A stretch of DNA of 61,780 nt, from NCBI GenBank assembly GCA_013538805.1, contig JABXGR010000006.1, positions 36,195 through 97,974 of the forward strand, read 5' to 3'. Positions within the stretch are counted from its first letter, which is position 1. Every line of letters begins with the position of its first letter. The notes below the pieces were generated by a model. That model searched no databases. It saw only the letters and a list, made by a program, of their open reading frames with translations, and was not told the origin of the DNA. This stretch comes from Candidatus Nitrosocaldus schleperae (lineage in GTDB: Archaea > Thermoproteota > Nitrososphaeria > Nitrososphaerales > Nitrosocaldaceae). The position numbers and the translations under genes were made by a program. Positions 1-61,780 of the stretch are shown one piece after another.

Positions 1-1
1 G

Positions 2-58
2 GTTATAGCAGCGATGAGGGAGGAGTACAAGAGCTTAGATGGTATGGATGATAAATAG
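2..58 (+). CDS. 3' end of an unidentified protein (truncated by window edge)
   Basis: An open frame enters from the left edge and stops at TAG (56-58), giving 18 residues ending in SLDGMDDK. The charged Lys/Asp/Glu-rich composition fits a C-terminus, but the fragment is too short to identify. The other forward frame tested (starting at base 1) also stops only at base 49, so the choice of frame is weak. Confidence 0.3.
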   Translation, partial: VIAAMREEYKSLDGMDDK

Positions 59-318
59 GCATGATGATGTCAGATTACTATCATTATGATGATAGCAATA
101 GGATAGTATAGGGATAGTATGGCAGAGAAGGCAAAGATCTTCAAGCTTTTGGCGTTAAGATTATAATAATTGTTATACCAATCAGATATCTTATATAGCA
201 TGTTGGTAGATTAGCATGAACCAAAGTGCTATAATAGTTAGAGATTGTATGCCTATATCTGAGAGAAGGAAAAGAAGAGCAGTAGCAATAGATGAGGCTA
301 GAACAATAGGTAACATAT

Positions 319-1875
319 TCATATAGAAAGTACACTCTTTATCCTTTCTGTTAGGTATCTGTTTATTATCTCAGCAATCAATTTTGCTCTTTCACTTATG
401 AAATCGTAGTAATGCTCATTATACCAAAGTTGTTCCTTTATAGGGATAAGATTGAGCTTTAATTCTTCTTCTCCAATCCCCTTCTCTTTAATATACTGAT
501 ATGGTTCTTTTTTCAACTTCTTATTTGTAGTGGCGGGTATAAAGACTATGTTTGCTAGACTGTTGATCTCGTCTTCCTTATACTTGTCTTTTAGTACTGC
601 CTTAGGGAAGAAGTGGTGTGCCTCTGTAATTTGTGGTTTTGCAGAAGAGAATTTGGATGCTGAATCCTCATATACAGCAAGATAGAGTATCAGACTGTAA
701 ACCTTGCCAATCCCTCTATTGTACTTATAGTCTTTTATCTTCTCTGCAGTTACTTCTAATGGAGCTGTATAACGGCTTAGCCAGTCTTTTATAAGACCTT
801 CCGTTCCTTCTTTCTCGATGGTATTGATATCTTGTTCTAACGCACCGAATGCTCTAGCTGTATATCTGCCTATAAGTAATGCTAAAAGGTATAGGGCAAA
901 GGCTTCATCCTTATCTTTGTTCTTGTACAAAGAGTAGATCGCTAACATTAATGCGTGTTGGTTTGTTAATTTTGTCAGTCCTTTAAGTCCTTTCTCATAT
1001 TGTAGGAATTGGTCTATTGAGGGTCTAACGTTATTGAATATATTTACAATCCCATTCTCATAAAAGTCTTTATCTACACTGCTTTGAATGAATACGTCTG
1101 ATTTCTTACCTATTATAAATAATAACTGTAATAGTGCAGATGGTTCTAACTCTTGTCTATCTTTAAGATATGGCTTTAGCGTATTCTTTACCCAGTCTGG
1201 GTTATACGTAGCTAGATAACTCAAGATTATATCGGATGTACTTACATTAATTCCTCCTTTATTTACCTGCTTGAATATCTCAGCAACTGTGAATATATCA
1301 AGTTCGTCAGGTAATTTCCATATATGTATGTCTCTCTTAAGTATATCTGCCCGTAGGTCATAGTAGGTTTCTCGGTATTGATCCTGGAGATTCTCTGGTG
1401 GTTTTTCTCTGAAAAGATCTGTTATTTTTATATAATTATCATCTAGTTGCTTGCTTAACCTAACTTCTTTATTGGCTAGGTTTACTTGTACAGGATATAG
1501 TTCAGTTAACTCCTTCCAAGTAGTGGGGTTTTTGCTTGGTCGTCCTCGTCGTTTTTGTTGGTCTTGGTCTATATTAGATTTATACCAGGCTGGTTTAATA
1601 CCTGTTATAAGACATAGTGTTGTTAATCTTTGTTGCCCATCAATAACCCATGTAGCGTGTTGTTTTTGCTCATTATATTTGTCAAGTGTTTCATTCTCCC
1701 AAAACATGAAAGTGCCTAACGGGTAGCCTTTGATCAAAGATTCTACAAACATCTTTATTTGTTCTTCCCTCCAGATAAACGATCGTTGGAATATAGGTAT
1801 GTTCAATTTACCATTAGAAGCGTATTTTACAAGATTTTCTATCGGCTCTGAAATCAAACTGGTGCGTATCGTCAT
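319..1875 (-). CDS. DUF262/DUF1524 (GmrSD-like) protein
   Basis: 518 aa. The N-terminal half is a DUF262 (ParB/Srx-like, GmrS) domain: IPIFQRSFIW near residue 27, GYPLGTFMFWE near 50, and the family hallmark DGQQR near 79. The C-terminal half matches DUF1524 (GmrD, His-Me/HNH-like): EAHHFFPKAVL followed by NIVFIPATTNKKLKK. In characterised GmrSD enzymes the N-half uses NTP and the C-half cuts modified DNA, so a defence role is possible. DUF262 proteins are diverse and the substrate here is unknown. No methylase or other restriction gene is adjacent. Codon use is visibly more AT-rich (AAA, TTA) than in the neighbours, which suggests acquisition. An AT-rich TATA-like run lies just upstream around 1890-1907. 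The start MTIRTSLISEPIENLV fits the usual beginning of the family. Confidence 0.85.
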   Translation of the reverse strand: MTIRTSLISEPIENLVKYASNGKLNIPIFQRSFIWREEQIKMFVESLIKGYPLGTFMFWENETLDKYNEQKQHATWVIDGQQRLTTLCLITGIKPAWYKSNIDQDQQKRRGRPSKNPTTWKELTELYPVQVNLANKEVRLSKQLDDNYIKITDLFREKPPENLQDQYRETYYDLRADILKRDIHIWKLPDELDIFTVAEIFKQVNKGGINVSTSDIILSYLATYNPDWVKNTLKPYLKDRQELEPSALLQLLFIIGKKSDVFIQSSVDKDFYENGIVNIFNNVRPSIDQFLQYEKGLKGLTKLTNQHALMLAIYSLYKNKDKDEAFALYLLALLIGRYTARAFGALEQDINTIEKEGTEGLIKDWLSRYTAPLEVTAEKIKDYKYNRGIGKVYSLILYLAVYEDSASKFSSAKPQITEAHHFFPKAVLKDKYKEDEINSLANIVFIPATTNKKLKKEPYQYIKEKGIGEEELKLNLIPIKEQLWYNEHYYDFISERAKLIAEIINRYLTERIKSVLSI

Positions 1876-2006
1876 TATTAGTAAATATATAAGTATGTTA
1901 TATATATAGTTTATTCTGTCGGAGAATTATTATTATTATTATCCTGAGTTGGTATCATCCCTAGACAGGGCAGATAAGGTTAAATGGAATCCCCTTCACT
2001 ATTCTT

Positions 2007-3335
2007 ATGATGTCTAGCAAGAATGCATCACACTACTCCTCCTCCTACTCATCTCTTACTCCTATATCACCTACACACATAAATCTCAACCCATCAATCT
2101 GCATGCAGTGTAGAGGTAGCAAGTACCTCTGTGGTCTAGCATACTGCCCCATCCTTGTATCAAGTGTAAAGGCAATGCTTGAAAGGATAGATGTGGATAA
2201 GAGTATTGATGGCTATACACCACCATCCATATTCGTTGGTAGGCTAGGGTATCCAAAGGTCAGCATAGGACCAATGGTGCCAGTTCCAGTTCAAGTTGTA
2301 GAGCATGATATGGGCAGTTTAGATATAAGCATATATGATTGCCCAGAGCAGTGGCATAACATTGCTCTTGATTATGTGCTTAAGTTCAGGTTAGCAATGG
2401 TTAGGGGCAAGGTTAAGGTTCATGTTGATGATGCATCACTAACAAGCAGTGGAATATCATCCATACTGCAAGAACTTGCAATGGCTAAGGTGCCAGTAGA
2501 TGCTGAGATGCTCCTCAAGAATAAACCTTCAGGGATAAACCTGAGCGAGTATCTACCTCCATCTGGACCATCTGCAGAGATGGAGAGGCTAAAGGTAGGG
2601 AGCATAAGGGTTGATGAGAGGATAGAGAAGGCATACTATGATTATGATCTTAGTGCAAGTGAAGCAATGCTCCAACTATACAGCAATGGTGTTAGCATCT
2701 CAAGCATAGTAAGGGCATTGAGTGCTGGATGCCTAGGCTATAAGCGTAGAAGGAGGTTTGTACCAACAAGGTGGAGCATAACTGCTGTTGATGATACAAT
2801 CTCTAAAGCACTGATAGAGCAGATCAAGCATGAGCCTAGCATAGATGAGTACATGGTATACTCTAGAGATGTTAGCATGAACAGGTTCATATGCATACTA
2901 CTGCCAGGCAAATGGGAGTTTGAGTGGATTGAGGCATGGTTCCCAAGCACCACATGGAATGTGTATGGGAGTAGGTATGAGATGATAGGGGATCATGAAT
3001 ACTATAGAGGGAGGAAGGGTTATGCTATGGTTGGAGGATGCTACTACTCTGCCAGGCTTGCAGTTGCTGAGCATCTAGCATCTATTAGGAGGCAGGCAAG
3101 GGTTCTCATGCTAAGAGAGATATACCCAGGGTTCAACATACCAGTTGGTGTATGGTTCGTTAGAGAGCATGTTAGGGCAATGCTTAAAGGCAAGGCAGCA
3201 AGGTTCACAAGGATGGATGATGCTATTAAATATGCTATGAGCATGCTTAAGATACCATTAGAGGAATGGTATAGGGAGAGCAGTATGCTGAGAGGGGCTC
3301 AGACTCAGATTAGGCTATCTTATTATATGCAATAA
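2007..3335 (+). CDS. nreA: Archaeal DNA repair protein Nre
   Basis: 442 aa. Recognised by the N-terminal Cys cluster CMQCRGSKYLCGLAYCP (about residues 32-48), then PPSIFVGRLGYPKVSIGPM (about 72-90), and the conserved C-terminal half with YYSARLAVAEHL and GVWFVREHVR. These are the two domains formerly called DUF650/DUF651. Haloarchaeal NreA acts in repair of DNA damage together with PCNA. The last residues, QIRLSYYM, look like a slightly degenerate PCNA-interacting motif. The first ~25 residues are Ser/Thr/Tyr-rich and poorly conserved in character, so the true start may lie a little downstream. Dpo4, another PCNA client, is encoded 1.3 kb away on the opposite strand. Confidence 0.9.
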   Translation: MMSSKNASHYSSSYSSLTPISPTHINLNPSICMQCRGSKYLCGLAYCPILVSSVKAMLERIDVDKSIDGYTPPSIFVGRLGYPKVSIGPMVPVPVQVVEHDMGSLDISIYDCPEQWHNIALDYVLKFRLAMVRGKVKVHVDDASLTSSGISSILQELAMAKVPVDAEMLLKNKPSGINLSEYLPPSGPSAEMERLKVGSIRVDERIEKAYYDYDLSASEAMLQLYSNGVSISSIVRALSAGCLGYKRRRRFVPTRWSITAVDDTISKALIEQIKHEPSIDEYMVYSRDVSMNRFICILLPGKWEFEWIEAWFPSTTWNVYGSRYEMIGDHEYYRGRKGYAMVGGCYYSARLAVAEHLASIRRQARVLMLREIYPGFNIPVGVWFVREHVRAMLKGKAARFTRMDDAIKYAMSMLKIPLEEWYRESSMLRGAQTQIRLSYYMQ

Positions 3336-3403
3336 TATTATGATTATAGCATCCACTAATCTAAACAGATTTAATAGAGAGTAGAGTATCGTAATCCAAA
3401 GGC

Positions 3404-4366
3404 ATGAAGGAGAGTCTAGAAGGAAGGGGGTTGGTGAAGGGCTATCTACCAATACTAATCCTCCTTGCCTCACCTGTACTCTACACCCTTGTAATAGCAC
3501 CAGATACATTCCAGATGGGCTGGAATGAGGGCAGGGGAGGTTTCCTATTTGCTCTAGCCTTCATAGTTGCAGAGATAGCAGGGATAAGATATGCCATAGC
3601 AAGGAATAGGCTATACCTAGCATCCATGCTGGCAGTTGCATGCATTGTATACTTCACGCTAGTAGAGAATGGGTATAGGCAGATCATAATGGACTCTGCA
3701 TCAACCTATGGTGCAAGGCTTAAGGATAGCTGGACATGGATGTGGGATTATATAGTATTGGGATCATTCATAGCCTCATCACTAAGCATATTATATGGTA
3801 GGAGATGGCTAAGGATAGCCCCTGCAAGCCCAATCTACCTGCTTGGTAGTGCAATAATACTATCTCTTGATGCCTTCTTCCCATACAATACTCTAGGTCC
3901 ATTGCAGTTCATAGTACCTTATCTACTCCAGTTCGATGCATGGATAATAAATACTCTAGATATAGGGAGTGCTACAGCAAGAGGCAACATGCTCTTCCTG
4001 AATGGAGAGAAGGGCTCCATGGCACTTCAAGTATTCTGGCCATCTGCAGGTGTGCATAGCATCATCATATACTCCCTTGTGATGCTTGCATTCCTGCTCA
4101 AGATGAATATACAGGGTAGAAGGAAGGGCATATACTTCGCAATAGGTGTTGCTGGCACAGTATTTGTTAACACAATGAGGATACTTGCCTTATCGATATA
4201 CGTGCTTACTGTTAGTGCTGATGTTAATGCATTTGAATCATTCCATTCTATAGCAGGGGAGATAATGTTCCTACCATGGCTTGCTGGCTACCTAGTGCTT
4301 ATAATGTATGTTGAGAGCAGAAGGGTTAAGAGAATGGATAAGAAGGATGCTAGCGAGGGGGAGTAG
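3404..4366 (+). CDS. Archaeosortase/exosortase family protein, Ser-type
   Basis: 320 aa, about eight hydrophobic segments. The three exosortase/archaeosortase signature regions are visible in order. WPSAGVHS (about 222-229) sits where most family members have (A)C(S/T)GxxS, so the nucleophile position is Ser instead of Cys. NTMRIL (about 268-273) carries the conserved Arg. FHSIAGEI (about 292-299) carries the conserved His. The family is a membrane transpeptidase thought to process proteins with a short motif-TM-basic C-terminal tail. Candidate substrates in this window are the PEFP protein at 19823 and the VPESILG proteins at 24354 and 52808. A second copy begins at 60812. Gene is separated by 68 bp from nreA and need not be co-transcribed. 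Confidence 0.85.
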   Translation: MKESLEGRGLVKGYLPILILLASPVLYTLVIAPDTFQMGWNEGRGGFLFALAFIVAEIAGIRYAIARNRLYLASMLAVACIVYFTLVENGYRQIIMDSASTYGARLKDSWTWMWDYIVLGSFIASSLSILYGRRWLRIAPASPIYLLGSAIILSLDAFFPYNTLGPLQFIVPYLLQFDAWIINTLDIGSATARGNMLFLNGEKGSMALQVFWPSAGVHSIIIYSLVMLAFLLKMNIQGRRKGIYFAIGVAGTVFVNTMRILALSIYVLTVSADVNAFESFHSIAGEIMFLPWLAGYLVLIMYVESRRVKRMDKKDASEGE

Positions 4367-4378
4367 ATCGTAGGTTGA

Positions 4379-4428
4379 GGATGGATGGATAGATAGATAA
4401 TGTTAATAATAATGGATGGATGGATGGT
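4379..4428. repeat. Interrupted GGAT/AGAT tetranucleotide repeat
   Basis: Two clusters of GGAT units flank a short AGAT/AATA stretch just after the archaeosortase stop codon. Similar 4-bp microsatellites recur in other intergenic gaps of the window (30170, 60750). No gene is seen between 4367 and 4591. Confidence 0.6.
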
Positions 4429-4591
4429 TAATTGATTAGCATAAATCAATAATAACCATCAGATTTGTTGAGTCAAGCAAGTATAGCAGAATATAGCAAT
4501 TCATCCATCATCCATCATCCATAAATAGTGCATGTATGATGGATACAACAATATATGCAGATGCATTAGCAGGCATCATCATCCTGATACA

Positions 4592-5755
4592 TTACATAAA
4601 CCTCTGTAGAGTCTCCTGACCCTTAACACTAATAAGATCAGATACCTTCACGCCTAGACGCCTTACAGGCATCCTGCTCTCCTTCAACGCCTCCTCAAGC
4701 AGTACCCTTGCATATCTGAGCAGATCATCTATGCTGTTAGAGTAGTGCTTCAGTGTCCTTGCCTTGCTCCTCATGCTCAGATCCTCATAAACCAGTATTA
4801 TGCCTACTGATCTGAAGAGCAGTTCCTGCTCAACCACACTCTTATGCACATCTACGCTTAAAGCATGTAGATCATCAAGCATATCCCCAATTGTATTAGC
4901 ATCCCTCTTTAGGGTAGTTATCCTGCTTATCTGCTTTGCCATAGGACTTTCCTTAACCTGCTCCTCATCAATACCCCTTGATGCATTGTACAGGTATATA
5001 CCCATCTTCCTCCCAAACTCCTTGATGAGCGTATCTATGCTTATCTTTGCAAGATCAGCAATTGTGTGTATGCCCATGGAGTTGAGCCTAGCCTCTGTCT
5101 TCTTCCCAACCCATAGTAGTTTACCAACACCCATCTGGCTTATGAAGCCCTGCACCTCCTCTGGCCTAACAACTGTAAGCCCATCTGGCTTCCTATAGTC
5201 AGATGCCATCTTTGCTATCAACTTGTTCATCCCTATCCCTATGGAGCATGTTAAACCTATGCTACTCCTTAACTCATCCTTAAGCCTAGTTGCTAATGCA
5301 ATTGCAGAGTCAAAGTCCTTACATCTTATGCTAACATCCATGTACGCTTCATCTATACTTACCTGCTCAAATGCATCTGAGTTTGCTCTAAGTATTGTCA
5401 TCACCATATCTGATATGCTTGTGTAGTACTGCTCATCAACTGGAAGGAATACAGCATCCTGCTCCCTTAGGAGTCTCTTTGCTTGAACTATAGGCATCCC
5501 TGCCTTGACTCCATATGCCCTAGCCTTGTAGTTGCAAGTGCTTACAGCACCGCTATCCCCTCCCCTAGCAGAGTATACACATACAACAACAGGCTTATCC
5601 TTAAGATCCTTCCTCCTCAACTCCTCGCACTGAGCATAAAAGTAGTCAAGATCTACATGCATTACTATCCTCTTACTTTTACTTTTACTTTTACTTCTGT
5701 CGCTGTTGCCATCCCAACTACCAACAACAGTACCCATACAAAGTAGGTATAGCAT
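4592..5755 (-). CDS. dpo4: Y-family DNA polymerase IV (Dpo4/DinB)
   Basis: 387 aa translesion polymerase. Catalytic carboxylates are in HVDLDYFYAQCEE (about 33-45) and SIDEAYMDVS (about 138-147). The Y-family STCNYKARAYGVKAGMP nucleotide-binding segment is near 74-90, and a helix-hairpin-helix GVGKLLWVGKKTEARL lies near 216. The C-terminus ends in QETLQRFM, a near-perfect PCNA-interacting peptide (QxxLxxF-aromatic/hydrophobic). Homology starts around residue 29, so the first ~28 residues are an extension. It includes SKSKSKSK, encoded by a tandem hexamer repeat (about 5672-5697). Internal starts at 5737 or 5662 are possible. Confidence 0.93.
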   Translation of the reverse strand: MLYLLCMGTVVGSWDGNSDRSKSKSKSKRIVMHVDLDYFYAQCEELRRKDLKDKPVVVCVYSARGGDSGAVSTCNYKARAYGVKAGMPIVQAKRLLREQDAVFLPVDEQYYTSISDMVMTILRANSDAFEQVSIDEAYMDVSIRCKDFDSAIALATRLKDELRSSIGLTCSIGIGMNKLIAKMASDYRKPDGLTVVRPEEVQGFISQMGVGKLLWVGKKTEARLNSMGIHTIADLAKISIDTLIKEFGRKMGIYLYNASRGIDEEQVKESPMAKQISRITTLKRDANTIGDMLDDLHALSVDVHKSVVEQELLFRSVGIILVYEDLSMRSKARTLKHYSNSIDDLLRYARVLLEEALKESRMPVRRLGVKVSDLISVKGQETLQRFM

Positions 5756-5801
5756 TACACCATCATATACATATTATTAGGCTCTCACATGATAGAATAG
5801 G

Positions 5802-6062
5802 ATGGATGACAGTAGTAGGGATGATGTTGTAACTGTTGATAGCGATGGTAAGATAACCATAAGGGTTGAGAGGATGGAGGTTGAGCATATATACCCTTGC
5901 ATATTCAATGGCAGGGTACTCTTATTCATAAAGGATGAGGATGGCATGCTCAACTGCTACGAGGTTGAGGATGATGATCTGAAGGGCAAGATTATGGATA
6001 ATCCTTCTCATGATTCCATAGTAAGGATACTTCAGCAGATTATTAGCAATGAAAAGGTATAA
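5802..6062 (+). CDS. Conserved-looking small acidic protein, unknown
   Basis: 86 aa, no recognised domain. Predicted pattern is mostly beta in the first 55 residues (KITIRVERMEVEHIYPCIF, RVLLFIKDEDG, NCYEV) then an acidic linker and a short helix at the C-terminus. It is followed 50 bp later by alba on the same strand. The start ATGGATGAC follows a purine run GAATAGG. Compact beta-barrel folds would fit, but no function is claimed. Confidence 0.6.
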   Translation: MDDSSRDDVVTVDSDGKITIRVERMEVEHIYPCIFNGRVLLFIKDEDGMLNCYEVEDDDLKGKIMDNPSHDSIVRILQQIISNEKV

Positions 6063-6079
6063 ATTGCATGGATATCAAA

Positions 6080-6089
6080 CTATTTATAC
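6080..6089 (+). promoter_or_regulatory. TATA-like box upstream of alba
   Basis: CTATTTATA lies about 25-30 bp upstream of the alba start, so transcription would begin within a few bases of the ATG, in keeping with the short leaders common in archaea. Identified by eye only. Confidence 0.4.
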
Positions 6090-6111
6090 AGGTGCAATCC
6101 CTTAAGAGGGT

Positions 6112-6417
6112 ATGGCTGAGACACAGAGCACACAGGCACAACGCAAGGCAGCAAACGAGGTATTCATAGGCAAGAAGCCATTGATGACGTATGTGACAGC
6201 CACCCTAGTGCAGTTGGCAAATGAGCCAACAGTAACCATAAAGGCTAGGGGGCTCAGCATCGCAAGGGCAATAGATGTTGCACAGATAATCGTGAAGAGG
6301 ATGAACTCTCTAGGCTACAAGATAAGCGATGTGAGGCTTGGATCTGAGCAGATGCAGAGCCAGAACGGTAAGGTAAGGAACGTATCCACTATAGAGATAG
6401 ATATAAGCAGGAAGTAA
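6112..6417 (+). CDS. albA: Alba DNA/RNA-binding chromatin protein
   Basis: 101 aa, the usual Alba length. Diagnostic segments are IGKKPLMTYV (about 20-29, containing the Lys pair equivalent to the acetylated/DNA-contacting lysines of Sulfolobus Alba), TIKARGLSIARAIDVAQII (about 41-59), the loop GSEQMQSQNGKVRNVSTIEI (about 77-96) that enters the minor groove. Alba dimers coat DNA and RNA in archaea. The first 15 residues are a flexible Gln/Ala-rich tail. Single gene with its own probable promoter. Confidence 0.95.
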   Translation: MAETQSTQAQRKAANEVFIGKKPLMTYVTATLVQLANEPTVTIKARGLSIARAIDVAQIIVKRMNSLGYKISDVRLGSEQMQSQNGKVRNVSTIEIDISRK

Positions 6418-6529
6418 GGCTAGCTGCCTGCTTCTATCCTTTTTTATGTTTATATCATGCTCATTCTTTGCCTTGATTGAATAATTAAGGTAAGTTATTA
6501 TTCTTGATGAAAGAGATATCTGCTGATGG

Positions 6530-7135
6530 TTGATGATCTTACGCTTCATATACGTTGTTAAGTATGAGGAGTTAGACTCAAGGGTAAAGGATGATCTACC
6601 ATACATTGAAGAGATGGGCAGGTTCTTTGCTTGGTGGTTGAACAAGAGGTTTGGGCTCCATTTCGATGTTGGTGTTGATGTTCTTGCTATAGAGAAGAGC
6701 CCATTCAGAAGGCTTAGGTTTGGGTTGAGCGATCTTATAATGCATCATAGGAGCAAAGGGAAGGATAACTACCATATATACCTTGCATACTTTAGACCAT
6801 TGATCTCTGACTGTAGTGCTGGCTACTACACAGACAACTTTGGTTTAGTGCACTGGCTTGATTATCATTTGGATTCAGGCTCAGACTCACATGCTATGGA
6901 TAGGAAGAGGTTCTTTGCTGTTAACAATTGTGCAAAGGTATCTCATATAATCTTGCATGAGGTTGGTAGGAGGAAGGGTATAGCGAAGAGGTACAACGAT
7001 GCCATACATGATCTATGGACTGAGCATGTATCTGGAGTAAGGGATTATGAGTACTACGATGAAGGGTACAGGAAGGTATCTAAGAATGATGGTGAGTATG
7101 CATTTGCAACTATGAGCATACCAGCACTCTCATAA
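6530..7135 (+). CDS. Uncharacterised protein with a degenerate zincin-like HE motif
   Basis: 201 aa (start at the first ATG of ATGATG; the second is equally likely). No family recognised with confidence. A helix SHIILHEVGRRKG (about 142-154) resembles the HExxH helix of zinc peptidases, but the second His is Arg; a further HDLWTEH follows about 10 residues later. The N-terminal half contains FAWWLNKRFGLHF and a mixed alpha/beta pattern typical of such peptidase-like folds. Ends in a short polar tail. Not obviously linked to alba upstream. Confidence 0.6.
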   Translation: MMILRFIYVVKYEELDSRVKDDLPYIEEMGRFFAWWLNKRFGLHFDVGVDVLAIEKSPFRRLRFGLSDLIMHHRSKGKDNYHIYLAYFRPLISDCSAGYYTDNFGLVHWLDYHLDSGSDSHAMDRKRFFAVNNCAKVSHIILHEVGRRKGIAKRYNDAIHDLWTEHVSGVRDYEYYDEGYRKVSKNDGEYAFATMSIPALS

Positions 7136-7496
7136 TTAAAGATTCTGTGCTCTATATATGCTGATGTCATCACTACTCCTAATATAGTATTAACCAGTTA
7201 TGTACTGACAAGCAAGCAAGTAAGCCATGCTGAACTTGTTTGTAGGCTACCAGTTCAGTAAGGCTAGGCGAGGAAGGGTGTGATGGGAAGGTGTGATGGG
7301 AAGGCGTGATGGGAAGGCGTTATACCTGCATTGCGTATTCAAGATACTATAGATAGCATCAAGCACACTTTACATGTATTAGCAAGGATGGTTAGAGGTT
7401 AGAAGATAGTATGTAGGGTAGTAGCAACCTTCCATATTGTTGTAATTCTATCATTGTACCAATAATTAATTATATACCTAGCCTGTAATAATACAT
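7136..7496. other. Gene-free gap of 361 bp
   Basis: No ORF, tRNA or rRNA is recognised. It holds the 13-bp direct repeat described separately, and an AT-rich stretch (about 7450-7495) that probably contains the promoter of the next gene (AATTAATTATATACC). Confidence 0.5.
7280..7318. repeat. Three tandem 13-bp direct repeats
   Basis: Three head-to-tail copies of GTGATGGGAAGGY (Y = T in the first, C in the next two), preceded by a partial copy. G-rich on the + strand. Not near a gene start; role unknown. Confidence 0.8.
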
Positions 7497-7880
7497 ATGC
7501 AGAGGATGGTCTTTGCTGACAAGAATGTTATGACAGCACTCATACTTGCTGCAATAGCTGTCTTCTCCCTTCCACTTGTACTACCTCATATAACCCATGA
7601 GTCTATGATATACCATATCTACCTACACTTAACAGCGTTCATGGTATCCATCTTCCTTGTGATAGTATCAGTACTAGCCTACTATAGGGGGAGGAGCAGG
7701 AGGTTGCTCTTCATGATGCTTGCACTCTCAATGCTTGCACTTGCAGAGTTTGTGAACTTCCTTACAGTAACAGGGAATGTACCAACACCATTGCTCCCAA
7801 TAATAAATGTGGAGTTGGCACATATGCTTATCCTTGCTATGCTTATACTCTTCATGACTGGAGTAATTAAGATGGGCTGA
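7497..7880 (+). CDS. Four-helix membrane protein, unknown
   Basis: 127 aa with four hydrophobic segments (about residues 11-31, 44-63, 70-90, 103-124) joined by short loops; the loop YYRGRSRR after TM2 is strongly basic and so probably cytoplasmic. No family recognised. Followed after 19 bp by a tandem winged-helix regulator, an arrangement seen repeatedly in archaea, where a small membrane protein and an ArsR/MarR-like regulator form a pair. That suggests, but does not show, a sensing role. Confidence 0.7.
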   Translation: MQRMVFADKNVMTALILAAIAVFSLPLVLPHITHESMIYHIYLHLTAFMVSIFLVIVSVLAYYRGRSRRLLFMMLALSMLALAEFVNFLTVTGNVPTPLLPIINVELAHMLILAMLILFMTGVIKMG

Positions 7881-7899
7881 GCGAGGTGAGGATAGGGAG

Positions 7900-8397
7900 A
7901 TGAGCAATATAAGGAACACGATATTTGAATACATAAGCAAGAACCCTGGGATAAGGTACAGGGAACTGCTTAGAATGCTAGGTTTAACTAATGGTGTGTT
8001 ATCATACCATCTCTACAGGTTGGAGGCTGAGCAGATGATAAGGATAGATAGGGATGGAGGAATGACAAGGTATTATGCAAGTGATGTTGAGCAGGATGAG
8101 GCAAACATACTTGGCATGCTTAGGATACCAACTGCAAGGAGGATCATCTCTTACATGCTTGAGAATGATGGTTCATCCACGCTTGATGAACTTGCATTCA
8201 TGCTTGGCAAGGCACAATCAACCATATTCTGGCATATGAAGAGGCTAAGCGAGAAGGGCTTAGTGGATAAGCATGACTCTAAATACGTGCTTAGGAACAA
8301 GAATCTCATCATAAATGTGCTTAATAGGTACAAGGAGCAGCTGGTTGAGAAGGTTGCTGATAACTACGCTGATATGATGGAGGATCTAAACTTTTAA
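7900..8397 (+). CDS. Tandem winged-helix transcriptional regulator
   Basis: 165 aa with two winged HTH units. The first is at about 5-55 (NPGIRYRELLRMLGLTNGVL then SYHLYRLEAEQMI and a TRYYA wing). The second is at about 72-125 (GSSTLDELAFMLGKAQSTIF then WHMKRLSEKGLV). The C-terminus is a helix that could mediate dimerisation. ArsR/MarR-like proteins of this type bind operators directly. Start ATG is preceded by GGTGAGGATAGGGAG, a plausible ribosome-binding site. Likely co-transcribed with the membrane protein before it. Confidence 0.8.
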   Translation: MSNIRNTIFEYISKNPGIRYRELLRMLGLTNGVLSYHLYRLEAEQMIRIDRDGGMTRYYASDVEQDEANILGMLRIPTARRIISYMLENDGSSTLDELAFMLGKAQSTIFWHMKRLSEKGLVDKHDSKYVLRNKNLIINVLNRYKEQLVEKVADNYADMMEDLNF

Positions 8398-8422
8398 TAC
8401 TTTATGCTTGTATAGTTTTAGG

Positions 8423-9058
8423 ATGCCAAGCATCTGGCAGCATGATGAGAGGATGATAGAGTATGTGCATAGCATACTACCAAAGAGCCCAGGTATACTT
8501 GCAAGCATAGAGATAGATGCTAAGCAAAGGGGCATACCAATCGTTGGCCCATTGATAGGTAGACTGCTCTTCCTCCTCACACTTACAACAAGGGCTAAGA
8601 GGGTGCTTGAGATAGGCACTGCTGTAGGCTACTCTACCATATGGCTTGGGCTTGCAGCAAAGAAGGTTAAGGGTAGAGTAACAAGCATAGAGATAGATCC
8701 TGCAAGGGCAGATGAGGCAAGGGCAAACATACATACTGCTAACCTAGATGATACTGTAGAGGTTATAACTGGGGATGCTCTAGATGTGATACCAGGGCTT
8801 AAGGGAAGGTTCAACCTTATCTTCATAGATGATAGCAAGGATAACTACCCTAGGTACTTTGAGCTATGCTATCCAAGGTTGAGCAAGAATGGACTGCTCA
8901 TAGCAGATAATGCGTTATGGCATGGAGAGGTATTGAAGGATAGTATAGAAGGAAAGGCAGTAGCAAGGTTCAACTCTATGTTGATCAGTAGCATGGATGC
9001 TGTAGTGCTCCCTGTACGGGATGGGCTAGCTATAGGTATCAAGGGGTATAGGCAATAA
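8423..9058 (+). CDS. SAM-dependent O-methyltransferase (COMT-like, family 3)
   Basis: 211 aa from ATG 8423; a TTG five codons upstream (8408) is possible but less likely. SAM motif I is RVLEIGTAVGYSTIW (about 58-72), the acidic motif II is SIEIDPARADEARAN (about 84-98), and FIDDSKDNYPRYFE (about 130-143) gives the metal-binding Asp residues of the cation-dependent catechol/caffeoyl-CoA type family. ADNALWHGEV (about 162-171) is the usual DNxLxxG motif. Natural substrate not predictable. Confidence 0.88.
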   Translation: MPSIWQHDERMIEYVHSILPKSPGILASIEIDAKQRGIPIVGPLIGRLLFLLTLTTRAKRVLEIGTAVGYSTIWLGLAAKKVKGRVTSIEIDPARADEARANIHTANLDDTVEVITGDALDVIPGLKGRFNLIFIDDSKDNYPRYFELCYPRLSKNGLLIADNALWHGEVLKDSIEGKAVARFNSMLISSMDAVVLPVRDGLAIGIKGYRQ

Positions 9059-9144
9059 TAATGATTATGAGTTGATATGTGTATAATGATATCATACTGC
9101 TGCTGTTGCTACTGCTACTGCTATTACTACTGCTAGTTAGTAGC

Positions 9145-9393
9145 CTAGCCAAGAAGGTTACGCACTATGTCCCTCCTCGCCAGTTCGAACCTTGCAGAGG
9201 TCTCTATCATCCTCATAGCCTTATCAAACGCATCCTCAGTGGGAAGGTCTGCAACCTGCATGTATATATTCTCAGCCTCCCGCCTCCAGTACTGATAGAA
9301 GTCCTTTGGATCCTTCCCTGCATTGGAGATTATGGAGTCGAACAACTCCTTCATCTTGAAGAGATGCTCGCTCCTTAACCCCTTGCCCATCAT
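9145..9393 (-). CDS. Small helical protein, unknown
   Basis: 82 aa (or 81 from the second Met). Almost entirely helical and amphipathic, with FKMKELFDSIISNAGK, YQYWRREAENIYMQV and FDKAMRMIETSARFELARR. No family recognised. A TATA-like TTTATAAATAGG on the minus strand (about 9408-9420) lies about 25 bp upstream of the start region, which supports a real gene. The ORF on the opposite strand here is low-complexity Leu-rich and is a shadow. Confidence 0.6.
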   Translation of the reverse strand: MMGKGLRSEHLFKMKELFDSIISNAGKDPKDFYQYWRREAENIYMQVADLPTEDAFDKAMRMIETSARFELARRDIVRNLLG

Positions 9394-9430
9394 AACTATA
9401 TGTATAAAAACCTATTTATAAAACAAATGC

Positions 9431-10135
9431 CTAGATGGATGATGCTATGAAGCCTGCTCCTATGTACACTAGCATGGCATAGAGTGCTATGTATAACATT
9501 ATGTAAGGTCTTTTGTTATGAAGCCTCTCGATACCCTTCCTTGCCATGTATGCTGTACAACCAAGCCATGCATAATCCATCCATATATGTGCTAGGAACA
9601 TGATGAGTACTCCCTGTATAGATGCCATGTACCATGCATCTGCTATCATCTTTGCCCCAACCGTTAGCCACCATACAATGAAGAATGGGTTCAATGCTGA
9701 GAATACTATGCCAGCAAGTAACGAACCATGAAGTGCTGATACTCTTCCATCTATTCTATCCCAATATATGCTACTACCATAACTGCCATTACTACTACTA
9801 TTACTGCTACTACCATCTTTACCCTTGCCATTAGATCTCCATCTACTGTACATTGTGTATAACTGCATTGTAGCAAATGCTATCAATGCTATACCTCCAA
9901 CCAAGCCTATAAGCCATCTGAACTGATTTATATAATCCATGCTGAGTATGCCAATCGCTATAGCAAGTATAAGAGGTAACTCAACAGCAGCATGCCCACT
10001 TGCACATAGTATGCCAGATACATGACCATACCTCTTCGCATAATGTAGGTTGATGAGGAATAACGGTCCTGGAGATAGAACGCCAGAGGATGATACAGCA
10101 ACCACCATGAGCAAGAACGTATAGTCCATAACCAC
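9431..10135 (-). CDS. LysE/RhtB family amino-acid exporter
   Basis: 234 aa, six hydrophobic segments. The N-terminus has the LysE-family SPGPLFLINLHYAKRYGHVSG block (about 21-41), followed by the helix-rich G/A pattern. FSALNPFFIVWWLTVGA (about 145-161) is the second family hallmark (NP-FF-W). These proteins export amino acids or small metabolites. An unusual cytoplasmic-loop insert GKDGSSSNSSSNGSYGSS (about 105-122) is encoded by an AGT/AAT-type triplet repeat. A start at the second Met (MDYTF) is also possible. Confidence 0.85.
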   Translation of the reverse strand: MVMDYTFLLMVVAVSSSGVLSPGPLFLINLHYAKRYGHVSGILCASGHAAVELPLILAIAIGILSMDYINQFRWLIGLVGGIALIAFATMQLYTMYSRWRSNGKGKDGSSSNSSSNGSYGSSIYWDRIDGRVSALHGSLLAGIVFSALNPFFIVWWLTVGAKMIADAWYMASIQGVLIMFLAHIWMDYAWLGCTAYMARKGIERLHNKRPYIMLYIALYAMLVYIGAGFIASSI

Positions 10136-10207
10136 TTCCCATCAACCAACCAATCATACCATCATCTGTAGTAAGAGTTATCTTGTATAAAAAGGAAGAG
10201 TACTAGC

Positions 10208-11131
10208 ATGGTTAAGGTAATCCTTGATATGGATCCAGGGGTTGATGATGCTATAGCATTGATACTAGCCCTTAATAGTCCAGAGATTGAGATATTAGCG
10301 TTAAGCACTGTATCTGGGAATGTTAGTGCAATGATGGGAGCAGTAAATGCACTCAAGATATGCAATGCTTTAGGCAAGGGCATAAGGGTGATCAAGGGTT
10401 TGAGCAGGAAGGGTTACAGGAGGTCAAGGCATGCTGTAGAGGTTCATGGTAGGGATGGGCTTGGTGATGCAGGTATAGCAGAAGGTGTAGTAAGGACAGG
10501 TTACAGATACAGATACAGAGATCCTATAAGGGAGATAGCAAGCATCATCACATCATATAAGAGTAAGGAGGTAACACTACTCTGCACAGCACCACTAACC
10601 AACATAGCATCACTACTTGAAGAGTATCCAGATGTGAAGAGGCATATAGATAAGGTATTCATCATGGGTGGAGCATACAACCTTGGTGCTGCTGAGGGTA
10701 ATGTAACAAGGTATGCAGAGTTCAACTTCTACACAGATGCTAGAGCAGCAGATAAGGTCATGGGCTCTGATCTTAGCATAGTTGCATCTGGCTTGGAGTT
10801 GACATCACGTAGAGACTGTAGCATAGACCATTCAATGCTTGAGAGGATCAAGACCATAGGGAGCAAGCCTGCTCTACTTGCAGCAAGGATACTCAGCAAC
10901 CCTGTAGCAAGGTACTCATACTTCAACATACATGATGTATTTGCACTTGCATCACTATTAAAGCCTGAGATGTTTGCTGTTAGGCGTGCAAGGGTTAGGG
11001 TAGAGAGTGCTGGGAAGATGAGAGGTATGTGCATAACTGAGTATAGGACTGATGGGAATGTAAGCATATGCTATGATGTTGATGCACAGAAGTTCATAGA
11101 TTTCCTGCTAGATGGCTTCTTAGATGAGTAA
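10208..11131 (+). CDS. Nucleoside hydrolase (inosine-uridine preferring type)
   Basis: 307 aa. The Ca2+-binding signature DMDPGVDDAIAL is at about 7-18; the second part of the site is GAYNLGAAEGNVTRYAEFNF (about 157-176). The fold and length are those of the IUNH/RihB family, which splits ribonucleosides to base and ribose. The neighbour on the opposite strand, 93 bp away and convergent, is a PfkB sugar kinase of ribokinase type that could phosphorylate the released ribose. Base preference cannot be told from sequence alone. Confidence 0.9.
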   Translation: MVKVILDMDPGVDDAIALILALNSPEIEILALSTVSGNVSAMMGAVNALKICNALGKGIRVIKGLSRKGYRRSRHAVEVHGRDGLGDAGIAEGVVRTGYRYRYRDPIREIASIITSYKSKEVTLLCTAPLTNIASLLEEYPDVKRHIDKVFIMGGAYNLGAAEGNVTRYAEFNFYTDARAADKVMGSDLSIVASGLELTSRRDCSIDHSMLERIKTIGSKPALLAARILSNPVARYSYFNIHDVFALASLLKPEMFAVRRARVRVESAGKMRGMCITEYRTDGNVSICYDVDAQKFIDFLLDGFLDE

Positions 11132-11224
11132 TAACTAACTAACCAACCAATAAATTATGTTATGGTATTAATGGCTATAGCATAGTAGCATAGTAGCAGT
11201 AGTTGGTTTGTTCTCTATAGAACA

Positions 11225-12205
11225 CTATAGAACCTTTATTCTTGTGTAGAACCTCTCAACCCTCTCATCTCTAATATACCTTAACAACTCATCGTAGTAT
11301 GGGCTTGCTCTAGTCTCCTCTCTAGCAATCTTAAGGGCAGCAGCAAGGTTTGCCATGAAGAGTGCCTCAATCTCACCATAACCCTTCAATAACAGTGCAG
11401 CGAATGCACCTAGGAATGCATCCCCAGCACCAACAGTGCTTACTATCTTGAGCCCTATAGCATCTAGGTCTATGCTTGGTATATATGCAACCTTGCCATC
11501 CCAGTGGAAGATGCAACCTTCTGAGCCCCTAGTCAGTACCATCCTCTTCCCAAGTTTTGTAAGTGATCTGAAGCCCTGTATGGGATCTTTTGCATCTGCT
11601 AATATCATGCACTCAGACTCGTTCATGATGAGATAGTCCACATTGCTTATCCCCTCCCTTAATGCATCAAGCCCAAACCTGGTTAGGAGTGCTGGTGCCC
11701 ATACTATCCTCTTATTATCCCCTCCACATCTCCTAGCATTGCTTATCAGGCTTGATGCAAACTCCAATGGAGGATCTATCACTACAAGCATCCTTGCCTT
11801 ATCCATTGCAAGAGAGAAGGGTCTCTCATCAAGGATCTCTGGCTTGAGCATATCATTAACAGCCTTATACGTTAGTATCATATTCTCTCCCTTGCTATCA
11901 ACGAGTATGTATGCCTGTCCTGAAGGATGATCGAAGATCTTTACGCATGATACATCTACGCCCTCATCCTCAAGTATCCTTACCTGCTCCTCCCTTATCC
12001 TATCTTTGCCTAGTGCACCTATAAGCCCAACACTACCCTTACCAAGTATCCTTGCAGATGCAACTGCAGTATTTGCACCCTTGCCCCCTGGTACACTTAT
12101 AACCTTCCTTGCCTTAACCTCCTCACCAGGCTTTGGGAAGTTATCAACGAATACAGTTGTATCCCAGTTTATTGCTCCTGCAACAAGCTCTATAACGTGA
12201 TTCAT
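11225..12205 (-). CDS. PfkB-family carbohydrate kinase (ribokinase-like)
   Basis: 326 aa. Signature 1 is SVPGGKGANTAVASARILG (about 37-55) and signature 2 is STVGAGDAFLGAFAALL (about 251-267), with Asp of GAGD as catalytic base. TYKAVNDML and NESECMIL match the ribokinase fold. Placed convergent to the nucleoside hydrolase, so ribose or a nucleoside is a reasonable substrate. Archaeal PfkB proteins also include nucleoside kinases with broad specificity, which is the main alternative. Confidence 0.88.
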   Translation of the reverse strand: MNHVIELVAGAINWDTTVFVDNFPKPGEEVKARKVISVPGGKGANTAVASARILGKGSVGLIGALGKDRIREEQVRILEDEGVDVSCVKIFDHPSGQAYILVDSKGENMILTYKAVNDMLKPEILDERPFSLAMDKARMLVVIDPPLEFASSLISNARRCGGDNKRIVWAPALLTRFGLDALREGISNVDYLIMNESECMILADAKDPIQGFRSLTKLGKRMVLTRGSEGCIFHWDGKVAYIPSIDLDAIGLKIVSTVGAGDAFLGAFAALLLKGYGEIEALFMANLAAALKIAREETRASPYYDELLRYIRDERVERFYTRIKVL

Positions 12206-12331
12206 GCAAAGTCTTTATCACCTGCTTTTATATATAATCTACTAATCTTATTATCAATTATCCATCACATCTACTGTAAGTTAGTATGATAAATTACACA
12301 ACCATTTATTATATGATTGCGAGTGATAGTT

Positions 12332-13981
12332 ATGCAGAGTGAGGAGGATAGAGGTAAGAGGTTTAGCATTAGAACCCAGCATAATAATAATTGCAATAGT
12401 AGTAGTAGCAATGCTTTACGTATAGCAGGGACTGAGTTGGGATATGTATTCAGAGACTTCCTTAACATGGAGCCAACATCCATGCTAATAAGAGGGCTCC
12501 CTGGTACAGGGAAGACCACTCTAGCACTTGAGTTAATGCAACTTATGCATGATAAGTACAACTGCTTCTACATCTCAACTAGGGTATCACTTGCAAGGCT
12601 ACAGCGCTACTTCCCATGGATAATAGGCTACTTGAAGGATGAGTCAGTACTCTCATACGATAAGATAGAGAAGGACTCTGTTATAGACCTTAGACTTGGG
12701 AGTGCTGCAGGAACAGTAGAGTTGGTTATAGATACGCTCATCAACAAGAAGAGAGCATTTGTAGTTCTAGATAGTTGGGATGCACTAGCAAAGGAGATCA
12801 AGCATGATGAGAGGATGAAGATGGAGAAGACCATGATAACAGTTGCAGATACAAACGATGGCTTCATCCTATTTGTAAGTGAGGAGCCAGAGATGAACAC
12901 ACTATCGTACCTGGTTGATGGGATAGTAACATTGAACGTTAGAGATTATGATGGTGTAAGCATAAGATCCATGTATATAGATAAGATGAGAGGAGTTGCA
13001 CTCTACAACAACAACTATGCATATACACTACTAGACTCTAGGTTCACATTAGTTCCTATACAGTATAACTGTACATACTGTGAATATAGAGATGATGAAG
13101 ATGATAACGGTAATGATGATGGTAGTAGTAGTGGTAGTAGTTATAGGTTATTCCATGTATTTGATGCTAGGGAGGGCTTCGTATCAACAGGGAGCAGGGA
13201 TATGGATGTTATGCTCCATGGAGGGCTTAGGTATGGTAGTACTTTACTCCTAGAGGTTGATCCTGGGTTTGATATGATCTTCTTAAATGCTATTCTAACA
13301 TGCATGATTGCTAACTCATTGAATAGCAATGGCAAGGTTATGCTGGATGCGCTTGATGCTTCATTGAGTAGCATGATGGGTAGCATACTGCCATTCTGCA
13401 CAGACAAGGTTAAGAACCTAACAATATTCACATCAAGCAAGATAGATGTTCAAGCGGTGTATGAGCAATGGTTAAATAACAAGAGGAGGAGGAAGAGTAA
13501 GAGCATAAACTCTCTACCATCTATAGTGAATGTTAGTGACTCTAACTATACTAGCATTATGCTGGAGAGGTATAATGAGTTGAAGAGGTTAGATGGTATG
13601 AGCATTGAGCACAATGATAGTAATAGTAAGGAGAGTGCTACTGCTACTGCTACTACTACTGCTACTGCTGCTGATAGCGTTGATAATACTCGTAGATCAA
13701 TACTCCTAATACTCAATCGTATGCATGCTAGTAGCAGTAGGATGCATGAGAGTATGCTCTTAACCAATGCAAAGGATAATGGCGATGTTACAGTTATAGT
13801 TGAAAGGGTAGGATCAAGCAACATACCATATGTTAAGAGCATATCAGATGTGCATCTAAGGTTATGGAGTAAAAGTGGTGTGCATCTAATGCATGCTTTA
13901 AAGCCTAACCTTGGTACATATGCAATACTTTTGGATAGGGAGAGAGGATATCCTTCATACTTGCTGTTAAGGATGGTGTAG
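12332..13981 (+). CDS. KaiC/GvpD-like RecA-superfamily ATPase, two domains
   Basis: 549 aa from ATG 12332 (a TTG at 12317 is possible). First RecA-like domain: Walker A GLPGTGKTT (about 55-63) and Walker B AFVVLDSWDA (about 146-155). A second, KaiC-like half starts near STGSRDMDVMLHGGLRYGS (about 287-305), where the Walker A Lys/Thr are missing, so that domain probably cannot hydrolyse ATP. Low-complexity inserts interrupt it: an acidic Ser-rich linker (about 250-275) and an Ala/Thr run (about 432-447). Archaeal homologs are annotated as GvpD-like, but no gas vesicle genes are here. Followed by a hypothetical gene after only 4 bp, so these two form an operon. Confidence 0.75.
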   Translation: MQSEEDRGKRFSIRTQHNNNCNSSSSNALRIAGTELGYVFRDFLNMEPTSMLIRGLPGTGKTTLALELMQLMHDKYNCFYISTRVSLARLQRYFPWIIGYLKDESVLSYDKIEKDSVIDLRLGSAAGTVELVIDTLINKKRAFVVLDSWDALAKEIKHDERMKMEKTMITVADTNDGFILFVSEEPEMNTLSYLVDGIVTLNVRDYDGVSIRSMYIDKMRGVALYNNNYAYTLLDSRFTLVPIQYNCTYCEYRDDEDDNGNDDGSSSGSSYRLFHVFDAREGFVSTGSRDMDVMLHGGLRYGSTLLLEVDPGFDMIFLNAILTCMIANSLNSNGKVMLDALDASLSSMMGSILPFCTDKVKNLTIFTSSKIDVQAVYEQWLNNKRRRKSKSINSLPSIVNVSDSNYTSIMLERYNELKRLDGMSIEHNDSNSKESATATATTTATAADSVDNTRRSILLILNRMHASSSRMHESMLLTNAKDNGDVTVIVERVGSSNIPYVKSISDVHLRLWSKSGVHLMHALKPNLGTYAILLDRERGYPSYLLLRMV

Positions 13982-13985
13982 TAGC

Positions 13986-14486
13986 ATGGATATAATTGAT
14001 GATGCAAAGTACGCAATGAACAGGATGAAAGAGAGAGATGATGAGAGGAGTGGTATGAGAGGAGAGATAAGTATGAATAGAGATGATGGGAGAGATGGTT
14101 ATTATCCTAGTAATGGAAGGAATGGTGATGGTAACGCTGAGTATGCAAAGAATCTAGATGAGGATGAGGTTGAGAAGAGGATAAATGCTATAGTGATCAA
14201 GCACCTTAGCAGTGTACTTGGAGAGCATACTCTAAAGGTTATAAACTACCATTTCAACAGGATGGGTGTTGATATATACAATTTATGCAGTGATCCAAAG
14301 AAGGTTGAGGATGCATTCTTCTCACTCTTCAAGGATGGTTCAAGGATGCTTATATCTGATATCATAAATACGCTATACGCTGAGTTCAATGTACAATGGA
14401 ATGGTGATGATAATGGCAAGGATAGAAAGCAACAGAGCTTGGATGATGCAATAAAGTTGGTGAAGGCAAGTATAATAAGCAAGTAA
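13986..14486 (+). CDS. Acidic protein with C-terminal helical domain (NitrOD5/DUF3227-like)
   Basis: 166 aa. The first ~60 residues are disordered, rich in Arg/Asp/Gly/Asn. The helical part (about 65-130), with HLSSVLGEHTLKVINYHFNR, SDPKKVEDAFFSLF and ILISDIINTLY-like pattern, resembles the short output domain found on many thaumarchaeal signalling proteins (NitrOD5/DUF3227). That match is from memory and not from a search. It starts 4 bp after the KaiC-like ATPase and is almost certainly co-transcribed, which suggests that the two proteins work together. Confidence 0.6.
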   Translation: MDIIDDAKYAMNRMKERDDERSGMRGEISMNRDDGRDGYYPSNGRNGDGNAEYAKNLDEDEVEKRINAIVIKHLSSVLGEHTLKVINYHFNRMGVDIYNLCSDPKKVEDAFFSLFKDGSRMLISDIINTLYAEFNVQWNGDDNGKDRKQQSLDDAIKLVKASIISK

Positions 14487-14495
14487 GCATCATCA

Positions 14496-14560
14496 CTTCC
14501 TCCTTCCTTCTTCCTCCTTCCTCCCTCCTTCCTTCTTCCTCCTTCCTCCCTTCCTTCTTT
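14496..14560. repeat. Polypyrimidine tract (CTTCCTCC-type repeats)
   Basis: About 65 bp almost purely C/T on the + strand, made of TTCC/TCC units in irregular order, directly after the preceding stop codon. It could form unusual DNA structure or act in 3'-end formation on the + strand; no evidence beyond composition. Confidence 0.75.
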
Positions 14561-14616
14561 AGTTAGTTAATTAATCCTTATTGATAATAATCAACATCTA
14601 CCCTCTGCATCATCAA

Positions 14617-15552
14617 TCAACCCTTCCATGCCCTTAGCATGCATGCATAAAGGAATGGCATTAGCAAGGTAGCCTCGCCATGCACAGTAACCTGCTTTGC
14701 ATCATGCTTAACCTTGCCCCATGATATCGCTTCCCTTACTAGGGCACCGCTCAAGCTTCCATCGTACTCAACAGCAGTTGTTATGTACACAGCATACTCA
14801 AGCCCTCCCCTGAACTGATTCCACCATAGCGTGTGGTGCTTTGCTATCCCTCCCCCAAGCATGAGTGCACCTGTACGCTCTGCCCTAAACACTACTTCAG
14901 CAAGAGTATCAGCATCCTTGAACAGGTTGAGCCTAAACTCTCTATGCCTCTGAGCAAATAGCCATAGTTGGGTACCAACTGCACCATCCATTATCCCTGG
15001 CACGAATACAGGTATGCTGTTCCTTGCAGCCCAATATAGGAAGGATGATTCATCAAGTCTAATGCCTATTGCCTTACATATCTCGCTACTTGAGAACTCC
15101 CTTGTACCATCAGCATAAACCTCCTCTAGCACTGCTTGAACCTTCCTCTCTATCAATGGGCCATAATCTGCCAATGGTATGAGTACATTTCCTAGCCTAT
15201 GTACCTTCTTATCTGCAAGCATCACATCATCCATACTGAACTCCCCAGCATAGTAATCTGCACTGCTCCTTGCTATATCATGGTCTAGGGCACCACATGT
15301 TGTTATTACAGCATCGAACATCCTCTCCTTCAGCATATCCCTTATAACACCCCTAAGCCCAGTTGCTATTGGTGCACCTACAAACGATAGGAACCTGAAG
15401 CACTTGCCATCCTTGAGCATATCCTCAAGTATCCTTGCTGCTATGGCAAGGTTCCTAGCCATGAACCCTCCAGCATCAAGCATCTGTGCAATTATTGAGC
15501 ATGCATCTGAGCCATCTTCTATGCTTAGATCCCTAACCCTCTTCTCAAGCAT
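14617..15552 (-). CDS. dys: Deoxyhypusine synthase
   Basis: 311 aa. Transfers the aminobutyl group of spermidine to a Lys of aIF5A, the first step to (deoxy)hypusine. Visible landmarks: FLSFVGAPIATGLRG (about 54-68), TTCGALDHDIAR (about 84-95) for NAD binding, LGGGIAKHHTLWWNQFRGG (about 226-244), and AISWGKVKHDAKQVTVHGEA (about 274-293). The Lys of SWGKV is the catalytic residue that forms the enzyme-imine. Length and all key regions are intact. Single gene on its strand. Confidence 0.95.
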   Translation of the reverse strand: MLEKRVRDLSIEDGSDACSIIAQMLDAGGFMARNLAIAARILEDMLKDGKCFRFLSFVGAPIATGLRGVIRDMLKERMFDAVITTCGALDHDIARSSADYYAGEFSMDDVMLADKKVHRLGNVLIPLADYGPLIERKVQAVLEEVYADGTREFSSSEICKAIGIRLDESSFLYWAARNSIPVFVPGIMDGAVGTQLWLFAQRHREFRLNLFKDADTLAEVVFRAERTGALMLGGGIAKHHTLWWNQFRGGLEYAVYITTAVEYDGSLSGALVREAISWGKVKHDAKQVTVHGEATLLMPFLYACMLRAWKG

Positions 15553-15674
15553 GCATGAATTGCTTTAATCACCATATATAAAGGGTTGAGCACTTGCTAA
15601 TACTGCAATGAGGAGGGAAGCACTAACTACTCTGACTTGAGGCTGCAAGGGATGATATAGATGATGCTAAGCAT

Positions 15675-16007
15675 ATGTTCAATGCTGGAAGGTACTTTAG
15701 AGCAGCATTCCTTGCACAGCAGGCAGTAGAGAAGGTATTGAAGGCATTGTTCTTCACTGTTAGGAGGGAGGAGCCACCAAGGCTGCATACGGTAACTGAA
15801 CTCTATAGCATGCTCAAGGAGCATGGATTCTCACTAAGTGAGCTGGAGCAGCAGTTGAGCATGCTCAACAAATACTACACTATCACAAGGTGTCCAGATG
15901 CTGCAAATGGTCTACCTAGGGAGTCAGTAGATATGCTGGAGGCTGAGAGGGCAATCAAGGTTGCGATTGGTGTAATTGAGCATGCAAGAAGGAGTATCCA
16001 AGGCTAG
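15675..16007 (+). CDS. HEPN-domain protein of an HEPN/MNT module, 5' end frameshifted
   Basis: The open frame gives 110 aa with the HEPN core AGRYFRAAFLAQQAVEKVLKAL. The RxxxxH-type RNase motif expected near the C-terminus is not obvious; the end reads VIEHARRSIQG. In-frame sequence upstream of the Met continues to look like family N-terminus (LEAARDDIDDAKHMF) but meets TGA at 15635-15637 and has no start codon. A normal start, ATGAGGAGGGAA at 15608, is one frame off. Removing a single base within 15631-15641 joins them. So the annotated start is probably an artefact of a frameshift, and the original gene ran from 15608. Overlaps the partner MNT gene by 26 bp. Confidence 0.65.
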   Translation: MFNAGRYFRAAFLAQQAVEKVLKALFFTVRREEPPRLHTVTELYSMLKEHGFSLSELEQQLSMLNKYYTITRCPDAANGLPRESVDMLEAERAIKVAIGVIEHARRSIQG

Positions 16008-16315
16008 GGATGCTGTACTTAGGCTGGCTGATGCACTAGCAAGGGAAGGGATAAGGGTTAAGGAGGCATACCTATTCGGTAGCTATGAAGGGCACATGGA
16101 TAAGTGAGAGTGATATCGATGTGCTTATAGTATCTGATGACTTTAAGGGTATAAGGTTCAGCTATAGGCTTGATGTTGTAAACTCCCTAGTCTTCAAGGA
16201 AGGGATAAAGCCATACGTTGAAGCCATACCATTGACAAGTGATGAGTTCAGGGATAGGCTTGAGCATAGCGTGGTTGTAAGGGATGCAAGCAAGTACTGG
16301 ATAAGGGTTGTGTGA
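15982..16315 (+). pseudogene. MNT-type nucleotidyltransferase (HEPN partner), frameshifted
   Basis: ATG 15982 opens a frame reading to VKEAYLFGSY at 16086 and then to TGA at 16105-16107. The remainder of the protein continues in another frame from 16085: MKGTWISESDIDVLIVS. Together they give the minimal nucleotidyltransferase signature GSYxKGTWxxxSDIDVLIVS, which is complete apart from two missing bases around 16087. The catalytic Asp pair (SDIDV) is in the second fragment. The 26-bp overlap with the HEPN stop is the typical layout of HEPN/MNT toxin-antitoxin operons. Both genes carry a frame break, so the module is either decaying or affected by sequencing error. Confidence 0.7.
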
Positions 16316-16458
16316 TGTTACTTATGGTTATGAAGGAAATGAATAAATGAAAAGATAGGTTATGTTGTTCCATTGTACTTAACCTAAAGTATATGTATAT
16401 ATTTTAATAGTCACCCGCAGGCGAATATTTAAATATATAGTTTGGTGAGCAATACTTA

Positions 16459-17391
16459 ATGCAAGGTAAAACCATAGCATTGTTAACCATACTTGTTGTA
16501 TTAACAGCAGTGATAGTTACAGTAGCAGCAGTAACCATACCAGCAATAGCAGACAAGGCAAAGGATACAGATAAGGATAGTAGCAGTAAGGTTGATATCA
16601 AGGCTCACATAGGGAGTTCATCAACCCATGTTCATGTTGAGATCAAGTTCACAACAGATGCAAAGGATAGACAAAGTATAGCAGATGAGCTGAATAAGAG
16701 GATAAGGCTTGATAAGGATACCATAGCAGGTATACTCAATGCAAAGCATGAGAAGCATGAGGAAGATGAGATGAAGGAGAGGCTTGAGGTTAAGGCAAAG
16801 GTTACACCTGCAAACACATTCGTTAGTTTTGAGTATGAGTTTGTAGTCAATGCAACAGAGAGGGATGCTATAGTTAATAGCATAGCATCTAAACTTAATG
16901 CATTGAGTATAGATCCCAACACTATAAGGATGGAGGATATAAAGGATAGGGTTGAAGAAGCAAGGAAGGATGCAGAGGCTAAGGGCAAGAAGGATGTTAT
17001 CAATGCCCTAGATAAGGTTATAAATATACATGAGAGATCGTTCATGCTAAGCATAGTTAGGATAGCTCTAGCATCTGATGTAGAGCAGGTATCTGGGTTT
17101 GGTGTTGCAAATATAACTGCTATGAGGTATGGTGATGAGGGGAGGCTTATGCTTAGAGCAAACATAAACCTACTCATAGAGTCTGAGGTTAGTAACCTAA
17201 CAGCATGCCTTGATGATGGCACATCAACTGTAACAATAGGTAGTATGAGCACTGATGTGAACAATGGCTTAACTGTTGCTCATCTTAGGAGTAGCATCAA
17301 CCTTGAGAGGATAACACTTCCAGGAATAACGGTTAAGGTTGTTGAGGGTAGTGACTGCAGGGCTACTGCACTGCTATCTGGGAGCATATGA
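16459..17391 (+). CDS. Secreted protein with signal peptide, unknown
   Basis: 310 aa. A clear signal sequence or N-terminal anchor (about 5-30, ALLTILVVLTAVIVTVAAV) is followed by a Lys/Asp-rich linker. The mature part has two similar-looking alpha/beta blocks (HVHVEIKFTTDAKDRQSIAD near 54; NTFVSFEYEFVVNATERDAI near 118), each beta strand pair followed by a helix, suggesting an internal duplication. The C-terminal third is beta-rich. There is no C-terminal anchor, so it is either released or held by the N-terminal helix. TATA-like TTTAAATATATAG lies about 20-30 bp upstream. Confidence 0.7.
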   Translation: MQGKTIALLTILVVLTAVIVTVAAVTIPAIADKAKDTDKDSSSKVDIKAHIGSSSTHVHVEIKFTTDAKDRQSIADELNKRIRLDKDTIAGILNAKHEKHEEDEMKERLEVKAKVTPANTFVSFEYEFVVNATERDAIVNSIASKLNALSIDPNTIRMEDIKDRVEEARKDAEAKGKKDVINALDKVINIHERSFMLSIVRIALASDVEQVSGFGVANITAMRYGDEGRLMLRANINLLIESEVSNLTACLDDGTSTVTIGSMSTDVNNGLTVAHLRSSINLERITLPGITVKVVEGSDCRATALLSGSI

Positions 17392-17423
17392 TATAATTTA
17401 TTTATTTTATTATTTGTAGTTAG

Positions 17424-17538
17424 TGCTCCGGGCGGGACTCTCCCATGCTTTGCATATACTGCATCCATATGCATGATTTGAACCCGCGATCAGCGGCTCG
17501 AGAGGCCGCTATGCTTAACCGGGCTACACCACCGGAGC
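17424..17538 (-). tRNA. tRNA-Glu (CTC anticodon) with a 39-nt intron in the T-arm
   Basis: On the minus strand, acceptor GCTCCGG (17532-17538) pairs perfectly with CCGGAGC (17425-17431), discriminator A at 17424. The D-arm is GTGT/GCAT. The anticodon stem GCGGC/GCCGC encloses CTCTCGA, so the anticodon is CTC (Glu). The T-stem 5' strand GCGGG and loop TTCAAAT are followed not by CCCGC but by 39 extra nt, after which CCCGC and the acceptor continue. Without the insert the tRNA is 76 nt with every stem paired. No CCA is encoded. Confidence 0.9.
17437..17475 (-). other. Non-canonical intron within tRNA-Glu T-arm
   Basis: 39 nt between T60 and C61 of the tRNA (equivalently one base later, because C is repeated). 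Its ends can pair (CATGC near the 5' end with GCATG near the 3' end). Between this helix and the T-stem, UUC can pair with GGA, leaving asymmetric bulges AAAU and GAGU with each splice point after a U. That is compatible with a relaxed bulge-helix-bulge cut by the archaeal splicing endonuclease. The fold was drawn by hand. Confidence 0.75.
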
Positions 17539-17611
17539 ACCACAATCCATTATAGGAATGTGCAATTTAAAACTATCCTAATCGTATAAAAAATCCTTTA
17601 TGTAAGATGGA

Positions 17612-18604
17612 ATGCTTACCTATATGCTAGAGCAGATCGTGAGCAGGTATAAGCAGTACCCTCTAGCGCTTACAGGATGCAGGGCTAGAGCCAAGGATCT
17701 AGCGTATGATGTATGTGAGTACAACATACTACTGCTTGAGGATGCAAGTATCAACAATACGCTACATCATTATGATAGCCCATCTATAGATGAGAGCAAT
17801 GCAAGTAGTACAGGTAAAGGCAAGAATGGATTGGATGGGCATATAGGTAGTAGCATGAGTAATGGTAGTGATGAGTACATCTACATGGATGATGGTAGCA
17901 TAGCAAGGATTCACAGGATCTATAGGGATACCAGGATGGTTGAGAAGGTGATGCTCCTAGATGGTATGATTATACTTAACGATGTTAACAGTAGGCTATC
18001 AATGCTTGAGGCTAAGATGGCAAGGGTATCGAGGAAGGTTAAGATCCTGCATGCAAGATCTCTTATGGCGGATGCGCTCTTCTATGCAAGCAATGCTATA
18101 CATGCTAGGGATGCACTAGAGGCATCGTTCTGGCTTAGATCTGCTGCATGCTCATACATAGAGGCTCACATACTCTCAAGTGGTTACGTGCCTATGCCCT
18201 CGCACATCCTTGCTCAGATGAGAGCGTTGAGCGATATCAATGCAAGTACAATAGCAGAGTGTCTAGGGCTTGAACAAGCAAACAGATCATCAACTGCTAG
18301 AGCAATGAGGGCGCTCATCCATGTACTTGCCTCATTCCACTACAGCAGGTTTGCTATGACTGTTGTAAGGAAGAAACTTGAGTACCTCTCAAGCATGGGT
18401 ATGTACACGGATGCCTGCACATACATATGCTATATATGTAGCAAATTGGTTGAGGGTAAAGGTATAATCATGGGTAGCATAAAGCATCTTCCTGTATATG
18501 ATATGCTCAGCATTGCAATGAACCTGAGCAGTGATCATCTAAGCACATCGAGGCTTGCAGATACCCTACTATCTATATGCAAGGCAAGGCTTAATGCTTA
18601 TTAA
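17612..18604 (+). CDS. Uncharacterised protein, possible nucleotidyltransferase-like N-terminus and helical C-terminus
   Basis: 330 aa. The N-terminal part (TGCRARAKDLAYDVCEYNILLLED, about 21-44) has the spacing of a degenerate nucleotidyltransferase strand-helix-strand (G-C-R ... D ... N/D), and the C-terminal two thirds are helical with LRSAACSYIEAHILSSGYVP (about 192-211), reminiscent of HEPN-like helical bundles. This is a weak resemblance. A Ser/Asn/Gly-rich insert (about 62-90) is of the low-complexity type seen in other proteins of this window. Next gene starts 22 bp after its stop, so they may be co-transcribed. Confidence 0.6.
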   Translation: MLTYMLEQIVSRYKQYPLALTGCRARAKDLAYDVCEYNILLLEDASINNTLHHYDSPSIDESNASSTGKGKNGLDGHIGSSMSNGSDEYIYMDDGSIARIHRIYRDTRMVEKVMLLDGMIILNDVNSRLSMLEAKMARVSRKVKILHARSLMADALFYASNAIHARDALEASFWLRSAACSYIEAHILSSGYVPMPSHILAQMRALSDINASTIAECLGLEQANRSSTARAMRALIHVLASFHYSRFAMTVVRKKLEYLSSMGMYTDACTYICYICSKLVEGKGIIMGSIKHLPVYDMLSIAMNLSSDHLSTSRLADTLLSICKARLNAY

Positions 18605-18625
18605 CATGCTAAATCTAGCATACAC

Positions 18626-19108
18626 ATGAACCTGTTAAGTGTAAGGCTAGAGGCTCCTCCAAATACAAACATGATAGTAGGGCAGGCACACTTCATAAAG
18701 ACTGTAGAGGATATGTATGAGATGCTGGTAAGCAGTAGCCCAACCATAAGGTTTGGTATAGCATTCTGTGAGGCAAGTGGTAAAGCATTGATAAGGTATG
18801 ATGGGAACGATGATATGCTTGTAAGGAAGGCTATAGAGTTTGCTAGCATGGTATCTGCTGGTCATGTATTTGTGCTTCTTATAAGCAATGCATACCCAAT
18901 AAACATACTGAACAGGATTAAGATGATGGATGAGGTTGCATGCATATACTGTGCTACATCAAACCCTGTAGAACTCATCATAGTAGAGACTGAGCAGGGT
19001 AGAGGTGTGCTTGGTGTTGTGGATGGTGTTAAGAGTAAGGGTGTTGAGAGCGATGAGGATAGAAGGGAGAGGTATGAACTACTGCGTAGATTGGGTTACA
19101 AGAGATGA
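18626..19108 (+). CDS. Adenosine-specific kinase (DUF355/COG1839 family)
   Basis: 160 aa, normal length for this archaeal-bacterial family. Landmarks are [29 protein letters not shown] in the first 30 residues (read in two parts), [21 protein letters not shown] (about 41-61), [12 protein letters not shown] (about 88-99) and [20 protein letters not shown] (about 105-124). A Pyrobaculum member phosphorylates adenosine to AMP. With the nucleoside hydrolase and PfkB kinase it points to nucleoside salvage in this region. Residues 130-160 form a charged tail. Confidence 0.88.
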
Positions 19109-19152
19109 AAAGATGAGATGCTCTTATTTATATAAAAAATTGGGGTTGTTAT

Positions 19153-19425
19153 TTATCTTGCATTAACACTCTTTACTGCAAATGGTGCAACATTCATGTT
19201 CAAGAACTCCTCTATCCTGAACTTTATATCGCTAGGGCTTAGATCCTCCATGCCTGGTGAGCCAACATCGAATGTTATCCTATTTGCTGCAACATTTATG
19301 TTCGTAACTGTAAGATCTGCATACTGATGCTGTATCTCCTCTATGTATGCCCTTGCTTGATCTACAGATGCAACATTTGATACATCCAATTCTACCCTCA
19401 TCGCCTTGATCGTTGTTGCCATCAC
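19153..19425 (-). CDS. Small conserved-type protein, unknown
   Basis: 90 aa (89 from the second Met). Alternating beta and helix (IKAMRVELDVSNV, DQARAYIEEIQHQYADLTVT, RITFDVGS, DIKFRIEEFLNMNV) suggests a compact ferredoxin-like alpha/beta fold. No family recognised. TATA-like TTATATAA on the minus strand lies about 20 bp upstream of the start. Confidence 0.65.
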   Translation of the reverse strand: MMATTIKAMRVELDVSNVASVDQARAYIEEIQHQYADLTVTNINVAANRITFDVGSPGMEDLSPSDIKFRIEEFLNMNVAPFAVKSVNAR

Positions 19426-19472
19426 AATTCAATCAGTTTGAAATTATATAAACTTTTTAGTTTTAGTTCAAA

Positions 19473-19688
19473 TCATTCCTGAACTTCAAGACCCCAGAGC
19501 TTGATCAACTGCTTATCAAACTCCTGCATCTGAGCATCAGATAAAGGATCTCCACAGTTCTTATGGTATGCTACACTTCTCATCCCATCAAGCTTGAACT
19601 CAACCTCGTAGAAGTGTACCTTTGGGCATCTGCACATATTGAGGCTAGAGGCTAAAGGTAAATATAAAGTCTTTCCTAACTTATCCAA
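19473..19688 (-). CDS. Small Cys-containing protein, unknown
   Basis: 71 aa. The conserved-looking part begins at MCRCPKVHFYEVEFKL (Met18), and Cys at 19, 21 and 45 with His 25 and His 42 could bind a metal. The first 17 residues are hydrophobic and may not be translated if the internal Met is the start. No family recognised. Confidence 0.5.
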   Translation of the reverse strand: MDKLGKTLYLPLASSLNMCRCPKVHFYEVEFKLDGMRSVAYHKNCGDPLSDAQMQEFDKQLIKLWGLEVQE

Positions 19689-19822
19689 TACTCTTGGAGT
19701 TGATGGCTAGTAGGTAGAGTAAGTAATTTCAATTTCTACATTAAATAGGATGATGTTGCTTGTTTAATAGTCTTACCTAAATACGTGTAGAAGATTTATA
19801 AACAATCATGTGTTGATAAACA

Positions 19823-20989
19823 ATGATGAAGAGAAGAGTATCATTGCATCTAACAACAATGGCAGCGGTACTGGTAGCAGCAGCATTATCCATCTCAAGC
19901 CTTGTGGATGTTCATGCCCAGTCAACATGGTACCCTGGTAAGGGTGCAGAACTTGGTACATACTTCGTATACACTATAAGGGATTTGGAGTATGAAAGTG
20001 CTAGAGAGTTGGAGGTTGCGATATGGCTAGGCTCAAGGGATGATCAAGGTAATTGGATAGCAGATGTGAGCGTTAATGATGCTGGCATTGTAAGCAATGG
20101 CAAGATGGTCCTATCGAGTATAAATATGCAGCCACAGAGTGCAGATCCATCAGTTAGCAAGTATAGAGCAATAATACAGAGGACTCTTACATGGCTTGGT
20201 GACTTTGCAAACAGTAGTGATCCAAAGTCACTAGCACCATCAGCCTGGGGAAGGCTTGCAATAACTGGAGGAGTGCCAGTTGGTGTTGGTGCCCCTGTTG
20301 CTCTACAGGTTACCAACGAGCAGATAACTGCAGCAAATACAACATGGAACACTACTATAGTAGGCTTTAGGTATGCTAAGGATAGCAAGATATGGGTTGC
20401 AGAGAACTTCCCATTGCCTATAAAGGCTGAGGTATATGCATTCAGGACTGAAGAGCCTATACCAGTGCAATACTCATTCGAGTTGAAGAGGTTTGGGAGG
20501 AGTGATAAGCCAATAGAGTTAACACCTGGGGTTGTTGAGATACCAAAGCCACCATTAGAGAAGTTTGGTAGCACTGGCAATGTATACGTGCTGCTCTACT
20601 GGGGTCCTCAGACCATAATGCCTGGGCAGGATGTGCAGATAGCAGCCCAACTATACGATGCAGGGAAGAGACCATTGAGGGAGACAGAGCGATACACTAT
20701 AGAGATATTCGATGGGGATAAGAGCATATTAAAGCAGGAGTTGAGCAACAACCTCCAACCTGTAACTGTTAGGTTTGAGAGTGAAGGTGTGAAGAAGGTT
20801 GTTGTTAGTTATATAGTGCCATTCAGAACTGGAGAGGGGGAGACTAGACTGATAGACAGGACTGAGTTCAACATAGTTGTTGTGCCAGAGTTCCCTGTAG
20901 CCATAATGGTTATATTAGCATCAATAATGGCAGTTACGATAGTAGTGGCAAGAGGTAGACTAGGCTCTATAATGCATAGACAGTTCTGA
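19823..20989 (+). CDS. Secreted protein with PEFP C-terminal sorting tail
   Basis: 388 aa. Signal peptide at 1-33 (RR then TTMAAVLVAAALSISSL, likely cleaved after VHAQ). The extracellular part is beta-rich, with an Ig-like region at about 250-345 (VYVLLYWGPQTIMPGQDVQI, AAQLYDAGKRPL) that often mediates surface-layer contacts. The end, VVVPEFPVAIMVILASIMAV followed by a TM segment and RGR/HRQ, is the archaeal PEF/PEFG-type sorting signal processed by archaeosortases. The first half (30-240) has no recognised domain. TATA-like TTTATAAAC at about 19796 supports the start. Confidence 0.8.
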   Translation: MMKRRVSLHLTTMAAVLVAAALSISSLVDVHAQSTWYPGKGAELGTYFVYTIRDLEYESARELEVAIWLGSRDDQGNWIADVSVNDAGIVSNGKMVLSSINMQPQSADPSVSKYRAIIQRTLTWLGDFANSSDPKSLAPSAWGRLAITGGVPVGVGAPVALQVTNEQITAANTTWNTTIVGFRYAKDSKIWVAENFPLPIKAEVYAFRTEEPIPVQYSFELKRFGRSDKPIELTPGVVEIPKPPLEKFGSTGNVYVLLYWGPQTIMPGQDVQIAAQLYDAGKRPLRETERYTIEIFDGDKSILKQELSNNLQPVTVRFESEGVKKVVVSYIVPFRTGEGETRLIDRTEFNIVVVPEFPVAIMVILASIMAVTIVVARGRLGSIMHRQF

Positions 20990-21064
20990 TTCTGAGACCC
21001 TATAATCATCTCTTTTTATTATATCAATGAAAGAGTTAATACATAACATCCACATCTCTACTTT

Positions 21065-21691
21065 ATGTACCATTCAAGCAGGGAGAGCGTTGATGAGTAC
21101 AAGGTTACATGCATAGAGTTCATAAGGGATATCAGCAGGGATTACAAGGACTGGGTTAACAGATACGATCTGGATGAGGAGGAGAGGGGATGGAGGCTTG
21201 AGATGATAGATAATGTTGTGAAGGTAACTAGTGTATGGATAGCAAGGTATGGCAATACCATAAGGAAGATAGATGTGATCAAGGATGATGGGATAAACAA
21301 GATGGCAGAGTTCACCGCAGGTTACCCATTCGAGTTCCAGGTTTATGTTGATGGCCAGTTGAGGTATGCTGAGCATAAGGCAGGGATCATAGAGTTGGAG
21401 GTTAAGGCAAGGGCAAGGGAGGAGGGTAGGAGTGTAGGCATAACCATGTACAATAGGAGGATGAATGAGACCTTCCAACTTCTATCAGCAACTGAGGTTA
21501 GTGATGCGGTAAGTGTTTTAGGCTATGATGGTTCGTTGATGAATGCTATAGATGCTAAAGTTATGCTTGATGCTAGAAGGTGTAGGGAATCAGATATAAT
21601 ATCGATAACGATTGTTGTGGGAGAGTATGATGCTATGACTGGTTTAGAGTTGGATAAGAGAGGGGTTACAACTCTTATAAGGATAGTTTGA
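21065..21691 (+). CDS. Uncharacterised cytosolic protein
   Basis: 208 aa, charged, no signal or membrane segment. Starts with a helix-rich part (EYKVTCIEFIRDISRDYKDW, then DEEERGWRLEMIDN), followed by beta-rich sequence (VTSVWIARYGNTIRKIDVI; FEFQVYVDGQLRYAEHKAGI). No family recognised. Separate transcription unit from its neighbours. Confidence 0.65.
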   Translation: MYHSSRESVDEYKVTCIEFIRDISRDYKDWVNRYDLDEEERGWRLEMIDNVVKVTSVWIARYGNTIRKIDVIKDDGINKMAEFTAGYPFEFQVYVDGQLRYAEHKAGIIELEVKARAREEGRSVGITMYNRRMNETFQLLSATEVSDAVSVLGYDGSLMNAIDAKVMLDARRCRESDIISITIVVGEYDAMTGLELDKRGVTTLIRIV

Positions 21692-21863
21692 AGATGTAAT
21701 TAATGCTGTATATGCTTGCTTGATGATGTTGTACTGACTAATTGTTGGTTGGTTGACCAATTGATGAACCTGCACATATAAGTAAATGATCTATTTAGAT
21801 ATGCAAGTACAGAACAAATACAGAATAATGTACTCAAATTTAGAATGAGATCTACAACATTAT

Positions 21864-22766
21864 TTATGGCTTGTACATGTATACCTTGTATAGTTCACCA
21901 TTATCCTCATCAGTATAACCCCACTTACTTATATCAAGGCTTAATTGCTTGAACCTATCCTGCATGTTTGGATGCAATACATTGTATACGTTATGGCTTA
22001 TAACTATTGAGTTACTCTCTGCCAACGCATGTATCTTTGCAGCCATGCTTATCCCATACCCAACTATATCTACATCCATACTCTTATCACTCCCATACTG
22101 GATCACAGAGTGCTCCCCAACATCCATGCTAACCTTCATTGCAAGTTCAGGGTAATCATACTGGAGGAGTACAGGGTTTATCCCCTGCCTTAGCACCTCT
22201 ATCATTGCTATTGCACAGTTCACAGCATCATCTGCAGCAAGAAGTAGGTTATGCATTGCAGGGAAGTATGCTATAACAGCATCCCCAACATACTTGAGCA
22301 CTAGACCATTGAAGTTCAATGCTATGAACGACATCTCTTGTGTAAATGCTTGCATTATTACTGCTAACCTCTCTACAGGGAGCATCCTACTTAGCCTTGT
22401 AGAACCTACCATATCAGCGTATAGCACAACTAGTTTTACCTTTGAGTTGAGATGCCGCTTGAGGAACTCCTCTGATGATCTTGTCAATGCTTGGAAGTGC
22501 ATGCCTCTCTTCAATGCCTTCCACATCCTTGCCTGTACTTCTGCTATGTATGTCTGGGTATCAACAACCCTAGTTGATGAGAGCTCCCCAATTATAATAT
22601 CTATTATATCATCCTGCACTATCTTTCCTTCTCCTTTTACTTCTCTTCCCACTACTATTTCTTTACCATTACCGTTGTTGCTGTTGCTCATCATGCTATC
22701 ATCATAACCCCCTCTCTCCATCATCATTAGAATAGTAAATCTTTTATATAATGTATTGTAGTACAT
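21864..22766 (-). CDS. Class III nucleotide cyclase-like protein
   Basis: 300 aa. The first ~75 residues are a low-complexity and helical N-terminus (the real start may be an inner Met, e.g. MMERGG). The cyclase homology domain spans about 112-285. Metal-binding Asp residues are present in VVLYADMVGSTRLSR (D118) and LKYVGDAVIAYF (D162). The region that normally reads VNxAxR reads ISMAAKI, so the transition-state Asn and Arg are Ser and Lys. A paralog at 53991 has the same changes. Cyclase activity is therefore uncertain; a different NTP reaction or ligand sensing is possible. Confidence 0.8.
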   Translation of the reverse strand: MYYNTLYKRFTILMMMERGGYDDSMMSNSNNGNGKEIVVGREVKGEGKIVQDDIIDIIIGELSSTRVVDTQTYIAEVQARMWKALKRGMHFQALTRSSEEFLKRHLNSKVKLVVLYADMVGSTRLSRMLPVERLAVIMQAFTQEMSFIALNFNGLVLKYVGDAVIAYFPAMHNLLLAADDAVNCAIAMIEVLRQGINPVLLQYDYPELAMKVSMDVGEHSVIQYGSDKSMDVDIVGYGISMAAKIHALAESNSIVISHNVYNVLHPNMQDRFKQLSLDISKWGYTDEDNGELYKVYMYKP

Positions 22767-22836
22767 ACATCTTAATATTAACAGTTAATGCTATAGATAA
22801 CCTGAACAATTGAAACATTAACTACAATAGTTAGCA

Positions 22837-23772
22837 TCACATATATATTTCTCTTGTGAGTTGCACAACCTTCTCTGCTATTATGCTTGCTGCTAATGCC
22901 TGTGCCTCCCTCGTCTGTGCACCTATATGAGGTGTGCATACAACATTTGGAAGGCTTATCAATTCCATGTTTGTTGGAGGTTCAACCTCATACACATCAA
23001 GTGCTGCACCTGCTATCCTCCCTTCCTTAAGGGCAGTAAGCAGTGCTTGCTCATCTATAACTGCTCCCCTTGAGGTGTTTATTATGTATGCTGAACTCTT
23101 CATCATAGCTAGTTTAGAGGCATCTATCATATGCCTAGTACTATCATTCAATGGTACATGCAATGTAACAAAGTCTGCACTCTTGAGCAAGGTATCAAGA
23201 TCTGCAGTTATAATGCCTAGTTCTCTAACCAAGATTGGATCTATCTTAACAACATCGTAAGCAACTATGTTCATGCCAAGTGCTCTTGCAAGCCTAGCAA
23301 CCCTAGTACCTATCTTGCCCATGCCTACTATGCCTAGGTACTTGCCCTTCAACTCTATGCCCATCAACTCATTCTTTATCCACTTGCCCTGCTTCATTGC
23401 AGCATCAGCCTTTGCTATACCCCTTGCCAAGCATATCATAAGCCCTATAACAAGTTCTGCAACTGCAGTCATCGCTGCCTCTTCAGCATTAACAACCCTT
23501 ATGCCTTTGCCCTTAGCATACTCAACATCTATGTTGTCTAACCCAACTCCAACCCTTGCTATTATCTTGAGGTTATGAGCAGCATCTATCACATCCTTCC
23601 TAACCTTTGTTCTACTCCTCACAACCAGGATGTTGTAATCCTTTATTGCAGCAAGTAACTCCTCATGCTTTATATTAGGCCTATAATCTACATGGAGCCC
23701 ATTCCTCCTCATCACCTCTACTCCATTGCTATCTATTGCATCAGATACAAGTACCTTGATCGTTCCTTGCAT
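22837..23772 (-). CDS. serA: D-3-phosphoglycerate dehydrogenase (short form)
   Basis: 311 aa, a 2-hydroxyacid dehydrogenase without the C-terminal regulatory ACT domain. NAD-binding GIVGMGKIGTRVARLARALG is at about 148-167. Catalytic Arg lies in INTSRGAVID (about 231-240), and the His is in TPHIGAQTREAQ (about 285-296). VRSRTKVRKDVIDAA and GVGLDNIDVEYAK are typical of SerA over other members. It would start serine synthesis from 3-phosphoglycerate. Some related dehydrogenases use glyoxylate or hydroxypyruvate, so substrate is probable and not certain. Confidence 0.88.
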   Translation of the reverse strand: MQGTIKVLVSDAIDSNGVEVMRRNGLHVDYRPNIKHEELLAAIKDYNILVVRSRTKVRKDVIDAAHNLKIIARVGVGLDNIDVEYAKGKGIRVVNAEEAAMTAVAELVIGLMICLARGIAKADAAMKQGKWIKNELMGIELKGKYLGIVGMGKIGTRVARLARALGMNIVAYDVVKIDPILVRELGIITADLDTLLKSADFVTLHVPLNDSTRHMIDASKLAMMKSSAYIINTSRGAVIDEQALLTALKEGRIAGAALDVYEVEPPTNMELISLPNVVCTPHIGAQTREAQALAASIIAEKVVQLTREIYM

Positions 23773-23852
23773 ACTACTACTCTAGATGATGGCTAAATTA
23801 ACCTATCTCCTGCCCATATACGGTTAAATACTCCTGCTCAGTATCATCCTGT

Positions 23853-24260
23853 ATGGTAAACTACATAATGCGTATAGCAAATAATGATGAGTTTGAGGCA
23901 AGTGTATTCAGTAGGAGGGCATACTACACATCTATGAGAAGGAGGTGGGAGAAGGGTATGAAGATACTCCTTGCAAGGAAGATAGAAGGCAAAGGGGATG
24001 CGTTCATAGGCTATGCCATAGTTGATAGAGCATTGAGTGTTGATGAGTTGAGCATAGAAGAGAGGGAGATGTGTATAAGGAATGGGTGGAGTACAAAGGT
24101 TCTCTTCAGCAGGCTTATAAGGTTACAGCCTCCAATACTCATCAAGGATACACCTGTGGGTAGATGGCCTCAAAAGGGTGCACTGCTACATGGCGCACCT
24201 ATAAGTGATGGGGATCTTAACACCATTATAGAATTTGCTAGTATTAAGATAAATTACTGA
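23853..24260 (+). CDS. Uncharacterised protein, possibly PUA-like (DUF365-type)
   Basis: 135 aa. Contains FSRRAYYTSMRRRWEKGMK, ILLARKIEGKGDAFIGYAIV and PILIKDTPVGRWPQKGALLH; the central strand-rich segment with GxGDAFIGYAIVD resembles the PUA/ASCH-like barrel of archaeal DUF365 proteins. That family assignment is tentative. Such folds bind RNA or modified bases. Promoter and start look normal; an inner ATG (MRIANN) is also possible. Confidence 0.6.
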   Translation: MVNYIMRIANNDEFEASVFSRRAYYTSMRRRWEKGMKILLARKIEGKGDAFIGYAIVDRALSVDELSIEEREMCIRNGWSTKVLFSRLIRLQPPILIKDTPVGRWPQKGALLHGAPISDGDLNTIIEFASIKINY

Positions 24261-24353
24261 GGACAATGCTTGATCATTCATATTAAAGATAGGTTATATT
24301 GGGGTAGGTAAGATAGTGTAGGAAGCAGTATCCATGTCATTAATTCCTACCTA

Positions 24354-25211
24354 CTATCTGTATCTTAGAACCAGGAGAGCAATCGATGAGATGAGAAGTA
24401 GCACAGTACCAAGTATAGACTCTGGCACAACATGAAATGATACCCAGAATGTCTGCCAGAACTCTCCAGCATCCAATACAACACCCCCACCTGGATGATA
24501 TGTACCATTGGTAAAGTCGCAGTAGATAGTGTATGAGCCCATGATGTTGGTATCTGCTGGAGGATACCCTACAAAGTCATCTGGGAACCTTACAACTATA
24601 TGGTTATCAGCAACACCATTACCATCCACATCCCCACTTATGAACTCTCCACTCTTAAAGTAAGTCCTACCATCTGGGGTCTTCACAATTATTATACCAT
24701 TCACAGTAGTAGTGTATGTAGGCTCACTGAAGCATACTATATCTATGCTGCTAGCAGGGGGTATGCTCTCAGGCATGATCAACCCTTGCCTAAACATTAC
24801 GTTGCTATCAGCATATATTGTCTGCCAGAACTCTGCAGTTATGCTGTTGTATAAACCTTCCTCATCTCTATCATACCCACTCCACATCTTGCAGAGTACG
24901 GTAAAGTTCGCTCTCTGATTAGTATTGAAGTCATCTGGGAACCTTACAGTAGCACTATCATCCATCACCCCATTTGAGTTGAAGTCTCCAACATTGAAGA
25001 TTAGAGGCTTAGAATATGGTTTATCAGCAATTATAGTTATATCTCCATTAACTCCTGCAGGATGTGCTGGCTCGCTTAGGCATGTCACATCGTAAGAGTT
25101 GCCAACCTGTGTTATAACTATCCCTTGCTCAAATACCTTCTGTGCATATGCAGAACCTATAGATGCTAATAGTACAGTATATACACTCACTATATATATT
25201 AGAGCTTTCAT
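24354..25211 (-). CDS. Secreted Ca-loop protein with VPESILG C-terminal sorting tail
   Basis: 285 aa. Signal peptide 1-23 (SVYTVLLASIGSAYAQ). Two tandem repeats of about 115 residues, each starting F(E/R)QGxxI, carrying a Ca-binding type loop (GDFNSNGVMDD near 73; GDVDGNGVADN near 194), then VRFPDDF, and ending EFWQT. The C-terminus, FHVVPESILG followed by a hydrophobic stretch and RYR, is a tripartite sorting signal. The protein at 52808 ends almost the same way (FNVVPESILG), so both are likely handled by the same archaeosortase. The function of the extracellular repeats is unknown. Confidence 0.8.
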   Translation of the reverse strand: MKALIYIVSVYTVLLASIGSAYAQKVFEQGIVITQVGNSYDVTCLSEPAHPAGVNGDITIIADKPYSKPLIFNVGDFNSNGVMDDSATVRFPDDFNTNQRANFTVLCKMWSGYDRDEEGLYNSITAEFWQTIYADSNVMFRQGLIMPESIPPASSIDIVCFSEPTYTTTVNGIIIVKTPDGRTYFKSGEFISGDVDGNGVADNHIVVRFPDDFVGYPPADTNIMGSYTIYCDFTNGTYHPGGGVVLDAGEFWQTFWVSFHVVPESILGTVLLLISSIALLVLRYR

Positions 25212-25343
25212 AATGTTGGGTTGATTTTCTTACATAAAAATATTTCCTTTCTCTTCTATAATGAAAATTATATAACAGAAATTATAGAATATGTGTTACA
25301 TGGATGAACCACGTTAGCATAATTGTTATTAAAGGCTTGTATC

Positions 25344-26732
25344 ATGATAGGCATGATGTATAGAGTAGATAGGGACTCTCTAGGCGAGGTTAAGGTGCCA
25401 ATAGATGCTTACTATGGTCCATTCACTGTTAGAGCATTGGAGCACTACAATGCAACTGCTCAGAGGATGCATCTGAACATGGTTAAGGCTTATGTTATGA
25501 TAAAGAGGAGTGCAGCCCTAGCAAATATGCAGTTAGGGGCATTGGATAAGGAGAGGGGAGAGGCAATAGTAAGAGCATGTGATGCTATACTTGCTGGGGA
25601 GTTGCTTGACCAGTTCCCAATAGATGCTCTAAACTCTGGTGCTGGTACAGCATTCAACATGAACGTGAATGAGGTTATAGCAAACAAGGCATTAGAGTTT
25701 TTGGGCAAGAGCAAGGGAGACTACTCCTATCTCCATCCAAACGATCATGTGAACATGTCACAATCTAGTAATGATACATTCCCTACAGCACTGCATCTTG
25801 CAATACTCATGAGTAGTAGGGATCTTGTAGAAGCACTAGATAGGCTAATAGCATCCTTGAAGAGAAAGGGTGAGGAGTTCAAGCATATAATCAAGATAGG
25901 TAGAACACATCTAATGGATGCACTGCCAGTAACCCTAGGCTCAGAGTTCTATGCATATGCTCATGCTGTAGAGGATGCTAAGAGGTACCTCCTTGATGCC
26001 CTTGAAGAGTTGAAGTATGTAGCATTAGGGGGCACTGCTGTAGGTACTGGGGCTAATACGCCTAAAGGCTACAGGGAGATCGCAGTAAGGTACCTTGCTG
26101 AGGTCTCAGGCATAGATCTTAAACCTGCTAGGGATATGCAGTATGCACTGCAGAGCAGGCTTGGGGTAGCGTATGTATCCTCATCTCTAAGGAACTTAGC
26201 ATTAGAGTTGATAAGGGTAGCGAATGATATAAGGCTCATGGCCTCTGGCCCCCTTGCTGGATTTGCTGAACTAGCAATACCTGCTGTCCATGCTGGTTCA
26301 AGCATAATGCCTGGTAAGGTTAATCCTTCACTTGCTGAATGCCTTAACATGATCTGCTTCAATGTAGTTGGGAACGATCTGAGCACTGCACTAGCAGTAC
26401 AAGCAGGGCAGTTGGAGTTGAATGTTATGCTCCCTGTAATGGCAAGATGTGTTTTAGACTCAATGGATATGCTATCAAGGTTCCTTCCAGTCTTTACAGA
26501 GCATATGCTTGATGGGCTCAAGGCAGATGAGGAGAGGCTCAAGGCTGATGTTGAGAAGAACCCAATAATGGTTACCTTACTCTCACCATACATAGGCTAT
26601 ATCAAGGCTGCAGAACTCTACAAGGAGGCGTTGAAGGAAGGAATAAGCATAAAGCAACTCGTGGTAAGAGAAGGGCTGATGGATGAGAAGAGGGTCGATG
26701 AGATACTAAGGGATGCTGTAAGAGCAGGGTAG
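25344..26732 (+). CDS. fumC: Fumarate hydratase, class II
   Basis: 462 aa from ATG 25344; other possible starts are TTG 25323 and ATG 25353/25356. The N-terminus DSLGEVKVPIDAYYGPFT and the fumarase/aspartase signature GSSIMPGKVNPS (about 317-328) are clear; HPNDHVNMSQSSNDTFPTA (about 132-150) carries the catalytic His/Ser region, and GRTHLMDALPVTLGSEF (about 190-206) binds substrate. Converts fumarate and malate in the TCA or carbon-fixation cycle. Aspartate ammonia-lyase is the close alternative. The methylthiotransferase gene follows 27 bp later. Confidence 0.88.
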   Translation: MIGMMYRVDRDSLGEVKVPIDAYYGPFTVRALEHYNATAQRMHLNMVKAYVMIKRSAALANMQLGALDKERGEAIVRACDAILAGELLDQFPIDALNSGAGTAFNMNVNEVIANKALEFLGKSKGDYSYLHPNDHVNMSQSSNDTFPTALHLAILMSSRDLVEALDRLIASLKRKGEEFKHIIKIGRTHLMDALPVTLGSEFYAYAHAVEDAKRYLLDALEELKYVALGGTAVGTGANTPKGYREIAVRYLAEVSGIDLKPARDMQYALQSRLGVAYVSSSLRNLALELIRVANDIRLMASGPLAGFAELAIPAVHAGSSIMPGKVNPSLAECLNMICFNVVGNDLSTALAVQAGQLELNVMLPVMARCVLDSMDMLSRFLPVFTEHMLDGLKADEERLKADVEKNPIMVTLLSPYIGYIKAAELYKEALKEGISIKQLVVREGLMDEKRVDEILRDAVRAG

Positions 26733-26759
26733 GGTAATATCAACAGATTGGTGTCTTCT

Positions 26760-28139
26760 ATGGTCAAGGTCTGGCTCGAAGTTTATGGCTGCTCATCAAG
26801 CGTATCTGATGGGGAGATCATAGCAGGTATAATAGCAAGCAAAGGGTACGAACTTGCAAGCAACTTCGATGAGGCAGATGCAAGTATAATAGTAACATGC
26901 GTTGTGAAGGATGCAACAGCAAATAGGATGGTTGAGAGGATAAAGAGATTATCAAGCAAGCCATTGGTCGTTGCTGGGTGCATGGCAAAGGCAGAGCCAG
27001 ATAGGATAAGGAGGCTAAACAGTAAAGCAGGTATAGTTGGACCAAACGTTATAGACAAGATCGATCTTGCATTAGCATCTGTATTAAGTGCTCATACCAT
27101 TACTCCTACTACTAATGTTACTCCTACTCCCCCTATCCTACTTGATGGTTCAATACAGAAGGTTGGGTTACCAAAGGTTAGGGTAAATCCAGTGATAAGT
27201 ATAGTGCAGATAGGCTCTGGATGCTTGAGTGAGTGCACATTCTGCGAGACAAGGATAGCTAAGGGTAGGCTCATGAGTTACAGGATAGGCGATATAGTAA
27301 GGCAGGTTAGGGAGGATATAAAGCAAGGCTGCAAGGAGGTATGGTTAACCTCAACCGATAATGGTGCATATGGTAGGGATATAGGAACGAACCTTGCTGA
27401 GCTCATAAAGGCTGTATGCTCAATAGATGCTGAGTTCATGATAAGAGTAGGGATGATGAACCCTCAATACCTACCTTCTATGCTTGATGATCTAATAGAG
27501 GCATACAGGGATGATAAGATATTCAAGTTCATCCACATCCCTGTACAGAGCGGGAGCGATAGAGTTCTAAGGTTGATGCGTAGGGGGCATAGGGCATCAA
27601 CATTCATAGATATGGTGAAGAGGTTCAGGAAGGAGTTGAACCAATGCACTATAGCAACAGATATGATAGTAGGCTTCCCTAGCGAGAGTGAGGAGGACTT
27701 TGATGCTAGCATTGATCTACTGCTAGAGGTTGAGCCAGATGTTGTTAACGTATCAAAGTACAGTGCTAGACCAGGCACAAAGGCAAGCATGATGATGGAG
27801 CAACTCAGCAGGCATGTTATAAATGAGAGGAGTAGGATAATGCATGATGTTGTCAGCAGGGTATGTTACTCAAGGAACCTAGCATGGAAGGGTTGGGAGG
27901 GTCCAGTGCTGGTTGATGAGTTGGGCGATGCTGGCATACAAGGTAGAAACTTTGCTTACAAACCGATCTATCTAAATGTTGAGAATGGTAGTAGGAGAAT
28001 TGTAGATGTTGATCACAACAATGAATATAATTCTTTCAATAGCGATCTAAGGGATGCAAGAAGATTGCTAGGATCATGGATAAGGGTTAGGATAGATAGG
28101 GTTACAACACACTCCCTAGTAGGAAGTATCATAGGCTAA
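26760..28139 (+). CDS. tRNA N6-threonylcarbamoyladenosine methylthiotransferase (MtaB/CDKAL1-like)
   Basis: 459 aa from ATG 26760 (TTG 26748 also possible). The N-terminal UPF0004 domain keeps its three Cys (EVYGCSSS, IIVTCVVK, VAGCMAK). The radical SAM motif is SGCLSECTFCETRIAKG (about 158-174), C-x3-C-x2-C. The TRAM domain lies at the C-terminus (about 380-459). Adds a methylthio group to t6A37 of tRNAs reading ANN codons. A Thr/Pro-rich insert lies between the first two domains (about 116-130). Located just after fumC on the same strand. Confidence 0.9.
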   Translation: MVKVWLEVYGCSSSVSDGEIIAGIIASKGYELASNFDEADASIIVTCVVKDATANRMVERIKRLSSKPLVVAGCMAKAEPDRIRRLNSKAGIVGPNVIDKIDLALASVLSAHTITPTTNVTPTPPILLDGSIQKVGLPKVRVNPVISIVQIGSGCLSECTFCETRIAKGRLMSYRIGDIVRQVREDIKQGCKEVWLTSTDNGAYGRDIGTNLAELIKAVCSIDAEFMIRVGMMNPQYLPSMLDDLIEAYRDDKIFKFIHIPVQSGSDRVLRLMRRGHRASTFIDMVKRFRKELNQCTIATDMIVGFPSESEEDFDASIDLLLEVEPDVVNVSKYSARPGTKASMMMEQLSRHVINERSRIMHDVVSRVCYSRNLAWKGWEGPVLVDELGDAGIQGRNFAYKPIYLNVENGSRRIVDVDHNNEYNSFNSDLRDARRLLGSWIRVRIDRVTTHSLVGSIIG

Positions 28140-28223
28140 TGATATGGATCAAATTTTTTAGACCTGTTATTGGTTGATGGAGAAGCAAAATATTCTTAAC
28201 ATACTCCTGCTATCTATGCAGGG

Positions 28224-29390
28224 ATGGAGCTTCCTCTACCTGCAATGATAATAGGCATAGGTGGTGTTGGTGCAAGGATTGCAGTGATGATGAGGGATGT
28301 ATCTGCTCTAGATACCATGCTTATAAGTAGCAGTGCAAATGACCTTGCTATAAGCATGGATGAGAGTAGGAGGGTTAGCAAGCATGATGAGCAGTGTAGA
28401 ACATCAAATCTATCAGATGGGGTTAAGGAGCCGAGGCTGGAGAAGATACTGATAGATACAGGAGTGCTCAATCCCTCACCATATACTATAAGGGGGTCAC
28501 TCTTGGCATATGAAGGAAAGATACGTGAGAGGTTGATGGGCTATAATACATTCATCATGGTAGCAAACCTTGCTGGTAGGAATGGAGTAGCAGTTGCACC
28601 ACTACTTGCTGATATCATCAAGGCTAATAATTCTAATAAGGTTAGGCTCATCTCCTTTGCTATAATGCCATTCGGCTTTGAGTATGATAAGTTGTTCAAG
28701 GCAGGAGTTGCACTAAGGAAGTTATCTGAGAGGAGTGACTGTACTATAGTTGTGGATAACGACTCATTTCTAGCAAATAACCAAGATCTAAGCATAGATG
28801 AGTGCTATAGGATAGCCAATGGGATGCTATTAGAGGTATTTAACATAATGATGATGAATAATGAGATCAATAACCTCAACATACTATCTGCAGGTGTAGG
28901 TGATGCTGTGGATGTAGCAGTGAAGAAGGCTGTAAGGATGCTCTATACCAACACAAAGCCAGAGAAGGTTAGGAGCGCATTACTCTACATATTTGATGGA
29001 AAAGGGATAAGCGTAGGTCTTATAGATGCTCTAGCAAAGAGCATGAGCAGCATACTAGGCAAGGATGGTGAGTATGCTGTGGTTAGGGTATCGAGAAGGT
29101 TAGGGATGGGATATGTAGATGGTGCTCGTGAAGGAAGTGATGATGATAGTGTAGGTAGCAATAGCAATAGTAGTGTTGATAGTGCAAGTAGGACTGGGAC
29201 TGGAACCAATGATATCAGCAACGATGTGTATACTACAATACTCCTGTCTGAGGTTACTGGCTTGAGCAAGCTGGACTCATATGACCCATTGAGCATACTA
29301 CCAAGGGAATGTATGCTTGATTGGGAGCATGTTGAGTCTGAGATGAGGCTGAATGCAGATACTCTACTAGCATTACCAAATCTAGAATGA
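28224..29390 (+). CDS. Divergent FtsZ/tubulin-superfamily protein
   Basis: 388 aa. Tubulin/FtsZ order can be followed: MIIGIGGVGARIAVMM (about 8-23, T1 loop), then FIMVANLAGRNGVAVAPLLADII (split: 111-133) at the place of the GGGTGTG T4 signature, LISFAIMPFGFEYDKL (about 142-157), and TIVVDNDSFLANN (about 173-185, NxxL region). The glycine-rich T4 loop is not intact, so GTP binding may be altered or lost. Ca. 35 residues near 300-335 are a Ser/Asn/Gly low-complexity insert. Thaumarchaeota divide by Cdv proteins yet encode atypical FtsZ-like proteins, and this fits that class. Confidence 0.72.
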   Translation: MELPLPAMIIGIGGVGARIAVMMRDVSALDTMLISSSANDLAISMDESRRVSKHDEQCRTSNLSDGVKEPRLEKILIDTGVLNPSPYTIRGSLLAYEGKIRERLMGYNTFIMVANLAGRNGVAVAPLLADIIKANNSNKVRLISFAIMPFGFEYDKLFKAGVALRKLSERSDCTIVVDNDSFLANNQDLSIDECYRIANGMLLEVFNIMMMNNEINNLNILSAGVGDAVDVAVKKAVRMLYTNTKPEKVRSALLYIFDGKGISVGLIDALAKSMSSILGKDGEYAVVRVSRRLGMGYVDGAREGSDDDSVGSNSNSSVDSASRTGTGTNDISNDVYTTILLSEVTGLSKLDSYDPLSILPRECMLDWEHVESEMRLNADTLLALPNLE

Positions 29391-29453
29391 ATTAATGAAT
29401 GGATGATGTGGTTGGTCAGTAAACCATACCACTCAATTAATCAATCTCCATTG

Positions 29454-30101
29454 CTATGTAAGCAGCTTGAACATATCAGCAACTGTAACTATGCCCACTA
29501 TATTCCCCTTCTCACCAACGAGCGCACACTTTGAGAACCTGATGAGTGGTATTATAGCCTTAGCTGGGGTTGAGGCATCAACTATGGGTGGTGCTGGCTC
29601 CATTATCTCTCCTACCTTGCACTCATGTAGACTCTTACCCTCCTTACCCTTCTTACTCACAGCTGATGCCTTGCCCATTAGTTTTATGCCTGTACTTGTT
29701 ATACCATCAGTATTATCAACAACAGCAGCATCATTCTTAACCATCATATACCTAACTATACCCTCCTCGCTTATGAGACCTACTGGCTTTGAGTCAGCAA
29801 ATACTGGGAGTTGGCTGAAGGAGTGCTTACGCATCAACTCTATAGCATCATGCAGCGAATCATCAACAGATACACCTATTACCTCCTTACTGCATATCTC
29901 TACTATCTTTGGAGACGATCTATCCTCTAGGGAGTTAAGTATCTCGAATATCCTCTTTGCTGTATCATAACTTGGTTTGCATCTTCCAGACTCTATCTGG
30001 TTTATCATGGATGTGCTTACCCCAGCAAGCATGGCAAGCTTCTTCTGTGTAAGTCCAAGCCTTATCCTTGCCTGCTTTATGTACTCTAACTTAGGTAGCA
30101 T
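29454..30101 (-). CDS. XRE-type HTH regulator with CBS domain pair
   Basis: 215 aa. Residues 6-55 form a Cro/C1 helix-turn-helix (ARIRLGLTQKKLAMLAGVST then SMINQIESGRCKPSYDTA). Two CBS motifs follow (about 68-120 with FSQLPVFADSKPVGLISEEG; about 160-213 with KCALVGEKGNIVGIVTVADM), which usually sense adenine nucleotides. A spacer of about 35 residues between the CBS motifs is Lys/Gly/Thr-rich. Probable energy-state-responsive transcription factor; targets unknown. Confidence 0.88.
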   Translation of the reverse strand: MLPKLEYIKQARIRLGLTQKKLAMLAGVSTSMINQIESGRCKPSYDTAKRIFEILNSLEDRSSPKIVEICSKEVIGVSVDDSLHDAIELMRKHSFSQLPVFADSKPVGLISEEGIVRYMMVKNDAAVVDNTDGITSTGIKLMGKASAVSKKGKEGKSLHECKVGEIMEPAPPIVDASTPAKAIIPLIRFSKCALVGEKGNIVGIVTVADMFKLLT

Positions 30102-30169
30102 ACAGTATTATTGTATTAGAGTAGGGTATAATTATAGTTTACATAATACTCATAGTATAATAGGTATGT

Positions 30170-30233
30170 CATTCATTCATTCATTCATTCATGAATATTA
30201 TTCACTATATTGAATAGTCTGAATGAATGAATG
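30170..30233. repeat. CATT tetranucleotide repeats facing GAAT repeats
   Basis: Six CATT units (30170-30193) and, 27 bp later, three GAAT units (30221-30233) form an inverted repeat with an AT-rich loop, in the promoter region between two divergent genes. It could fold as a cruciform or an RNA hairpin. Confidence 0.7.
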
Positions 30234-30271
30234 CAAAATACATATTATCATCATCCAACTCTCGATTATAC

Positions 30272-30487
30272 ATGGTTAAGGAGTATAGAAGGCGTTATAT
30301 AATAGACTCATTAGCATCCATAGTCTTCTGGGTACCAATATACATAGCGTTCAACCTCTTTGTGCTTAGGCTTGAGTTATGGCAGGTAATTGCTCTAGCA
30401 TCATTCTCTGCAGTAGTTAACTTTGCATTTGGGGGGTTGTTTGGAAGATTCCTTGATGCATGGAGGAGGCTACTGAAGGTGTACTAA
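30272..30487 (+). CDS. Small membrane protein (AlaE-like?)
   Basis: 71 aa from ATG 30272 (an upstream ATG at 30227 adds 15 unlikely residues). Two hydrophobic segments (about 12-32 and 37-57) flanked by YRRRYIIDSLA and GRFLDAWRRLL. The pattern RRYIIDSLA...VNFAFGG.FGRFLDAWR is like the alanine exporter AlaE family, though shorter; the resemblance is from memory. Kept as a probable membrane protein. Confidence 0.55.
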   Translation: MVKEYRRRYIIDSLASIVFWVPIYIAFNLFVLRLELWQVIALASFSAVVNFAFGGLFGRFLDAWRRLLKVY

Positions 30488-30645
30488 GGATAAAAATATA
30501 GTGTATTCTAAACGCAATAGATAGATAGATAGATGTGCTGGTTAGCAACGTGATTTATGGTTAGTATCCATATATTCATAACACCAGTAACAAAACTATT
30601 AACTAACTAAAATTAATATTATGTGTAGAGGCTGATAAGCAGGTA

Positions 30646-31893
30646 ATGGGCAGGTCGGACTCTGTAAGACTCTATAGGCTGAAGCGTATGCTTAATGAGT
30701 TATCACAGAAGAAGGGTAGAGGCACAGAACTCATCTCCCTCTACATACCCCAAGGTAAGCCTATACATGAGGTTATAGCAACACTAAGGGAAGAGTACGG
30801 TACAGCATCAAACATAAAGTCAGACTCTACAAGGAACCATGTGCTTGATGCTTTAACAAAGACCATGCAGAGGCTCAAACTCTATGCAAAGACACCAGAG
30901 AATGGGCTAGTCATATTCTGTGGAGCATTGCCTACAAATGGTCTAGGCAGTGAGGTTGTCAAGATATTTGAGTTAGAACCTCCAAAGCCATTGAACATCT
31001 TCCTCTACAGGTGTGATGATCACTTCCATACAGATATACTGAAGGATATGCTCAAGGAGGAGAAGGTGATAGGCATAATAGCCATAGATAGCAGTGAAGC
31101 AGGAATAGGCATACTTGAAGGGAACAAGGTCGAGGTTGTGGATCATATAACCTCTGGTGTTGGAGGGAAGCATAGGGCAGGAGGGCAGTCAGCAAGGAGG
31201 TATGAGAGGTTGAGGGAGATGGAGTTGAACGATTACTTCAACAGGGTTGCTGAGCATGCAAAGTCACTCTTGATAGATACGTACAATGTTGTTGGTTTGA
31301 TAGTTGCTGGTCCAGGACCAACCAAGGATGACTTCCTCAAGAATGGTTATCTAGACTATAGGTTGCAGAAGAGTGTTCTTGCAGTGCTAGACATCTCATA
31401 TGCTGGTAGGGAAGGGGTTAGGGAGGCATTGGAGAAGGCTCAAGATGTGCTGCAGGAGTACAGGCTCATGGAGGAGAAGAGACTCGTTAGGAGGCTCTTC
31501 GAGGAGATAAACTCCAGCAAAGGCTTGGCAGTTTATGGTATGCAGGATGTGATAAATGCACTCAAGAATGGTGTTGCAGATATAGTGCTTGTAAATGATA
31601 ACCTGAACAGGGTTAGGATAGAGGTTACATGCAAGAGGTGTAATGCAAGGGAGGAGAGGATAGTGAGCATGGATAAGGCTATACAGGTTAAGCAGGAGAT
31701 GATAAGCAATGCATGTAGCAAGTGCTCAAGCATGGATTATGATGTGTATGAGCAGGATCTCATCGAGTATATGGATGAGCTTGCAATGAACACAGGAGCA
31801 AGGGTTGAGGTCATCTCATCTAGCACTGAGGATGGTAAGATGCTTGAGAGTCTAGGTCAGATAGCAGCAATATTAAGGTATAGGATCAATTGA
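30646..31893 (+). CDS. prf1: Translation termination factor aRF1
   Basis: 415 aa, normal length. Domain 1 carries TASNIKS (NIKS at 56-59), which reads stop codons. Domain 2 has the GGQ loop GVGGKHRAGGQSARRYERL (GGQ at about 178-180), which triggers peptide release. Domain 3 keeps a two-CxxC zinc element (CKRCNAREE and CSKCSSMD, about 327-366). Works with aEF1A/aABCE1 in archaea. TATA-like sequence lies in the AT-rich stretch at about 30600-30620. Confidence 0.95.
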   Translation: MGRSDSVRLYRLKRMLNELSQKKGRGTELISLYIPQGKPIHEVIATLREEYGTASNIKSDSTRNHVLDALTKTMQRLKLYAKTPENGLVIFCGALPTNGLGSEVVKIFELEPPKPLNIFLYRCDDHFHTDILKDMLKEEKVIGIIAIDSSEAGIGILEGNKVEVVDHITSGVGGKHRAGGQSARRYERLREMELNDYFNRVAEHAKSLLIDTYNVVGLIVAGPGPTKDDFLKNGYLDYRLQKSVLAVLDISYAGREGVREALEKAQDVLQEYRLMEEKRLVRRLFEEINSSKGLAVYGMQDVINALKNGVADIVLVNDNLNRVRIEVTCKRCNAREERIVSMDKAIQVKQEMISNACSKCSSMDYDVYEQDLIEYMDELAMNTGARVEVISSSTEDGKMLESLGQIAAILRYRIN

Positions 31894-31937
31894 TGATCCA
31901 AATCTAATATTCCCTTCATCATAACATGCAGATGTAA

Positions 31938-32423
31938 CTAATCTGTTATTAGTTCTACATCCATGGTATCTGCTCTATCTTTGAGCAAGTGCTCTCTTAT
32001 CCTCTCTGCTACAGATCTCAACTCCTCCATCGTTGCTGTTCTCCTGCTTGGCCACCTACCCCTATCCTCATCTATGTACCTAGGAACTATGTGTACATGC
32101 ACATGTGGCACAACCTGATGGGCAACCTTGCCATTGTTCTGTGCAATAGAGAAGCCTTGTGCATTAAGAGCATCAACTACAGCCTTTGCTACCCTGTGTG
32201 CTAGTGCAAAGAGCATGCAAACATCCTTGCTCTCCATATCCAGTATGGTTGTATGATGCCTCTTTGGTATAACTAGAGTATGCCCATTGCTTATAGGATA
32301 CTTGTCCATGAAGACCATCATTGCATCATCCTCATACACTACAGCAGCATCCCTCCTTCCCTCTACTATTAGGCAGAATATGCACTCATCGCTCTTCTCA
32401 CTACTACTGCTTGTATTATCCAT
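31938..32423 (-). CDS. HIT-family nucleotide hydrolase/transferase
   Basis: 161 aa. Zinc-binding CIFCLIVEG near 14 and the histidine triad HVHVHIVPRY (about 108-117) are intact; ISNGHTLVIPKRHH (about 45-58) is the substrate loop. Members split AMP-N/AMP-X compounds. The N-terminal 12 residues are Ser/Asp-rich and the C-terminal tail (RSVAERIREHLL) is helical. Convergent with aRF1 (44 bp gap). Confidence 0.9.
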   Translation of the reverse strand: MDNTSSSSEKSDECIFCLIVEGRRDAAVVYEDDAMMVFMDKYPISNGHTLVIPKRHHTTILDMESKDVCMLFALAHRVAKAVVDALNAQGFSIAQNNGKVAHQVVPHVHVHIVPRYIDEDRGRWPSRRTATMEELRSVAERIREHLLKDRADTMDVELITD

Positions 32424-32511
32424 GGCTCTGATTAGTTTCCCTGCATTATTTTATATCCTTATCTCTAGAGATAGAGTAAATATGAAAAGGGTTTGAATAT
32501 TAGGCAGTTTA

Positions 32512-34194
32512 TTATACAGCTGGGTTTGTAACAGCACCCTCTGCAGATGACCTTACAAGCATTGCATACTTTGCAAATACACCATATTTGTATACTTGCT
32601 CTGGCTCCCTAGCCTTCCATCTACTCTTCCTTGCCTCCAACTCCTCCATGCTCAACTCAACATCAAGCCTACCTTGCTTTACATCTATGCTTATCACATC
32701 CCCATCCTTGATCAGTGCAATTGGTCCTCCAACTGCTGCTTCTGGTGCAACATGCCCAATCATAAGCCCCCTTGTTGCCCCTGAGAACCTCCCATCAGTT
32801 ATGAGTGCAACATGCTCCCCAAGTCCTTGACCAACTATCGCTGCTGTTACAGCAAGCATCTCCCTCATCCCTGGCCCTCCTTTAGGTCCTTCATACCTTA
32901 TGACTACAGCATCACCCTCAACTATCTTACCCTTGCTTATCTCTTCAAATGCCTCCTCCTCGCTATCGAATACCCTTGCCTTGCCTACGAACCTCTCAAC
33001 CTTTGTGCCAGAGACCTTAACAACTGCACCATCTGGGGCAAGTGTGCCTTTGAGTATCTTGATCGAGCCTTCTCTATGTATTGCATCCTCAACCCTTCTA
33101 ACCACTCTCCCATCTGGCTCTGGAATTGTTATAGCAATAGCATCTATACTCTCCTTCAGACTCTTGCCTGTAACTGTTAATGCATCCCCGTTAAGCATCC
33201 CATGCTTGAGCAACTCCCTGATGATCACAGGTACACCACCAACCTTATCAAGTTCATACATGACATAGGAGCCACCTGGACGCATATCAGCAATGTGAGG
33301 AGTCCTAGCCCTTATCCTCTCAAAGTCATCATATGTTAATCTTACCCCTGCTTCCCTTGCTATTGCTAGTAGGTGTAGTACAGCATTGGTTGAGCCTCCT
33401 ATTGCATTCAGCACTGCTATAGCATTCTCAAACGCCTCAAATGTTAGTATATCCCTAGCCTTTATCCCAACCTCTAGCAGGTGCATGACTGCCTTGCCTG
33501 TGTTGTACACCATATCAGCCCTCCTCTGATCATCAGCACTTGGGCTTGCACTCCCTGGTAGTGCTATCCCTAAAGCCTCGCTTAGACTTGCCATTGTGTT
33601 TGCTGTATACATACCAGCACATGAGCCAGCAGAAGGGCATGCATGATTCTCAATCTCTACGAGTTCTTGAAGTGTTATTGTACCCTTTGCATATGAGCCT
33701 ACAGCCTCAAATACATCCTGTATTGTTAGATACCTGCCTTTGTACTCTCCTGGGACCATGGTTCCTCCATACACGAATACAGATGGTATGTTCAGCCTTG
33801 CCATTGCCATCATGCTCCCTGGGAGGCTCTTATCGCATCCTGCTATGCATACTAGAGCATCGTACTGATGTGCATGTACCATCAACTCTATGGAATCTGC
33901 TATAACCTCTCTACTGATGAGTGATGCCTTCATCCCTTCATGCCCCATGGATATACCATCGCTAACTGCTATAGTAGCAAAGATCCTTGCTGTGCCATCC
34001 GCATCCCTAACCCCAGCCTTTGCATACTCAGCCAACTTGCTTAGGTGTATGTTGCATGGTGTAGCCTCATTCCCACTATGAGATATACCAACGAATGGCT
34101 TTGCTATCTCCTCATCACTTAGACCCATAGCCTTGTACATTGCCCTATGTGGAGCCCTCTCTGGACCCTCTACAGTCTTCCTGCTCCTGAGCAT
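32512..34194 (-). CDS. ilvD: Dihydroxy-acid dehydratase
   Basis: 560 aa from the Met of [10 protein letters not shown] (34194). A longer frame to 34254 adds a non-homologous extension. Makes the 2-oxoacid precursors of valine, isoleucine and leucine. Fe-S cluster cysteines are in [10 protein letters not shown] (about 38-47), [15 protein letters not shown] (about 105-119) and [16 protein letters not shown] (about 177-192). [10 protein letters not shown] and [20 protein letters not shown] are typical. Length is normal for the family. Confidence 0.95.
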
Positions 34195-34292
34195 AGATGC
34201 GGTATAAGCATTAAGTATAAAAATGTACACTTGTTTAGAATAGTTGTTGTTCATTCAAACTACGAATAATTCACCTTGAGAGTGTTGATTAA

Positions 34293-34946
34293 CTAAAGTA
34301 TGCTCATAAGATACCTCTTTGCATTGCATTCATGGTTGCTTGACATCAGTGCATAGATATCATCTGGCTCATCAACATCAAACATAAGCCTGCTGCTAAG
34401 TAGTATCTTCAACCTTACATCACTTGAAAGAGCCTCATTCAAATGCAGTATATAACTATCCTCATCGTAATGCGTCTTTATGACATCTGGAGGCCTTCTT
34501 AGTAGTATATTGGTACCATCTAACCTGCTTGATGGTGTTATAACAACGCACCTTTCATGCTTGAGCATGGAAGTATAAAGCATCAGTACATCTAACTCAC
34601 TTATAAGTGGTATATCGTGTGGTAGCACAACACTAGCATCATACCTCCTTGCTATATCATCAGCAAGGGCAACTGCACTGTTAACACCCTGCTCATAGGC
34701 ATCCTCAACAAACATTGCATTAAACTCTCCAGCAATATCCTTGACTATTGGATCACTACCAACTATTATCACTGAGTCTATACAGGGGGAAGAGCATAGG
34801 CATCCAAGCACATCCCTTAGCATTGCAATCGATAGGTTGATACGCTTCTCTACGCTCAAGAGCGTAGCAAGCCTACTCTTCCCCCTAGCAAGGTTCTTGA
34901 CTGGTACTATTGCACATAGCCTCAACACTAGCCTAGTGTAGTACAT
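34293..34946 (-). CDS. cofC: 2-phospho-L-lactate (PEP) guanylyltransferase CofC
   Basis: 217 aa from MYYTRLV (34946); the open frame extends to 35039 but the first 31 residues are low complexity and overlap cofD. Activates 2-phospholactate or phosphoenolpyruvate with GTP for F420 synthesis. Landmarks are AIVPVKNLARGKSRLA (about 10-25), SVVLPHDIPLI (the metal/nucleotide Asp, about 124-134), and TNILLRRPPDVI (about 166-177). Follows cofD on the same strand with a gap of about 90 bp, so a small F420 operon is likely. Confidence 0.88.
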   Translation of the reverse strand: MYYTRLVLRLCAIVPVKNLARGKSRLATLLSVEKRINLSIAMLRDVLGCLCSSPCIDSVIIVGSDPIVKDIAGEFNAMFVEDAYEQGVNSAVALADDIARRYDASVVLPHDIPLISELDVLMLYTSMLKHERCVVITPSSRLDGTNILLRRPPDVIKTHYDEDSYILHLNEALSSDVRLKILLSSRLMFDVDEPDDIYALMSSNHECNAKRYLMSIL

Positions 34947-35038
34947 GAGGAAATAACTGTTTGGTTGATGAGGGTGTAGTAAGTAGATAGGCAGGTATGC
35001 ATGTAATGGTACAGGCAGATAGATAGGCAATAGATACA

Positions 35039-35998
35039 CTAGAGTTCTAGCAGGTATCTAGCAAGTCTAACCTCATCCTCCTCATCATCCATCAGGATAT
35101 CTGTTGTATATACATCAATACCCTTAGCCTTTATCTCATCCATCAACACTCTATCGCTCTCATCTATAACTAGCGATGATGCAAAATCTCTATACATATC
35201 TGCAATGGATACAGGGCTTACATCGTAGCCTAATGCCTTCATGTACTTTGCTGCTGGTCCACTTACTGGTCTTGAGCCTATTATAGGACTTACAGCAATG
35301 CATACATCCCTCCTCCTCCTTACTGCATCCCTAAGCCCATCTATTGCAAGTATGGGGAGGATGCTACTCACAGGGTTTGCTGGTGCAACTATTATCTTAT
35401 CAGCCTCCTCTATAGCATTAAGTGCATCGCTGCATGCTCTAGCATGCTCTATACCCTTGTATGCTATGCCATGAACATCAAGCATCCCTTTATGCTTGAC
35501 CCAGAACTCTTGGAGGTGCATATCCCCTCTATCTGTAACGATCCTAGTCTCAAGATGATCATCACTTGCAGGTATAACCCTTGCATCTATGCCTAATCTT
35601 GAACATAGATAACCTGTTATCTTGCACAGCCTCTTCCCTTCTTTAAGCATCATACTCCTTATGATATGCATTGCAAGGTCCTTATCCCCAAGCATGAACC
35701 ACTGCTCCCCTTCAAGCTTAGCAAGTTGAGCAAGGCAGTTGAATGTATCATTGCTTACTCCCCATCCCCTCTCTCTATCAAGTAACCCTGCAAGCCCATA
35801 TACTATGGTATCAATATCAGGGCATATGTAGAGTCCATGCATCCATACGTTATCACCAACATTGCATACTATGCTAAGATGCATATTCTGCATATCACTA
35901 TTGCTCTTCAACCTGTATAATGCTCTAGCAAGTTTTACAGAACCAGTACCCCCAGCCAGCACTGCTATCTTATCCATACCCTTTACATATAGTATCAT
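35039..35998 (-). CDS. cofD: 2-phospho-L-lactate transferase CofD (F420 synthesis)
   Basis: 319 aa (an internal start at 35977, MDKIAVL, would remove seven residues). Transfers the phospholactyl group from the CofC product to FO. AGGTGSVKLARALYRL (about 14-29) and CNVGDNVWMHGLYICPDIDT (about 44-63) are diagnostic. PANPVSSILPILA (about 205-217) and SPIIGSRPVSGPAAKYM (about 237-253) complete the active site. Its product F420-0 is used by flavin-type reductases; thaumarchaea are known to make F420. Confidence 0.93.
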   Translation of the reverse strand: MILYVKGMDKIAVLAGGTGSVKLARALYRLKSNSDMQNMHLSIVCNVGDNVWMHGLYICPDIDTIVYGLAGLLDRERGWGVSNDTFNCLAQLAKLEGEQWFMLGDKDLAMHIIRSMMLKEGKRLCKITGYLCSRLGIDARVIPASDDHLETRIVTDRGDMHLQEFWVKHKGMLDVHGIAYKGIEHARACSDALNAIEEADKIIVAPANPVSSILPILAIDGLRDAVRRRRDVCIAVSPIIGSRPVSGPAAKYMKALGYDVSPVSIADMYRDFASSLVIDESDRVLMDEIKAKGIDVYTTDILMDDEEDEVRLARYLLEL

Positions 35999-36097
35999 CT
36001 ATAATTCCGTATCTCTATGCAGAATGTTGATAAATAATGCTTATATCTTTTAAATCTTTAACGATAGAGAGGGAGCAAGTTTATAAGAACTAAGTAT

Positions 36098-37139
36098 ATG
36101 AAAGGTGTATTACTGCTATCATCTGTAGTTATATTACTACATTACTACTATCCATAGGACTTGTGCCTTATGTTCATGCTGGCCAGATAAGGACTGCTAC
36201 TGTAGGCACAAAGAGCAACATGGTTGAGGCTGAGTTCCTAGCAGAGAGGACGGTTACTATAGAATACTCAGCAGGCGGTGCGTTGAGGGACAAACTTGTA
36301 GGTGCAGTTCATGATCTGATCTTGAAGGCAGATGAGAGCAATCCTAGCATAGACACACTCGAGGCAAAGATAGATCAGGCAAGGGATGCACAATCACCAA
36401 CAAGGAGGTCAAGAACATAACATACAATCTCTCACTCAGGGAGAGGATAAGAAGGTTATGATAAGCCAGAACCTGCTCCTAAACATTGTGCTGAGTGATG
36501 TGGTTGTAGAGCAAGGACTCTACGGTCAACCAGGCATAACAGATCTGAACTGGAATGGTCTGAGGGTAGATGGCAATGTACCTATGGAGTTCGGTGTTGA
36601 TGGCAAAACAGTAACTAGATATAAACACAACCTCTGGCTATCTGCAGACCATCTTCCCAGATGTGTTCAATTAGTTAAGGATGCAAGCTACAAGCATGTG
36701 CTAGATGAACCACTACTGGACTTTTCAAGGCTGAATGAACAGCCTATAGATAAGTGGCACAGACTCATAAACCCAATAGCGGGGCAGGTGCAAGGACAGG
36801 AGGTTGGATTCAAGGAGGAGGGTGCAAAGGCAGTTACAGTGGAGGCGAGACCAGTATTAGAGAAGGTTAGCTCAAGAGAAGGAGCTATCTACAGAGTTAA
36901 CTAATGGTAACAGGTATATGATAAAGAGTGTTGAACCAAGATAAATGCAAGTATAGATGTGCCATGGTGGGCAGAACCATTCATGGATGGTAATGCTTCC
37001 AAGGCAAGAGTGTTCCTAGAGGATCCGCATCTTACAAGTACATCATATCATCTGGAAACTCCCCCTCATGGTGCTTCTAGCATTTGCTGGCATGATGGGT
37101 GCAATAGCAGGCTTTGTTATATGGAGAGCAAACAAGTAG
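36098..37139 (+). pseudogene. Degenerate copy of the secreted protein encoded at 37316-38380
   Basis: Three frames together recover most of the downstream gene. A signal peptide starts at ATG 36098 and breaks before 36160. QIRTATVGTKSNMVEAEFL matches QIRDAQVFTPQNEVGVEFL of the intact copy, then the frame changes near 36400 to carry QGLYGQPGITDLNWNGLRVDG (matching QEAVYDQPAIIDLNWRGFKV). Another change near 36900 precedes the C-terminal tail LMVLLAFAGMMGAIAGFVI. The last 77 nt are identical to the intact gene (37060-37136 versus 38298-38374) although the rest has clearly diverged. Confidence 0.85.
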
Positions 37140-37315
37140 AAGCATATAATAATTTATTATTCTCGTAACTAATCAGTAATTAATAATAGGTTACGCCTTT
37201 GCATTTGAAATATAACACTAGATAATGGCGAAGTTATTGTATAAAATGTATTTGTATTGTAACAGATAAGTGAGATCAAAAAAGTTTATAAAAAGAAGCT
37301 TACTATTAAGCTTCA

Positions 37316-38380
37316 ATGCATAAACGTAAGGTATTGGCATTATCAATGCTATCTATGCTAGCAATAGCGGTTATACCTTCAGCACTTGCATTTCAGATAA
37401 GGGATGCACAGGTATTCACTCCACAGAACGAGGTTGGTGTTGAGTTCCTATCTGTAAGGGTAAGCACGATAGAGCATCCTCAGGGAGGCAAGTTGAAGGA
37501 TATGCTTGCTGGAGTTAATGAGAAGATAATATTTAGGGCAAATGATACTACACCAGGGATAGAGGTTCTTAAGGAGAAGATCAACGAAGGGTTGCTTGAA
37601 GCAGGTTCACCAGCAAAGGTCAAGGAGGTTAGGGAAGTGGTATACAACGTTGCCTTACAGGATGATGGTATGAAGATTACTATGCAGCAGAGCCTTACGC
37701 TCAAACTGCTCCTAACTGGTATAGTCATTCAGGAGGCAGTGTATGATCAGCCAGCAATAATAGATCTCAACTGGAGGGGCTTCAAGGTTAATGGGCAAGT
37801 ACCTATAACACTTAATGCTGATGGCACTACAGTGAAGATGGATATAAACACTATGAGGGGTTATCTTGAGGTAAAGTATCCAGAGGTTGTAAGCCTACTA
37901 AGCAAGGATAGCAAGTTCTCAGAGATGCTTGATGATCCATTGATAAACTATGAGAGGATAAAGGAGTTGCCTATAACTCAATGGCACAAGTTGATAAATG
38001 CATTGCAGAGTATGGCAGAGGCAGAGAAGTGGGACGTTAGAGAGCCAGCACCTGCAGTAACTGTTGTAAGTGCAGGAGAAGGTAGCTTAAGAGAGGGGCA
38101 GCATCCACCAAGGATACTATCTGCTCAAGCAAACATAGATGGGAGTACTTACTACATGACCATACAAGACCCTCCAATAAGTGCTACGCTGGATATATAC
38201 TACTGGGCTGAGCCTATAAGGGATGAGCATGGGGATGCTGCTAGGGTGTATCTAAGCGATCCAGGAGAGAAGTTGGTGCAGTCATCAACAGGGAACTTCC
38301 CCCTCATGGTGCTTCTAGCATTTGCTGGCATGATGGGTGCAATAGCAGGCTTTGTTATATGGAGAGCAAACAAGAAGTAG
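37316..38380 (+). CDS. Secreted/membrane-anchored protein, intact copy of a duplicated pair
   Basis: 354 aa. Signal peptide 1-25 (LALSMLSMLAIAVIPSALA, cleavage after A-F-Q region). The mature part is alpha/beta with IQEAVYDQPAIIDLNWRGF (about 138-156) and a Pro/Ala stretch near 240. A C-terminal TM helix (about 329-349, FPLMVLLAFAGMMGAIAGFV) is followed by IWRANKK, so it is anchored with the bulk outside. No PEF/VPES motif precedes the anchor; the sequence there is SSTGNFPL. No known family recognised. TATA-like AAAAAAGTTTATAAAAAG lies about 25 bp before the start. Confidence 0.75.
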   Translation: MHKRKVLALSMLSMLAIAVIPSALAFQIRDAQVFTPQNEVGVEFLSVRVSTIEHPQGGKLKDMLAGVNEKIIFRANDTTPGIEVLKEKINEGLLEAGSPAKVKEVREVVYNVALQDDGMKITMQQSLTLKLLLTGIVIQEAVYDQPAIIDLNWRGFKVNGQVPITLNADGTTVKMDINTMRGYLEVKYPEVVSLLSKDSKFSEMLDDPLINYERIKELPITQWHKLINALQSMAEAEKWDVREPAPAVTVVSAGEGSLREGQHPPRILSAQANIDGSTYYMTIQDPPISATLDIYYWAEPIRDEHGDAARVYLSDPGEKLVQSSTGNFPLMVLLAFAGMMGAIAGFVIWRANKK

Positions 38381-38446
38381 TAGTAGTAGAAGTAGAAGCA
38401 ATAACTATTTTTTAAATTTATGCTAACTCCTAATATGCGTTATTGG

Positions 38447-38742
38447 ATGGTGGTGCATGCTGGCCGTAACCCTCCTTCTGTTCTAGACAGGATTCGGCTG
38501 AGCAGCCTACCTGGATCTCTGGCAGGAATCATCGATCCTATTTGGCCTTGCTCCGTGCGGGTTGGTTGTTTCATTCCTACCCTAGGAGCATCAGCCTTTT
38601 AGGCATCATCTTACCTAGGTTGGATACCATTTCTGTACCATTGCCAGCCATCTCTGGCTACCCATCGCTGGGTCGCACCCCTGCCTGGAGGGAGGAGTTT
38701 CCTCCTTTAACAGGTGACCTGTCCACCAGCTTGCACCACCAT
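38447..38742 (-). ncRNA. rnpB: RNase P RNA
   Basis: Minus-strand transcript about 296 nt, GC-rich compared with its surroundings. The ends ATGGTGGTGCAAGCTGG and CCAGCATGCACCACCAT pair as the P1 helix. GGAGGAAACTCCTCC (38690-38705) matches the conserved CR-I GAGGAAAGUCC region. The 18-nt string at 38537-38554 (GGAGCAAGGCCAAATAGG on the minus strand) is a universally conserved RNase P element. AGAACAGAAGGAGGGTTA near the 3' end is CR-V-like. No protein ORF explains the region. Confidence 0.9.
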
Positions 38743-38760
38743 TTTAATACTCTTCAACCT

Positions 38761-38770
38761 AATATAAAAG
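38761..38770 (-). promoter_or_regulatory. Probable TATA box for RNase P RNA
   Basis: CTTTTATATT on the minus strand, about 20-28 bp upstream of the P1 5' end, the normal archaeal distance. It overlaps the region just before the divergent GTPase gene start. Confidence 0.5.
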
Positions 38771-38774
38771 TGAG

Positions 38775-39626
38775 ATGAGGGCTATAAGTTGGGATAGTAT
38801 AAAGAGGATGATAGATAGGGTTGATATTGTTGTAGAGGTTATAGATGCTAGGGAGCCAGAGTATACTAGGAGCAGGAGGCTTGAGGATTACACACTGAAG
38901 AGTAAGAAGGTTATGATCATTGCACTAAACAAGTGCGACCTTGTGCCAGAGCATGTAGCATATGGATGGGTTAAGAGGTTATCTGATGAAGGGCTTATAT
39001 GTGTACCAACATCCATCAAGGTAGGAAGAGGGATAGATAGGCTTAGAGGAGTGATGCTCAAGTATGCAAGAGATACCCCTCTAAATCCTCAACCAAGACC
39101 ATCATACATAGACCTTCCAAGGATTAGGTATAGGGGGTCTAGGTTAGCCATGCTAGTTGGCTATCCAAAGACTGGCAAGTCATCAATAATAAATGCATTG
39201 AAGAGGAGGCATGGTGCAAGTACAAGCCCAGTACCAGGTACTCCAGGGTATACAAGAGGCATGCAGATCTTTAAGATAGCAAGTCATCTCTACATGTACG
39301 ATACCCCTGGGATGCTACCCATAGACCTTGAGCATGTAGATCCTATTGCATATGCTCTTAGATGCAATGCACCAGAGGAGTTGAGGGATCCAGTCGAACC
39401 AGCGTTAAGGCTAATAGAGAGGATCCTTGCAAATAACCCAGATGCTATAAGGGATGCTTACGGCTTAAGCATAACAGACCCATACAAGGTGTTGGAGCAT
39501 ATAGCAATTAAGAGAGGATGGTTCTATAAGAGTGATAAAGAGCCTTTGGTTGAGGAGGCAGCAAGGGCGGTGATAAGGGATTACCATACAGCAAGGTTGA
39601 ACTTCTACATACCCCCTCCCCCTTGA
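38775..39626 (+). CDS. Circularly permuted GTPase of the YlqF/RbgA-MMR1 family
   Basis: 283 aa. Permuted motif order: G4 NKCDLVP (about 56-62), then G1 GYPKTGKSSIINAL (about 136-149), G2 TPGYTRG, G3 DTPGM (about 183-187). DAREPEYTRSRRLE near 24-37 is typical of the family. These GTPases take part in large or small subunit ribosome maturation. The 3' end overlaps the convergent tsr3 gene by 22 bp. Fits a cluster of RNA-related genes (RNase P RNA, tsr3, rRNA operon). Confidence 0.9.
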   Translation: MRAISWDSIKRMIDRVDIVVEVIDAREPEYTRSRRLEDYTLKSKKVMIIALNKCDLVPEHVAYGWVKRLSDEGLICVPTSIKVGRGIDRLRGVMLKYARDTPLNPQPRPSYIDLPRIRYRGSRLAMLVGYPKTGKSSIINALKRRHGASTSPVPGTPGYTRGMQIFKIASHLYMYDTPGMLPIDLEHVDPIAYALRCNAPEELRDPVEPALRLIERILANNPDAIRDAYGLSITDPYKVLEHIAIKRGWFYKSDKEPLVEEAARAVIRDYHTARLNFYIPPPP

Positions 39627-40153
39627 TCTACATATTTGAAGTACTCATACTCTATCCTTACAACATCATCTACACCTCCAGCGTTACTGTACTCCTCTAG
39701 CAGCTCATGGTTGAGCGTTATGAAGGTACTACCCCACTTGAACTTTGATAGTAGTGCATATGCTAGATGCTTATATCCAAGTATGTAGCACGCTGCTGCT
39801 AGAGCCTCAACACTACTCAACTTTGCTACCTTTGCATAGTTGATTGGGTTTGCTGCAAGTAGGAGGGGTAACCTCCTCCTCTTCGAGGCTCTAAGCCTTG
39901 AGAATACTCTATATGCGTTAACCCATGAACAGTCAACTAGCGTAATAGATGGACACTCAACAGCATCACCATTAATTAATGGTATGCTAGAGTATGGATC
40001 TAGCAGTATGGTTCTGTATGGTACCCTACTGACCCTCTTGAGCATATTGAACCTTAGGAGTCTTCTAGCACTACACTTGATAGGATCATCATCCCCTAGC
40101 ATATAAACGAGTAGAGATGGTTCATGCATATTGTATGCAGCAGCATACCTCAT
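39605..40153 (-). CDS. tsr3: Tsr3, 16S rRNA aminocarboxypropyltransferase
   Basis: 182 aa. Uses SAM to add the acp group to the hypermodified uridine in helix 31 of small-subunit rRNA. Visible: DDPIKCSARRLLRF (about 22-35), LLDPYSSIPL (about 50-59), LVDCSWVNAYRVF (about 72-84), LPLLLAANPINYAKVAKLSS (about 95-114), and the ending KFKWGSTFITLNHELLEEYS (about 138-157). Its start is overlapped by a small Cys-rich ORF read in another frame on the same strand. Confidence 0.92.
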   Translation of the reverse strand: MRYAAAYNMHEPSLLVYMLGDDDPIKCSARRLLRFNMLKRVSRVPYRTILLDPYSSIPLINGDAVECPSITLVDCSWVNAYRVFSRLRASKRRRLPLLLAANPINYAKVAKLSSVEALAAACYILGYKHLAYALLSKFKWGSTFITLNHELLEEYSNAGGVDDVVRIEYEYFKYVDQGGGGM

Positions 40154-40253
40154 ACTTGCAGTTTATGCATCTACTCCTATGCAACATTGCATCACCACAC
40201 TCATCCCTAGAGCAGTTACACTCTGAGCATCTAACAGTGATAACTGCCATCAT
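40122..40253 (-). CDS. Small Cys-rich (zinc-finger-like) protein
   Basis: 43 aa from ATGATGGCA (40253 downwards), in a frame different from tsr3 and overlapping it by 32 bp. Contains RCSECNCSRDECG and RCINCKYEVCC, giving two CxxC-type knuckles 18 residues apart (C9, C12, C14, C19; C29, C32, C37-C39), suitable for zinc. No paralog is seen in the window. Too short for routine gene calls but the cysteine spacing is unlikely by chance. Function unknown; coupling with tsr3 suggests RNA work. Confidence 0.5.
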   Translation of the reverse strand: MMAVITVRCSECNCSRDECGDAMLHRSRCINCKYEVCCCIQYA

Positions 40254-40389
40254 CAATCATAGCATCTCCTCTAATTAATAATTTAATCATTTTGAGTATT
40301 GTATGGGGTTAGTGCATACATCTATTAATATTAATCATAATATTATATAATAATGTTTAATAAGAAGTTCCTCTAAGATTATTAGAGGG

Positions 40390-41094
40390 ATGGCAATGTA
40401 TGAGGAGATAGGTAGGCTGCTAAAGCTGGAGAATAGCCCAGTAGCGATATGCCTAGAGGAGGAGCAACCATCTAGCAGGAAGAGGTTCATGGGATATGCA
40501 CCAGCGAGTTGCTCATTCTGGAGGCTTGGGATAGACTATTCATTCTACACTCTAGATAGCGATCATAACTGCAGCATAGGCAAGGTTACTCATGGATTCA
40601 GGAGTGCAGATGAGGTGAAGGAGAATGATGATGTTAGACTCCTAACCAGCATAGGATGGATAAGCATGGATGAGATATCTAAGCTACCAAGGCTCCCAAA
40701 GAGCATGGTGATATCTTACATACCAGTAGATAAGTTGAAGGGAGAGGGTAGTATGGATGAAGTAGAAGTAGTAAAAGAAATGCCCAATATCGCTCTAATA
40801 ACATTCTTCTGCAATGCAGAGCAGGTGATGCTTGTTGTTGATGCAGCAGAGCGTGCAGGGATAGAGTATAGGATAAGGAGTAGACCAACATGTGCCATCC
40901 TAGCGGAAGCATACTCCATCAAGGGTGTAGTTATAGGGCTGGGATGCACACCAAGTAGGCTAAGGACCCCATACTCTACCAACGATCTATTCGTTGCAGT
41001 ACATCCAAGTATAGCTGATAGGCTTGTAGAGCATCTAAGCCAAGTAGTGAAGGTTGAGGAGTTCCTATATGCAAACAAGGCTATGCTGGTCTAG
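40390..41094 (+). CDS. DUF169 family protein
   Basis: 234 aa. ENSPVAICLEEEQPSSRKRF near the N-terminus, APASCSFWRLG, DHNCSIGKVTHGF and the C-terminal VGLGCTPSRLRTPYSTNDLF are family features; the conserved Cys residues (C41, C61, and others) suggest metal or cofactor binding. The function of DUF169 is not known. A second ATG three codons into the frame is close by. Followed 18 bp later by another unknown gene. Confidence 0.85.
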   Translation: MAMYEEIGRLLKLENSPVAICLEEEQPSSRKRFMGYAPASCSFWRLGIDYSFYTLDSDHNCSIGKVTHGFRSADEVKENDDVRLLTSIGWISMDEISKLPRLPKSMVISYIPVDKLKGEGSMDEVEVVKEMPNIALITFFCNAEQVMLVVDAAERAGIEYRIRSRPTCAILAEAYSIKGVVIGLGCTPSRLRTPYSTNDLFVAVHPSIADRLVEHLSQVVKVEEFLYANKAMLV

Positions 41095-41112
41095 TTTGGC
41101 AGATGTACGTGT

Positions 41113-41673
41113 ATGGAGCTCAAGGCCCGAACAATACAGAGGCTTATAGACCTTATGTTATGGAACATAGGCAGGGATATAGAGTGTGATGGGAATCTAC
41201 TCCTCCTCTTTGGGTTCATCAGGCATAGACCACCAGCACCTGAGAAGGGTAGCAGTAGATATCACATATTTTTTGAGGGTTATGAGGTAGTGTTATGGGG
41301 CTTTGGTATGATGGTGATAGATCATGATGGTATATCTATCTTCATAAATAGGCATAGGTATGTCCCAAAGGTAGTTGTGTTGGATGATGTTCAATGCCAA
41401 CTCATCAGCAAGTACATTGTCAACGTATGGAGCCTATCAGATCTACACACTAGGGAGCCTAGATATGATGAGTACGATACTGTTAGGCTGCTCATACTCA
41501 TCCTCTTCAAACTGTTGTACAAGTATGAACTGTGGTTGAATGCAATAAAAGGGAGGGAGTATAGAGTCTACTGCATGAAGAGGTTTGGTATAGATTATAG
41601 TGTAGAGGATGTGATTCTTATGCTGAGATCACTCGCATGTGAACTTCGATTGGAAAGAAAAGAGTTAGTTTGA
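41113..41673 (+). CDS. Uncharacterised protein following DUF169 gene
   Basis: 186 aa, no signal or TM. Sequence is rich in Tyr/Leu/Arg with helical C-terminal third (YDTVRLLILILFKLLYKYEL, EDVILMLRSLACELRLERKE). No family recognised. Likely co-transcribed with the DUF169 gene; it ends just before the rRNA 3' flank. Confidence 0.6.
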   Translation: MELKARTIQRLIDLMLWNIGRDIECDGNLLLLFGFIRHRPPAPEKGSSRYHIFFEGYEVVLWGFGMMVIDHDGISIFINRHRYVPKVVVLDDVQCQLISKYIVNVWSLSDLHTREPRYDEYDTVRLLILILFKLLYKYELWLNAIKGREYRVYCMKRFGIDYSVEDVILMLRSLACELRLERKELV

Positions 41674-41681
41674 TCTGAAAG

Positions 41682-41743
41682 GAAAGTAAAGGAAGCTCCA
41701 CCATTTCCACCATTGACTAACCACACCACTCTCCTTTACTTTC
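41682..41743 (-). terminator. Inverted repeat downstream of 23S rRNA
   Basis: GAAAGTAAAGGA (41682-41693) and its exact complement TCCTTTACTTTC (41732-41743) could fold into a 12-bp hairpin in the rRNA transcript, about 60 nt past the 23S processing stem. A role in termination or 3' processing is likely but not shown. Confidence 0.45.
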
Positions 41744-41762
41744 ACTTTCTACAGTGTATGTG

Positions 41763-41800
41763 GATCGCCACGCATGGTTATTGCGCTCCAGGATAGTTGC
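41763..41800 (-). repeat. 23S rRNA processing stem, 3' arm
   Basis: Complementary, with bulges, to 45493-45531 on the other side of 23S: CAGGATAGTTGC (41789-41800) pairs with GCAACTATCCTG (45493-45504). The outer segments, 41763-41784 and 45513-45531 (GCATGG/CCATGC cores), pair beyond an internal bulge. This is the bulged helix used for excision of archaeal pre-23S rRNA. Confidence 0.8.
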
Positions 41801-42079
41801 GTTGGGCTATTGGGAGTGGCGGGCTTACAGCTCGCCTTGCGGCTTGCTGCCTACACCCCCACCCCATCAACGCCATCTTCTATGGCCGCCCTTCCCTAAA
41901 CGGTGGTGGCCTCTTCTCGGGAGGGGCTTCCCCCTTAGATGCTTTCAGGGGTTATCCCCAATGGCTTAGCTGCCCTGCCTGCCTTCTCAGACAGCAGGTA
42001 CACCAGAGGCCACGCCGCCCTGTTCCTCTCGTACTAAGGGCGACTTCCCCTCAGGCCACCGCGCACCCATCAGGTAGAG

Positions 42080-42125
<46 letters not shown>

Positions 42126-42194
42126 GATAGGCGAGCAGCCTCACCCTTGGCCCCTGCTGCAGGGCCAGGATGGGAAGAGCCGACATCGAGGTAC

Positions 42195-42230
<36 letters not shown>

Positions 42231-42758
42231 AAGCCTGTTATCCCTGGGGTAACTTTTCTGTCACCACCCACCCCCAATAGTGGGGATAGGATGGATCGTT
42301 AGGCCCGGGTTTCCCCTCTGGATCCCCTGCGTTTAGGGATCCAGTCAGGCTGGCTTTTGGCCTTACCCTCACCAGCGGGGTTCTGACCCGCCTGAGCCAA
42401 CCTTTGGGCCCCCTCGATACCTTTTCAAGGGGGTGCCGCCCCAGCCGAACTGCCCACCTGCCGTTGTCCCCCTCACAGGGTTAGCGATACAGTCGCAGAT
42501 GGCTGGTGTTACACTTGCGCCTCCAGTGCCCCCGGAGAGGCACCTTCGAAGGCTCCCAGCTACTCTCTGCATCCGCAACCATACCGCAGCAACAGGCTGC
42601 AGTAAAGCTCCACAGGGTCTTCTCTCCCTGATGGGCGTCCGTGGACTGTTCGTCCACGTTACGTGGGTTCACCGGGTTGGAGGCGGGGACAGCGGGGCCC
42701 TCGTTGATCCATTCATGCACGTCGGAACTTACCCGACAAGGCATTTGGCTACCTTAAG

Positions 42759-43511
42759 CAACACATTACGTGTTGGACCATATCTTCACCCCATAGCATA
42801 GAATACAGAATTCTACGGGGTGCTTGGCTTATGGTCTCTGAGGAGTCTATACTTCCTCTCATCTATCTCCTTCAATATCATCTCCAAAGGATACCTCCTC
42901 TCATCTGAGTGCTCGTAGAGCATCACTACAAGTTCCTTTAGACTTTCAGCATCTCTATGCTTGCCTGCTTCTAACGCATCTATAACTTGAGTAAAGAGGG
43001 CAAACTCTCTCTGCTTTATTATAGGCTTATACCTCTTGAAGAAAGGTATAACCTTCTCCTTCAGATGCCTCCTGTTATCAACCACGAACTCAAGTATATC
43101 TGGTTGAGTACTCTTCTCTATTACTCTACCACAGTTGAGAACCCTCTTGAAGAGCTCTAGTACCACTCTATTATTCTTAGGTTGCATCACCTTGAAGAGT
43201 GGGTCTATGACTACACCGAACTTGGTATCTGGCTGCAACCTTATGCTTATTGAGAATGAGCCTGCCTCTTCTGCTATGCCAAGTAGATAGTAGCGGAGGT
43301 ACTTGCCCTTTGCAGGCAAGAGTTTTGGGTCTATTATGTCGCTATGCTCTGTCAGCACCATTAAGCCTAATTAGCATAGCAGCCTTTTATAAGGATGAGG
43401 GGAAGTATAGTTCCCTGCTGATCATGCCTCCATAGCCACTGTCCCTTACTCAGGGGGCTATATCATTAGACATTTCCCAGCATATAGCCAAGTTTAACGA
43501 CTCCCTATCTG
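42759..43511 (-). other. Group I-like intron in 23S rRNA (site equivalent to E. coli U1923)
   Basis: Removing 753 nt restores GACTCT-CTTAAGGTAGCC, the archaeal helix 69/71 sequence. 5' exon ends in U, and the intron ends in G. Exon GACUCU pairs with GGAGUC seven nt into the intron, with a closing U-G wobble, which is a textbook P1 helix. Near the 3' end AAGATATGGTCC matches the group I S element (AAGAUAUAGUCC), followed by a hairpin CAACAC/GTGTTG that ends at the terminal G (P9). A GGAC near the 5' core could pair with the GTCC (P7). It contains one LAGLIDADG ORF. These features do not fit an ordinary bulge-helix-bulge archaeal intron. Confidence 0.8.
42813..43361 (-). CDS. LAGLIDADG-type protein encoded in the 23S intron
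   Basis: 182 aa, one-motif size as for homodimeric homing endonucleases. The LAGLIDADG helix reads YLLGIAEEAGSFSIS (about 25-39). The position of the catalytic second acid of the motif holds Ala, so cleavage activity may be lost. Later QPDTKFGVVIDPLFKVMQ and FKRYKPIIKQREFALFTQVI follow the usual beta-saddle and helix order. It starts about 150 nt into the intron and ends about 55 nt before its 3' end, so both core-forming flanks are outside the ORF. Codon use is not rRNA-like, consistent with a mobile gene. Confidence 0.88.
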   Translation of the reverse strand: MVLTEHSDIIDPKLLPAKGKYLRYYLLGIAEEAGSFSISIRLQPDTKFGVVIDPLFKVMQPKNNRVVLELFKRVLNCGRVIEKSTQPDILEFVVDNRRHLKEKVIPFFKRYKPIIKQREFALFTQVIDALEAGKHRDAESLKELVVMLYEHSDERRYPLEMILKEIDERKYRLLRDHKPSTP

Positions 43512-44943
43512 AGAGTCAGAGTTACTCCCGGCGTTTAGCGGCCCTTGGCCCGGTTGGACCCAGGTTTTAGGTACCGCCACTGGCCAGGATTCAGCAGCCG
43601 TACTCACCCTTTCGGGCTTGCGGCCACCTATGTTTTTATTAAACAGTCAGGACCCCCTTGTCACTGCGACCTGCGATCCCTGCTCCTCGCAAAGACCGCA
43701 GGCACCCCTTATCCCGAGGTTACGGGGCTAATTTGCCGAGTTCCCTCGCCTCCGGTATACCCGATACGCCTTGGTCTTCTCAACCAGGGCACCTGTGTCG
43801 GTTCTCGGTACGGGCTTGATGGTATCTCCCCATACCTGCTTTCATGGCCTCCAGGAGTCGAGCAGACCCTGCTAACGCAAGGCTATTCCTCCCTCGCCTA
43901 GGTTCTCCTCATTACGAGACTCCCCTAGGCTTGGAGAGTTAAACAGGGCGAGAGCCCTGCCTGCCCTATCCTGAAGTTACAGGTATGAGTGCAAACGATA
44001 CCACCAAGGCACTGGAATATTAACCAGTTTCCCATTCGAGCAGCTCCGTTGGGGCTGCCCTTAGGACCGGCTAACTCCCGGCTGACGACGCATTGCCGGG
44101 AAACCCTTGCCCTTGCGGCGACCGGGATTCCCACCCGGCTATGCTGTTACTACCGCCAGGATCTACACTAGAGCCCGGTCCAGTGGACCTCACGGCCCAC
44201 CTTCTGCCCAGGCCCTACGCCCACCTACCGCACTCCCTTGCGGGAGGCCTAGGGTATCGGTGGCTGGCTTGAGCCCCGTCCATTTTCGGGGCCCTCGGGC
44301 TCGGCAGGTGAGCTGTTACGCACTCTTTAAAGGATGGCTGCTTCTAAGCCTACCTTCCTGCTGTCTCTGCCCGAGGACACCCTTTGGTTTGACACTTAGC
44401 CAGCACTTGGGGACCTTAACCCTAGTCTGGGTTGCTCCCCTCTCGGTTGTGGGGCTTACCCCACACAAACCCGCCTCCAGGCTTCTCAGGCGCTGATGCC
44501 TTCGGAGTTCGAAAGGATGGTGAGCCCTTTCGGGCCCTTGCCATCCCATCGGTGCTCTACAGCATCAGCCACCTCCACCCAGGGAGGACTGAGATCCGCT
44601 TCGGTGGGAACTAGCTATCACCGAGCTAGATTGGTTTTTGGCCCCTAGTCCCAGGTCAGAGGAGCGATTTGCACGTCAGCACCCCTGCGGGCCTCCACCG
44701 GGCTTTCGCCCGGCTTCGCCCTGCCCAGGACTAGATCGCTCGGTTTCTAGCCTTACCCCCATGACTAGAGGCCCTTTCAGACCCTCCCCCTTGCTTGCGC
44801 TGCGGGGATTCGGTTTCCCTTCGCCTTCGCCTAAAGGCTTAAGCTCGCCATGAGGGTAAACTCCCTGGCCCGTGTTTCTAGACGGAACGCACCACCCTGT
44901 ACCCTTGCGGGTACTTTCAGGCAGTGCACGTCTGTAACCATCT

Positions 44944-45002
<59 letters not shown>

Positions 45003-45492
45003 AGTGCGCTATCGGTCTGGGGAGGTATTTAGCCTTGGAGGCTACTTTCCCCCATCTTCGCTAGCCACTGCCAAGGCCAGCTACTCTTGCTGGTAACGTA
45101 TGCCCAAGCATGTTAACCTACGGGGGTATCACCCTCTATGCCAGCCCATTCCAGGGCACTTCGGCTAGATGCTCAGGCATACTCCCACTGAAGGGGGTTA
45201 CCAGCAACCCCACATCCCTACTACATTACTGTAGCAGGTTCGGTTTGGGCTCTTCCCCTTTCGCTCTCTGCTACTCAGGGAATCTCGGTTGATTTCTCCT
45301 CCTCACCCTACTCAGATGCTTCCTTTCGGGTGGTTCACCCTCCCCTGCTTAAGCAAGGGAGTGCCCTTGCGGGCAGGATTCCCATTCGGGGATCGTCGGA
45401 TCAACGGTTGCATGCACCTACCCGACGCTTATCGCAGCTTGCCACGCCCTTCATCGTCCCCCCAGCCTAGCCATCCACCAGATGGCGTCCTT

Positions 45493-45531
45493 GCAACTAT
45501 CCTGAAACATACGCAACCATGCATGGCGATC
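45493..45531 (-). repeat. 23S rRNA processing stem, 5' arm
   Basis: Pairs with 41763-41800 as described there. It lies in the 16S-23S spacer of about 180 bp, which contains no tRNA gene. Confidence 0.8.
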
Positions 45532-45614
45532 ATCGTGGATATCTTATCTTATCATACCCACTACGCCCTTCACCCTGTACTCTCATACAGGGTTGCATCG
45601 ATCACTAAACTGAA

Positions 45615-45632
45615 GACATGGGTTATGTATCC
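45615..45632 (-). repeat. 16S rRNA processing stem (3' arm; partner at 47200-47217)
   Basis: GACATGGGTTATGTATCC on the + strand is the exact reverse complement of 47200-47217 on the far side of 16S, an 18-bp perfect helix. Further complementarity continues inwards (TGGGTTATG...ATGTATGTATG against CATACATAACCCA) past an internal bulge, as expected for the bulge-helix-bulge that liberates pre-16S in archaea. Confidence 0.85.
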
Positions 45633-45671
45633 TTTATGCATGGGTTATGCATGTATGTATGTAAGGTTTGC

Positions 45672-47141
<1,470 letters not shown>

Positions 47142-47340
47142 CGGCCTGAAGAGTACAGGCCATGCATTCTTCACTCACATACATAACCCAATACTGCATG
47201 GATACATAACCCATGTCAGATCCAACTAGGTTGGATCCCCATATTGTTAGCGTAATTGGAGATCTGTAGGTCATTGGATGGAGTACCCTCCATACCTCCT
47301 ACAGATGCCGCTCTACGCCACTCTCTATATCCTAACCAAA

Positions 47341-47350
47341 AGATATAAAC
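47341..47350 (-). promoter_or_regulatory. Probable rRNA operon promoter (TATA box)
   Basis: GTTTATATCT on the minus strand, preceded by an AAAC-rich stretch, about 200 bp upstream of 16S. Transcription would begin near 47315-47320. The leader then contains two nested hairpins: CTGTAGG/CCTACAG around 47265-47305, with ATGGAG/CTCCAT inside. Confidence 0.55.
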
Positions 47351-47418
47351 GTTTAGTTTCATGCTCATCTATGCCTGTTGCTTCTTGCTTAGAGGTTTGC
47401 TTCTTCTGACTGGCTTGG

Positions 47419-47580
47419 CTATGGTAGCTTAGGTATGCTCATGAGTATCAGCAGTGTAGGTACAACAGTGCATATTATCAATATCGCTATAACAAGCCAG
47501 ACAGCATAGGGTTTATGTGCATGCTCCTCATGCTCATGCTCTTCCCTTCCTTTGCCTTTGTCATGCTCTGTATGGGTCAT
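47419..47580 (-). CDS. Small His-rich single-pass membrane protein
   Basis: 53 aa read from ATG 47580 to TAG 47419. The first 23 residues are His/Glu/Lys-rich (HEHEEHAH core), the rest is one hydrophobic helix (AVWLVIAILIICTVVPTLLIL). TATTATAA precedes the start, so translation could be leaderless. The His-rich head could bind Cu, Zn or Ni. Lies between the rRNA promoter and a divergent aminotransferase gene, and reads the same strand as the rRNA. Not recognised as a family. Confidence 0.5.
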   Translation of the reverse strand: MTHTEHDKGKGREEHEHEEHAHKPYAVWLVIAILIICTVVPTLLILMSIPKLP

Positions 47581-47673
47581 TTATAATAAGTCTTCTATCT
47601 CCTAATATATTAGTTAAACTGTATACACTACAAGTAGAACAAGAGTTATTAATTGTAGAGTCATAATAGAGGT

Positions 47674-49047
47674 GTGCAGGAGCAGCAAGCAGATGAGTTG
47701 ATGAGCAAGTACATAAAGCGTTATGAGTCCAAGACTGGTAGATCAAGGCAACTCTTCATGCATGCATCATCCCTGTTACCATCTGGCACAAGCCATAATA
47801 TAAGGTACTTTGAGCCATATCCCTTCTTTGCTAGGATGGCATCTGGCAAGTACATATACGATGTTGATGGTAATGCTTACACAGACTACTGGATGGGACA
47901 CTGGAGCCTCATACTTGGGCATGCACCAAAGGTTGTTGTTGATGCGTTAAGGGAGAGGGTTGTAGAGGGTACCATATTTGGTACTGTTAATGAGCATGCA
48001 TTAAGGCTTGCAGAGATGATAAGAAAGTTGATGCCTAGAGCAGAGATGCTTAGATTTGCAAGCACGGGATCTGAAGCAACGATGTATGCTGTTAGGTTAG
48101 CAAGGGCATACACAGGGAAGAGGGTAGTAGCAAAGATAGAGGGAGGATGGCATGGCTTTAATACAGATCTTATGCACTCAGTCAACTACCCATTTGAGGA
48201 GCCTGAGGGTAGAGGTATGCTTGAGGAGGAGATGAGGCATGTCATTGCATTACCATTCAACGATATAGACTCATCCATAAAGGCACTAAATATGGTTAGG
48301 GATGATCTAGCATGCATAATAGTTGAGCCATTGCTTGGAGGAGCAGGGTGCATCCCTGCTGATAAGGATTATCTTCATGCATTGGAAGAGTATGCAAGGA
48401 AGAGCAATGCATTGTTCATCTTGGATGAGATAGTAACAGGGTTCAGGCTATCACTCCATGGGGCACAGCATATCTACTCCCTAGAGCCAGACATCTTCAC
48501 CCTTGGCAAGATAGTAGGAGGAGGGCTTCCTATAGGGGTTGTATGTGGGCTCAAGGAGGTTATGAACCTTGCAGATGTTAGAGGCAAGGGGAAGTGGGAT
48601 AGGGTAAGTATTGGAGGGGGCACGTATTCAGAGAACCCATTGAGCATGTCTGCAGGTACTGCTATGCTTGAGTATCTAGCAAGGCATAGCGAGGTATATG
48701 AGAGGCTGGAGATGCTTGGGGATGAGGCTAGAAGGGGAATAGATAAGGTAATGAGCGAGCATGGCATAAGGGTTAAGAGCACTGGCATGGGCTCACTATT
48801 CTTAACACACTTCCTCAAGGATGGTGCTGTTGAGGATGTAAAGAGTGCAAGGGATGCTGCTTTATGTGATCTTAGAATGCAGAGGCTCTACCACTTTGCA
48901 CTATTAAGCATGTATGATATCTTCTTCCTACCAAACAAACTTGGAGCAATAAGTATTGAGCATGATAGCATAGACATAAGGAGGCTTGTAGATTCAAGTG
49001 AGAGGATAGCAAGTGATATGGCAAGTATTAGCGTAGATCGATGCTAA
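47674..49047 (+). CDS. hemL: Class III aminotransferase, glutamate-1-semialdehyde aminomutase type
   Basis: 457 aa (GTG start; ATG at 47701 is a good alternative). PLP-fold type I: SSLLPSGTSHNIRYFEPYP near 32-50, YWMGHWSLILGHAP near 72-85, STGSEATMYAVRLARAYTG near 129-147, LDEIVTGFR near 250-258, PLP Lys in FTLGKIVGGGLPIG (about 275-288). This is the HemL arrangement used for 5-aminolevulinate, hence haem and cobamide synthesis. Other transaminases of the family (beta-transaminases) are similar, so the symbol is probable only. Confidence 0.7.
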   Translation: MQEQQADELMSKYIKRYESKTGRSRQLFMHASSLLPSGTSHNIRYFEPYPFFARMASGKYIYDVDGNAYTDYWMGHWSLILGHAPKVVVDALRERVVEGTIFGTVNEHALRLAEMIRKLMPRAEMLRFASTGSEATMYAVRLARAYTGKRVVAKIEGGWHGFNTDLMHSVNYPFEEPEGRGMLEEEMRHVIALPFNDIDSSIKALNMVRDDLACIIVEPLLGGAGCIPADKDYLHALEEYARKSNALFILDEIVTGFRLSLHGAQHIYSLEPDIFTLGKIVGGGLPIGVVCGLKEVMNLADVRGKGKWDRVSIGGGTYSENPLSMSAGTAMLEYLARHSEVYERLEMLGDEARRGIDKVMSEHGIRVKSTGMGSLFLTHFLKDGAVEDVKSARDAALCDLRMQRLYHFALLSMYDIFFLPNKLGAISIEHDSIDIRRLVDSSERIASDMASISVDRC

Positions 49048-49142
49048 ATGGTAGGATGCAGTATGGATAGATGATTGATTGATTAATAATTGGTTGGTTG
49101 ATAGTTGGTTGATGGTTACATGATCATTGATTAAGAGAATGA

Positions 49143-50465
49143 ATGGATATGGAGAGAGTAGGAGGAAGGGAAAGGGAGGCATGGGGTTCTTATACAGGAT
49201 TCATACTAACTACAATAGGCTCTGCAGTTGGTATAGGGAGTATATGGCGCTTCCCCTACATGGTAAGTTCAAATGGCGGAGCATCATTCCTACTAGTATA
49301 CATAATAGTGCTCTTCACTTTTGGCTTAGCATTCATGGTACTTGAGTTTGCACTAGGCATGCGTTACAGAACATCCATAGTCTCAGCACTATCGATGATA
49401 AGGTATAGGTTCAGGTTCATAGGCTTATTCATGATAGGTGTTACAGTTGCAATACTGAGTTACTACATGGTCGTGCTTGGATGGATACTTGCATACTTTG
49501 CAATGAGCATCCTCAACAGTTATCAAGGGTTTGAGGAGTTCATAGATACATGGTACCCTTTAGCATCCTATCTAGCAGTGGTTGCTATCAACTATACCAT
49601 AGTTAGGAGTGGGTTGAGGGCTGGTGTTGAGAGGTTCAACAGGTACGGTGTGATCATGCTATTTGCTATGCTCATACCTCTAGCACTTATAGGTTTAAGC
49701 ATGGATAGGGATGGGCTAGGGTTAAGTTACTACACAAGGCCAGATAGCAATAGACTTTTAGATCCTAATGTATGGTCATCTGCAATAGGGCAGGCATTCT
49801 TCTCCCTCTCTATAGGGCTTGGCGTGCTTGTAACATATGCAAGTTATGTTAGGGAGCAGAAGCAGTCGATAGTTGCAACATCACTCATCATAGTAGGCTC
49901 TGTTCTTGTAGTAGCGTTCCTCTCTGGCCTAATGGTATTCACGATGGTCTTTGCAAATGGGCTTGATGCTCAAGGCACAGCACTTGTATTCATAGCAATG
50001 CCTAAGATAATAGCAGGGATGGAGTATGGCTACATGCTAGGCATAACATTCTTCCTCCTCCTATTGATAGCAGGGATAACCTCATCCATATCAATGCTCC
50101 AAATCCCTGTATCTGCACTTGAGGATACCTTCAAGTTCAGCAAGGCTAGAGCAACAACACTCATAACAATGCTCTCCCTAGCATTAGGCATACCATCAGC
50201 ATTGAGTTACAGCCCAGTGCATCTAAGCATATATAGCATGCCAGTACTTGATGCATTTGATTGGATCTTTGGTACTATAGCATTAGCAGTATCTGCTACA
50301 CTCATGGCAGTAACAGTAGCATGGTTCATTAACAGGGATGAGATAATGGAGCAGGTTAACATGAACTCAAGGATAAGGATCCCTTCAAGGATGCTTGATC
50401 TTGTAAGGATACTCTTACCTGCTATGATAATAGCAACGCTACTGAAGATACTTGCATTCTCCTAA
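49143..50465 (+). CDS. SNF-family sodium-dependent transporter
   Basis: 440 aa, about 11 membrane segments. N-terminal TTIGSAVGIGSIWRFPYM (about 28-45) with NGGASFLLVYI is the LeuT/NSS Na1/Na2 and substrate-binding region; the unwound helix 6 region FFSLSIGLGVLVTYAS (about 220-235) is also clear. Members co-transport amino acids or other small solutes with Na+. Substrate unknown. Start ATG follows a 15-bp gap of purine/T sequence; the ATG four bases earlier is out of frame. Confidence 0.92.
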   Translation: MDMERVGGREREAWGSYTGFILTTIGSAVGIGSIWRFPYMVSSNGGASFLLVYIIVLFTFGLAFMVLEFALGMRYRTSIVSALSMIRYRFRFIGLFMIGVTVAILSYYMVVLGWILAYFAMSILNSYQGFEEFIDTWYPLASYLAVVAINYTIVRSGLRAGVERFNRYGVIMLFAMLIPLALIGLSMDRDGLGLSYYTRPDSNRLLDPNVWSSAIGQAFFSLSIGLGVLVTYASYVREQKQSIVATSLIIVGSVLVVAFLSGLMVFTMVFANGLDAQGTALVFIAMPKIIAGMEYGYMLGITFFLLLLIAGITSSISMLQIPVSALEDTFKFSKARATTLITMLSLALGIPSALSYSPVHLSIYSMPVLDAFDWIFGTIALAVSATLMAVTVAWFINRDEIMEQVNMNSRIRIPSRMLDLVRILLPAMIIATLLKILAFS

Positions 50466-50506
50466 TATAAGGATCGACAAAACTCAAAAATATTAGTGGA
50501 TATGTG

Positions 50507-51187
50507 TTAGAATGCATCCTCTACACTACCTTTTGCAGTGAACTTCACACTATGCAGTACTGTTCTAGCCTCCCAGAGGAGTATCCTGCCCTTGAGTCCA
50601 TCATCACTACCTAGAGTACCCCATGCTATAACCTTGCCATTCCTGTTCAGTCCTTGATCTATTGTTGCATTAACGAATACTCTACCATCATCACTTATCC
50701 TTGCATTCCCTGTCTCTATCATGTACATGCTATCTCCTATGGCTATTGAACCTCCTTGTACTATGTAATGGCTCCTCATCCAAGCATTAATCTGCTGCTG
50801 TATCTGCTGCATCTGTGCAATTGTAGTTTGACCCATGCCCATACCACCCATACCCATCCCTTGACCCATGCCCATCATCTGCATCTGTGACATCATCTGC
50901 ATCATCATTGGCATACCAAACATCATGGTTGGATCCATCATCATACTTGCTCTAGCCATCATCATCGTACCTCTACTCAAGATGAGTTCTATACTAACAG
51001 GGTTGCCTTGAGCATCACGCCCTGTAAGAGTGAGGATCTTTATATCTTCTCTAATATCTGGTATCTGAAATGATGGAATGGTGGTAGGGGTTGATGGAGT
51101 CTGCTGCGCATAAGAGTTGATAGCAATTAGGGTTGATGATAGGAGTAAGATGAGAGTTGTAATACTTGCTATTTCTCTTATCTTCAT
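50507..51187 (-). CDS. Secreted Met-rich protein
   Basis: 226 aa. Signal peptide 1-27 (SITTLILLLSSTLIAINSYAQ). Residues about 75-125 contain roughly 27 Met, in runs such as MMFGMPMMMQMMSQM and GMGQGMGMGGMGMG. The rest is beta-rich (QGGSIAIGDSMYMIETGN). Met-rich extracellular segments commonly bind Cu(I), and ammonia oxidisers depend on copper enzymes, so copper binding is a reasonable hypothesis. No enzyme domain is recognised. Convergent with the SNF transporter. Confidence 0.75.
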   Translation of the reverse strand: MKIREIASITTLILLLSSTLIAINSYAQQTPSTPTTIPSFQIPDIREDIKILTLTGRDAQGNPVSIELILSRGTMMMARASMMMDPTMMFGMPMMMQMMSQMQMMGMGQGMGMGGMGMGQTTIAQMQQIQQQINAWMRSHYIVQGGSIAIGDSMYMIETGNARISDDGRVFVNATIDQGLNRNGKVIAWGTLGSDDGLKGRILLWEARTVLHSVKFTAKGSVEDAF

Positions 51188-51345
51188 TGGATATATGACA
51201 ATAACTTATCATATAAAGTTTATGTGTGATATCCAGAAGGCTGGGAAGCAGTATGTAATAAGCATATCAATACTCTTCATTCCTTTCATTAATTAATCAT
51301 TATTCTACATTATTATCAGTCCATATACTAATCCCTGCTGTTAGA

Positions 51346-51765
51346 TCATCTTACAACAAGTACTGGGCATCTAGCATATGCTATAACGCCTTGTGCAACA
51401 CTCCCTAGTATTGCTCTAACGAACCTTGATCTACCCCTTGTGCCTACAACTATAAGATCTACACCCTCCTCCTCAGCATACTCTACTATTGACTCTACAA
51501 CAGATGTATGGCTATGTATTACCTTCCTACTTATGTTTATGCCCTTGCTCTCATCCCAGTTAGATATCATGGTAAACCAATCATCAACCTCTATTGCCAC
51601 CTTCCTATAGTACTCATCGAGCGAGCCTAGGTGGTGAGGGAACTGTGGTATGCTTACAACATGTAAAAGTATTATAGATGCATCCAGCCTCCTTGCAATG
51701 TCTATAGCGTATCTGGCAGCCTTGAATGACTGCTCTGAACCATCTATTGCCACAAGTATCTTCAT
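51346..51765 (-). CDS. Universal stress protein (UspA family)
   Basis: 139 aa. ILVAIDGSEQSFKAARYAID at the N-terminus and the ATP-binding G-2x-G-9x-GS motif GTRGRSRFVRAILGSVAQ (about 108-125) are intact, so it is probably the ATP-binding type. Ends CPVLVVR. Single gene with TATA-like TATATAGT upstream (about 51793). Confidence 0.93.
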   Translation of the reverse strand: MKILVAIDGSEQSFKAARYAIDIARRLDASIILLHVVSIPQFPHHLGSLDEYYRKVAIEVDDWFTMISNWDESKGINISRKVIHSHTSVVESIVEYAEEEGVDLIVVGTRGRSRFVRAILGSVAQGVIAYARCPVLVVR

Positions 51766-51853
51766 TTACACAGTGGATGATGAACCAATAATATATAGTC
51801 TTATTCATTGTAGTATAAAAAATGGAGAGGGGTAACTCCTAAATCCTTTCCCA

Positions 51854-52354
51854 TCATCTATACATTAACCTGTTTATGATTCCAGGACCCTTTATATACA
51901 CGTTTATATCATGAACCTTACCCATCTCAACATTGCCTTCAGTTATTACCTCTGGCGCAAGTAACCTGTTCTTCGTTATGAACCTTACAATATCCCTGCT
52001 CGTTACAATTCCAACGATCTCACCTTCATGTACAACTGGTAGATGATTTATGCCTCGCTCAACCATTATACTTAAAGCACTCTCAAGCGAGGTCGTGCTT
52101 TCTACAGTTACAATTGGAGAACTCATTACAGTATATAGCCTAGCATTCAACGCATTCTCATTCCATGCTATTACTCTTATAGCATCCTTCTCAGTGAATA
52201 TGCCTACAGGCTCATTGTTGCTGTTTAGAACAACAACACTACTTATCCATGATGATGTCATCATCATTATTGCATCCCTTACACTTGAATGCATGCTTAT
52301 CTTCTTCACATTCTTACTCATCACATCCTTAACAGATATAGAGGCTATGGACAT
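51854..52354 (-). CDS. CBS-domain pair protein
   Basis: 166 aa, start MSIASISVKDVMSKNVKKIS (an IMPDH-like CBS start). Two CBS motifs at about 10-65 (ISSVVVLNSNNEPVGIFTEK) and 72-125 (INHLPVVHEGEIVGIVTSRD), then a short C-terminal tail with VHDINVYIKGPGI. Typical adenosine-ligand sensor. Another CBS protein lies at 53380 and a CBS-HTH at 29454. Confidence 0.88.
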   Translation of the reverse strand: MSIASISVKDVMSKNVKKISMHSSVRDAIMMMTSSWISSVVVLNSNNEPVGIFTEKDAIRVIAWNENALNARLYTVMSSPIVTVESTTSLESALSIMVERGINHLPVVHEGEIVGIVTSRDIVRFITKNRLLAPEVITEGNVEMGKVHDINVYIKGPGIINRLMYR

Positions 52355-52547
52355 TACTACCCCTCTCCATGTAGGGTGGTATGGTAACCGTTGCTTCTGT
52401 ATCTATTATTAAAGAGGTAGTAACAACAGGCAAGTAGGTCATAGGTTCACTCATCCTACTTCCCATAAAGACAGATGATAACAGCGCTGCTATCTTTGGA
52501 GCAGCATCCAGATCCCTTTGTGTATATATCATACCAATCCCCTTCAT
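52329..52547 (-). CDS. Small ORF upstream of the CBS gene, doubtful
   Basis: 72 aa, overlaps the CBS gene start by 26 bp. DLDAAPKIAALLSSVFMG and YLPVVTTSLIIDTEATVTIP look protein-like, but there is no recognised motif and codon use is less typical than in neighbours. Listed for completeness. Confidence 0.25.
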   Translation of the reverse strand: MKGIGMIYTQRDLDAAPKIAALLSSVFMGSRMSEPMTYLPVVTTSLIIDTEATVTIPPYMERGSNVHSLYIC

Positions 52548-52807
52548 ACCATACCACCCTACACTACATTATTAGCACTTCATATATTTAAATTTTAGGT
52601 CAATTCCTATAGTTAGTAATCAATAAGACCATTATATATTTGAGATATCTACAATAATTATATTAGAAATAAGAATTTTAGGTAATACCTGTATGTTGGC
52701 ATTTGGTATGATGGATGCTGCCTATAGGCTAAGGGATGTTATATAACATCCATTACATAACTCATCATCCATACATACTTAAATACTAGTTCTAGGAAGA
52801 AGAAATA

Positions 52808-53323
52808 ATGCAGAAGATTGCATACCTAATGATGACGATGGCAGTAGTAGTAGGAGTAATAGCATCTCAAAGTATAGGAAGGGCTTATGCAACAGCAACA
52901 ATAGTACCTATGCCTCCTGGAGTTACTGCAGATGCAGCAGTAGCACTCAACACTCCATATAGCATAGGAAGTCAAGGCGATCTATACATATGTGTATCAG
53001 TAACAAGAACAATAACAGATATCAAGTTGATAGATCCAACTAGTACGTACCACAACTATGTTGGAGGACTGCCATTGCCTATAACCATACCTGCAAACCA
53101 GTGCCTCTATCTAAACGCTAACGACTTTGCTGGTCTTGCTGGTGGATTCAATATGGCAGGAGACTGGGCATTGGTAGCAGATATGCAAGGTGGCTTCACA
53201 TTCCTATACGAGTTTGTGGTAACCTTCAACGTAGTGCCAGAGAGTATACTAGGTGTAGCAGCAATAGTAGCCCCTTCACTAGCAGCATTAACAGGATATA
53301 GGATATTGAAGCAGAGAAAGTGA
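52808..53323 (+). CDS. Secreted protein with VPESILG C-terminal sorting tail
   Basis: 171 aa. Signal peptide 1-29 (LMMTMAVVVGVIASQSIGRAYA). The mature part is beta-rich (GDLYICVSVTRTITDIKLID; LPITIPANQCLYLNANDF), like a small jelly-roll. The C-terminus FEFVVTF/FNVVPESILG is followed by a hydrophobic stretch and YRILKQRK, a tripartite archaeosortase signal. The same VVPESILG block ends the Ca-loop protein at 24354. Preceded by 260 bp of AT-rich sequence without genes. Confidence 0.8.
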   Translation: MQKIAYLMMTMAVVVGVIASQSIGRAYATATIVPMPPGVTADAAVALNTPYSIGSQGDLYICVSVTRTITDIKLIDPTSTYHNYVGGLPLPITIPANQCLYLNANDFAGLAGGFNMAGDWALVADMQGGFTFLYEFVVTFNVVPESILGVAAIVAPSLAALTGYRILKQRK

Positions 53324-53379
53324 GTAGTTATTTAGATAATAGTACAGCATAAAATCAAAAAAATTATTTTTTACCATCC

Positions 53380-53841
53380 TCATCTCTTTGCAAGTTCTTC
53401 CAACTCTTTGAACCTTGCCATTGCAGCAAGTATCTCATCCTTCTTCTCCCTCTCCCTATACATTGCTCTGGCAAGGTCAGTTACTGTAAGCATCCCCACA
53501 ACCCTATCATTCTCTACAACTGGCAGTCTTCTTATACCATTCTCATACATTACCCTTACTGCAGCAGCAACTGTAGCCTCTGGCCCAACGCTTATCAGTG
53601 GAGCAGACATTATATCCCCAACCTTTGTTGCACTTGGGCTCCTTCCTTCAGCAACAACCCTCCTTACTATATCTCGCTCTGTTACTATACCTACTGGCTT
53701 ACCATCATCAACAACCACAAGGCTTCCTCTTGCTCTCTCCTTCATCACATTTGCTGCATAGAATACGTTAAGCCCTTTCTCAACAACATCCACTGGGCCT
53801 TCACTCATTATCTCAGTTACCCTCTTCATCAACATGCTCAT
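53380..53841 (-). CDS. CBS-domain pair protein (small)
   Basis: 153 aa from MSMLMKR (53841); the frame runs on to 53889 but that part is not conserved in character. CBS 1 at about 20-75 (ARGSLVVVDDGKPVGIVTER), CBS 2 at about 80-130 (GIRRLPVVENDRVVGMLTVT). Ends with a charged helix. Convergent with the VPESILG protein. Ligand-sensing role is likely; partner unknown. Confidence 0.88.
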   Translation of the reverse strand: MSMLMKRVTEIMSEGPVDVVEKGLNVFYAANVMKERARGSLVVVDDGKPVGIVTERDIVRRVVAEGRSPSATKVGDIMSAPLISVGPEATVAAAVRVMYENGIRRLPVVENDRVVGMLTVTDLARAMYREREKKDEILAAMARFKELEELAKR

Positions 53842-53990
53842 GATATGATTTACTAGCAAGAAGGTTATAACATTTTGGTTAATTCTCATAGATGATAAGA
53901 GTATGGTTATAAATTATTAACCAAGGATCATTATAATATTTATTAACCATACTCATCTTATAGACTGTATTGACAAGTCCAGATACCCCT

Positions 53991-54701
53991 ATGCCAGTTA
54001 GGAGCGAGGCTATAGCAAACATAAAGGCTAGAGTGATGCGCACTGTAAGGCTTGGACCTCAGATAGAGGCACCGTTCAAGTTATCCGAGCGTTTCCTTAG
54101 GAGACATATAAATGAGAGGCTAAGGATGGCTGTACTCATAGCAGATATAGCAGAGTCAACGAGGCTAAGCCTTGAGCTCCCAAGCAAGATCCTTGCAACA
54201 ATAATACAGGTATTCTCGCAGGAGATGGCCCTACTGGTTATAGGTCATGGAGGGTATGTACTCAAGTATGTAGGGGATGCTGTACTCTCATTCTTCCCTG
54301 CTGAGTATAATCCAACAGCAGCATGCAATACAGCAGTGAAGTGTGCAGTAAGCATGATGAGCATAGTTAATGATGCTTTAAACCCAGCACTAACAGAGAT
54401 GGGTTATCCAAGCATATATGCTAAGATAGGGATAGACTTTGGGCAGAACCTCATCATGATATATGGGAAGAGTAACGAGGCCTCCTATGTTGATATCATA
54501 GGTCCTGCTGTAAGCATGGCATCAAAGATAACATCTATAGCAGGAGCAAGGCAGTTGATAGTTGGGCAGGATGCTTATGCTATGCTTGAGCAGGATATGC
54601 AGAGCAGGTTTGTTGAGTTGAATATTAACACGTATAGATGGGGTTTCATAGACCCTGTAACCAGAGACCCATACAAGTTATACCTTTACTCTCTCTACTG
54701 A
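53991..54701 (+). CDS. Class III nucleotide cyclase-like protein, paralog of 21864-22766
   Basis: 236 aa from ATG 53991; a TTG seven codons upstream (53970) is also possible. One cyclase homology domain: RMAVLIADIAESTRLSLELP (first metal Asp), GGYVLKYVGDAVLSFFPAE (second Asp), KIGIDFGQNLIMIYG, and DIIGPAVSMASKI, where the usual Asn and Arg of VNxAxR are Ser and Lys as in the paralog. It has the same RRHINERLRMA lead-in (paralog: KRHLNSKVKLV). Lacks the long low-complexity N-terminus of the paralog. Overlaps the convergent membrane gene by 24 bp. Confidence 0.8.
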   Translation: MPVRSEAIANIKARVMRTVRLGPQIEAPFKLSERFLRRHINERLRMAVLIADIAESTRLSLELPSKILATIIQVFSQEMALLVIGHGGYVLKYVGDAVLSFFPAEYNPTAACNTAVKCAVSMMSIVNDALNPALTEMGYPSIYAKIGIDFGQNLIMIYGKSNEASYVDIIGPAVSMASKITSIAGARQLIVGQDAYAMLEQDMQSRFVELNINTYRWGFIDPVTRDPYKLYLYSLY

Positions 54702-55070
54702 AGTACTCTCATCATCTATACCTTTCTCCTTCTCCTCCTCTTCTTCTTCATCATCATAATCATCCATCTCACCACCTTCATCCAGCATATAGTATATCTT
54801 AATGCTTATCCACTCTACCAGTAATAGTAGTATAGCATAGTGTACTGCAAGGGAGGCAAGTACTGCTAGCATAGCATCATTGCTTATATAGTATATGGTT
54901 AAGAGTATTGCTACAGTAGGTAGTGCAAGTACTAGAGCAATAACAGTCCCTCCTATGATTATATTTATCATCATCATGACCATCTCCCCATCCTCTACAT
55001 CATACCTCCTCCTTAACTTACATCCCTTCAATTCATACTTCATATGTATGATATACACAACCTTACTCAT
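54678..55070 (-). CDS. Two-TM membrane protein with acidic tail
   Basis: 130 aa (MKYELKG at 55043 is a likely alternative start). Two hydrophobic segments (about 32-58 and 65-88), then a very acidic cytoplasmic-type tail (MDDYDDEEEEEEKEKG). No family recognised. Its 3' end overlaps the cyclase-like gene on the other strand. Confidence 0.6.
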   Translation of the reverse strand: MSKVVYIIHMKYELKGCKLRRRYDVEDGEMVMMMINIIIGGTVIALVLALPTVAILLTIYYISNDAMLAVLASLAVHYAILLLLVEWISIKIYYMLDEGGEMDDYDDEEEEEEKEKGIDDESTSVERVKV

Positions 55071-55205
55071 AAACTTAATATACGTTTTTCAATATCGAGA
55101 ATGTAATAATTTATTATCTTTATGCTTAACGTATTATAACTCATCTTCTTATAATTTATCGAGGGCGGTTAATAATTTTTATACTTAGGCTACATATTAT
55201 ATAGT

Positions 55206-55595
55206 ATGGGAGCAGAGGAAAGACTTGATAGCATAGTTGATCAGTTCAGTGATCTCATACTCTCACTCAAGATGCTCTTCCCCCACACAGATCTAAGGTT
55301 TGTACTTGATGTTATGATACATGGTTTACTCCATCCAGACCATAAACCAAAGTTAAGCATTGAGATCTTCTATAGGCATGGTACTGATCTTAAGAACAAG
55401 GCAGATACCCTTTACAGGCTAACAGGATATGTACCAACAGTATACGCATCTGAAGGTAGACTTGTGATAGAACCAATGCTTATGCTTGATGATGTATATG
55501 CATTAGCAAGGGATGATGATATAGAGAGCCTTGCTGGTAGCGTTGTATGCTGCTTAGATACGCTCTTGAGTAGAAGGAAGCTTCTACATACTTAA
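55206..55595 (+). CDS. Uncharacterised small protein
   Basis: 129 aa, alpha/beta, charged. EERLDSIVDQFSDLILSLKM at the start and YRLTGYVPTVYASEGRLVIE in the middle. No family recognised. TATA-like TTTTTATACTTAGG lies 25-35 bp upstream, so it is expressed from its own promoter. Confidence 0.65.
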   Translation: MGAEERLDSIVDQFSDLILSLKMLFPHTDLRFVLDVMIHGLLHPDHKPKLSIEIFYRHGTDLKNKADTLYRLTGYVPTVYASEGRLVIEPMLMLDDVYALARDDDIESLAGSVVCCLDTLLSRRKLLHT

Positions 55596-55665
55596 TCTTT
55601 CTTTATTCTTATAATTTATAAATATCAATTGTAGATTTATATATTATAATTTATTAACTTACTTT

Positions 55666-56295
55666 ATGGGTAGATTTGGTAAACTGGATGCTATAGATAG
55701 GAAGATAATGAGTATAATATACAAGAATCCAGAGATAACACAGATGAAACTTGCTGAGAGGGTTGGACTCACACAAGCAGCGATATCTACAAGGCTTAGC
55801 AGACTTCGAGAGATGGGGTTGATAAGCAAAGGTTGCATGATAATCAACCCATCAAACCTTGGGCTAGAGTTGATGAGCATAGATGCTTATACTGAGCATG
55901 TAGATGCTGTAGTTGAGAAGTTCAGATACTGCCCATGTGTTGCAAGCATCTTCAGCTTTGCAGATGAGAGTAACAGGGTTGAGATGATCATGGTTGGAGA
56001 GGAGAAGCAGTTGGATTACTGTATAACCAAGCATATAAGGAGGGCTACAAATATCACTAGTATAGTTGCTAAGAGGATAACCAGCATGCAGAAGAGTATA
56101 GGCATAATAACACATGAAAGAATCATGGATGAGGGCAAGGAATATGATAGGAAGAGGATGAGCAAGTATGATCTTCCATGCAACGATGCACCATGTAGTA
56201 GATGCGAGTACTATGTAGATAATGGAGGAGCATGCTATGGCTGCCCATTCACAGCATTCTACAAGGGTAGGTTCTGGAATGATGATGAGGAGTAA
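55666..56295 (+). CDS. Lrp/AsnC-like regulator with C-terminal Cys cluster
   Basis: 209 aa. Winged HTH at about 8-60 (IDRKIMSIIYKNPEITQMKL then AERVGLTQAAISTRLSRLRE), followed by an alpha/beta segment at about 70-140 like the ligand-binding part of Lrp. The C-terminus adds CNDAPCSRCEYYVDNGGACY and GCPF, i.e. C-x4-C-x2-C-x10-C-x2-C, a likely zinc or Fe-S site. Sensing of metal or redox state is therefore a fair guess. TATA-like TTTATATATTATAATT lies about 25-35 bp upstream. Confidence 0.85.
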   Translation: MGRFGKLDAIDRKIMSIIYKNPEITQMKLAERVGLTQAAISTRLSRLREMGLISKGCMIINPSNLGLELMSIDAYTEHVDAVVEKFRYCPCVASIFSFADESNRVEMIMVGEEKQLDYCITKHIRRATNITSIVAKRITSMQKSIGIITHERIMDEGKEYDRKRMSKYDLPCNDAPCSRCEYYVDNGGACYGCPFTAFYKGRFWNDDEE

Positions 56296-56507
56296 ATGAT
56301 CAATAAGAACTAATTATATTATTATCATGAAATTCCTCTGCCTTATCCAACCATCATCTTCCTCCACCAGATAGCATCAATATCCATTAATTTTTATCAT
56401 GGATGAAGCAGTAAATATTACAAGATGAGCAGATAGATGACAACTGCTAGGTGTAGATCCGTTTATTCATCTTGATAATGATTTAATGATGTAGCATATT
56501 GTAGTAA

Positions 56508-56882
56508 CTACCAGTACGCACTCCTCCTCATATCCTTGTTGAGTATTACATCAACCTTCAGTGTATTCATTGTGAATATGATATTTATAGCCTTTATATT
56601 GCTCTTGTAAAGATAGTACCTCTTCCCATTCTCTATCACTGAGCCATCAACCTTGATGAGTCCATCTTTCTCAAGCATATGCAGCTTCCTATACACAGTG
56701 CTGACAGGTATATTATGCTCCTTGCTTATCTGCAATGCTGATTTGGGCTCATCTATAGTGGAGATAAGTATAAGCCTATTGTACTTATCCGCCAATGCAA
56801 TAAGTATCTTATCTACAACCTGTTGCCTCTCATCTACAGCATATTGCTCTTCCTGCATCTCCCAATTATTTGCATCAACCAT
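56508..56882 (-). CDS. Winged-helix transcriptional regulator (ArsR-like)
   Basis: 124 aa. HTH at about 30-85 (NRLILISTIDEPKSALQISKE, then HNIPVSTVYRKLHMLEKDGL) with a wing GKRYYLYKS. Typical of ArsR/MarR-like single-domain regulators in archaea. No ligand-binding Cys is obvious. Located opposite a DUF350 membrane gene across a 196-bp gap, so it might control it. Confidence 0.82.
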   Translation of the reverse strand: MVDANNWEMQEEQYAVDERQQVVDKILIALADKYNRLILISTIDEPKSALQISKEHNIPVSTVYRKLHMLEKDGLIKVDGSVIENGKRYYLYKSNIKAINIIFTMNTLKVDVILNKDMRRSAYW

Positions 56883-57078
56883 AATAAAAATCTGTCCTTA
56901 TAGTACTGCTATCAACTATAAGAAACATAGATAAGCTTGGATAGTTAATAATAATATTCTAACATGAATTATAATAATTTAAGTTAAATCACGGTAATAT
57001 ATTGCATTTATTGTATGATGCTATGAGCAGGATGGATTCAGGAAGTATGGATAGAACCTGCAAGATGGGTGATAAGGT

Positions 57079-57585
57079 ATGCAGGAGGCAGTAAACCTAT
57101 TTGCAAGTATAGTATACACAGCACTATCAGCATTCATAGCCATAATCTCTGTGTACATTGGGCTAATGACATTCACAAGGCTTACAAGGAAGATAGATGA
57201 GGTTGCTGAACTTAAGCGTGGGAACGTTGCTGTTGGTGTTACGCTTGCAGCAGTTGCAGTTGTGATAGGACTTGTAACACTCAATGCAATACCAATAATA
57301 ACTACAGAGTTCCTATCTGGAAGGATAGCAAGTGCTATAGTGTTAGCAGTTATACAGTTAGGAACCAACATACTCATAGCAGTCTTCACACAGTTTGTTA
57401 TAATAGGCATATTCAATGAACTTACAATGAGGAAAGGGCTGAACCAGTTCGAAGAGGTTAAGAATGGTAATATAGCAATAGGGATAGGGCTTGCTGGGAT
57501 AATACTCATGGTTGGGATAATACTGCAGAATGCAAGCGGGATGGTTACAGATGCTGTAACCTCAATGCTAAGGACTATCATATGA
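57079..57585 (+). CDS. DUF350 membrane protein
   Basis: 168 aa, four hydrophobic segments arranged as two related halves. Each half carries the DUF350 marker: LKRGNVAVGVTLAAVAVVIG (about 45-64) and VKNGNIAIGIGLAGIILMVG (about 132-151). In bacteria DUF350 proteins occur with stress or membrane-remodelling genes; function is unknown. A TAA two codons before the ATG fixes the start. Confidence 0.85.
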   Translation: MQEAVNLFASIVYTALSAFIAIISVYIGLMTFTRLTRKIDEVAELKRGNVAVGVTLAAVAVVIGLVTLNAIPIITTEFLSGRIASAIVLAVIQLGTNILIAVFTQFVIIGIFNELTMRKGLNQFEEVKNGNIAIGIGLAGIILMVGIILQNASGMVTDAVTSMLRTII

Positions 57586-57608
57586 TATCCAATGGCAAGA
57601 AGCAACAA

Positions 57609-57642
57609 TTCTTTATTTTATTTTATTTTATCTTATTTTTTC
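57609..57642 (+). terminator. T-rich terminator tract
   Basis: A run of TTTTA repeats ending TTATTTTTTCT about 25 nt after the DUF350 stop codon, the usual sort of intrinsic archaeal terminator. Confidence 0.55.
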
Positions 57643-57714
57643 TACCGTTGGTGAGTTGTTTAATAGTCAGTTGTAACATCAAGGTTTAAACTATACATAA
57701 CTTGATGGTTATGT

Positions 57715-58314
57715 ATGAGCGAACTTAACATAAATACTGATGAGTTGATAAGAGCGAGTGTATCACTCTTCATAGTAATGGATCCTATAGGACTTGTACC
57801 ATTGATAGCATCGCTAACCTCTAAACTCAGCATGGAGCAGAGTATAAAGGTGGTTAGAAGCACCATATATACTGCATCTGCTCTCTTGCTTGCTTTTGCT
57901 ATAGCAGGGCACTACATATTGGAAGCATTTGGTATATCACTATCAAGCTTTAGAATAGCAGGAGGGCTATTATTGCTACTCCTCTCATTCGAGTTACTGC
58001 TCAAGGGTTGGGAGTTGAAGGGCAATGAGATAAGCATTGGAGCAGTACCTCTAGCCTTCCCTTTGTTAGTAGGGCCTGGAGCAATAACCACTATCCTAAT
58101 CTCTCTGGAGAGGTATGGCATGATTGTAACAATGCTCTCAGTAGCAATAGTGTTAGCATTAACCATGCTCACATTCAGCTTTATGCATACTCTAAATAGA
58201 TTGCTTGGGAGTCTAGGCTCCCTTATAGTCTCAAGGGTTATGGCCATACTGATAGCAGGAATAGCCATAGAGTTCATACTATCTGGCATAGATGAGTTCA
58301 TAGCAAGGCAATAG
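57715..58314 (+). CDS. MarC family integral membrane protein
   Basis: 199 aa, six hydrophobic segments in two halves. SLFIVMDPIGLVPLIASLTS (about 17-36) and PLAFPLLVGPGAITTILISL (about 113-132) are the repeated MarC motif (DPxG / GPG). These are multi-pass proteins once linked to antibiotic resistance; substrate is unknown. TATA-like TTTAAACTATA about 25-35 bp upstream. Confidence 0.9.
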   Translation: MSELNINTDELIRASVSLFIVMDPIGLVPLIASLTSKLSMEQSIKVVRSTIYTASALLLAFAIAGHYILEAFGISLSSFRIAGGLLLLLLSFELLLKGWELKGNEISIGAVPLAFPLLVGPGAITTILISLERYGMIVTMLSVAIVLALTMLTFSFMHTLNRLLGSLGSLIVSRVMAILIAGIAIEFILSGIDEFIARQ

Positions 58315-58377
58315 CATGTATTGCATAAGCATGTAATATAGGTAATACTTATTAGTTATTTTAGTATTACAAAATAT

Positions 58378-58650
58378 GTGGATGCTATAGTAACCTTCAG
58401 GATAGATAAGAGGTTGAAGGCTAGGATGGATAGGTTGAAGCATATAAACTGGAGTGAGATGCTAAGAAGGTATGTAGAGGAAGTTGTGGAGAGAGAGGAG
58501 ATGGAACTCTCTAAGAAGAGAAGGAAGGATGTATCACTGCTCAAGAGAGCAGTAGAGGAGATGGATAGGCTTGCAAAGTTATCAGCAGGTGCAGAATGGA
58601 TAGGGGAGGAGGAGATAAGGAGATGGAGGAGGAGAAGGCTCTCGTTATAG
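58378..58650 (+). CDS. vapB: VapB-type antitoxin
   Basis: 90 aa from GTG, probably leaderless. The N-terminus (VTFRIDKRLKARMDRLKHIN, WSEMLRRYVEEVVEREEME) is the ribbon-helix-helix/VapB layout that represses its own operon. The C-terminal half is a charged helix that would embrace the PIN toxin. Overlaps vapC by 28 bp. Confidence 0.82.
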   Translation: MDAIVTFRIDKRLKARMDRLKHINWSEMLRRYVEEVVEREEMELSKKRRKDVSLLKRAVEEMDRLAKLSAGAEWIGEEEIRRWRRRRLSL

Positions 58651-59048
58651 ATGCAAGTGTTGTAGTGAAGTGGTTCAACATTGAGCCATTACATGATAAG
58701 GCTATAGCGATAAGAGATAGATACATAGATGGTGCTATAGATCTTATAGCCCCTACGCTAATCTACTATGAGGTAGCAAATGCGCTTAGATACAACCCAA
58801 GGTTTGGTATAGAGGAGGTTCGTGCTGCAGTAAAGGCATTAGAGGATCTATCCTTAACAACGTATGAGTTCAGCATGGATATGGCATCTAAAGCAGTAGA
58901 GATAGCGTACATGTATGGAATAACGGTATATGATGCAGCATATGTAAGCCTAGCAGCATTGATGGATACTACGCTTTACACTGCAGATAAAGAGGTTGTT
59001 GCAAAGGTCTCTGCTACGTATGTTAAGCATCTATCGGAGTTTGAGTGA
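58623..59048 (+). CDS. vapC: VapC-type PIN-domain ribonuclease toxin
   Basis: 141 aa from ATG 58623. All four PIN acidic residues are visible: VIDASVVVKW, YYEVANALRY, YDAAYVSLA and YTADKEVV. Such toxins cleave RNA (tRNA or rRNA). The overlap with vapB, and the intact active site, indicate a functional pair, unlike the broken HEPN/MNT module at 15.6 kb. Confidence 0.93.
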   Translation: MEEEKALVIDASVVVKWFNIEPLHDKAIAIRDRYIDGAIDLIAPTLIYYEVANALRYNPRFGIEEVRAAVKALEDLSLTTYEFSMDMASKAVEIAYMYGITVYDAAYVSLAALMDTTLYTADKEVVAKVSATYVKHLSEFE

Positions 59049-59375
59049 GTTAATGGTTAACATGATAATTAAAAAGTGTTATGTTATGTTATGAGCAACC
59101 AACTACTCATCTATCAATGAATGCATGATATGCTATAAAGTTATCTTTCTTATGTGATGTAAGGATAGAATTCAGTTACATGTCTCAACACTGCTAAGCC
59201 GAGTACATACATGCTTCATCTCTGCTAACCTTGTTATGGCATCATCTAACCTCTTCACTGAAGCCTTATGCTTAAGCCTATCAGTCCTGTTACAGCATAT
59301 CTGAACTCTTGCCTCATTAGCAACCTTAGTATATTCTTCCTCAATTAAGCATACTATATAAATAGAGGATATGAA
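59049..59375. other. Gap of 327 bp with a start-less minus-strand frame
   Basis: A minus-strand open frame ends at TGA 59172-59174 and reads back through VKRLDDAITRLAEMKHVCTR to about 59350. It has no ATG, GTG or TTG in frame; an ATG near 59350 is out of frame by one base. A TATA-like TTATATAG lies there too. It may be a remnant coiled-coil gene; otherwise nothing is seen. Confidence 0.35.
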
Positions 59376-60167
59376 CTATACCATACCTAACCTAGCCTTT
59401 ATCTTCGCTATATCCTCTTCTATCCTAGCAAGCCTCTCATCTAACATACTCTTCATATCACTTCTGAACATCCGTATCTCGTTAATTATACCTGTCTTTG
59501 CATCATCAATCTTATGAATTATCTCATCCAACTTCCCTAATGTCTGATCCTGTTTAGCAAGCATCTGATCCTGTTTAGCAAGCATCTGATCCTGTTTATT
59601 TAACATTTGATCCTGCTTAGCAAGCATCTGATCCTGTTTATTTAACATTTGATCCTGCTTAGCAAGCATCTGATCCTGCTTATTTAACATTTGATCCTGC
59701 TTAGCAAGCATCTGATCCTGCTTATTTAACATTTGATCCTGTTTAGCAAGCATCTGATCCTGCTTAGCAAGCATCTGATCCTGCTTATTTAACATTTGAT
59801 CCTGTTTAGCAAGCATCTGATCCTGCTTAGCAAGCATAACATTAAAGTACAACGCACCAGTGCTAAACCCTTCAGTCATCTCCTCCTCTAGAGAGCCAGT
59901 TATTATCTTGAATGTCTTAAACTCTCCAGTAGGTTCTTCGTATCTAACATCCATATCCTCAACGTATATAGGCTCCCTCCTTATCCTTATATCTTCAAGG
60001 AATCTGCTTATAGGTTCATCATCCCCTTCAGCAACTATCTCTACCCTGCCATCATCAAGGTTCTTAACATAGCCCTTGACCTTATGCTTCATTGCTATAT
60101 GCTTAACATTGTATCTATATCCAACACCCTGCACCATCCCCTCTGCAAATACCTTGACCCTCTTCAT
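59376..60167 (-). CDS. Acylphosphatase domain fused to a long heptad-repeat coiled coil
   Basis: 263 aa. Residues 1-90 are an acylphosphatase: GMVQGVGYRYNVKHIAMKHK (with catalytic Arg) and GYVKNLDDGRVEIVAEGDDE (with the second catalytic residue Asn). After a linker come 14 uninterrupted heptads of MLAKQDQ or MLNKQDQ (about 111-208), then two degenerate heptads and a helix ending KIKARLGMV. Each heptad has M and L in a/d-like positions, so a long parallel coiled coil is expected and would hold several acylphosphatase heads. A TATA-like TTTATATAGG lies just upstream. Confidence 0.88.
   Translation of the reverse strand: MKRVKVFAEGMVQGVGYRYNVKHIAMKHKVKGYVKNLDDGRVEIVAEGDDEPISRFLEDIRIRREPIYVEDMDVRYEEPTGEFKTFKIITGSLEEEMTEGFSTGALYFNVMLAKQDQMLAKQDQMLNKQDQMLAKQDQMLAKQDQMLNKQDQMLAKQDQMLNKQDQMLAKQDQMLNKQDQMLAKQDQMLNKQDQMLAKQDQMLAKQDQTLGKLDEIIHKIDDAKTGIINEIRMFRSDMKSMLDERLARIEEDIAKIKARLGMV
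59544..59837 (-). repeat. Tandem 21-bp repeats coding the KQDQ heptads
   Basis: Fourteen head-to-tail 21-bp units. Two main versions alternate irregularly, differing at the third and second heptad residues (AGCAAG versus TTTAA for Ala/Asn) and at a silent T/C. Copy number is likely to vary between strains. Confidence 0.95.
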
Positions 60168-60328
60168 CCTATATAAAGAGGGTTATCTTATTAATAAACA
60201 AACCTACATAGAATAAACCTTGCTAGTGTAGAGAGACTCCACATCTTCTATAACACCTATTATATAACATTCATTATGGTACTTGAACAACATAATCTTA
60301 ATATCCTTGATTGAGGGTAGAGAGCATA

Positions 60329-60736
60329 ATGTTAATGTCCATGTATAGCAATGAGAGAAGCCTCTTAAGCATGTTATCAATGCTCAAGTGCAAGGCTATG
60401 AGGAGTAGGGTATGGTATGAAGCATTGAGTGCTCATGAAAGGATGCTAGTAGGGTTAGCAACCAGATATATAAAGCAAGTAAGGAATAAGCAGTTAGCAA
60501 TAGTGCTTGCTAGGCTGGTAGTAAAGTTGAGTATAGCAGTAAACCAGATGATAAGGGTTGAGCAGCATGGCTTTGCTAGGGCATATGCATGGTTGAAGGG
60601 AGCAATAAAGAGTGGTATGGGCATGTTCATGAACAATGGTGATGGAGCATTAGTACTAACAGTCAGTAAGAGCATAGTAGAATGGTTTGCTATGCTCGAG
60701 TCTAACCTTATGCATATTTGGAGATGGCATTATTAA
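60329..60736 (+). CDS. Uncharacterised helical basic protein
   Basis: 135 aa from ATG 60329 (TTG 60311 adds six residues). All-helical and Lys/Arg-rich (YIKQVRNKQLAIVLARLVVK; QHGFARAYAWLKGAIKSGMG), high Met content. No family recognised. Weakly resembles small helical regulators; no confident claim. Confidence 0.6.
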   Translation: MLMSMYSNERSLLSMLSMLKCKAMRSRVWYEALSAHERMLVGLATRYIKQVRNKQLAIVLARLVVKLSIAVNQMIRVEQHGFARAYAWLKGAIKSGMGMFMNNGDGALVLTVSKSIVEWFAMLESNLMHIWRWHY

Positions 60737-60749
60737 AAAGATGTGATCT

Positions 60750-60810
60750 AGTAGATAGGTAGGTAAGTAGGTAGGTAAGTAAGTAGGTAAGTAAGTAGGT
60801 AAGTAAGTAG
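60750..60810. repeat. GTAG/GTAA tetranucleotide repeat
   Basis: About 60 bp of irregular GTAG, GTAA and GTAGGTAA units in the short gap before the second archaeosortase. It covers the expected promoter/leader position, so length changes could alter expression. Confidence 0.75.
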
Positions 60811-60811
60811 T

Positions 60812-61780
60812 ATGATAACAAATGCCCTAATCAATAGAGAGCATACAAGCATGCTTGTAAAGGCTGTAGTAATAGCCATAGCAGTTGCCATAATCTACAT
60901 GCAGGATCTAGCGATAGTATTCAGCAATGCCCTAGTCTTCAGTTCAGCAAACATAACAAACTACATCCTTGTAATACCATTCCTTATAGCATATGTAGTG
61001 TATAGGAAGAGGAGGATGCTCATCGCTAATGCTTTAGAGCATAGGGCAAAGGCATTCAGGTTTGATGATGCTATAGGCTTAACCCTTGTATTTGTAGCAT
61101 TGATGCTCTACATCTACGGCTCCTTAACCCTTTATGCTATGGAGTACCATATCTACTCTATACCAGTATTTGTTGCTGGTCTAACTGCTCTACTCTTCAA
61201 CCTTAGAGTGTTAAGGCATTCTATCTTTGCTATTGTTATACTTGCTTATCTACAGCCTCCACCCGCTGAACTGCTCTCAGAGATAGCAGGGGATCTCTCA
61301 TGGATATCAGCAACCCTTGCTGAGGCTATGCTCAAAGGTTATGGACTTAACGTTGCTCTCCAGGTTGATTATGGTGCCCCAGCACTAGTTGTAAGCAAGG
61401 GTGATGCACAGACACCATTCTTCGTTGGTGAACCATCATCTGGCTTATTCTCAACCATAGGGCTATCACTCTTCGCTCTGATAGCAGCATACATTGCTAG
61501 GGGAGCGTTGTGGAAGAGAGCAGTTATGTATGTTATAGGCTTCCCAATATTCTTCATGCTCAATGCATTAAGGATATCGATAATACTATTACTCTGGTAC
61601 CATTATGGTGAGCAGGTATCTGAGACATTCCATGCAATGTCTGGTTCTATAATGGCTATACCTGGTACTCTAGCAATACTCATCATAGGAGAGAGGCTGC
61701 TTAAAGTAAGGATAAGCATAGCAGGCTCAAGGAGCAATGCTAAGGGATGTGAGCAGTGCTCAATTAGCAAAAGCCTAAAC
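60812..61780 (+). CDS. Second Ser-type archaeosortase family protein (runs off window)
   Basis: Open from ATG 60812 to the window end (323 codons, no stop). Many hydrophobic segments. Signature regions: EPSSGLFSTIG (about 208-218) with Ser at the usual Cys position, FFMLNALRISIILLL (about 247-261) with the conserved Arg, and ETFHAMSGSIMAIPG (about 271-285) with the conserved His. Same triad pattern as the gene at 3404, though otherwise divergent. The C-terminal tail holds KGCEQCS, a CxxC element. A longer loop before the Ser motif (about 150-207) might contact substrate. Confidence 0.82.
   Translation, partial: MITNALINREHTSMLVKAVVIAIAVAIIYMQDLAIVFSNALVFSSANITNYILVIPFLIAYVVYRKRRMLIANALEHRAKAFRFDDAIGLTLVFVALMLYIYGSLTLYAMEYHIYSIPVFVAGLTALLFNLRVLRHSIFAIVILAYLQPPPAELLSEIAGDLSWISATLAEAMLKGYGLNVALQVDYGAPALVVSKGDAQTPFFVGEPSSGLFSTIGLSLFALIAAYIARGALWKRAVMYVIGFPIFFMLNALRISIILLLWYHYGEQVSETFHAMSGSIMAIPGTLAILIIGERLLKVRISIAGSRSNAKGCEQCSISKSLN

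Follow-up and report, generated by a model that had tools for sequence, protein, structure and literature searches.

A VPExxxG carboxy-terminal tail as a candidate sorting signal in Nitrosocaldus, with an exosortase-family enzyme as its probable partner

In the ammonia-oxidising archaeon Candidatus Nitrosocaldus schleperae, a number of secreted proteins end in a common tail, in which the motif F-x-V-[VIL]-P-E-x-x-x-G is followed by a transmembrane (TM) helix and basic residues. From sequence comparison, we hold with good confidence that this VPExxxG tail is a C-terminal sorting signal which is processed by an exosortase-family enzyme, here called the second exosortase, encoded at positions 60812-61780 of the analysed stretch of 61,780 nucleotides (referred to as the window). 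The tail is present almost only in genomes that also contain the second exosortase, and therefore the two probably form a surface-fixing pair. In the literature outside most subscription journals, no earlier mention of the VPExxxG tail or of the second exosortase in these archaea was found.

Two proteins of the window, P0001 and P0002, had drawn attention to the tail in the original prediction. P0001 (24354-25211, minus strand) is a secreted protein of 285 aa consisting of two copies of one domain and the tail, and P0002 (52808-53323, plus strand) is a secreted protein of 171 aa with the same type of tail. Both open reading frames were confirmed to be real, both N-termini read as signal peptides, and both C-termini consist of F-x-V-V-P-E-S-I-L-G, a short membrane helix and basic residues. 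In P0001, the tail comprises FHVVPESILG, the TM segment and basic residues at residues 259-285 (window 24357-24437, minus strand; FHVVPESILGTVLLLISSIALLVLRYR), and was matched by the tail profile described below with an E-value of 1.3e-12; in P0002, it comprises FNVVPESILG, the TM segment and basic residues at residues 140-171 (window 53225-53320, plus strand; FNVVPESILGVAAIVAPSLAALTGYRILKQRK), with an E-value of 9.2e-18. The extracellular parts of the two proteins are unrelated, as had been claimed: BLASTP with the tail-less sequences gave no match, and comparison of the tail-less family profiles gave an HHalign probability of 0.5%. An internal M-P-E-S of P0001 (residues 146-149, window 24765-24776, minus strand) was also part of the original prediction; it indeed lies between the two repeats. 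Since it is located in the linker, is not followed by a membrane helix and is replaced by other residues in single-domain relatives, it was judged to be a coincidence and rejected as a second signal. The P0001 domain itself, which is also present in other tail proteins (L021, L124, L130 and L101), contains a D-x-[ND]-x-[ND]-G-x-x-D loop, for example GDFNSNGVMDDS, resembling a calcium-binding loop.

The number of VPExxxG tails in this genome is far above chance. Searching the 1.45-Mb genome with a loose DNA pattern for VPE[S/T/W]xxxG gave 9 sites, and the reversed pattern, used as a control, gave 0. A profile of the last residues, as proposed in the original prediction, was built from eight tails (last ~34 residues) and identified 15 tails in the genome, with E-values from 9e-18 to 9e-8. 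Across genomes, 46 strict tails were read, which gave the core F-x-V-[VIL]-P-E-x-x-x-G and placed the motif, the TM helix and the basic residues at the extreme C-terminus. After PE, 25 of the 46 have S and the remainder T, W, F, V, L, A, G or Y; serine at this position is common, not required. The invariance of F and G in the strict set is partly circular, because both residues defined that set. For six tails of this genome that were found by the profile and missed by the DNA pattern (L028-L033, with VPELALG, VPEFMIG, VPEGILG, VPEFLLG, VPEYMLG and VPEVFIG), F and G were kept in 6/6.

A confinement of the tail to two paralogous proteins, considered in the original prediction, was not found, since about 15 carriers of at least eight unrelated types are present in this genome. 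The 13 full-length carriers form eight groups without detectable ectodomain similarity, a count which leaves out L034 and L035, both being PEF-type. It might be argued that the tail is the end of one widespread domain which was spread by gene duplication and is no signal at all, and some carriers are in fact interrelated (L021/L026/L028, L027/L030/L033 and L029/L031), with identical tail DNA being present at two contig ends. The eight groups without detectable ectodomain similarity and the HHalign value for P0001 and P0002 render this explanation extremely improbable. The two contigs mentioned (G000 contigs C5 and C6, with L024 and L025) both stop exactly at the identical VPESMIG tail DNA, and therefore the parent genes are missing; probably, the assembly broke at these ends because a tail gene had recently been duplicated.

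The tail was predicted to differ from the PEF/PEFG and PGF classes, and this was borne out by the model searches. The PEFG-CTERM model TIGR04296 matches other proteins only: no VPExxxG tail was among its matches in the genome at an E-value of 0.001, and 0/23 tails were matched at an E-value of 1, by which PEFG membership was ruled out. The PGF models matched 1/23 tails at best, with E-values of 0.04-0.1. In a scan of the 23 tails with NCBIfam and Pfam, nothing better than an E-value of 0.005 was obtained, no PEP-CTERM model matched, and no model covers the VPExxxG tail. PEF-type tails are also present in the same genome, one of them in the window, where a secreted protein (19823-20989, plus strand) ends in the contrasting VVPEFPVA (TIGR04296 E-value 6e-4; 19.4 bits, below the 25-bit cut-off). 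The VPExxxG and PEFG systems are alike in that they are present in the same organisms, have a tripartite layout beginning with V-V-P-E, and have presumed enzymes that belong to one superfamily and carry Ser where the active-site Cys is expected. In contrast to VPExxxG tails, PEF tails have no F at position -4 and contain F followed by G or P after PE. Single marginal tail matches in G123, G125, G131, G157, G247, G330 and G234 were read as PEF-type and not counted as VPExxxG. The PGF-CTERM/archaeosortase A system of Haloferax shares the tripartite C-terminal signal, but differs in the motif and in the enzyme subfamily. In Haloferax, ArtA cleaves the PGF-CTERM tail, and the protein receives a lipid (PMC9263693).

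The window encodes two exosortase-family enzymes. The first is a thaumarchaeosortase (3404-4366, plus strand; TIGR04297 413 bits, cut-off 250), which we take to be the partner of the PEFG tails. The second exosortase (60812-61780, plus strand) is represented by its first 323 aa and is cut by the contig end. It was matched by the superfamily models PF09721 (94 bits, cut-off 25.7) and TIGR04178 (51.5 bits, cut-off 23), and it reaches none of the named-subfamily cut-offs, the best being XrtD (TIGR04152) with 84.8 of 400 bits; a full-length relative scored 83.8 bits against the same cut-off of 400. The second exosortase is not among the TIGR04297 matches (cut-off 250 bits), and it differs from the thaumarchaeosortase also in sequence (~20% identity) and in its distribution. 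A third exosortase match, on contig C9, is interrupted by a stop and offers no plausible open frame, and was rejected.

By score, the closest known proteins are the bacterial exosortases (EpsH/Xrt, PF09721), notably XrtD (VPLPA-CTERM) and XrtW. The second exosortase is distinguished from XrtD and XrtW by scores far below the subfamily cut-offs, its archaeal origin, Ser in place of Cys, a zinc ribbon and a winged-helix-like C-terminal region. In intact relatives, which are 669-749 aa long, the exosortase core is combined with a CxxC...CxxC ribbon, one more TM helix, an ectodomain and the winged-helix-like C-terminal region. The alignments with XrtW, and in one homologue with XrtD, continue beyond the core as far as the extra ectodomain, suggesting an EpsI-like part there; Pfam gave no match for an EpsI identity of the ectodomain. 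An AlphaFold model with a mean pLDDT of 55.6 was not relied on. A PDB fold search gave no hit at an E-value of 0.001 or better, with winged-helix and LpqN/DcrB-like folds as the only suggestions, and no PDB relative was found by sequence. The original prediction of an archaeosortase signal is kept for the new sorting tail and modified for the enzyme, in that the likely partner is closer to the bacterial exosortases than to any named archaeosortase.

Cys together with downstream Arg and His are the usual catalytic residues of exosortases. In the second exosortase, Ser209/Ser210, Arg254 and His274 are located at the expected active-site places, and in 10/10 homologues read, Ser-Ser-Gly is present at the place of the expected Cys, followed by N-x-x-R and F-H or Y-H. 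The thaumarchaeosortase contains Pro-Ser-Ala-Gly at the same place. For ArtA, the active-site Cys is critical (PMC9263693), and the Ser in the second exosortase was counted against the pairing.

The evidence which connects the second exosortase with the tail is the distribution of both among genomes, the same kind of phylogenetic profiling by which PEP-CTERM was discovered (PMC1569441). Six relatives were found to contain 8-19 tails each. In a sample of 250 genomes of the class, the second exosortase was strong in 6, all of which are among the 7 genomes with 8-19 tails, and a weak match of 27% identity was obtained in G186. In a sample of 400 genomes of the order, strict tails are present in 10 and the main-clade enzyme in 8, and 8/8 enzyme genomes have tails. 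The chance of this co-occurrence was calculated to be ~3e-15 by genome and 1.4e-6 by genus, figures which ignore shared ancestry. Enzyme and tails are found together in four genera of three families: besides the genera g1 and g2 of the window's family, both are present in two genomes of genus g20, from another family, and in one genome of genus g10, from a third family, with the sampled congeners of g20 and g10 having neither. Perhaps the pair appeared three times independently, and a basis of so many lineages counts against the pairing. In the g10 genome (G356), a single 13.8-kb contig contains both the tail gene and the enzyme gene, with ~5 kb between them, and therefore the pairing in this genome is independent of genome binning; the presence of only one tail in G356 counts against the pairing. 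Order-wide weak enzyme matches of 24-28 bits were rejected; the four for which the motif was read carry PSAG, the signature of the thaumarchaeosortase. In G124, a genome of another genus, a fragment (L096, contig C12:6696-6977) is 82% identical to the Nitrosocaldus exosortase, while the genome's own copy is 47% identical; the fragment is probably an assembly contamination.

The same distribution bears on two further explanations. The thaumarchaeosortase at 3404-4366 might process both the PEF and the VPExxxG tails, in which case the second exosortase would have other targets and the co-occurrence would reflect lineage history. The common V-V-P-E and the single architecture of both tail types agree with this, as does the thaumarchaeosortase gene, which was present in all tail genomes checked for it, among them G068, in which the second exosortase was not detected. 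However, the thaumarchaeosortase is present in 177 of the 250 class genomes, 170 of which have no VPExxxG tails in number, so that it is hardly predictive (p ~0.09), whereas the second exosortase predicts the tails almost perfectly, including the isolated members of g20 and g10. This explanation is considered unlikely, and by sequence and distribution the tail is most likely read by the second exosortase and not by the thaumarchaeosortase. A TM helix with basic residues could also serve alone as an uncut membrane anchor, with the motif being kept for contact with another membrane partner. Plain anchors would not conserve P-E-x-x-x-G across unrelated proteins, nor would they be expected to track an exosortase, and such a role is regarded as very improbable. 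The original view of the tail as a sorting signal is supported by its occurrence on many unrelated ectodomains and by its tracking of an exosortase-family enzyme.

Exceptions to the co-occurrence were found in both directions. In 2/10 tail genomes (G068 and G250, both draft assemblies with at least 15 tails), neither the enzyme nor its 141-aa neighbour gene described below was detected; the completeness is 98% for G068 and 67% for G250. In G068, two contigs break off with the stop codon of a P0002-like gene, and another one within the homologue of the following gene, making an assembly gap at the enzyme locus plausible; the gene order past this point differs from that of the window, and a real loss of the enzyme is possible. 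In three Nitrosocaldus assemblies, contigs break inside or within ~300 bases of the second exosortase gene (window 61780, L085 and L086), and therefore the locus is hard to assemble. Conversely, three genomes of family f12 contain a divergent enzyme (25-35% identity) and no strict tails, which counts against the pairing. Near the divergent enzyme in the f12 genome G273 (contig C80, L193), genes at 2858-3388, 8978-10231 and 12564-13376 end in TPQFPAG, TPFYPIG and TPEFPLG, respectively. These TPxFPxG-like tails are possibly a sister signal class, which hints that enzyme and motif changed together in f12. This is only a lead, and it is weakened by a PEFPIG tail in the f12 genome G234, where the enzyme was not found.

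A gene for a 141-aa protein, which in the window lies at 60311-60736 (plus strand), is conserved in relatives, either immediately upstream of the second exosortase gene or elsewhere in its locus. G204 and G356, which belong to different families, have a common set of genes preceding the enzyme, coding for a YdjM-like membrane protein, the 141-aa protein, a small protein, a family-2 glycosyltransferase and a partner protein with a C-P-L-C motif. In G124, the C-P-L-C partner is present along with three further proteins common with G204, one of them being DUF1616 (Pfam). Downstream of the enzyme gene, Nitrosocaldus has glycosyltransferases, sugar-modifying enzymes, and sulfotransferase or APS-kinase genes. 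Settings of glycan genes are usual for bacterial exosortases (PMC1569441), and this likeness to the PEP-CTERM/exosortase systems speaks for the pairing and suggests a glycan or glycolipid acceptor. Elsewhere in the window, an acylphosphatase-like protein (59376-60167) contains a long run of MLAKQDQ/MLNKQDQ heptad repeats, the length of which varies between relatives, and two paralogues of ~39% identity (21864-22766 and 53970-54701) read as adenylate/guanylate cyclase domains.

For the maturation of the VPExxxG proteins, a route can be drawn up by analogy with the exosortase and archaeosortase literature, from which cleavage, a Ser-Arg-His active site, transfer and the acceptor are taken. The N-terminal signal peptide would export the substrate, and the tail would hold it in the membrane for a time. 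The membrane-embedded second exosortase would then cut at or near the P-E motif and join the newly formed C-terminus to an acceptor (membrane or glycan), which is perhaps the product of the glycan and sulfate genes which follow the enzyme in relatives. On a wider scale, and put forward tentatively as a reading with somewhat less than even prospects, the ammonia-oxidising archaea may possess a second sortase system beside the thaumarchaeosortase and PEFG. This system would consist of a multidomain exosortase, with Ser for the catalytic Cys, a zinc ribbon and a winged-helix-like end, and of its own VPExxxG signal, and would attach its own distinct group of surface proteins to an acceptor of the glycan or lipid type, the enzyme subclades having co-evolved with the tail motifs (VPExxxG, and TPxFPxG-like in f12).

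The analysis provides a VPExxxG profile and a candidate enzyme for a tail that is missed by current annotation libraries, and assigns 8-19 VPExxxG proteins to most genomes of thermophilic ammonia oxidisers. Two parallel surface-sorting systems in these archaea are suggested, and the second exosortase would offer a natural case for testing if serine can take the role of cysteine in exosortases.
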